Below are positions 1-34,642 of a DNA stretch of 34,642 nt, piece after piece (the stretch's first letter is position 1; each line of letters opens with the position of its first letter). The stretch is from positions 1 to 34,642 of the forward strand of contig JAAHHN010000052.1 of the NCBI GenBank assembly GCA_010672165.1. The letters are read 5' to 3'. A program made the translations under genes and the position numbers. Source of the DNA: Spirulina sp. SIO3F2 (GTDB taxonomy: Bacteria; Cyanobacteriota; Cyanobacteriia; Cyanobacteriales; Spirulinaceae). The notes beneath the pieces are model-generated. The model searched no databases. It was not told the DNA's origin and was given only the letters and a program-made list of their open reading frames with translations.

Positions 1-1
1 A

Positions 2-286
2 CGGTCATCACCGACACCCGATCCCAACTCCACCTTCTTTATTCCAGAAGTGGATGGTGTTTTAGTCTGGCGGGTGCTGCCGAATACACCAGCGGCGGCT
101 GGTGGCCTCCGTCGAGGTGATGTCATTATTGCTATCAACGACAAGTCTGTTACCAGCGGCTTGGAAATCCAAAATATCGTTGAAGAGAGCGGTGTGGGTA
201 ATCGCCTGAAACTCAAAGTCTTGCGAAACCGAGAAACCCTCACAATTACGGTGCGAACTGCCCAACTGAGCAATCAAGAGCGCTAG
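2..286 (+). CDS. HhoA/HtrA-type serine protease, C-terminal PDZ end (partial)
   Basis: Only the last 94 codons are in the window; the reading frame is open from base 2. The translation runs through a PDZ domain: GVLVWRVLPNTPAAAGGLRRGD, shortened here to the core LPNTPAAAGGLRRGD, then GDVIIAINDK and a closing beta strand ending QLSNQER. In cyanobacterial trypsin-like HtrA/HhoA/HhoB proteases this PDZ follows the catalytic domain and binds unfolded or exposed C termini of substrates in the periplasm or thylakoid lumen. The catalytic His-Asp-Ser part lies outside the window and could not be checked. The gene is followed by a good rho-independent terminator, so it appears to end a transcription unit. 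The choice among HhoA, HhoB and HtrA is not possible from this piece. Confidence 0.85.
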   Translation, partial: RSSPTPDPNSTFFIPEVDGVLVWRVLPNTPAAAGGLRRGDVIIAINDKSVTSGLEIQNIVEESGVGNRLKLKVLRNRETLTITVRTAQLSNQER

Positions 287-315
287 ATTAACAACACTTC
301 CAATTTCCAATCAAG

Positions 316-364
316 GACGTACTCTGTCATGACCCCATCCAGGTCGCTATAGGGTACGTCTTTT
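316..364 (+). terminator. Rho-independent terminator after the HtrA-type protease
   Basis: A 7-bp perfect stem GACGTAC (316-322) / GTACGTC (354-360) is followed directly by TTTT (361-364). A smaller inner stem GACC/GGTC sits in the loop. It lies 30 bp past the protease stop codon. Confidence 0.65.
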
Positions 365-505
365 ATTAAGAAACATAGACGCTTTATGCTGTTTTACTGC
401 AACCGTGTCTTACCACTGAACGGTCTACTCTGGTTGATTCTATGATGAGCGGTACGGCTTACAGCGTGACCTTTATCTCATCACTCCCTAACGCTCAACA
501 ACAAT

Positions 506-1501
506 ATGCTTGTTTCACACCCCAATCTTCAGGACTTCAAAACCGCATTTGCCCAATATGACAGGGACGAGAGTGGTGAAATTGATGCGGCTGAACTCGG
601 CCAAGTTTTGCAAAATTTGGGTGAGACGCCCAGCGAAGCGAGTCTGATTCAAATGATTGATGCAGTGGACAAAAATGAGAACGGCAAACTGGAGTTTGGC
701 GAATTCCTGAATTTGATGGCTCCAGAGCTTTTTGCCCATCGCAGTGCTAGCCCTCAAGTGTTCAAAACTGCCTTCATCAAATACGACAAAGACGAGAGTG
801 GTGAGATTGATGTAGCTGAACTCGGCCAAGTCTTGCGTGATTTAGGTGAAGTGCCCAGTGAGGCCGACCTCAACGAAATGATTGATTCGGTGGACATGAA
901 TGAGAATGGCAAGCTGGAGTTTGGTGAGTTTCTCCATTTGATGACGCCGGATCTCTTTGTGGATTATGGCGAGAGCTATGAGAATTTCAAAGATGCCTTT
1001 ATTCAATATGACAAGGATGAGAGCGGTGAAATTGATATAGCTGAGCTGGGGCAAGTCTTGCTCGATTTAGGCGAACAGCCCACAGAGGAAGAGTTGGCCG
1101 CCATGATTGATGCAGTGGACACAAACGAGAACGGCAAGCTGGAGTTTGGCGAATTCCTGAATTTGATGGCTCCGGAATTCTTTGCCCATCGGGGTGTTGA
1201 GCACCAGGAGTTCAAAGCTGCTTTTGTTAAATATGACAAAGACGAAAGTGGTGAAATTAACGTGACTGAGCTGGGGCAAGTTTTACGGAGTTTGGGTGAA
1301 AAGCCCAGCGCAGCAGAGTTGACTGCGATGATTAAGTCAGTGGACAAGAATAAGAACGGCAAACTGGAGTTTGATGAGTTCCTGAAGTTAATGATTGTGG
1401 ACTTGCCCGAGGCGGAGGATGTTGAGGCTGAGGAAAAACCGCGATCGCTGAGTTTATTAGCAAGGATACGGCGTAAGATTAAGCGTTTGTTGGGGGGCTG
1501 A
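506..1501 (+). CDS. Protein with eight EF-hands and a basic amphipathic tail
   Basis: The 331-residue protein consists of four tandem 75-residue units, each an EF-hand pair like a calmodulin lobe. The 12-residue loops start at residues 19, 55, 94, 130, 169, 205, 244 and 280. All eight keep the canonical D-x-D/N-x-S/N-G-x-I/L-x3-E pattern, so all should bind calcium. Odd loops are of the type DKDESGEIDVAE and even ones DKNENGKLEFGE. No signal peptide is seen, so it is probably cytosolic. After an acidic linker (about 299-310) the protein ends in a basic amphipathic segment, RSLSLLARIRRKIKRLLGG (313-331). That segment resembles calmodulin targets or membrane-binding helices. No strong Shine-Dalgarno sequence precedes the ATG. 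Role unknown; a calcium buffer or sensor is the natural inference. Confidence 0.88.
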   Translation: MLVSHPNLQDFKTAFAQYDRDESGEIDAAELGQVLQNLGETPSEASLIQMIDAVDKNENGKLEFGEFLNLMAPELFAHRSASPQVFKTAFIKYDKDESGEIDVAELGQVLRDLGEVPSEADLNEMIDSVDMNENGKLEFGEFLHLMTPDLFVDYGESYENFKDAFIQYDKDESGEIDIAELGQVLLDLGEQPTEEELAAMIDAVDTNENGKLEFGEFLNLMAPEFFAHRGVEHQEFKAAFVKYDKDESGEINVTELGQVLRSLGEKPSAAELTAMIKSVDKNKNGKLEFDEFLKLMIVDLPEAEDVEAEEKPRSLSLLARIRRKIKRLLGG

Positions 1502-1662
1502 ATTGTTAATGATTTAGTAGGATTCGCTTGCCTGCTCCTATCATTCTTCGGATTGCTTGAAAGCACCATTAATAGCAGACTGAATCGAATCCCTCGGGTT
1601 TACAGATTTTAAATTCCTGTTTTAAGCGCTAGTCCTACGCGATGCCTTGAAACTTTGAACCT

Positions 1663-2370
1663 TCACTGTCTCCGTGCTTCCAACGTTCCCGGACGATCGC
1701 CCGGTTCCGCAAAACGGGAATAACAGGGCAATTGTCCGCCCGCGAACACCACCATATCGTTAAAGTCGCCATCACTGGGTTCGGTTTCAAGTTCCCCGGC
1801 TGTCACTCGGCCTTCGCCTTGATCTTCCCAGGCGATCGCCAACCCCTGACCATCATCCAATGCTCCGGCAAAGCGAGTATTTTGGACATTCACCGAGGTC
1901 AGGGTGGTGATGTAGCGCTCCTCAGCAGGGGTGTAAATATCCATGTAGAACACATGGGGCACATTGGCTTTAAAGAGATATTCCACAATCACCGTACCTT
2001 GACCTTGGGCGGCGCGATCGCGCACGGCAACAACCTGAGCACCATTGCCACTGACGCCCTGGAGCGTACCGCCATTAACCGTGCCCATATATTGAGTTAG
2101 GCCGGGTAAGCCAAAATCATCATAGGGTTTACGCTCGATAAAGAGTGGGGTTTTGACGGCAGTGGTGTCAGGGTTGGCAATGACACCAAACTCAGCGCGG
2201 TTCGCCCCTTGGCTCGTGGCGACTTCAAATTCCACAATTGTGTCTTCATCAAACCGGATCACTTGGGAGTCAAAACGGTCTTGGGCAGGGGCAGGTGTTG
2301 GCGTCAGACCTAAGGGAATAAGGCTCAGAAAAATTGTGGCGATTGTATTGATCTTTTTCATTGTCTTCAC
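1663..2370 (-). CDS. Exported protein with a DUF4114-like C-terminal motif
   Basis: This 235-residue protein has a clear Sec signal peptide (basic MKTMKK, hydrophobic core, cleavage near APAQ|DRF at about residue 30). The rest is beta-rich with few cysteines. Near the C terminus it reads AIAWEDQGEG...DGDFNDMVVFAGG. The D-x-DFND-hV pattern is the signature of DUF4114, a calcium-binding-like beta domain common in extracellular cyanobacterial proteins. The start lies 7 bp after the stop of the gene encoded just upstream (2378-2779), so the two form a two-gene unit of exported proteins. Function unknown; it does not carry a PEP-CTERM tail. Confidence 0.8.
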   Translation of the reverse strand: MKTMKKINTIATIFLSLIPLGLTPTPAPAQDRFDSQVIRFDEDTIVEFEVATSQGANRAEFGVIANPDTTAVKTPLFIERKPYDDFGLPGLTQYMGTVNGGTLQGVSGNGAQVVAVRDRAAQGQGTVIVEYLFKANVPHVFYMDIYTPAEERYITTLTSVNVQNTRFAGALDDGQGLAIAWEDQGEGRVTAGELETEPSDGDFNDMVVFAGGQLPCYSRFAEPGDRPGTLEARRQ

Positions 2371-2377
2371 TCTAGCA

Positions 2378-2779
2378 TTACCACGTTAATAAATCAGGGT
2401 CAGCATATTTGGCTTCGAGGTCTACCACCGCCTGACGGTAGCGATCGCGCTCTAACCGCAGCTCCTCAAGCGCTTCACAGGCAGGGGGCAGGGCTTGGGT
2501 CGTATTGGGCGAATCCGGGCGGGCATAGCGGCGGGGTTTGTCTGCGTCTTCAGCAAGGGCAGTGGTGCAGTCATCGTAAGCCGCATCCGCCTGCTCGTTG
2601 AAGGCGGTAATTTCAGCCAGCAACGCTTCAATTTCTGGGGCATCGATTTCAAACAGTGGCGGAATATTGTTCCAGACGTTAACGCCGGTGACATCTGTTT
2701 GGCTGACCTGTTGGGCAAAGGCTGCTGGGGCGATGCCGATCAGGAAAAATCCGGTGAGGAATTCGAGGGAATGTTTCAT
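2378..2779 (-). CDS. Small exported protein of unknown function
   Basis: The 133-residue product begins MKHSLEFLTGFFLIGIAPAAFA, a typical Sec signal peptide with an AFA|QQ cleavage site near residue 22. The mature part is acidic and predicted helical, with two cysteines (DDCTTAL and PPACEALEEL) that could pair outside the cytoplasm. A charged helix (EELRLERDRYRQAVVDLEAKYAD) closes the protein. It is the first gene of a tight pair with the DUF4114-like gene at 1663-2370, which suggests co-secretion or a complex. I do not recognise the family. Confidence 0.75.
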   Translation of the reverse strand: MKHSLEFLTGFFLIGIAPAAFAQQVSQTDVTGVNVWNNIPPLFEIDAPEIEALLAEITAFNEQADAAYDDCTTALAEDADKPRRYARPDSPNTTQALPPACEALEELRLERDRYRQAVVDLEAKYADPDLLTW

Positions 2780-2840
2780 GGTTTGAGTTCAAAGTTCGCA
2801 GTTTTCAGGTTGTGCTTTTGTGTTCCCCAGATCTTTAATC

Positions 2841-2985
2841 CCCCCTTCCCCCCTTAGAAAAGGGGGGGCGCCGCAAGCGGCTGGGACAATTTTTGGAGAG
2901 AGGAATAGCAGAGCGCTCTAGCCCCCCCTTACCCTAGACGCTTAGCGGCTTCCCGCAGGGTAGGGGGTCGGCGTAGCCGGAGGGA
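2841..2985. repeat. Interspersed palindromic repeat cluster between two minus-strand genes
   Basis: Three hairpins crowd this spacer. They are CCCCCCTT (848-855 of the 2-kb block, i.e. 2848-2855) with AAGGGGGG (2860-2867); GCCGC/GCGGC around 2870-2880; and CCCCTTACCCT (2925-2935) with AGGGTAGGGG (2957-2966). The core around 2937-2966 (TTAGCGGCTTCCCGCAGGG) resembles dispersed intergenic repeats seen in many cyanobacteria. It may also terminate the barrel gene at 2996-4612, whose stop codon adjoins it. Confidence 0.6.
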
Positions 2986-2995
2986 TTCCGTTCGC

Positions 2996-4612
2996 CTAAA
3001 ACCGAAACGCCGTCCCCACGCCCAATACAAAGCGAGTCGATCGCCCATTGGTCGTGATTAAATCCCGCACGGCAGGGGTGATCGTCAGAGGCACATGCTT
3101 GAACGGCGCGATCGAGAGACCCAAACCCACATCCTGGCCTGTCCATTCCGCGATCAAACTCACAGGCCGTGCCACCCGCAGCGCCATATTGCCAAAGACA
3201 TTGACGTTGTTATCCCCAACCTTTGCCGCACCGTTGGAACGAAACTGGTTGTCGCCCACACCCGCGGTGATCGAGAGACGACTGAGGGGATCATCCAACG
3301 AGGGACTCAGGCGCACCACTTTGGTGACCACGCCATATTTAGAATGCTCAAAGTCATTGCGGCCAATGTTAAGCAGACCGTTCCAGCCTCCGGCCACCGC
3401 CCAATCATTCTTTAAACGACGATGAACTTTGACGTTGAATCCCCCCTCACCAAAAGCATTATTGTTCGCCAGAGCATAGGAGAGTTCCACGCCTACCGAT
3501 TTATTCGCATTGCCTAAACCGACCCCCAAACCGCCGTTAAAGGTTGAACCACTGGCATCAGGGCGAACAGCAGATTGGTAATTGGTGCTCACAAAGGCAG
3601 TATTACGATCAGCGCCATAGCCGACGGGGATGTAGATGCTCAAAGCAGGCGAAGACATATATTTGCGGGCTTTGGGCGCAGCAACAGGTTCAATGGCTTC
3701 TGGCTCATAGCAAGGATTGGTCAGGGGGTGTTGGGCGATCGCAGCGGCGGGTTCACCAATCAACAGTTTGGGATGTAGCTTGGCTTGGCAAGTGGTTTGT
3801 TCAGTAACAGGTTGACCTGCATGTGACTGAACCGCACCTATTGGGTCGGTTTCAGCGTCGGCAAATTCGATCCAATCTGGTTCTGTGTTGCTGGGCTGGG
3901 CTGCCACGATTGCAGGTTCAGCAAATTCTGGTTGGTGGGAAGGAATAGTAGGAGTAATGTTTGAAGAGGGCTGGGGCGGATGCAAAGATTGTTCGGATGC
4001 CACCACAGAGTCAGTCGTCGTAACAGTTAAGTTAACGAAATCGGGCACAATGACCGATTGGATAGTTTCAGCTTGAATTGTCTGGGGCTGAAGCGTTTCA
4101 GGGGCTGACAAAGCCCCAGCCTTAGTCTGAACAGCAGGCAGTGGTTGAATCGTGTGCACAGGTTGCGGCCGAGTCACTTCCACTGTGGGTTCAACGATCG
4201 CTTCAGGGTGCGTTGATTCTGAGGGGGGGGATGCAACAGTCGGTTCAATGTCTGCTTCAGGTATTGTTGGCTCTGAAACTAAGCCTGCCAGTGCAGGCTC
4301 AATGATCGCCGATTCAGTGGCTGCTGCTAGTGGGGTGAGTTTGGATGTTGGCGATTCAATCACCGATTCGGCCACGACAGCTTCAACGCTTGCTTCAAGC
4401 GGGGTGAATTCTGGCGATGGGCTGGAGGGAATCGGTACGATCGCTACAGATGCTGTCGCAACCGTGATGGGGGTTGTGGCTTGGCTATCAACACCGCCGT
4501 CACTGCTATCAAGCTCAGCTTCGGGAGAGGGTGAATGTTCATTGGCGCGGGCGGCGGAAGCGATCGCCAACAGCGGTAGCAGGGTGGAGACAGTCAGGTT
4601 AGAAACGCGCAT
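2996..4612 (-). CDS. Outer-membrane beta-barrel protein with a long Pro/Glu/Ala-rich linker
   Basis: With the ATG at 4612 (the longer frame begins with TTG) the protein has 538 residues. A signal peptide (MRVSNLTVSTLLPLLAIASAARA) is followed by about 285 residues of low-complexity sequence rich in Pro, Glu, Ala, Ser and Thr. This linker has degenerate repeats built on motifs such as SPSPEFTPLEA and SPTSKLTPLAA. The last 215 residues, from about SSPALSIYIPVGYGADR, alternate polar and hydrophobic residues with Gly/Asn turns. They end in VGVGTAFRF, whose terminal Phe is the usual BAM recognition signal of outer-membrane barrels. The linker could span the periplasm and peptidoglycan. Function unknown; porin-like or structural roles are possible. 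Confidence 0.8.
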   Translation of the reverse strand: MRVSNLTVSTLLPLLAIASAARANEHSPSPEAELDSSDGGVDSQATTPITVATASVAIVPIPSSPSPEFTPLEASVEAVVAESVIESPTSKLTPLAAATESAIIEPALAGLVSEPTIPEADIEPTVASPPSESTHPEAIVEPTVEVTRPQPVHTIQPLPAVQTKAGALSAPETLQPQTIQAETIQSVIVPDFVNLTVTTTDSVVASEQSLHPPQPSSNITPTIPSHQPEFAEPAIVAAQPSNTEPDWIEFADAETDPIGAVQSHAGQPVTEQTTCQAKLHPKLLIGEPAAAIAQHPLTNPCYEPEAIEPVAAPKARKYMSSPALSIYIPVGYGADRNTAFVSTNYQSAVRPDASGSTFNGGLGVGLGNANKSVGVELSYALANNNAFGEGGFNVKVHRRLKNDWAVAGGWNGLLNIGRNDFEHSKYGVVTKVVRLSPSLDDPLSRLSITAGVGDNQFRSNGAAKVGDNNVNVFGNMALRVARPVSLIAEWTGQDVGLGLSIAPFKHVPLTITPAVRDLITTNGRSTRFVLGVGTAFRF

Positions 4613-4813
4613 TTTCCTCACACAATATTGCAAACGACATTACGAAGGGGCTAGCGGTAGAGGCAGGCGTTGCGGGTACGCAAAATTCACGCTTGATGAG
4701 TATCTCCTACATACAAGGGGACTGGGCAGTATCCGGACAACGGGTCAAACCCATCTCGCCAGCCCGACCAGTAAAATCAAAAATAAGACTGTTTACGATC
4801 GCTGATTCTGCCT

Positions 4814-6373
4814 GTGCTTGAGGCGCAAGTCCATTCATCACTACTCGGGTTTTTACGCACCCAACCGCAGCCAACTTGGCCCCATCATTTGACCTTGGCT
4901 CGGCTGGTGGCGCGATCGCTACGTTTAGGGCGCTCGGCAATGATTCAAACGGCAGCCTTGCCCAGCACCTATCGTCTGAGCTACCTAGCCGCCTTGCTCC
5001 TTTGTTCTCAAGCGGTGGTGGTAGTTATGCCGCAAGTGCAGCAAATTGGGTTTTTAAAACATTTGCAACAGTTACAAACCTATTTCAGCACTCAAAAACG
5101 GGTTCAGTCGATCCGTGATGCTTCGTCTGATCAGCAAGTTGCTGATATCGTTCTGGCTACACCTCAGCACTGGTTAAGCGATCGCCTTGGCCGCCAGACC
5201 CAATTTCCTCAGGGAGTCCCAACCCTGATTGATGGTGTTGATGATCTTGAAACCTGGGCACGGGCAATGCTCACCCAAACAATCCGGCCATCTGACTGGG
5301 CTAGCCTGATGGAGGCTATACCCACGCTCACAGAACCCGTTGAACAGATCTGTCTAAGCCTGAACCAATCTTTGCGCGATCGACCGATTAATCCCTATGG
5401 CAACTATCGTCTCGAACCTGAATTCCATACCGCTATTGATCAGTTACTGACCCAACTTCAATCATCTGAAGAAGCATTACCATCACCTTGGCCCCAGTTT
5501 TGCCAGCAATGGCGTCACAACCCATCTTTGCGCTGGGCAACATTGATGACAGACTCACCAACACATCAAGGGCAATTACATGTTGCCCCCCTTGACCTTG
5601 CTCCAGCCCTAACGTCTCTTTGGCAACAGCAACCCACCGTTTTGATTGGGCGCTTTTTGGGGATTGAACGGCAGGGGGGAGAGTTTTGGCGCGATCGTCT
5701 TGGCTTGGGCGAACTGACCACGATTAAGTTTGCGCCCCAACCCCAACAGGATCTGATTCAGCTTTACGTCCCCGAACGATTGCCGTTCCCGAATAGTCCG
5801 GCTTTTCAGGGGCGACTGCTCACCCAAATTCTGCGATTGTGCCGAGGGGGGATGCTCGGCCAACGCCACGGCCGCCATCGCCCACCGGAATGGATTAGCC
5901 CGCTTAAGCGTCCGGTGGTGATTATTGTGGAAGATACGCCGCTCCGTCGCCAGGTGAGCACGGCGTTAGCGGCGGAGTTTGGTTCAGTGGTACAGCTTGA
6001 AGTCCCCCATCTTGAACCCGAGAGCATTTTGGTGAGTGGCTGGGACTTTTGGCAAGCGCATCAGGACGAGCTGCCGCCGCCCCAATTGCTGATTATTGCC
6101 ACGCTCCCGATTCCTTCGATGGAAAATCCGCTGGTGGCTGCCCAGGTGCAGCAGCGCAAGCAACAACGTCAAGACTGGTTTCAAACTTATCTGCTGCCTG
6201 TAGCATTGCAACGTCTGCAACGGGCGGTGCTCCCGGTGCGCGATCGCCAAGGGGTGGTGGCGCTGCTGGATAACCGCGTCAACCACCGCAGTTACGGGGC
6301 GCATATTTTCCAGGCTCTCGAACCGTATGCTCGGATCAATTACATTGATTTTCAGAGTCTGGAGAGGGTTTAG
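4814..6373 (+). CDS. DinG/XPD-like helicase-fold protein with degenerate ATPase motifs
   Basis: The 519-residue product starts at a GTG. It resembles a cyanobacterial DinG-like family in its N-terminal TWPHHLTLARLVARSLRLGRSA, shortened here to PHHLTLARLVARSLRLGRSA, and in its C-terminal helicase-type lobe (about 355-510). The region that should be Walker A reads IQTAALPSTYRLSYL, with no GK(S/T), and no DEAH box is visible. The final lobe keeps the layout of DinG motif VI, LQRLQRAVLPVRDRQGVVALLDNR followed by YGAHIFQAL. In DinG this region reads roughly QGxGRLIR...D.G.vvllD.R...YG. It therefore looks like an inactivated helicase fold acting by binding DNA or a partner, though degeneracy could also reflect a diverged active enzyme. 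It is transcribed away from the barrel gene. Confidence 0.7.
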   Translation: MLEAQVHSSLLGFLRTQPQPTWPHHLTLARLVARSLRLGRSAMIQTAALPSTYRLSYLAALLLCSQAVVVVMPQVQQIGFLKHLQQLQTYFSTQKRVQSIRDASSDQQVADIVLATPQHWLSDRLGRQTQFPQGVPTLIDGVDDLETWARAMLTQTIRPSDWASLMEAIPTLTEPVEQICLSLNQSLRDRPINPYGNYRLEPEFHTAIDQLLTQLQSSEEALPSPWPQFCQQWRHNPSLRWATLMTDSPTHQGQLHVAPLDLAPALTSLWQQQPTVLIGRFLGIERQGGEFWRDRLGLGELTTIKFAPQPQQDLIQLYVPERLPFPNSPAFQGRLLTQILRLCRGGMLGQRHGRHRPPEWISPLKRPVVIIVEDTPLRRQVSTALAAEFGSVVQLEVPHLEPESILVSGWDFWQAHQDELPPPQLLIIATLPIPSMENPLVAAQVQQRKQQRQDWFQTYLLPVALQRLQRAVLPVRDRQGVVALLDNRVNHRSYGAHIFQALEPYARINYIDFQSLERV

Positions 6374-6456
6374 AATTTACTACTAGATTGGCTATTTTAG
6401 GGGAGTGCAATCGTTACAATAGAACTAAAGATTGCAGCCGTTGCAGCATCAAATCC

Positions 6457-6879
6457 ATGACTTCTGTTGCCATTCTCCCTATCACTAACCCTGATGGCCA
6501 GACTGCCTACCAAGCTATTTCCGGTGACCGCTACGCTATCGGTAAAACGGCTGGGGAAGCTCTTGATGCCCTCAACGATCAACTTCCTGACCTCAGTTGT
6601 GCCCCCTTGATGTTGTTTCAAAGCTTTCAGGGCGATCGCTTCTTCAACGCGACCCAGAAACACTGCTTGGCTGAATTGATGCAGCAGTGGCGCAATGCCC
6701 GTGACCAAAGTCAGGCTCTAGAAATGCAACAACAAAGAGAAGAAAAACGCTTGGCTAGGCATTTACATCAGCATGGTGCTGTTCATATTTCTCAACTTTT
6801 TGATAACAATGAAATTCAGTGTTTCAAGCATATTGTTGAGCAGAATATCCAAGTCACTCCCCAAGCCATGATTTTTTGA
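6457..6879 (+). CDS. Conserved short cyanobacterial protein of unknown function
   Basis: The ATG at 6457 gives 140 residues; the frame is open upstream to a TTG at 6388, but that extension is Cys-rich and unlikely to be coding. The N-terminal 60 residues (MTSVAILPITNPDGQTAYQA, then GDRYAIGKTAGEALDAL) form an alpha/beta segment, followed by a charged helix QALEMQQQREEKRLARHLHQ. I know this layout only as a hypothetical family of cyanobacteria. The same frame continues after the TGA for 40 codons (6880-6999) as ERAIEELIPLELNLQGLSEG and beyond, which could be a former C-terminal extension. The gene sits 83 bp after the DinG-like gene on the same strand. Confidence 0.6.
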   Translation: MTSVAILPITNPDGQTAYQAISGDRYAIGKTAGEALDALNDQLPDLSCAPLMLFQSFQGDRFFNATQKHCLAELMQQWRNARDQSQALEMQQQREEKRLARHLHQHGAVHISQLFDNNEIQCFKHIVEQNIQVTPQAMIF

Positions 6880-7046
6880 TGTCGACTAGTGGAGAGGGCT
6901 ATCGAGGAGTTAATACCTTTGGAACTCAACTTACAAGGTTTGTCTGAAGGAGAACCTCTAGTGAATTCACATCGGTGTCAACTAATGCAATCTAAATAAC
7001 ACCTCACTCTAGAATACAAAAAAACACTCGATAATATAAAGATATA

Positions 7047-7559
7047 ATGGTAAGCCAGCAAGCTGAGAGACCTGAACTAATTAAAAAGATCTTACATCAA
7101 GTTCGTCAACCAGAAAAAATCTTGGTGAAGTCAGCTCAATATAACCAAGTTAGCCGGTCTTTGACCTCACAGATTCTTTGTCCCCAAAATACTTTATTTC
7201 CAAATAATCAACTCACTGAGGTGACAGGTAGTCAAATTTTAGATACTGTATCTCAGGTAGGCTATATATTTATTGGCAACTTAATTATTCAGGACTTGAG
7301 TTTTGGTTTTTTACAATTTGAAGACTATTTACTTAAGCTAAACTCTCATAAAGTCAATTTGGTTGATCTACAAATATCTTTCTTAAGACCAATCTTACAT
7401 CAGCATACATTTCAAGTTGAATTTAAGTTGAGCAAAAACCCTGTCCAGAAAAAGAGTCATTGTCTAATCCCATTTGAGTTTGTGGCATTTCAAGAAAACA
7501 GTCGCCATGTTCGGAAGAAGGTTTTTACAGGCTCACTCGTTGCATGCTATCGATTTTAG
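7047..7559 (+). CDS. Hotdog-like (FcoT-type?) small protein, tentative
   Basis: The 170-residue product is encoded in DNA visibly richer in A+T than its neighbours. A central predicted helix after a Leu-rich turn (TEVTGSQILDTVSQVGYIFI) is followed by strands VDLQISFLRPILHQHTFQVE and CLIPFEFVAFQE. This order resembles single hotdog domains such as the FcoT-type acyl thioesterases, but no catalytic residues can be assigned with confidence. The gene precedes the DUF6817-like gene at 7588 by 28 bp, in the same direction, so they are probably cotranscribed. Families of both kinds often occur near secondary-metabolite genes, but none is seen here. No Shine-Dalgarno sequence is evident; TATAAT overlaps the start region. 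Confidence 0.5.
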   Translation: MVSQQAERPELIKKILHQVRQPEKILVKSAQYNQVSRSLTSQILCPQNTLFPNNQLTEVTGSQILDTVSQVGYIFIGNLIIQDLSFGFLQFEDYLLKLNSHKVNLVDLQISFLRPILHQHTFQVEFKLSKNPVQKKSHCLIPFEFVAFQENSRHVRKKVFTGSLVACYRF

Positions 7560-7587
7560 ATAGTTGTTATTTATAAGAAACAAGCTT

Positions 7588-8130
7588 ATGTTGCCCCAAA
7601 AATACCTTAACTTGCTCGATGAGCTAGATACAGATTCTCAGCAACATTCTCTGGGAACGTTGAGAGAACACCTGTTAGGAACTTATCAGCTTTTAATTGA
7701 ATGGGGGAACCCAGAATATCTAGCACTAGGTGGGCTATTCCATAGCATTTACGGAACACAAAAATTTTCAGTTCAATCGATTAGTCTCGATCAGCGCCCT
7801 TACGTTGCAAGAATTATTGGCGAAGAGGCTGAAAACTTGGCATATTTATTTGGTGTAACAGAACGCCAAGGTTTTCTCTACGAAGCAGGGAAACAAGAAC
7901 CTAGATTGTGGAATTTTATTGATCATCAATTAATTCCCACAACCTTAAAAACGATCAAAGACCTTATCGAAATTGAAGTTGCTAATGCTGTTGACCAGCA
8001 AGCACTCTGTGTGGCAGCAAATCCTCAAATGATTGCCCATTGCCAACACGTATTAGCCAGAGGAGCTTATTATATGTCCTCAGATGCTAGGACTGCTCTA
8101 GCTCAGATGATTGAAGAAACTCAAGTTTAA
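7588..8130 (+). CDS. DUF6817-like protein
   Basis: From the ATG at 7588 the protein has 180 residues (a TTG 24 bp upstream gives a less likely start). The core reads TLREHLLGTYQLLIEWGNPEYLALGGLFHSIYGTQ (in part LREHLLGTYQLLIEWGNPEY) and then GEEAENLAYLFGVTERQGF. The motif HLxGTYxLLxxWGNPxYxxLxGLFHSIYGT is typical of DUF6817, an all-helical domain with conserved His residues (EHL, LFHS) that suggest an HD-like metal site. The C-terminal 60 residues are helical. It follows the hotdog-like gene and shares its AT-rich composition, so the pair may have arrived together by transfer. Biochemical function unknown. Confidence 0.7.
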   Translation: MLPQKYLNLLDELDTDSQQHSLGTLREHLLGTYQLLIEWGNPEYLALGGLFHSIYGTQKFSVQSISLDQRPYVARIIGEEAENLAYLFGVTERQGFLYEAGKQEPRLWNFIDHQLIPTTLKTIKDLIEIEVANAVDQQALCVAANPQMIAHCQHVLARGAYYMSSDARTALAQMIEETQV

Positions 8131-8183
8131 TGACCTCTACCCTTATTAAGGTGTGCAACGCTTTTTAGCCAACACAATCGCCC

Positions 8184-9047
8184 ATGTCTCTAACCCTCAC
8201 AACCCTAAGCCAATCCACCTGCTTTGGTGGCCAGCAAGAGGTGTATAGCCACCATTCTGAAGCCTGCAACAGCACAATGCGGTTTGCGGTGTATCAACCC
8301 CCCCAAGTTGAAGGTGGCCCTGTTCCCGTGCTCTATTTCCTTTCGGGTCTCACCTGTACCGAAGCCAATTTCATCACCAAAGCGGGAGCCCAGCGCTATG
8401 CAGCCGAAGCGGGTTTGATGCTGGTTGTGCCCGACACGAGCCCCCGTGAGACAGGGATTCCAGGCGAAGACGAAGATTGGGATTTGGGCAGTGGGGCGGG
8501 CTTTTATGTGAATGCGACCGTTGACCCTTGGCGATCGCATTATCAGATGTATCGCTATGTGGTGGAGGAGTTGCCTCAGGTAATCACGGTGAATTTTCCA
8601 GTAAGAAGCGATCGCCAAAGCATTTTTGGTCATTCGATGGGCGGTCACGGAGCGCTAATCTGTGCTTTGAAAAACCCGGAGCAATATCGCTCTGTTTCTG
8701 TGTTTGCGCCGATCGCCGCACCGATGCAATGTCCTTGGGGTCAAAAAGTCTTTACTGCTTACCTCGGCACAAATCAGACCCAGTGGCAGACTTATGATGC
8801 TACTGAGCTGATCAAAGCTGCGGGCAAACAAGTCTTCCCGGATATCCTGATCGATCAAGGTGCAGCCGACCCATTTCTAGAGCAAAATCAGCTCCTTCCT
8901 GAACAGTTCGCCGCCGCCTGCACTGCCGTTGGCCAACCTCTCACCTTCCGCACCCACCCCAGCTACGACCACGGCTATTATTTCATCGCCACGTTTGTCG
9001 GTGAGCATATTCGCTACCACGCCAAAGCTCTGAACTTTGAACCCTGA
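8184..9047 (+). CDS. fghA: S-formylglutathione hydrolase
   Basis: The 287-residue length and sequence match the esterase D/FGH family throughout. It hydrolyses S-formylglutathione to formate and glutathione, the last step of glutathione-dependent formaldehyde detoxification, in the cytosol. Visible features are the oxyanion and Cys region [13 protein letters not shown] (Cys58), the nucleophile elbow [10 protein letters not shown] (Ser151), the acid QGAADPFL (Asp229) and the base SYDHGYYF (His263). No formaldehyde dehydrogenase gene is next to it. The MBL-fold gene starts 17 bp downstream on the same strand, so the two are probably cotranscribed. Confidence 0.95.
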
Positions 9048-9064
9048 ACTCTGAAACCAATCCA

Positions 9065-9844
9065 ATGCTTGCACTCACCTATCTCGATACTAATAGTTGG
9101 CTGATTGAATGGGCGGGCCAACGCATTTTGCTTGACCCCTGGTTTGTGGGGCCGCTTACGTTTGGTGATATGCCTTGGCTGTTTAAGGCTGAACGCCTCA
9201 CCCCTCGGGAGTTTCCTGCCAACATTGACCAGATTGTGCTTTCTCAAGGTCTGCCCGATCATGCCCATGTACCGACGCTTGAGACATGCGATCGCGCCAT
9301 TCCGGTCATCGCCTCCCCCAGCGCGGCCAAAATCGCCACAGACTTGGGCTTCCAAATGGTTCATGCTCTCGAACACGGTCAGCAGCACGAAGTAAATACA
9401 GATCTCATCATTACCGCTGTACCTGGTTCCCCCGTCGGGCCGAATCTGCTTGAGAATGGCTATGTCTTCAGTCATCGTGGTGAACAGACCAAGCTCTATT
9501 ACGAACCCCACGGCTACCACTCGGCAGAACTTGATGCGTTTGCGCCGTTGGATGTGGTGATTACGCCGTTGATTGATCTGAAGCTGCCTTTGGTAGGGAC
9601 GGTGATTGGGGGCCAGGCGCGATCGCTCCAGTTGGCCCAGCGGGTGCAGCCCCAGGTGATGTTACCGACTGCGGCGGGGGGGGATGTGCAAGTGACGGGG
9701 TTGCTGAATCGGTTGCTCAAGGCAGAGGGGTCGGTTGAGCGTTTTCGGGCGAGTTTGCAGGCGCAAGGGTTGGCGGTGCAGGTGCTTGAGCCACAGCCTT
9801 GGCAGCGGTTTGAGGTGGTATTGCCGGAGAGCGCGATGGTTTGA
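9065..9844 (+). CDS. MBL-fold metallo-hydrolase family protein with an atypical metal motif
   Basis: The 259-residue protein begins with the beta-strand pair typical of MBL folds, LTYLDTNSWLIEWAGQRIL, with LLDPWFVG after it. Where canonical members have HxHxDH, this one reads LSQGLPDHAHVPTL. The Asp-His pair is kept but the first two His are replaced by Ser-Gln/Leu. Later strands (VVITPLIDLKLPLVGTVIGG) fit the fold. This variant is known in cyanobacteria and plants as a metallo-hydrolase/oxidoreductase superfamily protein without an assigned substrate. It follows fghA closely; a link to formaldehyde or thioester metabolism is only contextual. Confidence 0.75.
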   Translation: MLALTYLDTNSWLIEWAGQRILLDPWFVGPLTFGDMPWLFKAERLTPREFPANIDQIVLSQGLPDHAHVPTLETCDRAIPVIASPSAAKIATDLGFQMVHALEHGQQHEVNTDLIITAVPGSPVGPNLLENGYVFSHRGEQTKLYYEPHGYHSAELDAFAPLDVVITPLIDLKLPLVGTVIGGQARSLQLAQRVQPQVMLPTAAGGDVQVTGLLNRLLKAEGSVERFRASLQAQGLAVQVLEPQPWQRFEVVLPESAMV

Positions 9845-9917
9845 GAATGTTTAGTCTGACTGGTGGATTAAGGTAGATTGCTTGTTTAGAAGATGTTGGA
9901 TAATTGGGAGAGCGATC

Positions 9918-10334
9918 GTGGAAGTTGAGCATAAAATGGTTCGAGCATTTGCTGACATTGAAAAACTCCAACGCTATCAGCTCCGTGCGTTGGGGTTATC
10001 TGACTACACAATTCGCCAGCTTGTTAAATCTTTGGCGTTCTCCACCAATGGTCAAGCTCACCAATATTTAGTTGCAGACCTCAAACAAGCCATTCAGTAT
10101 CGTTTAGAGCACTCCAACATCACCCCAAAAACTCAAGCTACCTTGCAGCAGGCCCAGCGCCTGCTCTTGGGTCAATCTAATGTGATACAGGTTGATTTCC
10201 TGCGGAATGTGCCCCTGGATGAAAAGATCCGCCGTTTGCATTATCAAAACGAGCAACTCTTCCGTGAGGAGCAAGAACTACGACGTAGGACAGAAGCTGT
10301 GCTACATGAGGCACGTCAGGCGATCGGACAGTAA
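9918..10334 (+). CDS. Small helical protein with a C-terminal coiled coil, unknown
   Basis: The GTG at 9918 is preferred because GGGAG lies 7 bases upstream; an ATG at 9936 is the alternative. The product of about 138 residues has a helix-rich N-terminal part (LQRYQLRALGLSDYTIRQLV) with a possible helix-turn-helix. It then has a Gln-rich middle and a strongly charged coiled coil (EKIRRLHYQNEQLFREEQEL) to the end. No enzyme motif is visible. The gene converges on the minus-strand unit that ends at 10421. DNA binding or a scaffold role are guesses; I do not recognise the family. Confidence 0.6.
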   Translation: MEVEHKMVRAFADIEKLQRYQLRALGLSDYTIRQLVKSLAFSTNGQAHQYLVADLKQAIQYRLEHSNITPKTQATLQQAQRLLLGQSNVIQVDFLRNVPLDEKIRRLHYQNEQLFREEQELRRRTEAVLHEARQAIGQ

Positions 10335-10342
10335 AACTATAG

Positions 10343-10405
10343 GCGGCAGCGTCCCAAAAGATGCCTGTCACAGCAGAGCCACATGGGAAGGAGGGAGCAA
10401 AGCTA
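10343..10405. repeat. Dispersed CACAGCAGAGCCA-type repeat, copy 1
   Basis: The segment GATGCCTGTCACAGCAGAGC (from 10360), ending in a GGAGGGA tail, is close to a second copy at 17356-17394. Both follow a GCAG-C-containing lead, and both lie just past the 3' ends of genes. Confidence 0.4.
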
Positions 10406-10420
10406 ACGCTCATAAAATTT

Positions 10421-11428
10421 CTACATCTCCCAATGGTCTTGGCCATTACTGTCTACCCAAGCTTGGGTTTTGTCCCAGACATTGCAAGGTAGGTGTTCGA
10501 TGGGTTGGAGGGTTTCAGTTTGGGCAAATTGAATTGTGGTGAATTGCACTTGTTTGAGCAGGGCTTGCAGGTCGGGTTTGAAGTTGTTGATATTCAAGGG
10601 GGTAGCTGGCACACGAACCCGTTGGTAAGGTTCAGCAATAATTTCATCTTCCCAGTAGGGATGCTCATAAACAAACAGATTAAGCTTTTGAGCCGAGTCA
10701 ATAAACTTTTGATGGCTGCGCTTATGGTAATAGATATTCTTTCGATAAACACGTTGAATCTGAGCAGAAGATAAGGTCTTCAGTTGCACATACTGCCATA
10801 GCGCAACGTGACTATTGATATCTTTATATTTGTATAATCCATTAGCTGATTTCGGAATTGCACCTGCATATTGATGTAGAAATGTGGCAATATTCCCATC
10901 TGCATCGATACCAAACCATTCAGAAGCAAAATAGAATACATCAATTCTTTCTCTTGCTACATCAAGCCACTGTTCGTTACCTCGCCAAGTCGAACATCTC
11001 GTATGCTCTAGAGGTTGAACTTCTGCATCTGTAAGGAAATTTACAGTTTTAAATTGAGATTTACTAAACTGTAGTTGAAGGTTTAGTGTCAGCTCTTCAA
11101 TTTTGAGGGGACGTTTGGGGATTGCGTGCCGTTTATATGGCAGTACAACTCCATGATCGTAATTCATATATTTGAATAGTCCCCAAGCAACTACATCTTC
11201 ACGATCAATTGAATATTTCAAGTCTAGAGATTCTTTGATTGAAGATATGCGATCTAGGGCTTTTGGAGCAGGACAAAAGTTATTAGGCAAAAGCTTAGGA
11301 TCAAACAGCATACATGAGTGAGGAACAGCACCGTTCTCGCCTGAATCAAACACTGCAACATGACCTTCTCCATCCACCGCGAACCATTCCGTATCCATGC
11401 TGTGGGCTGCGGGATAATCTTGTGACAT
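10421..11428 (-). CDS. SMDTxWFAVD-motif protein with two related modules
   Basis: The 335-residue protein begins MSQDYPAAHSMDTEWFAVDG and is internally duplicated. Module 1 has EWFAVDGEGHVAVFDSGENG (from residue 14) and QPLEHTRCSTW (138-148). Module 2 has EWFGIDADGNIATFLHQYAG (from 170) and QPIEHLPCNVW (308-318). The same opening and closing motifs occur once in the neighbour at 11463-12422. No signal peptide or enzyme motif is visible; the conserved Cys in the EHxxCxxW motif is notable. It is the last gene of the unit that includes the radical SAM enzyme. I know similar SMDTxWFA proteins only as hypothetical, often paralogous, families. A substrate, an immunity-like or a sensor protein are all possible. 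Confidence 0.65.
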   Translation of the reverse strand: MSQDYPAAHSMDTEWFAVDGEGHVAVFDSGENGAVPHSCMLFDPKLLPNNFCPAPKALDRISSIKESLDLKYSIDREDVVAWGLFKYMNYDHGVVLPYKRHAIPKRPLKIEELTLNLQLQFSKSQFKTVNFLTDAEVQPLEHTRCSTWRGNEQWLDVARERIDVFYFASEWFGIDADGNIATFLHQYAGAIPKSANGLYKYKDINSHVALWQYVQLKTLSSAQIQRVYRKNIYYHKRSHQKFIDSAQKLNLFVYEHPYWEDEIIAEPYQRVRVPATPLNINNFKPDLQALLKQVQFTTIQFAQTETLQPIEHLPCNVWDKTQAWVDSNGQDHWEM

Positions 11429-11462
11429 GATTTAACGCTTCTCTAATTCTCAACAATACTGC

Positions 11463-12422
11463 TCACTTAGGTTTTAGAGGATAAGGATGACCTTCTCGTT
11501 CATTCCCTTGAGTATCAACCCACCGAGCTGTTCCCCAAGTCTCACAAGACATGTGTTCAAGAGGCTGAATTAGTTCTGTTTCTGAGAATTTTAGATTTTT
11601 AAATTGAACTGTTTTACAAGTTTTTCCTAAAGCCGTTGGGATTTCGTTAACGTGCAAAGGATGGCTCGGTCTTATCTCTAGCTCATAGGGGTAAGGAGCA
11701 CCACTACCACAAGTGTAATCTGATAATCCTAAGAGATGTAGGTATCCTTCATCTAAACAAATCAAATGAAACCGAGTTATCCTTCCATCTACAAGGGCAT
11801 TTTTGAAAAACTGCTTGTGTTCTTCAACCCACATACGCTGAATGATTACAGTTGGCTTATTAGCCAATTTTAGAATTGCTATTCTTTCATCAGAGAAAAA
11901 ATTGTATATTCCTGGATCTGTATTGAGGTGCTTTGGATTCAATAAGTCCAACCTGTCAAGAGTGGTTTGCAGCGCTTCATTTGAGACAAACTCAAATACC
12001 CAATCATCATTACAGATTGGTTTCTCATCTGATATAAGAAACTCTATGATCTCTTCAACTCTATCTTCGATCGCCCAGAATTCATGCTCATCAAGATCTC
12101 TGTATTTCTCCAATAAAGTTGCTACTATTTTCTCCTCATCCCCTTGGAATTGCTTGATTACATGAAATACCTCCTTCGGCCGGAGCAAATCTGGAAGTGA
12201 TTCAGCCGAAGTTGCCAGTTCAATAATGGGTGACGATAAAGCATAACTCCAAAATGAAATAAAGTCTCTGACCACCTCAATTTGGGTCTCACGGGCGGCT
12301 TGTCTCCAAACCCAAGGAACCGCACCCCCTTCAGCAGAGCAGAAATAACCAATATTTCCTTCTGCATCCACCGCAAACCAATCCGTATCCATGCTGTGCG
12401 CTGCTGGATAATCCTGCACCAT
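11463..12422 (-). CDS. SMDTxWFAVD-motif protein, translationally coupled to the radical SAM gene
   Basis: The ATG at 12422 overlaps the TAA of the radical SAM gene by one base (TAATG), so translation is probably coupled. A frame open further upstream is rejected because it overlaps the radical SAM frame by over 100 bases. The 319-residue product begins MVQDYPAAHSMDTDWFAVDA, nearly identical to the start of the protein encoded at 10421-11428, and ends with QPLEHMSCETWGTARWVD. Its middle is unlike the neighbour: long, acidic and helical (EFWAIEDRVEEIIEFLISDE). It therefore looks as if variable middles are carried between fixed end motifs. Function unknown. Confidence 0.65.
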   Translation of the reverse strand: MVQDYPAAHSMDTDWFAVDAEGNIGYFCSAEGGAVPWVWRQAARETQIEVVRDFISFWSYALSSPIIELATSAESLPDLLRPKEVFHVIKQFQGDEEKIVATLLEKYRDLDEHEFWAIEDRVEEIIEFLISDEKPICNDDWVFEFVSNEALQTTLDRLDLLNPKHLNTDPGIYNFFSDERIAILKLANKPTVIIQRMWVEEHKQFFKNALVDGRITRFHLICLDEGYLHLLGLSDYTCGSGAPYPYELEIRPSHPLHVNEIPTALGKTCKTVQFKNLKFSETELIQPLEHMSCETWGTARWVDTQGNEREGHPYPLKPK

Positions 12423-13174
12423 TATTCCGTACCTCCACAAAAAATCAACGGTAAACCCTCCAACGCTGCCGCCAACCCTGCCGCCGTTAACTCCGGCAAC
12501 AGCCGCCGCGCCACCGTATATGAACACCAACCCACTCGCTTATCCCAACCAATCGAACAAAACCGAGGACTCGGGCCACAAACCGTCAGGCAACTCATCG
12601 ACTGAAACGGCTGATGCCCTGCCACCTGAGCCAACTCCTGGGGCGTCGGTGTATCCTGCCCCCGCATCGGCAAATAGACAATGCGCTCATTACTAATCCC
12701 CGCCGATCGCACTCGTTCTGCGGCTTGCACTGCGGCGGGGAGTTGCGATCGCGCCACCAGAAAATTAATCCCGCTGCGAATCTCGGCTGCTGCGAGGTCT
12801 TGGACTTGCGCGATCACTCGCTCCACCTCTTTGGCATGATCAGGGAAATGGATCGAGAGATACACCTTATCCGGTTGAGCTGCAATCAAGCGATCCCAGC
12901 GTTCCCCCTGCAACAGCAACCCATGGCTGGTCAACGACCGAAAAACCTGACCCCGCAACTGGGCCAGCAGTTCAAATAGCCCTGCATATTCCAACGGTTC
13001 CCCACCGCCAAACGAAACTGCCTTTGTGCCCTGCGCGACACAGTCAGTGATAAACGTCACCAGCTCATCCACTGTCCAGGTGGTGTCCCCCGCCGGGTTG
13101 CTGTGGTTATAGCAAAAAGCACACCGCTTACCGCAGCGGTTGGTTAGTTCAATGGAAAGACGCTCAACGACCAT
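12422..13174 (-). CDS. Radical SAM enzyme with extra C-terminal cysteines
   Basis: The 250-residue protein has the radical SAM cluster CGKRCAFC (Cys14, Cys18, Cys21) right at the start. It then has GGGEP (56-60), which contacts the methionine moiety of SAM, and a compact half-barrel. After residue 190 a Cys-rich tail, MSCLTVCGPSPRFCSIGWDK then GWCSYT and FCGG (Cys195, 199, 206, 217, 246), could hold an auxiliary Fe-S cluster as in SPASM/twitch enzymes. Its gene overlaps the next by one base, so its substrate may be one of the SMDTxWFAVD proteins; this is inference. It is preceded by the GUN4-domain gene, 63 bp away. The reaction cannot be predicted. Confidence 0.85.
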   Translation of the reverse strand: MVVERLSIELTNRCGKRCAFCYNHSNPAGDTTWTVDELVTFITDCVAQGTKAVSFGGGEPLEYAGLFELLAQLRGQVFRSLTSHGLLLQGERWDRLIAAQPDKVYLSIHFPDHAKEVERVIAQVQDLAAAEIRSGINFLVARSQLPAAVQAAERVRSAGISNERIVYLPMRGQDTPTPQELAQVAGHQPFQSMSCLTVCGPSPRFCSIGWDKRVGWCSYTVARRLLPELTAAGLAAALEGLPLIFCGGTE

Positions 13175-13237
13175 GACTACTCTGTAGTTATTCTTGTAAC
13201 AAGGTTGTAAATCGTGCTTAAAAAATCTCTGTAGTCT

Positions 13238-13681
13238 TTACAGATTACAGTCTACAAGTCTCGGCGCGAAAAAAGAGCCTCCCCGTGCCATTCGTAGCTG
13301 TGATGGCCACCATACCTCAGCTCTCCAAGGGAGATGGCCCACGGGGGCTCTCAGCTCAAAGCTGCAATCTTCGTACTCTAACCAATCTCCATTCACTCGC
13401 CAGCCCACATGATTGGCCAGTAAAATATAGCTCTTGCGGACCTCATCATAGATCCGCTTCTGGACGCTAAACCCAAAGCGGCCATTGCTGTGCTGTAGCC
13501 AGAGCTGGTCAATGGTGCGCAGATCGCGGCAGGGGAACTGCTCAATATCCAGCTTTCTTAGCCAGCCCTCGTTTTCACGCGATGCCACCCAGAGCATTAA
13601 ACGCCAAGTTTCTTGGTCGGCTGCTTTGAACTGTTGGGTAGCTAAGAGCCGCTGGAGCTTGCGATAGTCTGTTTCCACCAC
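13238..13681 (-). CDS. GUN4-domain protein
   Basis: The 147-residue protein is almost entirely one GUN4 domain. It begins DYRKLQRLLATQQFKAADQE, followed by RTIDQLWLQHSNGRFGFSVQ and a C-terminal GHLPW, all family hallmarks. Classical GUN4 binds protoporphyrin and Mg-protoporphyrin and stimulates Mg-chelatase. Cyanobacteria also carry several GUN4-domain paralogues fused to kinases or standing alone, whose roles are unknown. This one lacks the N-terminal helical domain of the classical Synechocystis GUN4 and lies in a unit with a HEAT-repeat exported protein (15 bp upstream) and a radical SAM enzyme. A paralogue rather than the chelatase cofactor is therefore more likely. Confidence 0.85.
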   Translation of the reverse strand: MVETDYRKLQRLLATQQFKAADQETWRLMLWVASRENEGWLRKLDIEQFPCRDLRTIDQLWLQHSNGRFGFSVQKRIYDEVRKSYILLANHVGWRVNGDWLEYEDCSFELRAPVGHLPWRAEVWWPSQLRMARGGSFFAPRLVDCNL

Positions 13682-13696
13682 TCTCCATCAACTCAC

Positions 13697-15571
13697 TCAG
13701 AACGCCATTCTGAGGTTTCCATCTTCAGACACAATGACAGTCCCCCCACTGAAAGTCCCGATTAAGATCTCACCAGATAGGGTCTGTCTTGATAAAAGTG
13801 GCGCACCGGGGAGTGCTCGCCAAGGTTGAACACGCCATTTGGCATCTAACCCGTATGTCAACTCGTAAATCACTCCATCGTTGGAAGATTTATGTGCTAG
13901 TCCAGCAACAGCAATCTGTTTTGTTCTGAGGGTATAGAGATTATGAATATTTTCTTGGATCAAGGCATAACGCTCACCATTGTCTGCAATGAAAACAAGC
14001 TCTCCGCCCCATTCGCCCCGATCGCTTCCCACCAGCCAACCATCCTCAACTCGAAGTGCAACATTCGGTACTTGCGTAATTTGTTCACAATACTCAAGAA
14101 GCTGCTCATCAGTGATTTCAATTACAGCGTCGTTTTCTTCACACCCCACCTGTTCAGCGTTATCGCTTTCGCCATAACCGATGATCTCTCTTTGGTAGGA
14201 GAGCTTCTCAAGCTGTTCTCTCGCCGCGATCCGGTTTAATTTCGCTCCTGTGGCGTTTTTGGCTGTGGTGTCATCTGTTTCTGAGTTGGGCTTGTTCAGA
14301 ATTTTACGTAAGCGATCGCCCAAAGCTGGAAAGGTTGCTGGTTTTAGGCCATTCGGGCAAATCAATACACAACCACCGAAATGATCGTACGCAAAAAATT
14401 CAGAAGGGAAGTTGTTGTAATTCAATGTGTAAGACTTCGAGGTTCGAATATGGAACAACGCCTTCTTCGCCTGTCTTCGCACGGCTGGATGCCAATGTTC
14501 TTGGGCGGTAACGGCAAGTGCATCTTTAGCAGATTTTGCTTCAAGTCTTCCCAAAGATTGGGCCGCAATCCAATTGATTTTGACATCGCTTGAATCATTT
14601 AAAATCTCAATGAGTTTAGGGATCGCTTTTTTGTATCCGATAAAGCCAATGGTTCTCGCAGCCGCCCGCCGGATATTCCAATCAGGATGACTCAATAGCT
14701 TTGAGACCTCTCCACCCGCATCTTGTGCAGATTTTCCGGCCTCTGATATATCTCTGAGGAGCGTAACCTTTGGTTCTCTCCTCAACATCTCAGCAAAGAT
14801 CTGACCACGATAGGTTGACGGAATGCCAATTAACGCATGGTCAATGTGCTCTCTTAACTCTGGCTTGGCTTTGTATAATTCCAACAAGTCATCTTCAAGA
14901 ACCAGTCCAGCTTTGTCTAAGTGATGCACTATTGTGAGGACGCCTCGCAGCAAGTTAGTTGATGATTGAGCATCATTCAATATTTTCCTGAGTGCTAATG
15001 CTGCCTCTTGCTGCGCGACTGGGTTCATGTCCTCAAGAGCATGACCCAGCAAGTCGTAAACCTTATAATCTTGTCCATTGTTGGCCGTTGCCGCCTTGAT
15101 CATAAAAGGAATCGCTCTAGCCCCTTGGAGCCGCACAGCGTAAACTTCCTGATTGTGTGGACTATTGGTAAGCAAATATCGCTTTACGGCTTCTTGGGCT
15201 GCCTGTTCGCTCTCAATTCTCCCTAGGGCTCCTGGGAGCCAGCCAATTCCACGATCTAAGCCAGCAATAATGTCTGGAAGATACTTCGCGTCGATGTGAG
15301 TGCAATCCCTGAGAGTTGCGGCTGCAATCTCGGCGATGTCCTGATCCGGATGCGACAGCATTTTGACCAAATGAGGAATGGCTCTCTGCTCATGCTTCAG
15401 GAGCTTTTTAATATAGGCCTGTTCCTTCTGGCTGAGACTCGATTCTCCATCGGGGATCTTGTCGATTTGAGCCAGTAACCCATCCAGTGTCTGGCGCTTT
15501 TCAGCATACACAACACCAATTTGTAGAAGGCAGATGGTGAGTCCGATCGCGACAATGCTTCTGATTCTCAT
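13697..15571 (-). CDS. Exported HEAT-repeat protein with a beta-rich C-terminal domain
   Basis: From the ATG at 15571 (a TTG one codon earlier is less likely) the protein has 624 residues. It starts with a signal peptide (MRIRSIVAIGLTICLLQIGVV, in part VAIGLTICLLQIGVVYA). Residues from about 50 to 375 form HEAT/PBS-lyase-type repeats, such as LVKMLSHPDQDIAEIAAATL and LLSHPDWNIRRAAARTIGFI. A variable linker with Asp/Glu follows, then a beta-rich end (EDGWLVGSDRGEWGGELVFI and SGEILIGTFSGGTVIVSEDG) that resembles propeller blades. The gene is 15 bp before the GUN4-domain gene. A periplasmic scaffold role is the simplest inference; no catalytic motif is seen. Confidence 0.8.
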   Translation of the reverse strand: MRIRSIVAIGLTICLLQIGVVYAEKRQTLDGLLAQIDKIPDGESSLSQKEQAYIKKLLKHEQRAIPHLVKMLSHPDQDIAEIAAATLRDCTHIDAKYLPDIIAGLDRGIGWLPGALGRIESEQAAQEAVKRYLLTNSPHNQEVYAVRLQGARAIPFMIKAATANNGQDYKVYDLLGHALEDMNPVAQQEAALALRKILNDAQSSTNLLRGVLTIVHHLDKAGLVLEDDLLELYKAKPELREHIDHALIGIPSTYRGQIFAEMLRREPKVTLLRDISEAGKSAQDAGGEVSKLLSHPDWNIRRAAARTIGFIGYKKAIPKLIEILNDSSDVKINWIAAQSLGRLEAKSAKDALAVTAQEHWHPAVRRQAKKALFHIRTSKSYTLNYNNFPSEFFAYDHFGGCVLICPNGLKPATFPALGDRLRKILNKPNSETDDTTAKNATGAKLNRIAAREQLEKLSYQREIIGYGESDNAEQVGCEENDAVIEITDEQLLEYCEQITQVPNVALRVEDGWLVGSDRGEWGGELVFIADNGERYALIQENIHNLYTLRTKQIAVAGLAHKSSNDGVIYELTYGLDAKWRVQPWRALPGAPLLSRQTLSGEILIGTFSGGTVIVSEDGNLRMAF

Positions 15572-15625
15572 CAAAACGATGAATTGAGGAGTCTGTTATA
15601 AGACTAAGTCAGAATTGAGGCCGTT

Positions 15626-16177
15626 CTACACCAACCACGGATGGGCTAAAAAATAACTCGTCACCGACTTTGCATCCACCACCATCGGCTGCGTCCGCAC
15701 CGTCTCCTCAAACTCCAACGGACTCATCAACACCACCTCAATATCCTCATCCTCATCCTGTTCTGGCGGTGTGGCCAACTTCTCCAAACCCTGCGCCAAA
15801 AACGCATAGATATATTCGTCTGAATAACCCGGCGCCAGGGGAAACTGGCCTAAGTTGCGCCATTGGCTAGCGCGATAACCAATTTCCTCTTGGATTTCCC
15901 GCTCAATGGTCTGGGCTGGATCTTCGCCCACTTCCACCGTGCCCGCTGGAAACTCCAATAAACGCCCCTGCACCGCAAACCGATATTGACGCACCAGCAC
16001 CAATTTCCCCTCTGGCGTCATCGGCACAGCCAGAGCACCCCCTGGATGACGAATACATTCCCAACTGCCCTCCGCCCCATTGGGCAGACGCAACCGATTG
16101 ACATCGAACGTAAATTTGCGGCCTTGATAAAACAGTTGCTGCTGGAGCTGTTCAGGGGCTTCAGTTTGGAATGACAT
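15626..16177 (-). CDS. Nudix hydrolase, ADP-ribose pyrophosphatase type
   Basis: The ATG at 16177 gives 183 residues; a GTG at 16204 is in frame but unnecessary. The Nudix box, G-x5-E-x7-REUxEExG, is complete at residues 79-101 (GTVEVGEDP, then EREIQEEIGY). The upstream EFPAG and the downstream APGYSDEYIYAFLA (Pro-Gly then Glu-acid loop) are typical of ADP-ribose pyrophosphatases, which cleave ADP-ribose to AMP and ribose 5-phosphate. The enzyme should need Mg2+ and act in the cytosol. The substrate range cannot be settled from the sequence. The gene is divergent from psb32. Confidence 0.9.
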   Translation of the reverse strand: MSFQTEAPEQLQQQLFYQGRKFTFDVNRLRLPNGAEGSWECIRHPGGALAVPMTPEGKLVLVRQYRFAVQGRLLEFPAGTVEVGEDPAQTIEREIQEEIGYRASQWRNLGQFPLAPGYSDEYIYAFLAQGLEKLATPPEQDEDEDIEVVLMSPLEFEETVRTQPMVVDAKSVTSYFLAHPWLV

Positions 16178-16353
16178 AGATAAGGAGCAATGAAAAATCA
16201 GCACGACTATTTTGACATTGGGCGTGACATCAGGACTGTCTTTCTTGCCAAGGTGAAGCTAGCTGATATCGTCTTAAGTTTCAGCGATACTCCGAATAAA
16301 TACAGGAGAACCATTGTGCGACGCGAGTACTCACCTTAAGAAAAAATGAATAT

Positions 16354-16382
16354 TTGTAACTAAATGAAGTTTTTTTTATAAT
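16354..16382 (+). promoter_or_regulatory. Sigma-70-like promoter of psb32
   Basis: TTGTAA (16354-16359) and TATAAT (16377-16382) are separated by 17 bases. The expected start is near 16389, about 30 bases before the psb32 ATG at 16418. Confidence 0.65.
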
Positions 16383-16417
16383 TTATTCACACAAAGTTTT
16401 AATAAATCTCCCATATC

Positions 16418-17221
16418 ATGGCTCATCGTTTCGCAAAACGGCTACTGCTCCCCCTGCTCACGGCGGTTCTGGTGTTCGCCTCCGGGTTTATTGCCCAGCC
16501 TGCTCAGGCGTTTGATAACCCTGACCTGCTGCCCGAGCACGATACCCCGATCGTGGACTTGGCGAACTTCTTGCCCAAAATTCAAGAAAACAAGCTGGTT
16601 CAAGACTTCCTCAACTTTGAACAAGAAACAGGCTGGAAGTTACGGGTACTTACGCAGTATGACCAAACGCCTGGACGGGCGGTTATCCCTTACTGGGGTT
16701 TGGATGATCAGAGCATTCTGTTGGTAGCCGATGCGCGGGGTGGGAATCTCCTGGCGTTTAGCGTTGGGGACAAGGTTTATGACTTGCTGCCTCGCACCTT
16801 CTGGATCGAGCTGCAAACTCGCTTCGGCAACATGTATTACGTCCGTGAAAATGGCGAAAACAATTCGATCGCCACAGCCATGACCACCGTCAAGCAATGC
16901 CTAACCAATGGTGGCTGTGATGTAGTGCCTGGCTTGCCCCGTGAGCAGTGGATTTTGACGCTGATCACCTCTATTCTTGGCGGCGTTATTTGTGGTTTAG
17001 CAGCAGTTCCCCGTAAGGAAGGTCAGATTATTGCTTGGCAATGGGCGCTGATTTTCTCTCCCCTGTGGGGCATCTTATTCTTGGCATTCGGTATTGGCCC
17101 AGTTGTTACCCGCACCTCCGACTGGTTGCCGTTGTTCCGGAATGTGATGGGCTTTAGCATGGGTTTGTTGGTGGCATACCTTGCACCGATGATGAGTGCA
17201 TCCCGTCCGTCTGAGACCTAG
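16418..17221 (+). CDS. psb32: Psb32-type TPM-domain thylakoid protein
   Basis: The 267-residue protein starts with a signal peptide (MAHRFAKRLLLPLLTAVLVF, cleavage near AQA|FDN at residue 31). A TPM (TLP18.3/Psb32/MOLO-1) domain follows, with ETGWKLRVLTQYDQTPGRAV and SILLVADARGGNLLAFSVGD. Three hydrophobic segments come last (about 177-197, 206-226 and 238-258). This is the architecture of cyanobacterial Psb32, a protein linked to protection and repair of photosystem II. The gene has its own promoter and a strong terminator, so it appears monocistronic. Confidence 0.9.
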   Translation: MAHRFAKRLLLPLLTAVLVFASGFIAQPAQAFDNPDLLPEHDTPIVDLANFLPKIQENKLVQDFLNFEQETGWKLRVLTQYDQTPGRAVIPYWGLDDQSILLVADARGGNLLAFSVGDKVYDLLPRTFWIELQTRFGNMYYVRENGENNSIATAMTTVKQCLTNGGCDVVPGLPREQWILTLITSILGGVICGLAAVPRKEGQIIAWQWALIFSPLWGILFLAFGIGPVVTRTSDWLPLFRNVMGFSMGLLVAYLAPMMSASRPSET

Positions 17222-17287
17222 ATATTCAGTTTGCAATTCGCAGTTTGCAATTTCTCCCGTAGGAATGGGATTGCAGCATAAAGTTTA

Positions 17288-17324
17288 AGCAGCGAGATCA
17301 GAAAACCTGATCTCGCTGCTTTTT
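17288..17324 (+). terminator. Strong rho-independent terminator of psb32
   Basis: A perfect 14-bp stem, AGCAGCGAGATCAG (17288-17301) and CTGATCTCGCTGCT (17307-17320), has a 5-base loop AAAAC and is followed by TTTT. Confidence 0.9.
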
Positions 17325-17342
17325 GGTATTTTGGCTCGTTAC

Positions 17343-17394
17343 CAGGCAGAGCCGCAAACGGTGCATGTCACGACAGAGCCATGACACGAGGGAA
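17343..17394. repeat. Dispersed CACGACAGAGCCA-type repeat, copy 2
   Basis: GCAGAGCCGCAAACGGTGCA followed by TGTCACGACAGAGCCATGAC and ACGAGGGAA. It resembles the sequence at 10343-10405 and the GGCAGAGCC-type repeats seen dispersed in cyanobacterial genomes. It lies between convergent genes. Confidence 0.45.
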
Positions 17395-17432
17395 AACGCT
17401 ATTTTCTTCCGCTTTCAATTACTGAATGCGCA

Positions 17433-18710
17433 CTACACCTGCTTAACCTGCTGGAGATACCACCCGCGGGCAGTATTGGCGATCGCCTTGCTGACCTGCT
17501 TCCAAGTCAGACCCGATGCTGCCAGTTCAGCAGTGCTTTCCTTTTGGATATCTTGACCCATCCACTTCAGGAAGGGGCCAATGTTCTGGATATCAATCCC
17601 GCCCACAGCCGTTGCCCCCTGCTCCAACCGGGCAGGTGTGACAAACAGCGCCACAAAATCAGCGATGCTCTGGGCAACTTCCGGGTCAATTTGTACGGCC
17701 TTGCGGGTTTTGACCACCTGGTGCTTTTCGCCTTTGGCCTTAAAGAGCAGTTCACTGTAGGAGAGGCGATCGCTTGCCACATCCTGGGGATAGAGCACGA
17801 TACCTTCTCCCAGACCTTCAATGCCAAAGGTTTCAGCTACCCACGGGTCGCATTGCTCGATCGCGCCCACCTGAGTATTGAGCCGCTCTGCCTGGGTTTG
17901 CAATTGAGCGCGATCGCTAAAATCCAGCTCAAATACATCACCCTGATAAGGCAGCACAAACACATCAAGATGCTCAGGGAGCTGAGCACGAATCTGTTCC
18001 GGCTCCACAATTAAGCGAGCGAGCTGACCGTTGATGCCTCCCACTTGCAGCGCAAAAACCGCAAAAATACGCTGTTCGAGCTGAGCGATCGCAGTCCGTT
18101 TCTGGATACCTTTACCGCACCATTCACCAAAAATGGTTAGGTGCTGTTCCGTAGCCAGAGTCTGGAAATAATCCAAATTAGCTGTAACCCAAGCTGCAAA
18201 TCCAGCATTGTCAGCCTGGGGGGTGATGATTTGGCTGCGGCTTTGTACTGCTACGCAGCGATCGCTAAAAATTTGCACGCCGCCATTGGTGCCATCCAGT
18301 TTTACCTTCGCCCGATAGCAGATCTTGGGCGCTTCCCCTCGCAGTTCAAACCCTCGACAGAGGTTGTGGAGCAGCTCAATGCTAGGCCATTTTTGCAACG
18401 TAACCGTATCGGTCACTTGCGCTTGGCAATATTGCGCGGATAAGTTTGTCCCCACTGGCTCGGAGACTGTGCCCAATGCCATCCCTGCGGAGAGGCAACC
18501 CCGCAATTTGGCAGGTTTAATCTTTGTCCCATCCTTGAGTGTGGCTCCGATGAGGGCAACGGCGACAGTGTCACCCGGTTCGTAGCAATTCTCTAGGTTG
18601 GCAACGATTTGCACGGTTTCATAGCCGTCGGCTCCCATCTGATAGAGGCGCAGGGCGTCGGCATTAGGATGGGATTGAACGTCGTAGACTTGTAGGGCAA
18701 TCACAGACAT
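17433..18710 (-). CDS. RNA ligase of the DRB0094/Rnl5 family with an N-terminal OB (tRNA-binding-like) domain
   Basis: The ATG at 18710 is chosen because GGAGG lies 10 bases upstream; the longer frame has no ribosome site. Residues 1-85 form an OB-fold domain like the tRNA-binding module of MetRS/EMAP II (VIALQVYDVQSHPNADALRL, then KLRGCLSAGMALG). The ligase domain has motif I KLDG with the AMP-accepting Lys137, motif III FGEWCG (Glu196), motif IV EGIVLY (Glu302) and motif V FKAK (Lys324, Lys326). A helical C-terminal domain (about 335-425) follows. This order matches Deinococcus RNA ligase (Rnl5), which seals 5'-phosphate/3'-OH nicks using ATP. The substrate in cyanobacteria is unknown. No RtcA, RtcB or polynucleotide kinase gene is adjacent. 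Confidence 0.88.
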   Translation of the reverse strand: MSVIALQVYDVQSHPNADALRLYQMGADGYETVQIVANLENCYEPGDTVAVALIGATLKDGTKIKPAKLRGCLSAGMALGTVSEPVGTNLSAQYCQAQVTDTVTLQKWPSIELLHNLCRGFELRGEAPKICYRAKVKLDGTNGGVQIFSDRCVAVQSRSQIITPQADNAGFAAWVTANLDYFQTLATEQHLTIFGEWCGKGIQKRTAIAQLEQRIFAVFALQVGGINGQLARLIVEPEQIRAQLPEHLDVFVLPYQGDVFELDFSDRAQLQTQAERLNTQVGAIEQCDPWVAETFGIEGLGEGIVLYPQDVASDRLSYSELLFKAKGEKHQVVKTRKAVQIDPEVAQSIADFVALFVTPARLEQGATAVGGIDIQNIGPFLKWMGQDIQKESTAELAASGLTWKQVSKAIANTARGWYLQQVKQV

Positions 18711-18729
18711 GGGCGCGACCTCCAGTTGT

Positions 18730-18759
18730 TTGTAGTATATGAACCTCAATATACTACAA
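18730..18759 (-). promoter_or_regulatory. 11-bp palindrome upstream of the RNA ligase gene
   Basis: TTGTAGTATAT (18730-18740) and ATATACTACAA (18749-18759) form a perfect 11-bp inverted repeat with an 8-base spacer, 20-50 bases before the ligase ATG. It may be an operator or a leader hairpin. It contains TATAT sequences that could serve as a -10 element. Confidence 0.55.
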
Positions 18760-18830
18760 GAGAATTACAGAGAAAGTCTAATGGTGAGCGGAAATGCTGA
18801 CGCAAGAGGTGTAACGTCAGTGAATTATTA

Positions 18831-18956
18831 GGGCGCGTCGTCATTTAAAACCAGAAGCCTTAGTAGGACAGGCGATAGAGCGCCCGACCCAAAAACAAGC
18901 AAAGGGGCTGTAAGGCAGTCATGGTAAGCGTTGGCCATCTAACTGACAACAGCCCC
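18831..18956. mobile_element. MITE-like element with imperfect terminal inverted repeats and TA flanks
   Basis: The left end GGGCGCGTCGTCATTTAAAA and the right end read inward, GGGGCTGTTGTCAGTTAGAT, match imperfectly, and both are flanked by TA (18829-18830, 18957-18958). The right half alone folds: AGGGGCTGT (18903-18911) with ACAGCCCCT (18949-18957), with inner CAGT/ACTG and ATGG/CCAT stems. The left end recurs at 30532. No transposase is encoded. The 18711-19101 gap between divergent genes holds this, the ligase palindrome and otherwise nothing I can identify. Confidence 0.5.
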
Positions 18957-19101
18957 TAGAGTCTGCACTGAATCCCAGAGCCATTCAGGATCGCTTACAA
19001 AAGTTTAGAATCAACCATTTCCGCCAATCCTTTAATCTGCTACAGCTTAAAATCGTATATTTTATATATAAATAACTTACGTTTGTTGTCCTTGAGTAAT
19101 C

Positions 19102-19770
19102 ATGATGAGAGAGAATAACCTCTTAGCTTCAACTGTACTACTGATTGCATCCAGTCTAACAATTGGGAGCTTTGGTAAAGGTGAACCAGCCAAAGCTGCA
19201 GTGATCACCTTCGATGATGCGATTCGGGGGGCTAGTGAGTATCAGTTTGATGGTGATGGAGATGGTATCAATGATGTCATTTTCTCCACAGAAGATCCGT
19301 TGGGTTTTAATACTGCTGGGCCTGGCCCCAACATGAGCTTTGTGCAGGAACCAGGTCTTGAAGGGACTTCCCTGCTCAATACAGATTTACGAGTAGACTT
19401 TTTAGTGGGGGCAACGGACTACCTACAATTTGGTTTTGCTTTAAATACGGGTCGAGAATCTAACGACGTATTCTCAAATATAGAAGTATATGACAAGAAC
19501 AGTCAGCTTCTCACTTCTGTTACCGAGTTGGCGAAGTTTACTAGCCCCAATGGTTCAGGGCGAAGTTCTTTTCCGGAAGGTCTGCTTAAAGCGACTTTTC
19601 AAGGTACAGCCGCCTATGCCAAGCTCAATTTTAATAGTGACTCTAGTCGCTATATTATTGATAATTTTGAAGGCAATTTTGGTAGCACTGAGGTTCCAGA
19701 ACCGCTGGCGACGCTTGCCCTATTAGGAATTGGTGTTGTGGGGCTTAACCTCCGCCGCCGCAAGCAGTAA
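19102..19770 (+). CDS. PEP-CTERM-sorted extracellular protein
   Basis: The 222-residue protein has a signal peptide (hydrophobic STVLLIASSLTIGSF, cleavage near AKAA|VIT) and ends VPEPLATLALLGIGVVGLNL then RRRKQ. This is a complete PEP-CTERM sorting signal: VPEP, transmembrane helix, Arg-rich tail. Proteins with it are processed by exosortase and usually exported to the surface or exopolysaccharide. The mature domain is beta-rich, with an Asp-rich loop DGDGDGINDV that may bind calcium. The start could also be the second ATG at 19105. Ligand unknown. A terminator lies about 150 bases downstream. Confidence 0.88.
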   Translation: MMRENNLLASTVLLIASSLTIGSFGKGEPAKAAVITFDDAIRGASEYQFDGDGDGINDVIFSTEDPLGFNTAGPGPNMSFVQEPGLEGTSLLNTDLRVDFLVGATDYLQFGFALNTGRESNDVFSNIEVYDKNSQLLTSVTELAKFTSPNGSGRSSFPEGLLKATFQGTAAYAKLNFNSDSSRYIIDNFEGNFGSTEVPEPLATLALLGIGVVGLNLRRRKQ

Positions 19771-19785
19771 TCCTAAATCCACGGT

Positions 19786-19897
19786 CTAGTACCGCAGGGC
19801 GGAAGTTCAAAGTGCAGAGTTCAAAGTTCAAAGTGTCTGTATGACAGATATCGGGTGGATTTTGAATAGGTGGCTTACTTCCGCCGTCGAGTACTAG
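19786..19897. mobile_element. Small inverted-repeat element (MITE-like)
   Basis: CTAGTACCGCAGGGCGGAAG (from 19786) and its imperfect reverse complement ending at 19897 (17 of 21 bases match) bound 112 bp. The interior carries TTCAAAG/TTCAAAG short repeats. No coding sequence is inside. The 19771-20378 gap holds this, the palindrome at 19919 and no supported gene. Confidence 0.45.
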
Positions 19898-19918
19898 GTA
19901 CCAAATATTGCGAGGTTC

Positions 19919-19951
19919 GGGGCTGGTTTGCAAACCAGCCCCTTGCTTGTT
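19919..19951 (+). terminator. Palindromic terminator-like hairpin
   Basis: GGGGCTGGTTTG/CAAACCAGCCCC is a perfect 24-base palindrome (19919-19942) followed by TTGCTTGTT. It probably ends the PEP-CTERM transcript, though the T tract is interrupted. Confidence 0.55.
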
Positions 19952-20378
19952 GACCATTAGCACAGGACAAATCACCCAAGGCAAACATAAGGAACTTTGT
20001 CTACATGGTTCTATAGCAAGGCTAGCTCCAGCGAGGATATTCTACAAAAATCTAAAACTCTCTTTTGGTAAGCGATGTTCACCCTAACGCAATGTCCTAA
20101 CCTTCTACCAACTCGGGTGAAGTCCTGCCTGCTCTGCCTGTAGACAATGGCAATGAACCCCTGCAATAGAGGTCAACTCCTGGAAGCTATGGTTCGGTTT
20201 CCCACACTCCGAAATAAGAAGATGTATCTGTATTCTTTGGAGAAAAAGGATTTCCCTTGATTTTTGCTTTTTCTGTCAAGTTCGGTTTACCGTACTCGGG
20301 TAACTACAGAAATTGCTACAGTGAACGAGAGCGATCGCTCATCCCATTGCTCTCAACCCACCTTTGGAAGTAACCCCC

Positions 20379-21080
20379 ATGACCACCATCCCCAAACTCT
20401 TGCTCGTTGACGATGAGCCCGGCCTGCGCGAAGCCGTGCAAGTTTACCTGGAAGACGACAACGAATTTGCCGTCACTGCCGTTGCCAGTGCTGCCGAAGC
20501 CTGGGATGCCCTGGAACGAGATAGCTTTGAGCTGGTGATCTCCGACATTATGATGCCTGAGGTGGATGGTTATCAGTTTTTAGATAAGCTGCGGGCCGAT
20601 CCCCGCTTTGGCACTGTGCCCGTGGTCTTTTTAACCGCCCGGGGTATGACCAGCGATCGCATTTTGGGCTACCAAGCGGGTTGCGATGCCTATTTGCCTA
20701 AACCTTTCGAGCCCGATGAACTGATGGCGATTGTCCGCAACTTGTTAGCTCGACGGGCAACCCCAGAATCTAGCAGTGATGACAGTGCCAAGCTCGAAGC
20801 GATCGCCCGTGAGTTGGCCACGATTAAGAGCATGTTGAACCAAAACCCCAGTGGTGGCATTAAGCCGACCGCATCCCCAATCAAAATTGATCTCACCCCC
20901 CGTGAGCAGAGTGTTTTGGATTTGGTGGCGCAGGGTCTGATGAACAAAGAAATCGCCAGCCAGCTTGAAACCAGTGTTCGCAATGTTGAGAAATATGTCA
21001 GTCGTTTGTTTAGTAAGACCGGTACTAACAGCCGCACTGAACTGGTGCGCTATGCCCTTGAATATGGCTTAACACAATGA
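20379..21080 (+). CDS. rre1: NarL/LuxR-type response regulator, Ycf29/Rre1 family
   Basis: The ATG at 20379 has GGAAG 8 bases upstream and gives 233 residues. The receiver has the acidic pair Asp11-Asp12, phosphorylation site Asp56 (VISDIMMP), Thr86 and Lys108 (PKPF). A 45-residue linker leads to a LuxR-type helix-turn-helix: LTPREQSVLDLVAQGLMNKE, then NVEKYVSRLFSKTGTNSRTE. The sequence closely fits Rre1/Ycf29, a regulator of stress responses known from cyanobacteria and red-algal plastids, usually paired with Hik34 or NblS-type kinases encoded elsewhere. No kinase gene is adjacent. DNA binding as a dimer is expected. Confidence 0.88.
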   Translation: MTTIPKLLLVDDEPGLREAVQVYLEDDNEFAVTAVASAAEAWDALERDSFELVISDIMMPEVDGYQFLDKLRADPRFGTVPVVFLTARGMTSDRILGYQAGCDAYLPKPFEPDELMAIVRNLLARRATPESSSDDSAKLEAIARELATIKSMLNQNPSGGIKPTASPIKIDLTPREQSVLDLVAQGLMNKEIASQLETSVRNVEKYVSRLFSKTGTNSRTELVRYALEYGLTQ

Positions 21081-21182
21081 CGTTAACCTAGAGCTCCCCC
21101 CTAACCCTATACCTCATAAGGCTTCTATCGTTTGTAATCCTTGGTTGTTGGTCGATAGAAAATATTAAGTTATCTAACAATA

Positions 21183-21198
21183 TGTGACGCAAATCACA
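21183..21198 (+). promoter_or_regulatory. CRP-type site TGTGA-N6-TCACA
   Basis: TGTGA (21183-21187), CGCAAA, TCACA (21194-21198) is a perfect match to the CRP/SyCRP1 core. Its centre is about 62 bases before the expected start of the promoter at 21217-21246, the classical class I activator position. Confidence 0.65.
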
Positions 21199-21216
21199 GC
21201 AAAGTAAACAAGAAAC

Positions 21217-21246
21217 TTGCATTTCGCAAAAAAACTTCAGTATATT
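21217..21246 (+). promoter_or_regulatory. Promoter of the 37-residue membrane peptide gene
   Basis: TTGCAT (21217-21222) and TATATT (21241-21246) with an 18-base spacer. The start is expected near 21252-21253, leaving a leader of about 89 bases before the ATG at 21341. Confidence 0.5.
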
Positions 21247-21340
21247 AGGAGCATTCGCAATAAAAAACAAGCTGTGCAGAAATAAAAGTCAGGGATTGCA
21301 GGTCAGCGCACAGCCCCACCTATAACAAAACTTGACGATC

Positions 21341-21454
21341 ATGCAACTTAATAATCAACCCATCAAAGAATCCGTCAGTCTTGCCTTAGCTTTGACATTG
21401 ATGAGCTTGGGTATCCTCACCCTAATCTCAACCAATCTGGGCTTTATTGACTGA
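21341..21454 (+). CDS. 37-residue single-helix membrane peptide
   Basis: The open reading frame begins MQLNNQPIKESVSLALALTL and ends in STNLGFID. A polar N-terminal stretch of 12 residues is followed by one hydrophobic helix (about 13-35). It is framed by a CRP-type site, a plausible promoter and a strong terminator, which argues for a real gene. I compared it by memory with PsbX, PsbY, PsaM and the small Pet subunits and found no match. A regulatory or assembly peptide of a membrane complex is possible. No clear Shine-Dalgarno sequence (GACGATC precedes the ATG). Confidence 0.6.
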   Translation: MQLNNQPIKESVSLALALTLMSLGILTLISTNLGFID

Positions 21455-21523
21455 ACTCTGGCGAAACACGAGTTTAGCTCGACATCTTCAGCAAACATCA
21501 TTATTTCCTTTAGCGTTGCTGTC

Positions 21524-21554
21524 AGGGTAGGTAAAACACCTGCCCTATTTTTTG
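21524..21554 (+). terminator. Rho-independent terminator after the small membrane peptide gene
   Basis: AGGGTAGGT (21524-21532) pairs with ACCTGCCCT (21538-21546), with one G-U pair and loop AAAAC, followed by A and six T. It may also serve folP, which converges from the other side. Confidence 0.85.
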
Positions 21555-21570
21555 TTTTATGAGCTTTGTT

Positions 21571-22431
21571 TTATGAGCGCCAGAGGCGATCGCTCACCCG
21601 ACAAACTTGCACCATCTCAGCCACATCATGAACTCGCAGGATATCTGCACGGGTGGCGATCGCGGTAGCACAAGCGGCCGCTGTCCCCCAAACCCGCTCT
21701 TTCGGATTAGGCTGTTCCAAAATATGGCCAATAAAACTTTTACGTGAGGGGCCAATCAATAACGGTGCATTGAGGGGGTCAAATTCTCGCAGACGTCGGA
21801 GTAACTCAATATTTTGCTCGGTTGTTTTGGCAAAGCCAATGCCGGGATCAAGAATAATCCGCTCCTGTGCAATCCCTGCTTGGGCGGCTAGTTCCAGACG
21901 ATCAGCAAAAAAGGTACTGATCTCAGCAATCAGATTCTGGTAACTTGTCCGCGTCTGCATGGTGGCAGGCGTGCCTCGGATATGCATTAACACATAAGGG
22001 ACAGACAGTTGTGCCACAGTGGCATACATCTGTTCATCAAAGGTGCCCCCCGAAATATCATTGACCAGGTTTGCACCAGCCGTCACAGCAGCCCCTGCTA
22101 TCGCAGCCCGACTGGTATCAATTGAGATGGGCACATCAAAGCGCGATCGCACCGCCTGGATAATGGGAATCACCCGCGCCAGCTCTTCATCCAGGCTAAT
22201 TTGTTCTGCCCCTGGCCGCGTTGATTGGCCTCCCACATCAACAATGTCTACACCTGCGGCCACCATCCGTTCCACCTGAGCGATCGCCGCCTCAAGCTGA
22301 TTAAATTCGCCCCCATCGCTAAAGCTATCGGGCGTCACGTTGAGGATGCCCATTACATAGGTGCGTTCTCCCCAGTTAAAGGTGCGATCGCTGAGGATGA
22401 GGGGGGTGAGTTGGCGCGGATCAACAGTCAT
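21571..22431 (-). CDS. folP: Dihydropteroate synthase
   Basis: This 286-residue enzyme joins p-aminobenzoate to 6-hydroxymethyl-dihydropterin diphosphate in folate synthesis and is the sulfonamide target. Signature 1 is MGILNVTPDSFSDGG (27-41) and signature 2 is VDVGGQSTRPGA (64-75). Further conserved parts are NDISGG, the pterin-site DPGIGFAKT, GPSRKSF and the closing RVHDV. Length and all loops are normal, so it should be active. tpiA lies upstream on the same strand, about 310 bp away with repeats between, so cotranscription is uncertain. Confidence 0.97.
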   Translation of the reverse strand: MTVDPRQLTPLILSDRTFNWGERTYVMGILNVTPDSFSDGGEFNQLEAAIAQVERMVAAGVDIVDVGGQSTRPGAEQISLDEELARVIPIIQAVRSRFDVPISIDTSRAAIAGAAVTAGANLVNDISGGTFDEQMYATVAQLSVPYVLMHIRGTPATMQTRTSYQNLIAEISTFFADRLELAAQAGIAQERIILDPGIGFAKTTEQNIELLRRLREFDPLNAPLLIGPSRKSFIGHILEQPNPKERVWGTAAACATAIATRADILRVHDVAEMVQVCRVSDRLWRS

Positions 22432-22528
22432 GATTGCAACATCAGGCGAGGTTTGTCGTTTTCTTGAACATAAAGGTCAAGAAAAACGGCGTTGCATAAT
22501 TGCGAGAGGAAACCGCCCTCTTCCCCAG

Positions 22529-22581
22529 CCCTTCTCCCACTGGGAGAAGGGAGCAAGAAGCCCTCTCCCACTGGGAGAGGG
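22529..22581. repeat. Two tandem CTCCCACTGGGAG hairpins
   Basis: CCCTTCTCCCA/TGGGAGAAGGG (22529-22551) and CCCTCTCCCA/TGGGAGAGGG (22561-22581) are two near-copies of one palindrome. This is a widespread intergenic repeat type. Confidence 0.7.
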
Positions 22582-22674
22582 TTGGGTGTAGAGCTATGCT
22601 CTTCTCGAAGAGTGGGTAGCGAAAGATTCATCTTCAAAATCAGCAACGCCTCAAGAAAAACAATTGGTTATTCT

Positions 22675-22719
22675 GTAGCGCAGGCATTTTATTCGTTGCA
22701 GGCTAGAAGCCTGCGCTAC
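22675..22719. repeat. GTAGCGCAGGC palindromic repeat after tpiA
   Basis: GTAGCGCAGGC (22675-22685) and GCCTGCGCTAC (22709-22719) pair perfectly. An alternative hairpin, GCAGGCT-AGA-AGCCTGC (22699-22715), is nested in the right half. It adjoins the tpiA stop and may end its transcript, though no T tract follows on the minus strand. Confidence 0.6.
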
Positions 22720-22740
22720 GGTTGAAAGGAATTAATCAGC

Positions 22741-23466
22741 TTACTGATAATTCACAATCCGAGCAAAACCTGCCGGATCAAGACTCGCCCCACCGACGAG
22801 TGCGCCATCAATCTCTGATTGGACCATGATTTCGTCCACATTCCCCGGTTTGACCGAACCACCATATTGAATGGTGACATCGGAGTTGGTCAGTTGACTG
22901 CGAATCACACCGATCACACGGTTAGCTTCATCGGCTGCGCAGGTATCTCCTGTGCCGATCGCCCAAATCGGCTCATAGGCAATCACCAAATTGGTTTGAT
23001 CCACATCCACCAGATCAATCTTTAGTTGTTTCTCAATGACAGCTTCAGTTTCTCCTGCATCCCGCTGGGCCTTGCTTTCCCCCACGCACAAGATAGGAGT
23101 CAAGCCGTAGCTCTGAGCGGCTTTCAACCGGAGGTTCACCGTCTCGTCAGTTTCCCCGAAATACTGCCGCCGTTCACTGTGACCGACGACCACATGGGTG
23201 ATGCCGGTTTCTTTGAGCATGGGCCCAGAAATCTCCCCCGTGTAAGCCCCTTGGGCTTCCCAATGGATGTTTTGCGCGCCCAGGCGCACATGGCTACCGT
23301 GCAATTGCTGAGACATGGTATGGAGGTTGGTGAAGGGCACACAGAGCAAGACTCCTCGCTCGGGTGCACTCTCTTGAATCTCCGGCAAAAAGGCTGCCAA
23401 GAACTCCTTAGCCTCCGCCTGAGTTTTGTACATTTTCCAGTTCCCGGCAATTAAAATTTTCCGCAC
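22741..23466 (-). CDS. tpiA: Triosephosphate isomerase
   Basis: The 241-residue protein interconverts dihydroxyacetone phosphate and glyceraldehyde 3-phosphate in glycolysis and the Calvin cycle. It begins at [12 protein letters not shown] holds the catalytic Lys11, VVVGHSERR the electrophile His96 and [11 protein letters not shown] the base Glu165. IQYGGSVKP and GALVGGASL complete the phosphate loops. Length and motifs are normal. It is transcribed toward folP, with palindromic repeats between the two. Confidence 0.97.
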
Positions 23467-23624
23467 AGCTCTTAAATTTAAAAATCAATCAATAAATAAT
23501 GTCTGCAACACAGCGCCATTCAGACTCCAGAGCACAACGAACGTTCTCCGCAGCCGTCTAAAGCTTTATCAGTGTAGAACCTTGGGAGTCGCTTTGAAAA
23601 GCAGACCTATCACGGTGACGGATT

Positions 23625-24611
23625 TCAGACGAGGCGATCGCGCTCTGTCGGTTGTTGTAGTGTTGCTAAATCAGGGCCAATGGGTACAATCCCCCCCGGA
23701 TTAATGGGGAACAGGGTTTGATAATAGTCCTGGCGCATTTGAGCCAGGTCACAGGTCTGAGCAATGCCTGGATGTTGGTATAGATCGCGCAGATAGCCCC
23801 AGAGATTGGGATAATCCACAATGCGGCGGCGATCGCAGCGAAACAGCCCATGATACACCGCATCAAAACGGATCAAAGTCGGGAAGAGACGGACATCTGC
23901 AAGGGTTAGCTGCGCTCCACAGAGGTAACGCTGCTGGGCTAGGTGGATATCTAGTTTGTTGAGTGTGGCGAATAATGTGGTTACAGCCTCGTTGTAAGCT
24001 GCTTGGCTTTGGGCAAACCCGCAACGATAGACCCCATTGTTCAGCGTGGTGTAAATCTCGTCATTCCAACGATCAATGTCCGGGCGTAGTGCCTCAGGGG
24101 ACAAGTCGAGGTTGGGGTTCTCAGCAAACTCGTTCAGGGTACTGTTGAGCAGTTTAATAATCTCTGCACTCTCGTTATTGACAATCGCGCCAGTTTGCTT
24201 GTCCCACAGCACTGGGACGGTAGTGCGACCACGATAGTTGGGATGGGCATGACGATAAAACTGAGCCAGGGTTGTACAACCCTCATGGGCCGGGTCAAAT
24301 GCCCAGCCGCCTGCTGCCACCGAGGCGCGAAGCACCACCACATCCACAGTTTTTTCTAGGCCTTTGAGCGATCGCACCAATAACGTACGATGGGCCCAAG
24401 GGCAACTCAGACCCACATAGAGCCGGTAGCGCCCCGTTGCCGCTGGATATTGCTCGGTACCAATCGCATCCAGAAATGTACTGTCAGGCCGTTGATAATC
24501 CCCCGTCGGCTTACTCGGCGCCAGTTGACTCATCATAATTTGCCAGAGGGTCTGCCAAACCCATTGGCCGGTTTGGATAATCGGTTGAGCAGGGAGGGCA
24601 AGGAGCATCAT
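23625..24611 (-). CDS. Glutathionyl-hydroquinone reductase (GST superfamily, Xi class)
   Basis: The 328-residue protein has the CPWAHR active site (Cys70) typical of this class, which uses glutathione to reduce glutathionyl-hydroquinones to hydroquinones. Other hallmarks are VPVLWDKQTGAIVNNESAEI (thioredoxin-fold end, cis-Pro and Glu-Ser contacts), IDRWNDEIYTTLNNGVYRCG and a C-terminal LTLADVRLFPTLIRFD. The first 26 residues are hydrophobic and may be non-coding, with MMSQLAPSKPTG the true start. The start codon is 1 bp after the stop of the ABC permease gene, so the two are cotranscribed. Quinone recycling in a phototroph is a plausible role. Confidence 0.9.
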   Translation of the reverse strand: MMLLALPAQPIIQTGQWVWQTLWQIMMSQLAPSKPTGDYQRPDSTFLDAIGTEQYPAATGRYRLYVGLSCPWAHRTLLVRSLKGLEKTVDVVVLRASVAAGGWAFDPAHEGCTTLAQFYRHAHPNYRGRTTVPVLWDKQTGAIVNNESAEIIKLLNSTLNEFAENPNLDLSPEALRPDIDRWNDEIYTTLNNGVYRCGFAQSQAAYNEAVTTLFATLNKLDIHLAQQRYLCGAQLTLADVRLFPTLIRFDAVYHGLFRCDRRRIVDYPNLWGYLRDLYQHPGIAQTCDLAQMRQDYYQTLFPINPGGIVPIGPDLATLQQPTERDRLV

Positions 24612-24612
24612 C

Positions 24613-25479
24613 TTAACCTTTCACCCCACTACTGGCTTCTGAGGGAATGATGTAACGCTGCACAAAGGTAAACAGCGTCAGGATCGGGGCGATCGCAATC
24701 ACTGAACCTGCTGCAATCAAGCGCCAGTCGAGAGAGAAGGTACTGGCGAGGTTGGCGACCCCCAGCGGTAATGTGTAGAATTCTGGGCGATCGACAACGA
24801 TTAGAGGCCAGAGAAAATCACTCCAAGCGCCAATAAACACAAAAATCGCTAACGTCACTAAAGCGGGTCGCACTGAGGGAATCATCACATGCCACCACAA
24901 CCCCAACTCGGAGCAGCCATCCATCCGAGCTGCTTCTTCAAGCTCCTTGGGCACACCTTGAAACGCCTGCCGTAGTAGAAAAATCCCAAATGCGGAGGCG
25001 ATCGCGGGGAAAATAATCCCCAGGTAGCTATTACGTAGACCCAACTGCACTGTTAGTACATAAAGCGGAATCATCACAATCTGAAAGGGAATCATGATCG
25101 TTGAGACAATCAAGGCAAAGATCGTATCTCGCCCCCGAAACGAGAGTCGTGCCAACGGATAGGCTGCCAGCGAACAAAATAGCAGGTTAAGGCTCACGGT
25201 CAAACTGGCCACGATCACACTATTGAGCAAATAGCGCCCAAAGGGGTAGGTTTGCCACACCGTTTGCAAATTCCCTAGCGTCGGAGACTGGGGAATCAGT
25301 TGCCCAAAGAATTCCCCGAGATTTTCTGGGGAAATGAAGACTTGCTCAGTGGGTGATTTAAACGCAGTGCTCACTAACCAGAGCAACGGAAACAACATCA
25401 CCACAGTGATTGCCAAAAGTGTGAAATAGGTGGCAACAATCTTAACGGTGCGTTGGCGAGTAAGGAGTTGGTCAGGCAT
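24613..25479 (-). CDS. ABC sugar-transporter permease, MalG type
   Basis: The 288-residue inner-membrane protein has six predicted helices. It carries the EAA loop, EEAARMDGCSELGLWWHVMI (182-201), which docks to the ATPase subunit. The sequence is typical of the carbohydrate (CUT1) permease subunit, and the C terminus after the last helix is short. The matching permease, binding protein and ATPase genes are not in the window, so the rest of the transporter is presumably encoded elsewhere. It lies between the cyclo-ligase gene (27 bp upstream) and the hydroquinone reductase gene. The substrate cannot be read from the sequence. Confidence 0.92.
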   Translation of the reverse strand: MPDQLLTRQRTVKIVATYFTLLAITVVMLFPLLWLVSTAFKSPTEQVFISPENLGEFFGQLIPQSPTLGNLQTVWQTYPFGRYLLNSVIVASLTVSLNLLFCSLAAYPLARLSFRGRDTIFALIVSTIMIPFQIVMIPLYVLTVQLGLRNSYLGIIFPAIASAFGIFLLRQAFQGVPKELEEAARMDGCSELGLWWHVMIPSVRPALVTLAIFVFIGAWSDFLWPLIVVDRPEFYTLPLGVANLASTFSLDWRLIAAGSVIAIAPILTLFTFVQRYIIPSEASSGVKG

Positions 25480-25506
25480 GGTGAAATGGCAAGAACACCC
25501 CTCTAC

Positions 25507-26067
25507 TCATACCGCAAAAAAACCCGCTTCTGTGCAAATTCCATTCAAGGGTTGATCCCAAGGGTCGTGAGGCAAGGCTTCCATATGGGCAAATTCAAAG
25601 GTGATGCCGATCGCGGGGATCGCTCGCCAAGCAGGGTCAGCGAAGAGTCGATCGTAATAGCCGCCGCCGTAACCCAGGCGATAACCTACGCGATCGCACC
25701 CCACCGCTGGAATTAAAAGTAAATCCACAGCATTAGCGGCCAGCACAGGAGCGTCAGGGTTGGGTTCCTGAAGGCCATATTTGCCTTTGTGGAGGCGATC
25801 GCCGGGTTGCCATTCATGCCAAACTAGGCGTTTGCCCACACAACGCGGCAGCCCCCAACATTTGGGATAATCCGTGAGGAGTGGTGTTAAATCCGGTTCT
25901 TGACGCAGGGGCCAATAGGCCAAAATGATCTGTGCCTGCTGTACCAGGGGGGTCATCACGAGATGAGCACAGAGGCGATCGCTCCAGGTGCGCCATGTTT
26001 CAGGATGCAGGTTTTGACGCTGTTGCAGCAAGTTCTGCCGCCAGGCCGCTTTGGAGACCAAATTCAT
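25507..26067 (-). CDS. 5-formyltetrahydrofolate cyclo-ligase
   Basis: The ATG at 26067 gives 186 residues; an in-frame TTG two codons earlier is less likely. The enzyme converts 5-formyl-THF to 5,10-methenyl-THF using ATP. Visible features are the N-terminal helix RQNLLQQRQNLHPETW, the strand ILAYWPLRQEPDL and the ATP/folate loop GCDRVGYRLGYGGGYYDR. It precedes the ABC permease gene by 27 bp on the same strand, probably in one unit with no obvious functional link. folP is some 3 kb away, another folate gene. Confidence 0.92.
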   Translation of the reverse strand: MNLVSKAAWRQNLLQQRQNLHPETWRTWSDRLCAHLVMTPLVQQAQIILAYWPLRQEPDLTPLLTDYPKCWGLPRCVGKRLVWHEWQPGDRLHKGKYGLQEPNPDAPVLAANAVDLLLIPAVGCDRVGYRLGYGGGYYDRLFADPAWRAIPAIGITFEFAHMEALPHDPWDQPLNGICTEAGFFAV

Positions 26068-26133
26068 AGACAAAACAGTAAGGTTTTATGTTACCTTAAT
26101 AAATCGTTGCGCTTTATGGCGCTAACACTTTAC

Positions 26134-26207
26134 GGCTCGGTAGCTCAGTTGGTTAGAGCAGGGGACTCATAAGCCCAAGGTCGGCAGTTCAAATCTGCCT
26201 CGAGCCA
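26134..26207 (+). tRNA. tRNA with CAU anticodon (probably tRNA-Met, elongator)
   Basis: The acceptor stem GGCTCGG pairs with TCGAGCC (one G-U) before discriminator A. The D arm is GCTC..GAGC, the anticodon loop CTCATAA and the T arm GGCAG-TTCAAAT-CTGCC. CCA is not encoded. The anticodon stem GGGGA/GCCCA has three G-C pairs flanked by G27-A43 and A31-G39 mismatches, which is unusual. CAU can also be a lysidine-modified tRNA-Ile2; the body could fit either, with Met favoured. Confidence 0.85.
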
Positions 26208-26450
26208 TTAAATTTACGCCCATACACCCCGATTTCGTTTGATTTGGATTGAACTGAATCGAACCTTTTTAAGATCAATCTTAGATCGCGGATCACGTAG
26301 ATCATGACAGACCTACTGGATAGGCACATCGCAGTGATTGATGTGAGGATAGACAGGTTTTAGTTTTGGCGCGAGGTTAAAAAATGCTGGGTATTTTATA
26401 CTTGTAAACCTGTCAAGTTCTGTTGCAGCTTTCAAAGTATTCAGAGATAA

Positions 26451-26630
26451 CTATTTATAGACAGGACTCATAGGCATATTTTCAGGGCGAACAGAAGAAA
26501 ACCTAACCCCAAGCTCTTTATAGGCATCCTTTGAAGCTTGGGTTAACTGATGTGTGAGCGTCCGACAGAATGCTTTGTGCTTATCAGTTTCAGGAATAAT
26601 TAACCATCCATAAATTACTAGCATGATCAT
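26451..26630 (-). CDS. 59-residue protein of unknown function
   Basis: The frame begins MIMLVIYGWLIIPETDKHKA and ends NMPMSPVYK. A short hydrophobic start is followed by a charged, helical middle (TLTHQLTQASKDAYKELGVR). A TATAAT lies 21-26 bases upstream (26651-26656) and GAAAGCGATACTTTC, a short palindrome, sits between it and the ATG. That is suggestive of a real promoter and operator. I see no family match. It is short and unsupported by neighbours, so it may be spurious. The rest of 26208-27061 contains no gene except the nblA remnant; a 9-bp inverted repeat (GACAGGTTT at 26352, AAACCTGTC at 26406) is present. Confidence 0.4.
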   Translation of the reverse strand: MIMLVIYGWLIIPETDKHKAFCRTLTHQLTQASKDAYKELGVRFSSVRPENMPMSPVYK

Positions 26631-26714
26631 TAGAAAGTATCGCTTTCTATATTATAAGCGATCAGACTTGACTAGAATAAATAACTCTAACAAGACAGTC
26701 TGGATGTAGAATAA

Positions 26715-26828
26715 ACGCTACATGCTCTAGCGATAGAAGCAGAATTTGCATTGTGGAAATATGCACAGCACCTTAAAGCCCCTCCCTACGATAAGTTGGA
26801 AGGACTGTCTGTTGAGGCAAGTTGCTAG
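26715..26828 (+). pseudogene. Decayed NblA-like remnant
   Basis: The frame reads IEAEFALWKYAQHLKAPPYD then KLEGLSVEAS before a stop. It aligns to the intact NblA-like protein 330 bases downstream (EQQFALRKYAQHAQHIPRAE). No start codon lies between the upstream TAA and the homologous region, and the end is truncated before the second helix. It is therefore a non-functional paralogue. Confidence 0.6.
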
Positions 26829-27061
26829 AAGATAGTCCAGGGAAATATTTCTTAACAGTTAATGATCCAGTCGTGAGGTGATCGCACCAATCTTCGCTGG
26901 GGATTTCCTTGGTTTTGCGTCTCTGCCAGTGCCCCGACTTTCGGAGACTGGCAGAAAAATCATAATTAGGTGAAAATGGAGACAGAGGAGTGACCCCTGA
27001 GGTAGAACTATTTTTAGTTTAACCAGGGTTTTGTCGTTAGCAACAACACCAAAGGAGCTGT

Positions 27062-27235
27062 ATGAACCAACTAGAAAAAATGCTCACCATGGAGCAACAA
27101 TTCGCACTTCGGAAATATGCCCAGCACGCCCAGCATATCCCTCGTGCAGAGCTGGAGAAGCTGTTTATTGAGATCATCCGTCAAAAGATGGCGCAAGGGA
27201 ATTTATTCAATCGGTTAATGCTAGGCGGAACCTGA
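27062..27235 (+). CDS. nblA: Phycobilisome degradation protein NblA family
   Basis: The 57-residue protein, start ATG with AAAGGAG 6 bases upstream, reads MEQQFALRKYAQHAQHIPRA, then ELEKLFIEIIRQKMAQGNLF. NblA/Ycf18 proteins are about 60 residues, with two antiparallel helices and this pattern (LEQQF.L...., then E......I..L.....LF). NblA binds phycobilisomes and Clp chaperones to direct their breakdown under nutrient starvation. A decayed copy lies upstream. The leader contains a 9-bp hairpin TCTGCCAGT/ACTGGCAGA (26922-26955) that may be regulatory; no NtcA consensus was evident. Confidence 0.75.
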   Translation: MNQLEKMLTMEQQFALRKYAQHAQHIPRAELEKLFIEIIRQKMAQGNLFNRLMLGGT

Positions 27236-27546
27236 GCCATTGAGGTCGAAGCTTGCTGCTGATAGCACGATCGTCCTCCTAATTCTATACAAGCCCGCAA
27301 AAGTTGGTCACACGGGCCAAAATATTTGTAGATAGCACTATGCATAAATTACATGATTTTGCATAATTAACCGCGGTCGCTACATCCCTTATCCTCTCAT
27401 TGACTTCAGTCAGACTAATCACTTTAGATTACTGAATATTTGATTTTCTAAACTATTCCAACACAACCAGAAATAATGGGTTTTGCTCCTATTTTTGGGC
27501 GGGCTTGTCCGTTGGCATACTTCTAAAGCCTGTTTCTGAAATCAGT

Positions 27547-28059
27547 TCAAATCTTTAACGTTGGCTCTTTAACGTTAAAAACTCGCTTAACTTTGTTTTG
27601 TGAGAAATAGATAAAGAGGGGGAGAGCGATCGCTAGGTTAAGGATGTAAATCTGCGCATACATCGCAATATCGAGGAATAATCCAAAGAAGCTTGCCATC
27701 ACGGATAGAAATTGAATCGTGAGCATCACTCGCCAAGACCAAGTTTTGAGCCGCCACAGGCTCCTCGCCAGTAGAGCTGCAAAGAATGAGAGTAGAATAA
27801 ATGAGCAACCTAGGAAATTACCAACAAACCAGAACGTTGCCAATTCGGGAAGCACAGGATTTCCATTAAACAGAATGAAGTTCAAGAAAGCAGAGATCAG
27901 AAACAGCGGGGTGAAAACAATATTCAATAGGAAGTTGAGGTTACTGATATCTTCTATAAAGATAGAAACCATCAAAAATTCAATACCAATGAGAAAAGAT
28001 ATCGCAGCACCGATGGCTTGCAGGATTGTGATGATCTTAATATTGAGAGGGCGTTTCAT
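27547..28059 (-). CDS. Four-helix membrane protein, unknown
   Basis: The 170-residue protein has about four transmembrane stretches: IITILQAIGAAISFLIGIEF, the LLNIVFTPLFLISAFLNFIL segment, FLGCSFILLSFFAALLA and a pair near 118-150. Short basic loops and a polar C terminus (SQNKVKRVFNVKEPTLKI) follow. No recognisable motif is present. It lies alone, with 160 bp on each side of unassigned DNA. The 27236-27546 gap contains nothing I can identify beyond a weak GCCCG/CGGGC hairpin near 27293-27316. Confidence 0.65.
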   Translation of the reverse strand: MKRPLNIKIITILQAIGAAISFLIGIEFLMVSIFIEDISNLNFLLNIVFTPLFLISAFLNFILFNGNPVLPELATFWFVGNFLGCSFILLSFFAALLARSLWRLKTWSWRVMLTIQFLSVMASFFGLFLDIAMYAQIYILNLAIALPLFIYFSQNKVKRVFNVKEPTLKI

Positions 28060-28220
28060 ATTTCAAACTCTAAGTTGAGTTTGATTATAGCGTTAAGTAA
28101 CTGCAAAATTATTGTGGTCTCAGATCTAAGCTAGGTAGATAGTAAAGATCAATTATGAGTGAATTGATTTTGCTGCCAAGAAATCGACTATTTTTTCCTA
28201 TCACGAGCTACTTGAAATTT

Positions 28221-28856
28221 CTAGAACTTCGTTACCCGATACACCCAAATATTACACAAGATCTCCTCTGTGGCTTTCGGCCAGATCACAAATGGATCCG
28301 TTTTCTCTACTAACTTCCAGTGCCCTGTAGCCTCTAGAGCATCCTGCTTCTCCCTAAAATTACTAGTTCTGTAGTAGTCAGAGCGGAGAGAGAAGACGAG
28401 CATTCCAGCCGGAACAGTAATCCGAATTAACTCATCAAAGGCGCTGCTAGGGGCATGCCCTGCTGTAAATACGCCCTTGGCAATCACAGCCTGATAGCTA
28501 TTGGTCTCTAGTCGTAGGGGCTGCCCGAGCTCCTCTTGATAAAATGCAGTGTATATATTTTTTTTGCGGGCTTCTGCCATCATCTTCAGCGAGATATCTA
28601 AACCATCCAAATGGTGATAGCCGTGCTGATTCAAGAATTCTCCTACTAATCCTGTGCCCACGCCCACATCCAAAATCTTGGACTTAGTGGGGACGTATTT
28701 TGCAAAGACTTTGGCTATTTTCTGAGGGGTCGTCTTCCCAAAGAGTTCTGTCAGATCGCGATCGTAGTCTTTAGCCCATTGATCGTAACGTGCGGCTAAT
28801 TCCTTAAGATTAGGTGCGGAATAAACCCATTCTGCTTGCTGGGGAATTTCACTCAT
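28221..28856 (-). CDS. Class I SAM-dependent methyltransferase
   Basis: The 211-residue protein has motif I ILDVGVGTGLVG, the acidic ribose contact LDGLDIS and post-motif strands (QAVIAKGVFTAGHAPSSAFD). It resembles UbiE-like or Williams-Beuren-type enzymes. The start is the ATG at 28856. It lies downstream of the broken permease of the arsenic locus on the same strand. The sequence lacks the cysteines expected of an arsenite methyltransferase (ArsM), so an arsenic role is unlikely. Substrate unknown. Confidence 0.82.
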   Translation of the reverse strand: MSEIPQQAEWVYSAPNLKELAARYDQWAKDYDRDLTELFGKTTPQKIAKVFAKYVPTKSKILDVGVGTGLVGEFLNQHGYHHLDGLDISLKMMAEARKKNIYTAFYQEELGQPLRLETNSYQAVIAKGVFTAGHAPSSAFDELIRITVPAGMLVFSLRSDYYRTSNFREKQDALEATGHWKLVEKTDPFVIWPKATEEILCNIWVYRVTKF

Positions 28857-28880
28857 CGTATCAATCTTTATCGATCAAAG

Positions 28881-29094
28881 TCATACTCTATTAAATTCGA
28901 AATGTATCACCGAGCCTGCCCCCAGAATCACCAACACGTTATTACAAAGCAATGGCACAATCACCAAGGAAATGGCGACCATTGGCTCAATCACGATCGC
29001 CAACAGCGGCAGACAGAGCATTGAAAAGCCTAAGCCCGTTACGCTCTTAGTAAACGCTGCCACCAAAGATGTAGGCGATCGTGGTGAGTTCCAT
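28881..29094 (-). pseudogene. Broken TSUP (TauE/SafE) permease
   Basis: An ATG at 29094, overlapping the arsI stop (TAATG), opens MELTTIAYIFGGSVY and then stops. One frame over, the sequence continues VAAFTKSVTGLGFSMLCLPL and LAIVIEPMVAISLVIVPLL, the N-terminal helices of a TSUP permease. The coding sequence is lost about 45 residues later. A frameshift near 29050 and a 3' truncation make this a pseudogene. It was probably the downstream partner of arsI. Confidence 0.75.
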
Positions 29095-29537
29095 TAACCA
29101 CAACAGCCTGCCGCCGCAGCAACAGGGGGAGCCTCATCAATTTTGATGTTGTCTTCCGGGGTCAAGTCCTCAATATCCAAAGCAAACACCTCCCAGCGAT
29201 TGCCATCAGGGTCAGTTACCCACACTTTATCCATCAGGGCATAGCAGCATTCGTTTTCGCGTTCTTCTAAGATCTCAAATCCGGCCGCTTTAAAGCGAGC
29301 GATCGCCGTCTTCACTTCTTCAAGCGTCTGTACCTGGATTCCCAGATGAGACAGTGTCCCCCGTGCAAATTCACCATCGCTCAGATTTAGCGTGAGGTTT
29401 AAGCCTGGATTTTCCAGATCAAACTTGGCGTAATCCGTTTTATATTTGGCGGGTTCGGTTTGGAACATCGCTCGATAAAAGTTCACCGAACGGGCGAGGT
29501 CAGCAACACGTAAAGCAACGTGGGTTCTAACGGTCAT
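29094..29537 (-). CDS. arsI: ArsI-type C-As lyase (VOC fold; also annotated CadI)
   Basis: The 147-residue protein is a vicinal-oxygen-chelate enzyme. ArsI uses Fe(II) to break the C-As bond of trivalent organoarsenicals such as methylarsenite. Metal ligands fit His6, His64 (SHLGIQV) and Glu116 (RWEVF), and the substrate-binding pair is Cys97-Cys98 (NECCYA). The C terminus ends AAAGCCG, another Cys pair (145-146), as in other family members. AGGAG lies about 8 bases before the ATG. It belongs to the arsenic locus with arsR, the Cys-rich exported protein and the broken permease. Confidence 0.92.
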   Translation of the reverse strand: MTVRTHVALRVADLARSVNFYRAMFQTEPAKYKTDYAKFDLENPGLNLTLNLSDGEFARGTLSHLGIQVQTLEEVKTAIARFKAAGFEILEERENECCYALMDKVWVTDPDGNRWEVFALDIEDLTPEDNIKIDEAPPVAAAAGCCG

Positions 29538-29646
29538 GGTTTTTGCTCCTAATCAATAAAGTGAATGATTCTCTTGGTCTTAGCGATACTCAATGAGCGA
29601 TCGCTGAAGTAGAGCTGATTGTTGGTTGCGCAGCTTCTAAACTGAG

Positions 29647-29979
29647 CTACATTTCATGCGGATTGATGATCACACAACCAAAACCTTGAGTCTCTGCATC
29701 ACCACGATTGGCATCTCCAAGGGCAGGAATCACCTCTGCAAAAGTAAAGCGCCGAAAGGGCCAACGTTCTGAACTATCGCATTCATGCAGCTTGCAAACG
29801 CAAACAAACAGCGGAATTTCGGGGTGTTTTTGATGCCATTCATTCAAAATTGCAGCAATGGGCGTGGTGGGATCATCTTGAAACCGACGGCTGGGGGGCT
29901 GGTGGTCAGCAGCGATCGCAACTTGCCCCCAGTTCAAAGCAATCAGGCTGATTAAGCTCGCAAGAATGTTCGATTTCAT
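29647..29979 (-). CDS. Small exported Cys-containing protein in the arsenic locus
   Basis: The 110-residue product has a signal peptide (MKSNILASLISLIALNWGQV, cleavage near AIA|ADH at residue 24). The mature part includes PLFVCVCKLHECDSSERWPF with Cys60, Cys62 and Cys67, and a later Cys102. A C-x-C-x4-C set could bind As(III) or another soft metal in the periplasm, or form disulfides. The gene lies between arsR and arsI, right after a putative ArsR operator. No known family is recognised, so the metal-binding role is inference. Confidence 0.7.
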   Translation of the reverse strand: MKSNILASLISLIALNWGQVAIAADHQPPSRRFQDDPTTPIAAILNEWHQKHPEIPLFVCVCKLHECDSSERWPFRRFTFAEVIPALGDANRGDAETQGFGCVIINPHEM

Positions 29980-30059
29980 TAGGGTTGATAGAACTCGATG
30001 GCTCTACTATAGGTGCTGTTTTTGGGTGTAGCCTCCTGGCTTAAGCCAAATTATTTTTG

Positions 30060-30082
30060 TATTTTTGTAATTATCGAAATAC
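30060..30082 (-). promoter_or_regulatory. Putative ArsR operator B, upstream of the exported protein and arsI
   Basis: Read on the minus strand it is GTATTTCGATAATTACAAAA. It matches operator A (30481-30505) at 17 of the first 22 bases and lies about 80-100 bases before the exported-protein start. Confidence 0.5.
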
Positions 30083-30105
30083 AGAGTAAAAAATTTTTTT
30101 ACCCT

Positions 30106-30483
30106 TTACTCACAACAGTTAGCATTTGTAGACGAGTCAGCAGGGGTTGCCAACACTAGATCGAGCACTTGATTGCGGGTGCAGCATTCCTCAAACAAGA
30201 AATCAATGAGATGTTTGAGGGCTTGCGATCGCGCACTATACCAGATCCATTGGCGATCTTTTTTAGCCGTGACGATGTCCACCTGACGCAGCTTGTCCAG
30301 ATGATGAGAGAGTGTGGGGCCAGCAATGCCCAGCTCTTTTTGGATCTCACCAGCGGGTAAACCTTGGGGATAGGCCGAGAGCAGGAGCCGCACAATCTTG
30401 AGCCGGGTGGGCTGCCCCAGAGCTGCAAAGGCGGCGGCGATATCTGCGATCGCGGAATCATCAATGGTGGGTTCAGTGGGCAT
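30106..30483 (-). CDS. arsR: ArsR-family arsenite-responsive repressor
   Basis: The 125-residue winged-helix protein has FAALGQPTRLKIVRLLLSAY and the recognition helix GPTLSHHLDKLRQVDIV. The As(III) thiol pair of the E. coli ArsR type (ELCVCDL in helix 3) is absent. Instead Cys100-Cys101 (EECCTRN) in the C-terminal helix and Cys123-Cys124 at the end resemble the Acidithiobacillus ArsR sensing site. It likely represses its own gene through operator A and the arsI group through operator B. It lies 126 bases upstream of the exported-protein gene. Confidence 0.92.
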   Translation of the reverse strand: MPTEPTIDDSAIADIAAAFAALGQPTRLKIVRLLLSAYPQGLPAGEIQKELGIAGPTLSHHLDKLRQVDIVTAKKDRQWIWYSARSQALKHLIDFLFEECCTRNQVLDLVLATPADSSTNANCCE

Positions 30484-30505
30484 ATTTTTATATTTATCGA
30501 AATAC
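30481..30505 (-). promoter_or_regulatory. Putative ArsR operator A, at the arsR start
   Basis: Read on the minus strand it is GTATTTCGATAAATATAAAA, then ATATG with the arsR start codon. The shared core GTATTTCGATAA also occurs in operator B. Confidence 0.5.
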
Positions 30506-30531
30506 CGAAGTTTGTCAAGGCTGATTACTTA

Positions 30532-30582
30532 GGGCGTGTCGTCAGTTAACGCCAGAAGTCTGACGGGACTACGACGTTAGCG
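30532..30582. repeat. Second copy of the GGGCGTGTCGTCAGTTAA repeat end
   Basis: GGGCGTGTCGTCAGTTAACG with CCAGAAGTCT after it matches the left end of the element at 18831 (GGGCGCGTCGTCATTTAAAA, CCAGAAGCCT). TA precedes both. The right end of this copy is not found; the Uma2 remnant begins where similarity ends. Confidence 0.5.
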
Positions 30583-30789
30583 AAAGATCTCACTCGCAAG
30601 CAGGAGATTTACGCTTAGTCGGGGATTCCGGAATATTGGGTGGTGGATCTGCAACATCAGGAGCTGATTCGTTTTGGCAATCTGCATCAGGGTGTTTATC
30701 AACAAGAAATGCATCATCAGTCGGGGCTGGTTTCGCCTGTGGTGTTTCCGGATGTGGAAGTTGTGGTGCAGTGGTTGATGATGGTTTGA
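30583..30789 (+). pseudogene. Uma2-family endonuclease remnant
   Basis: KDLTRKQEIYA-stop-SGIPEYWVVDLQ then LIRFGNLHQGVYQQ and SPVVFPDVEVVVQWLMMV matches the C-terminal part of Uma2 (DUF820). An amber codon (30616-30618) lies where Gln is usual (CAG to TAG), and the N-terminal part is missing. Confidence 0.75.
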
Positions 30790-30804
30790 GATGAGGCTGG
30801 GTTG

Positions 30805-30826
30805 GGGCAATCATGGGAGATTGCCC
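30805..30826. repeat. Hairpin GGGCAATC/GATTGCCC
   Basis: An 8-bp perfect stem with loop ATGGGA, no T tract. The 30790-31149 gap contains this, the terminator at 31064 and no supported gene. Confidence 0.4.
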
Positions 30827-31063
30827 TGACTGGATCTCCCCATCTGGTTAGCGATCGCGGTTTTCATCGGGTTCGTCGTCATCTAGGAGTCCGAAGATGG
30901 CGATTGTGCCTGCGATGGCGATTGTTCTATATTCACTATGGCAAAAATAGATCATGAGCACTACAATAGTGGTAAATACAGGTGCTCTATGTAATCATGT
31001 CGGACAGAACCAAGCGCATGGCTGATCGGTAACACTCTGATTTAGCGAGATAGCTCTGGCAAG

Positions 31064-31085
31064 AGTAAATCGGGTTTACTTTTTG
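31064..31085 (+). terminator. Small terminator-like hairpin
   Basis: AGTAAA (31064-31069) and TTTACT (31075-31080) around TCGGG, followed by TTTT. It may end an unknown short transcript. Confidence 0.45.
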
Positions 31086-31149
31086 CCGGAGGAATCTTGG
31101 TGTGGACGAAAAATCATAAAGAATCTCAAGGTAAAAGACAAAAATAATT

Positions 31150-31308
31150 ATGAGTGCGTTTGGACGATTGAAACAAAACCTAAAGGAGCAACAAGAGCGA
31201 GGCTGTGAAACTAGCTCGACTATGAAAGAATTTGTCAAGGAGTATGACGAGCAGGCTCGGGAGGCAGAAGAAACTGTCCGGGAAAAGCAGAGCAGAGAGC
31301 GGAAGTAA
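31150..31308 (+). CDS. 52-residue charged helical protein, unknown
   Basis: It begins MSAFGRLKQNLKEQQERGCE and ends KQSRERK. It is highly charged and predicted to be one long helix. It is followed by the second small gene at 31403, so the two may form one unit of tiny soluble proteins on the opposite strand from the caspase locus. No Shine-Dalgarno sequence is clear. Antitoxin-like or phage-derived origins are guesses. Confidence 0.5.
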   Translation: MSAFGRLKQNLKEQQERGCETSSTMKEFVKEYDEQAREAEETVREKQSRERK

Positions 31309-31365
31309 AAAGCTACGATAAAAGTAAATAAAAAAATCTAAGTTGTCCGGATAATTGCTTTGGCT

Positions 31366-31392
31366 GATGTAAACGTAAGCGTTGTTTACATC
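31366..31392. promoter_or_regulatory. 9-bp palindrome GATGTAAAC/GTTTACATC
   Basis: A perfect 9-bp inverted repeat with a 9-base spacer (31366-31374, 31384-31392), ending 10 bases before the ATG at 31403. An operator or leader hairpin is likely. Confidence 0.55.
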
Positions 31393-31402
31393 CAAATCCC
31401 CT

Positions 31403-31573
31403 ATGTCATCCTACGAAGACTTTAAAAAGAAGGTCAATGAATTGTTGGATCAGGGGTGCTCTGCCGATCAGATTACACATATAATTCATCAGCATCAAAA
31501 ACTATTTGACGATGCAAAAGAAACTCTCAAAGCCGTACAAAAAATTGAGAGAGGAGAATCAGACAATCAATGA
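31403..31573 (+). CDS. 56-residue helical protein downstream of a palindrome
   Basis: From the ATG at 31403 (a TTG upstream at 31382 overlaps the palindrome and is rejected) it reads MSSYEDFKKKVNELLDQGCS, followed by ADQITHIIHQHQKLFDDAKE. Two or three helices with a Gly-Cys turn are predicted. It ends 10 bp from the converging coiled-coil gene. Its placement beside a cell-death-like locus makes a regulatory role conceivable but unproven. Confidence 0.55.
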   Translation: MSSYEDFKKKVNELLDQGCSADQITHIIHQHQKLFDDAKETLKAVQKIERGESDNQ

Positions 31574-31583
31574 TAGGGAAGAC

Positions 31584-32561
31584 CTAATAGTTCGGTAGTC
31601 TTTCCAATAGATATTCGATGCAGGATGTGATTTCTTCAATGCTTTCTTTCGGGAGGGGAGATGAAATCGCATCTTTCTTGATCGACAGAAATGCAATTGT
31701 GTAGGCGTCACTCTCACATACCAAGGGGATTTCGGGTGAATCCAGAATGTCAAATTTTCCCCAGCTTAAACTAAAGCTGATTTGCTCAAGAAACTGTTTC
31801 ATAGAAAGTCTGAATTTATTTGAAATCTCCTCTTTGCCAAGAAGATTTGGATATTGATCAAGGGCAACTTGAGTTGCGCGTTTAGCTAACCTGCCTACAT
31901 TGCGATTAACCCAATCTGCACCCATCCGGCTAACTTCTAAATCTTGATTTAAACTTTCAAGTATTTCCATTTCAGCTTGTGAACAATTGACTGACTTGAC
32001 ATCAAATGCAAAATCATCTAAGAGGTCTGAAGTTAGCTCATGCCCTTGGGACTGAAGCTCTGTGAGATGCTTACGCATTGCTTCAAGTGCATTCTTGATG
32101 AGGCGATCGCCTTGTTCACTCAAACTGCTCAACTTTTCATTTAGCTGATTGAAGACCTGTAGCTGCTGGAAGATTTTTCGAAGTTCATGCTGCTGCTCCT
32201 CCAAGATATAACCTGTTTGCCCAATCTCTTCAAGAACCTCTAAACGGGAATTCAGTTTGTCTATAGTAGACTGATCAAGTTCTATTTTGCGGAACTCTAG
32301 CGTTCCTGAAACTGGCAAATATTTCTCTGCTGAAAGATGCCCTGTCTGAAGTAGTTGGCGAATTGCTACGGTGAGTTCACGAAATTCCTCCATAGGTGAA
32401 GAATCACCAATGTGAATATGTGCCCCCTTTTCCACATAGGTGCTATATTTGCCTTGCTGATTAATCAAACGTTCTTTGTCTTGAATAGACCTTTGATCAC
32501 AATTGTGCAACTCGTCTATACAAGATTGTTCTGTATGGTTGCCACCCGGATGATTAGACAT
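31584..32561 (-). CDS. Coiled-coil protein carrying a caspase-matched adaptor motif
   Basis: The ATG at 32561 gives 325 residues; a TTG four codons earlier is less likely. Residues 34-53 read NQQGKYSTYVEKGAHIHIGD, matching the C-terminal tail of the caspase-like protein encoded upstream (13 of 20 residues). The following 120 residues form coiled coil (LDQSTIDKLNSRLEVLEEIG, LEEQQHELRKIFQQLQVFNQ), then a helical/mixed C-terminal domain of about 150 residues without a known motif. The shared motif, the same strand and a 132-bp spacing suggest that it is the caspase's partner: a sensor, inhibitor or substrate. No ATPase or NLR domain is present. Confidence 0.75.
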   Translation of the reverse strand: MSNHPGGNHTEQSCIDELHNCDQRSIQDKERLINQQGKYSTYVEKGAHIHIGDSSPMEEFRELTVAIRQLLQTGHLSAEKYLPVSGTLEFRKIELDQSTIDKLNSRLEVLEEIGQTGYILEEQQHELRKIFQQLQVFNQLNEKLSSLSEQGDRLIKNALEAMRKHLTELQSQGHELTSDLLDDFAFDVKSVNCSQAEMEILESLNQDLEVSRMGADWVNRNVGRLAKRATQVALDQYPNLLGKEEISNKFRLSMKQFLEQISFSLSWGKFDILDSPEIPLVCESDAYTIAFLSIKKDAISSPLPKESIEEITSCIEYLLERLPNY

Positions 32562-32693
32562 GACTTTTATCAAATATAGTTTGACATATACTTACATAAC
32601 TAAAGCATAGCTCAGGAGCTGAACTTCACCTAACTGCTATTCTGCTTAGAGCATGAGTCACACTCAAATGTGCAGATTCGCCAGGATTTGAGC

Positions 32694-33728
32694 CTAATCT
32701 TCATCACCGCGATCGCCAATATGGAGATTGTCTGTGTGCTCAATGTAGGTACTGTACTTACCACGCTGATTCACAGTACGAACTGTGTTGCCTTGACCCA
32801 TCACATTGTTGTCCCCGACTACAATTGTTGCACCACTTGCATCCTGAACCACAACAGCACGATCGCCTGATGCTTCTATCTGCGTAGTCTCGATCATCTG
32901 GCGCTCAAACTCTCCTGGCTCTAACTCAAATTCTGGATTTGCCAAGTGACTTGGTACACCTTTGGGCTGTGAATTGCCTGCCGCGTAATACGCCAACACA
33001 ACATTGTCCGCCCCCAGAAAATCCAGCATTGGGTTCTGTTTATCCTGCGTAAGCTGCGATACCCTTTTGCTTAGATACATCGCCACATCGCCAACTCTAA
33101 CAAAGCCACTTTGGTTTTCTGTCCCTTCACCACAGAACGCCTCAATCAATGCTTGTGTAAAGACGCTACAAAGCTGATTCTTAAAGCACAAAGATAGTTG
33201 ATTGGGACGAGAAGACGCGATCGCAATCCGTCCTGAACCCGCACTGAAAAATTCTGTTGCTTCTGGTGGCATTGGTGCTTTAGTAATTTCAAAGCCAGAC
33301 AAATCACTTAAACCACCCGCATGACAGCAATCCAACAGAACCAATAACTTCTTAGCAGGAATCTTTTGTAGCGCATTCAGCAGTTCCTGACTGCTGATCG
33401 CAGTTCCGCTTAAGTCTTCTGTACTATATCCATAAGCCAGCAAATAATAAGTACGAATTGGCTTAAGTAGTTGATACCCATGTCCCGAGAAGTAAATTAA
33501 AACGGTAGATTTCTCATTGGTCGATCGCGCCAATTCCTCCAAAGCACCTAAAATTTGCTCCCGATTCGCCTGCCTTTCTGTGAGTAAATGTATCTGCGAC
33601 TCCGGATAGGCACAACGTTCTGGATCGCGCAAAATCTTGGCGAGTTCCGTTGCATCTCGCACTGTACAGGGCAAGTCAGCACCAACCCCAATCACACAGG
33701 CATGACCCTGCTCAAACAAATCGCTCAT
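32694..33728 (-). CDS. Caspase-like peptidase (C14) with C-terminal adaptor motifs
   Basis: The protein has 344 or 345 residues, because two adjacent ATGs begin the frame. It has a caspase-fold domain at about 8-250, with the catalytic His84 (YFSGHGYQ) and Cys136 (LLDCCHAGG). Prokaryotic members usually cleave after Lys/Arg or Asp. The linker (about 255-290) leads to a beta-prone tail: ATIVVGDNNVMGQGNTV (301-317) and NQRGKYSTYIEHTDNLHIGD (321-340). The second matches the N-terminal motif of the downstream coiled-coil protein. Such tails act as effector-associated or amyloid adaptor motifs in bacterial immune proteins. No signal peptide is present, so a cytosolic suicide or signalling protease is likely. 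Confidence 0.9.
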   Translation of the reverse strand: MSDLFEQGHACVIGVGADLPCTVRDATELAKILRDPERCAYPESQIHLLTERQANREQILGALEELARSTNEKSTVLIYFSGHGYQLLKPIRTYYLLAYGYSTEDLSGTAISSQELLNALQKIPAKKLLVLLDCCHAGGLSDLSGFEITKAPMPPEATEFFSAGSGRIAIASSRPNQLSLCFKNQLCSVFTQALIEAFCGEGTENQSGFVRVGDVAMYLSKRVSQLTQDKQNPMLDFLGADNVVLAYYAAGNSQPKGVPSHLANPEFELEPGEFERQMIETTQIEASGDRAVVVQDASGATIVVGDNNVMGQGNTVRTVNQRGKYSTYIEHTDNLHIGDRGDED

Positions 33729-33805
33729 CATACTGCTCCCAAAGACCGATTTCTTATGTATTATAGGCGAGCCCTGGACGGTCTCACCCCCACCCCTAAA
33801 TCCAT

Positions 33806-34432
33806 TTATTCATCGCCCATCCACGCCTCAACCACCATCAAGCCCCAAATCCAACCAAACCGCTGCCGCTGCGATCGCACCACCCGAAAACCACCTTGGG
33901 TCAGCAAACCCCGCAACTCTGCCTCGGTGTAGCAGCGTTTGTGAGCCGGATCGAGCCAGCCTAAAACCCAATCACAAACCTGACAAAACCAAAAATCTCG
34001 ACACCAATCCAAAATAATCACCCGACCGCCTGGATTGAGCACCTGGGCAAACTGAGCCAATACGGTTTCCGGTTTATCAAAATAATGAAACGCGTTGGCA
34101 CAAACCACTGCATCAAACTGAGGTGTTGACCAGGGTAGAGCCGAAGCAGAGGCAAGCTGAAAGGTCAGATTGGCAGCATCTTTGTGTTTGGTGTGGGCGA
34201 TCGCCAACATCTGAGCTGAAAAATCTACGCCAATAATTCGCTGTTCTGGATTTCTTTGTATCAGTAACCGCTCAAATTCCCCTGTACCACAAGCTACATC
34301 CAAGAGCATTTCTTTCGGTCGAATCTCTGCCCAATCAATCAAGAAATTAAGTGTGTTGCTGACATAAAACTGCCAACGTTGATCGTAAATTTTGGCGAGG
34401 CGATCGTATTGTTGTTGGACAAGCGTTTCCAT
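33806..34432 (-). CDS. Class I SAM-dependent methyltransferase
   Basis: The ATG at 34432 gives 208 residues; a longer frame from 34462 overlaps the Fic gene. Motif I is LLDVACGTGEFE, and the acidic strand IIGVDFSAQML and the post-motif ANAFHYF are typical of UbiE-like enzymes. The C-terminal part is unusual, with WCRDFWFCQVCDWVLGW. It starts 5 bp after the Fic gene stop and is followed, 75 bp on, by the caspase gene on the same strand. Substrate unknown. Confidence 0.85.
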   Translation of the reverse strand: METLVQQQYDRLAKIYDQRWQFYVSNTLNFLIDWAEIRPKEMLLDVACGTGEFERLLIQRNPEQRIIGVDFSAQMLAIAHTKHKDAANLTFQLASASALPWSTPQFDAVVCANAFHYFDKPETVLAQFAQVLNPGGRVIILDWCRDFWFCQVCDWVLGWLDPAHKRCYTEAELRGLLTQGGFRVVRSQRQRFGWIWGLMVVEAWMGDE

Positions 34433-34437
34433 TGCAC

Positions 34438-34642
34438 CTATTCTTCCTCGGGTAACATACATCGCAACACGTAACCTTCCAGAGCCTGGCGATCGCCTTG
34501 GCGATATTGCCAGATCGCTTCTAGATATATCGGATGGTTAGGGCGAGGCTCAATCGGAAAGCGATGGGGCCAATAGTTGTAGCGCCCCAGCAGCGACCAT
34601 AAGACAAATCGAGCCACATGGCCATTGCCATTGATGTAGGGA
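34438..34642 (-). CDS. Fic-domain protein, C-terminal part (partial)
   Basis: The frame, open to the window edge, reads PYINGNGHVARFVLWSLLGR and ends in MLPEEE. It matches the Fic motif HxFx(D/E)GNGRxxR, except that the second half is GNGHVAR, with His in place of the usual Arg, and the leading His lies outside the window. Fic proteins AMPylate or otherwise transfer nucleotides or phosphate to target proteins; the GNGH variant may alter activity. It is the first gene seen of a run that includes a methyltransferase and the caspase locus. Confidence 0.75.
   Translation of the reverse strand, partial: PYINGNGHVARFVLWSLLGRYNYWPHRFPIEPRPNHPIYLEAIWQYRQGDRQALEGYVLRCMLPEEE

Follow-up and report, generated by a model that had tools for sequence, protein, structure and literature searches.

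A Conserved Single-Helix Microprotein Gene of Cyanobacteria with a Candidate CRP Site in Spirulina sp. SIO3F2

Introduction

Time and again, cyanobacterial proteins of fewer than 50 residues have proved to serve photosynthetic and metabolic machines as subunits or as switches. The family reported here is a further one of that size, which occurs in many genera, is under clear selection and is often encoded beside a near-universal regulator. If the CRP site found at one of its loci is true, cAMP would have recruited such a microprotein in a single lineage.

Two peptides of Synechocystis PCC 6803 invite comparison. SliP4/HliR1 has 37 residues, as has the peptide of our locus, and was likewise missed by annotation; in the available part of the source it is described as high-light-induced and RpaB-controlled, and as helping NDH-1 to associate with photosystems (PMC12850537). 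One membrane helix is predicted for both peptides, according to the text available for SliP4/HliR1 (PMC5126843). Norf4, in the same partial text, resembles our family with 31 residues, one membrane helix and wide conservation in cyanobacteria (PMC5126843). On the regulatory side, cAMP-dependent binding to the E. coli CRP consensus has been reported for the CRP protein SyCRP1 (PMC4284465, available sections).

Results and Discussion

The window, i.e. the whole stretch of 34,642 nucleotides from Spirulina sp. SIO3F2 that was analysed, carries the features collected in Table 1. A preliminary description had read a palindrome, two promoter hexamers, a short ORF and a terminator hairpin as a CRP-controlled mini-operon for a membrane peptide. 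All of these parts were recovered where it had placed them. The term mini-operon was overstated, as the transcription unit consists of one gene. The terminator hairpin has a folding energy of -15.9 kcal/mol (z -3.0), which 2 of 200 shuffles also reached. No clear Shine-Dalgarno sequence was found ahead of the 37-codon ORF and no NtcA site (GTAN8TAC) in the intergenic region around it. The direct repeat that flanks the -10-like element may be the site of a second regulator or a chance feature of AT-rich DNA.

Table 1. Features at the microprotein locus (window positions).
Feature	Position	Strand	Remarks
NarL/LuxR-type response regulator gene	20379..21080	+	Pfam Response_reg + GerE; probably rre1/ycf29 (putative name)
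Perfect CRP-type palindrome TGTGACGCAAATCACA, TGTGA-N6-TCACA	21183..21198	+	Read from sequence, motif scan
Weak -35-like element TTGCAT	21217..21222	+	3/6 matches to TTGACA; read from sequence
Direct repeat TTCGCAA(A/T)AAAA	21223..21265	+	Copies 21223-21234 and 21254-21265, spacing 31; flanks -10 element
-10-like element TATATT	21241..21246	+	5/6 matches; 18 bases after TTGCAT; predicted transcription start near 21252-21253
Putative untranslated leader, about 88 bases	21253..21340	+	Start predicted; fold z -0.54
37-codon single-helix membrane microprotein gene (MQLNNQPIKESVSLALALTLMSLGILTLISTNLGFID)	21341..21454	+	ATG at 21341, stop ends 21454
Intrinsic terminator, 9-pair hairpin 21524-21546, then T-run ATTTTTTG	21524..21556	+	Terminator scan, folding
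Convergent dihydropteroate synthase gene folP	21571..22431	-	Pfam Pterin_bind

A search of 292 genomes with the peptide alone returned weak matches (best E 0.005); the single-sequence comparison with the member from genome G159 gave 50% identity at E 0.005. Three of these weak matches (G159, G116 and G172) proved to lie near the same NarL-type regulator gene, and therefore a profile approach was taken in which the syntenic peptides were aligned. Of the weak matches, one from a genome of the same taxonomic family starts about 250 bases downstream of this regulator gene, and two (L006 and L010) lie near it. Profile A2 (E<=1e-3) detected the family in 78 of the 388 class genomes, the window's own included, some of the matched genomes also supplying rows to that profile. 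Of the 13 genomes of the taxonomic family, 10 matched profile A3 (E<=0.1); a single genus accounts for the three that did not. The window peptide scored E 7.2e-11 against A2 and 4.6e-10 against A3, both of which contain it as a row. A narrower scan of named genomes (A4), which is blind to members without an HLGQS-type pattern, the window's own among them, yielded 43 pattern stretches. Of these, 19 were confirmed, all titled cyanobacterial, with loci from Argonema, Trichocoleus, Oculatella, Phormidesmis and three Leptolyngbyaceae included.

Altogether 89 distinct members were collected, 88 of them called with an ATG start. Their length is 31-52 residues as called; for L184, L186 and L187, called at 51-52 residues, the true start probably lies further in. 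The collection takes in G174, which at E 0.0019 with A2 stands outside the 78, together with G385, G371 and the members of the taxonomic family, while G339 and G387 were left out. L206 is without a peptide; L143, with fewer than 200 bases upstream, was left out of the upstream-site scan. The entry L199 duplicates G116: it was omitted from the linkage, residue-conservation and frame-control counts and counted in the upstream-site scan and the hydropathy test. Among the matches listed, each genome holds one confident match.

Pfam and NCBIfam scans of the members gave no fitting family. Matches to TarH, TMEM72, HTH_IclR, DUF3149, VirB8, srtB_target and entericidin A were at chance level and were rejected. 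The literature searched on cyanobacterial small proteins was not found to describe the family, which may be annotated or described outside these sources; no name for it was found in the libraries and papers searched.

Evidence for a protein-coding gene came from 20 close pairs in which each locus was used once. Pooled values were pS 0.41 and pN 0.065, corresponding to a dN/dS of about 0.11. Three pairs of unequal length were left out of the frame control; in the 17 equal-length pairs the true frame gave pS 0.40 and pN 0.065, compared with pS/pN of 0.12/0.14 and 0.07/0.16 in the two wrong frames. These substitution patterns are strong evidence that purifying selection acts on the microprotein in its true frame. 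Conservation of the frame in many genera, together with the selection on it, puts the ORF far beyond chance. Judged by these comparisons, it is a genuine gene below the usual annotation size and a divergent member of its family. The small membrane-peptide gene of the preliminary description is strongly supported: the frame is conserved, selection on it is purifying, and each collected member has a hydrophobic helix.

In a 19-residue hydropathy test for a membrane helix all 90 entries passed (89 members, one genome twice). Positive charge is higher on the N-side than on the C-side of the helix in 71 of the 90 entries, which by the positive-inside rule, established for the orientation of membrane proteins, suggests a cytoplasmic N-terminus. 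AlphaFold2, run on a 48-row alignment (A6), predicted one helix over residues 8-35 with a mean pLDDT of 80 and a pTM of 0.41; block pLDDT values of 91 and 93 were reached in the middle of the helix. In window numbering the conserved core comprises L8 (77/89), G9 (84/89), Q or E at 10 (82/89) and S11 (85/89), and a conserved helix face is formed by S or C at 22 (88/89) and a small residue at 24 (92%). The window peptide has S22 and G24 of this face. In place of L-G-(Q/E)-S it reads I-K-E-S: E and S are kept, L is replaced by I, and position 9 is K where G is nearly invariant in the family.

The coding match of the window regulator ends 263 bases upstream of the microprotein gene on the same strand. 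The same regulator gene lies within 3.2 kb of the microprotein gene in 33 of the 89 members, upstream on the same strand in 22 (window included) and downstream on the opposite strand in 11. Opposite the microprotein gene, 42/89 members carry a PHP-domain gene in convergent orientation (the one examined is PF02811), the place taken by folP in the window. Regulator, PHP gene or both are present in 52 members, and neither was seen in the examined stretch of the other 37, some of which lie near contig ends. In 11 members (L121, L128, L147, L175, L179-L183, L191 and L193) the peptide gene is followed first by the convergent PHP gene and then by the regulator gene, which shares the strand of the PHP gene; this is a variant layout of the gene trio. 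At the locus L117 (G159) a gene on the opposite strand, whose product looks by eye like an OmpR-type response regulator, separates the regulator and peptide genes.

The regulator occurs in 369 of 388 class genomes (E<=1e-60) and, with one exception, is single-copy among the genomes listed. The portions available of PMC9321951 and PMC2677595 report that Rre1 is conserved in every cyanobacterium sequenced and that Ycf29, its plastid homologue, is NarL-like. The neighbouring regulator is probably Rre1/Ycf29, since its Response_reg and GerE domains and its near-universal occurrence in the class fit this description.

Two further observations concern the surroundings in the window. Positions 19102-19770 hold a 222-residue ORF with a PEP-CTERM-like C-terminal tail (VPEPLATLALLGIGVVGLNLRRRKQ). 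Between folP and a gene reading by eye as triosephosphate isomerase lies repeat-like DNA (22430-22740), perhaps a dispersed repeat, with PLGEG or SPTGRG translations in several frames.

We now turn to the palindrome. With the predicted start its centre would lie at about -62. Class I CRP promoters have the centre of their site at about -61.5, or at -71.5 or -81.5, from the mapped start. The perfect palindrome and its predicted distance would fit the class I geometry proposed earlier, but TTGCAT makes a poor -35 element. A consensus promoter scan does not report the TTGCAT-N18-TATATT promoter, and two other TATAAT-like hexamers (5/6 matches) occur within the same 260 bases. By our own arithmetic the odds of a perfect palindrome in these 260 bases are about 2e-4; over the whole genome, however, roughly one coincidence of this kind is to be expected. 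Across the window, sites with up to two mismatches show no excess (19 compared with 16.4 in shuffles).

In the relatives the site is not retained. The upstream-site scan covered 89 stretches of 350 bases each, with the window's own included and one genome represented twice. Not one of the 87 relatives, taken irrespective of CRP presence, has a perfect CRP site in these 350 bases. The CRP site as a conserved family feature was rejected, the window's own being the sole perfect one in the 89 stretches. Among the relatives L194 alone has a one-mismatch site, compared with three such hits of the reversed pattern that served as control; at two mismatches the 89 stretches show a mild excess over the control (20 versus 8). 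The preliminary description named as its refutation a frame unconserved in relatives with the site lost, and half of this is seen: the relatives keep the frame and lack the perfect site. Cyanobacterial CRP targets are predicted to be largely species-specific in the available text of PMC2633013; because of the strong differences between species predicted there, a lineage-specific site would not be strange. Going by these alignments and scans, the microprotein gene is of general occurrence, whereas the CRP site, provided that it is real, belongs to this lineage in particular.

The source genome contains HTH_Crp_2 matches in four places. The first is NtcA, above the curated cut-off. The second, L208, has a PRST motif and the recognition helix RETVTR, which we take to indicate cyclic-nucleotide binding and a canonical CRP recognition helix, respectively. 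Its score against the NCBIfam CRP model, 76.7 bits, is well below the curated cut-off of 266; its alignment with solved Crp-family proteins extends along the length of the protein and places RETVTR opposite their RETV. The third match has a degenerate recognition helix, and the fourth reads by eye as a GntR-like regulator. The class III nucleotide cyclase domain gave 49 matches, 19 of them over 200 bits, and 17-42 matches in each of the 12 other genomes of the taxonomic family. The cyclic-nucleotide signalling repertoire of the source genome is rich.

Throughout the 7.3-Mb genome the perfect palindrome occurs six times, compared with two occurrences of the reversed control pattern; with up to one mismatch allowed, the numbers are 202 and 97. 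All six perfect sites are intergenic at a coding density of 0.76 (chance about 2e-4, our own arithmetic), if L225, which runs into the very end of a called ORF, is counted as intergenic; one of the perfect control sites is intergenic and one coding (n=2). For the intergenic test a gene caller of our own making was applied to 46 of the 202 sites, namely the 6 perfect ones and 40 more, and to 40 of the 97 controls; the choice mostly followed the order of the list and was not random. The one-mismatch sites show no intergenic enrichment (14/40 compared with 16/40 control sites), and a regulon read from them is unsupported, as their intergenic share is no higher than that of the control.

CRP control, as claimed in the preliminary description, is plausible but unproven: the CRP gene, the cyclases and the intergenic perfect sites speak for it, the unconserved site, the unenriched one-mismatch sites and the weak -35 element against it. 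From the sequence evidence we rate candidate CRP control of the microprotein gene as somewhat better than even. For this one lineage a CRP-controlled unit is a reasonable hypothesis, which rests on one perfect site and its geometry.

Frame, conservation, purifying selection, hydrophobic helix and frequent linkage to the regulator are computed results. The explanation towards which we lean, with modest conviction, is that of a single-pass membrane microprotein that docks on a larger membrane partner and in this organism would be under cAMP-CRP control. Transcription would start from the gene's own promoter near 21252, and the hairpin would end it near 21550. The N-terminus, which is short, mostly positive and bears the L-G-(Q/E)-S motif, would stay cytoplasmic. 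The helix would use its small-residue face (S/C22 and the small residue at 24) to pack onto a larger membrane protein, which the microprotein would serve as accessory subunit or as regulator. Docking in an accessory or regulatory role is favoured because strict small-residue positions within membrane helices are usually sites of helix-helix packing. The promoter would, in this lineage, have gained a CRP site at about -62, through which cAMP-CRP would switch the gene on in class I fashion.

A serious competitor, to which we give roughly one chance in three, accepts the gene as real and takes the palindrome for a chance match within an ordinary or otherwise regulated promoter, as in the relatives; the neighbouring regulator or a light/redox regulator are examples of possible controllers. 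The lack of a perfect site in all 87 other members fits this explanation, as do the small genome-wide number of perfect sites (6 compared with 2 in the control), the one-mismatch sites unenriched between genes and the weak -35 element. It is less at ease with the intergenic position of all six perfect palindromes, with a distance of about -62 from the start set by the TATATT box, which suits class I geometry, and with a genome that encodes a suitable CRP and many cyclase domains. The missing conservation is itself a weak argument for chance, given the species-specific CRP targets predicted in the accessible text of PMC2633013.

The function of the transcript and its product can also be read differently. 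Very improbable in our estimate is a mainly regulatory or dual-function RNA with the peptide being secondary. The unit would be short, about 300 bases, and separately terminated, and a dual role has been proposed for the small-ORF transcript norf4 (PMC5126843, available text), but the frame-specific dN/dS of about 0.11 over 20 pairs indicates selection on the protein, the leader folds no better than shuffles (z -0.54) and lacks a stable structure, and at gathering thresholds Rfam finds a tRNA as its sole match across the window. We give as little credence to a type I toxin-like membrane peptide. Type I toxins are generally small with a single hydrophobic helix, which the microprotein resembles in both respects; the single confident match per genome among the matches listed, the often conserved chromosomal place beside a near-universal regulator gene and the purifying selection on the peptide argue against this assignment, and no antisense antitoxin RNA came to light in these general analyses. 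Improbable, if less so, is a family acting as membrane-side partner of the Rre1 (Ycf29) redox/stress pathway, into which the new CRP promoter would here wire cAMP; the connector proteins MgrB and SafA serve as the model for this proposal.

Comparison with Known Systems

The likeness of SliP4/HliR1 to our microprotein does not extend to distribution and gene context. In the available text of PMC5126843, SliP4/HliR1 has no homologues beyond Synechocystis and lies upstream of sodB, unlike this family; the window microprotein has the regulator gene and folP as neighbours. Hand translation of the primers printed in the part of the source at hand gave SliP4/HliR1 ends that look by eye unlike the family, and SliP4/HliR1 was rejected as a relative. 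The Norf4 transcript overlaps gap1 on the other strand according to the same partial source, whereas our family is often found beside NarL-type regulator and PHP genes. Norf4 was likewise rejected as a relative, since its N-terminus, hand-translated from the primer printed there, differs.

PDB chains compared with the nine-row profile A1 gave no match at E<=5. This result argues against a known small subunit of photosystems, cytochrome b6f or NDH-1 only if the strains used for the structures carry the gene. The subunits NdhP, NdhQ, PsbX and PetL of NDH-1, photosystem and cytochrome b6f complexes are like the family in size, in their single helix and in their occurrence in photosynthetic organisms.

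For the regulation, the SyCRP1 and AnCRPA regulons provide the comparison. The SyCRP1 and AnCRPA targets given in the article text available, supplementary tables aside, name no microprotein of this family. With our locus and its genome these systems share the consensus TGTGAN6TCACA and a CRP that carries the cAMP-binding and recognition-helix motifs (PMC2633013, PMC4284465, available text).
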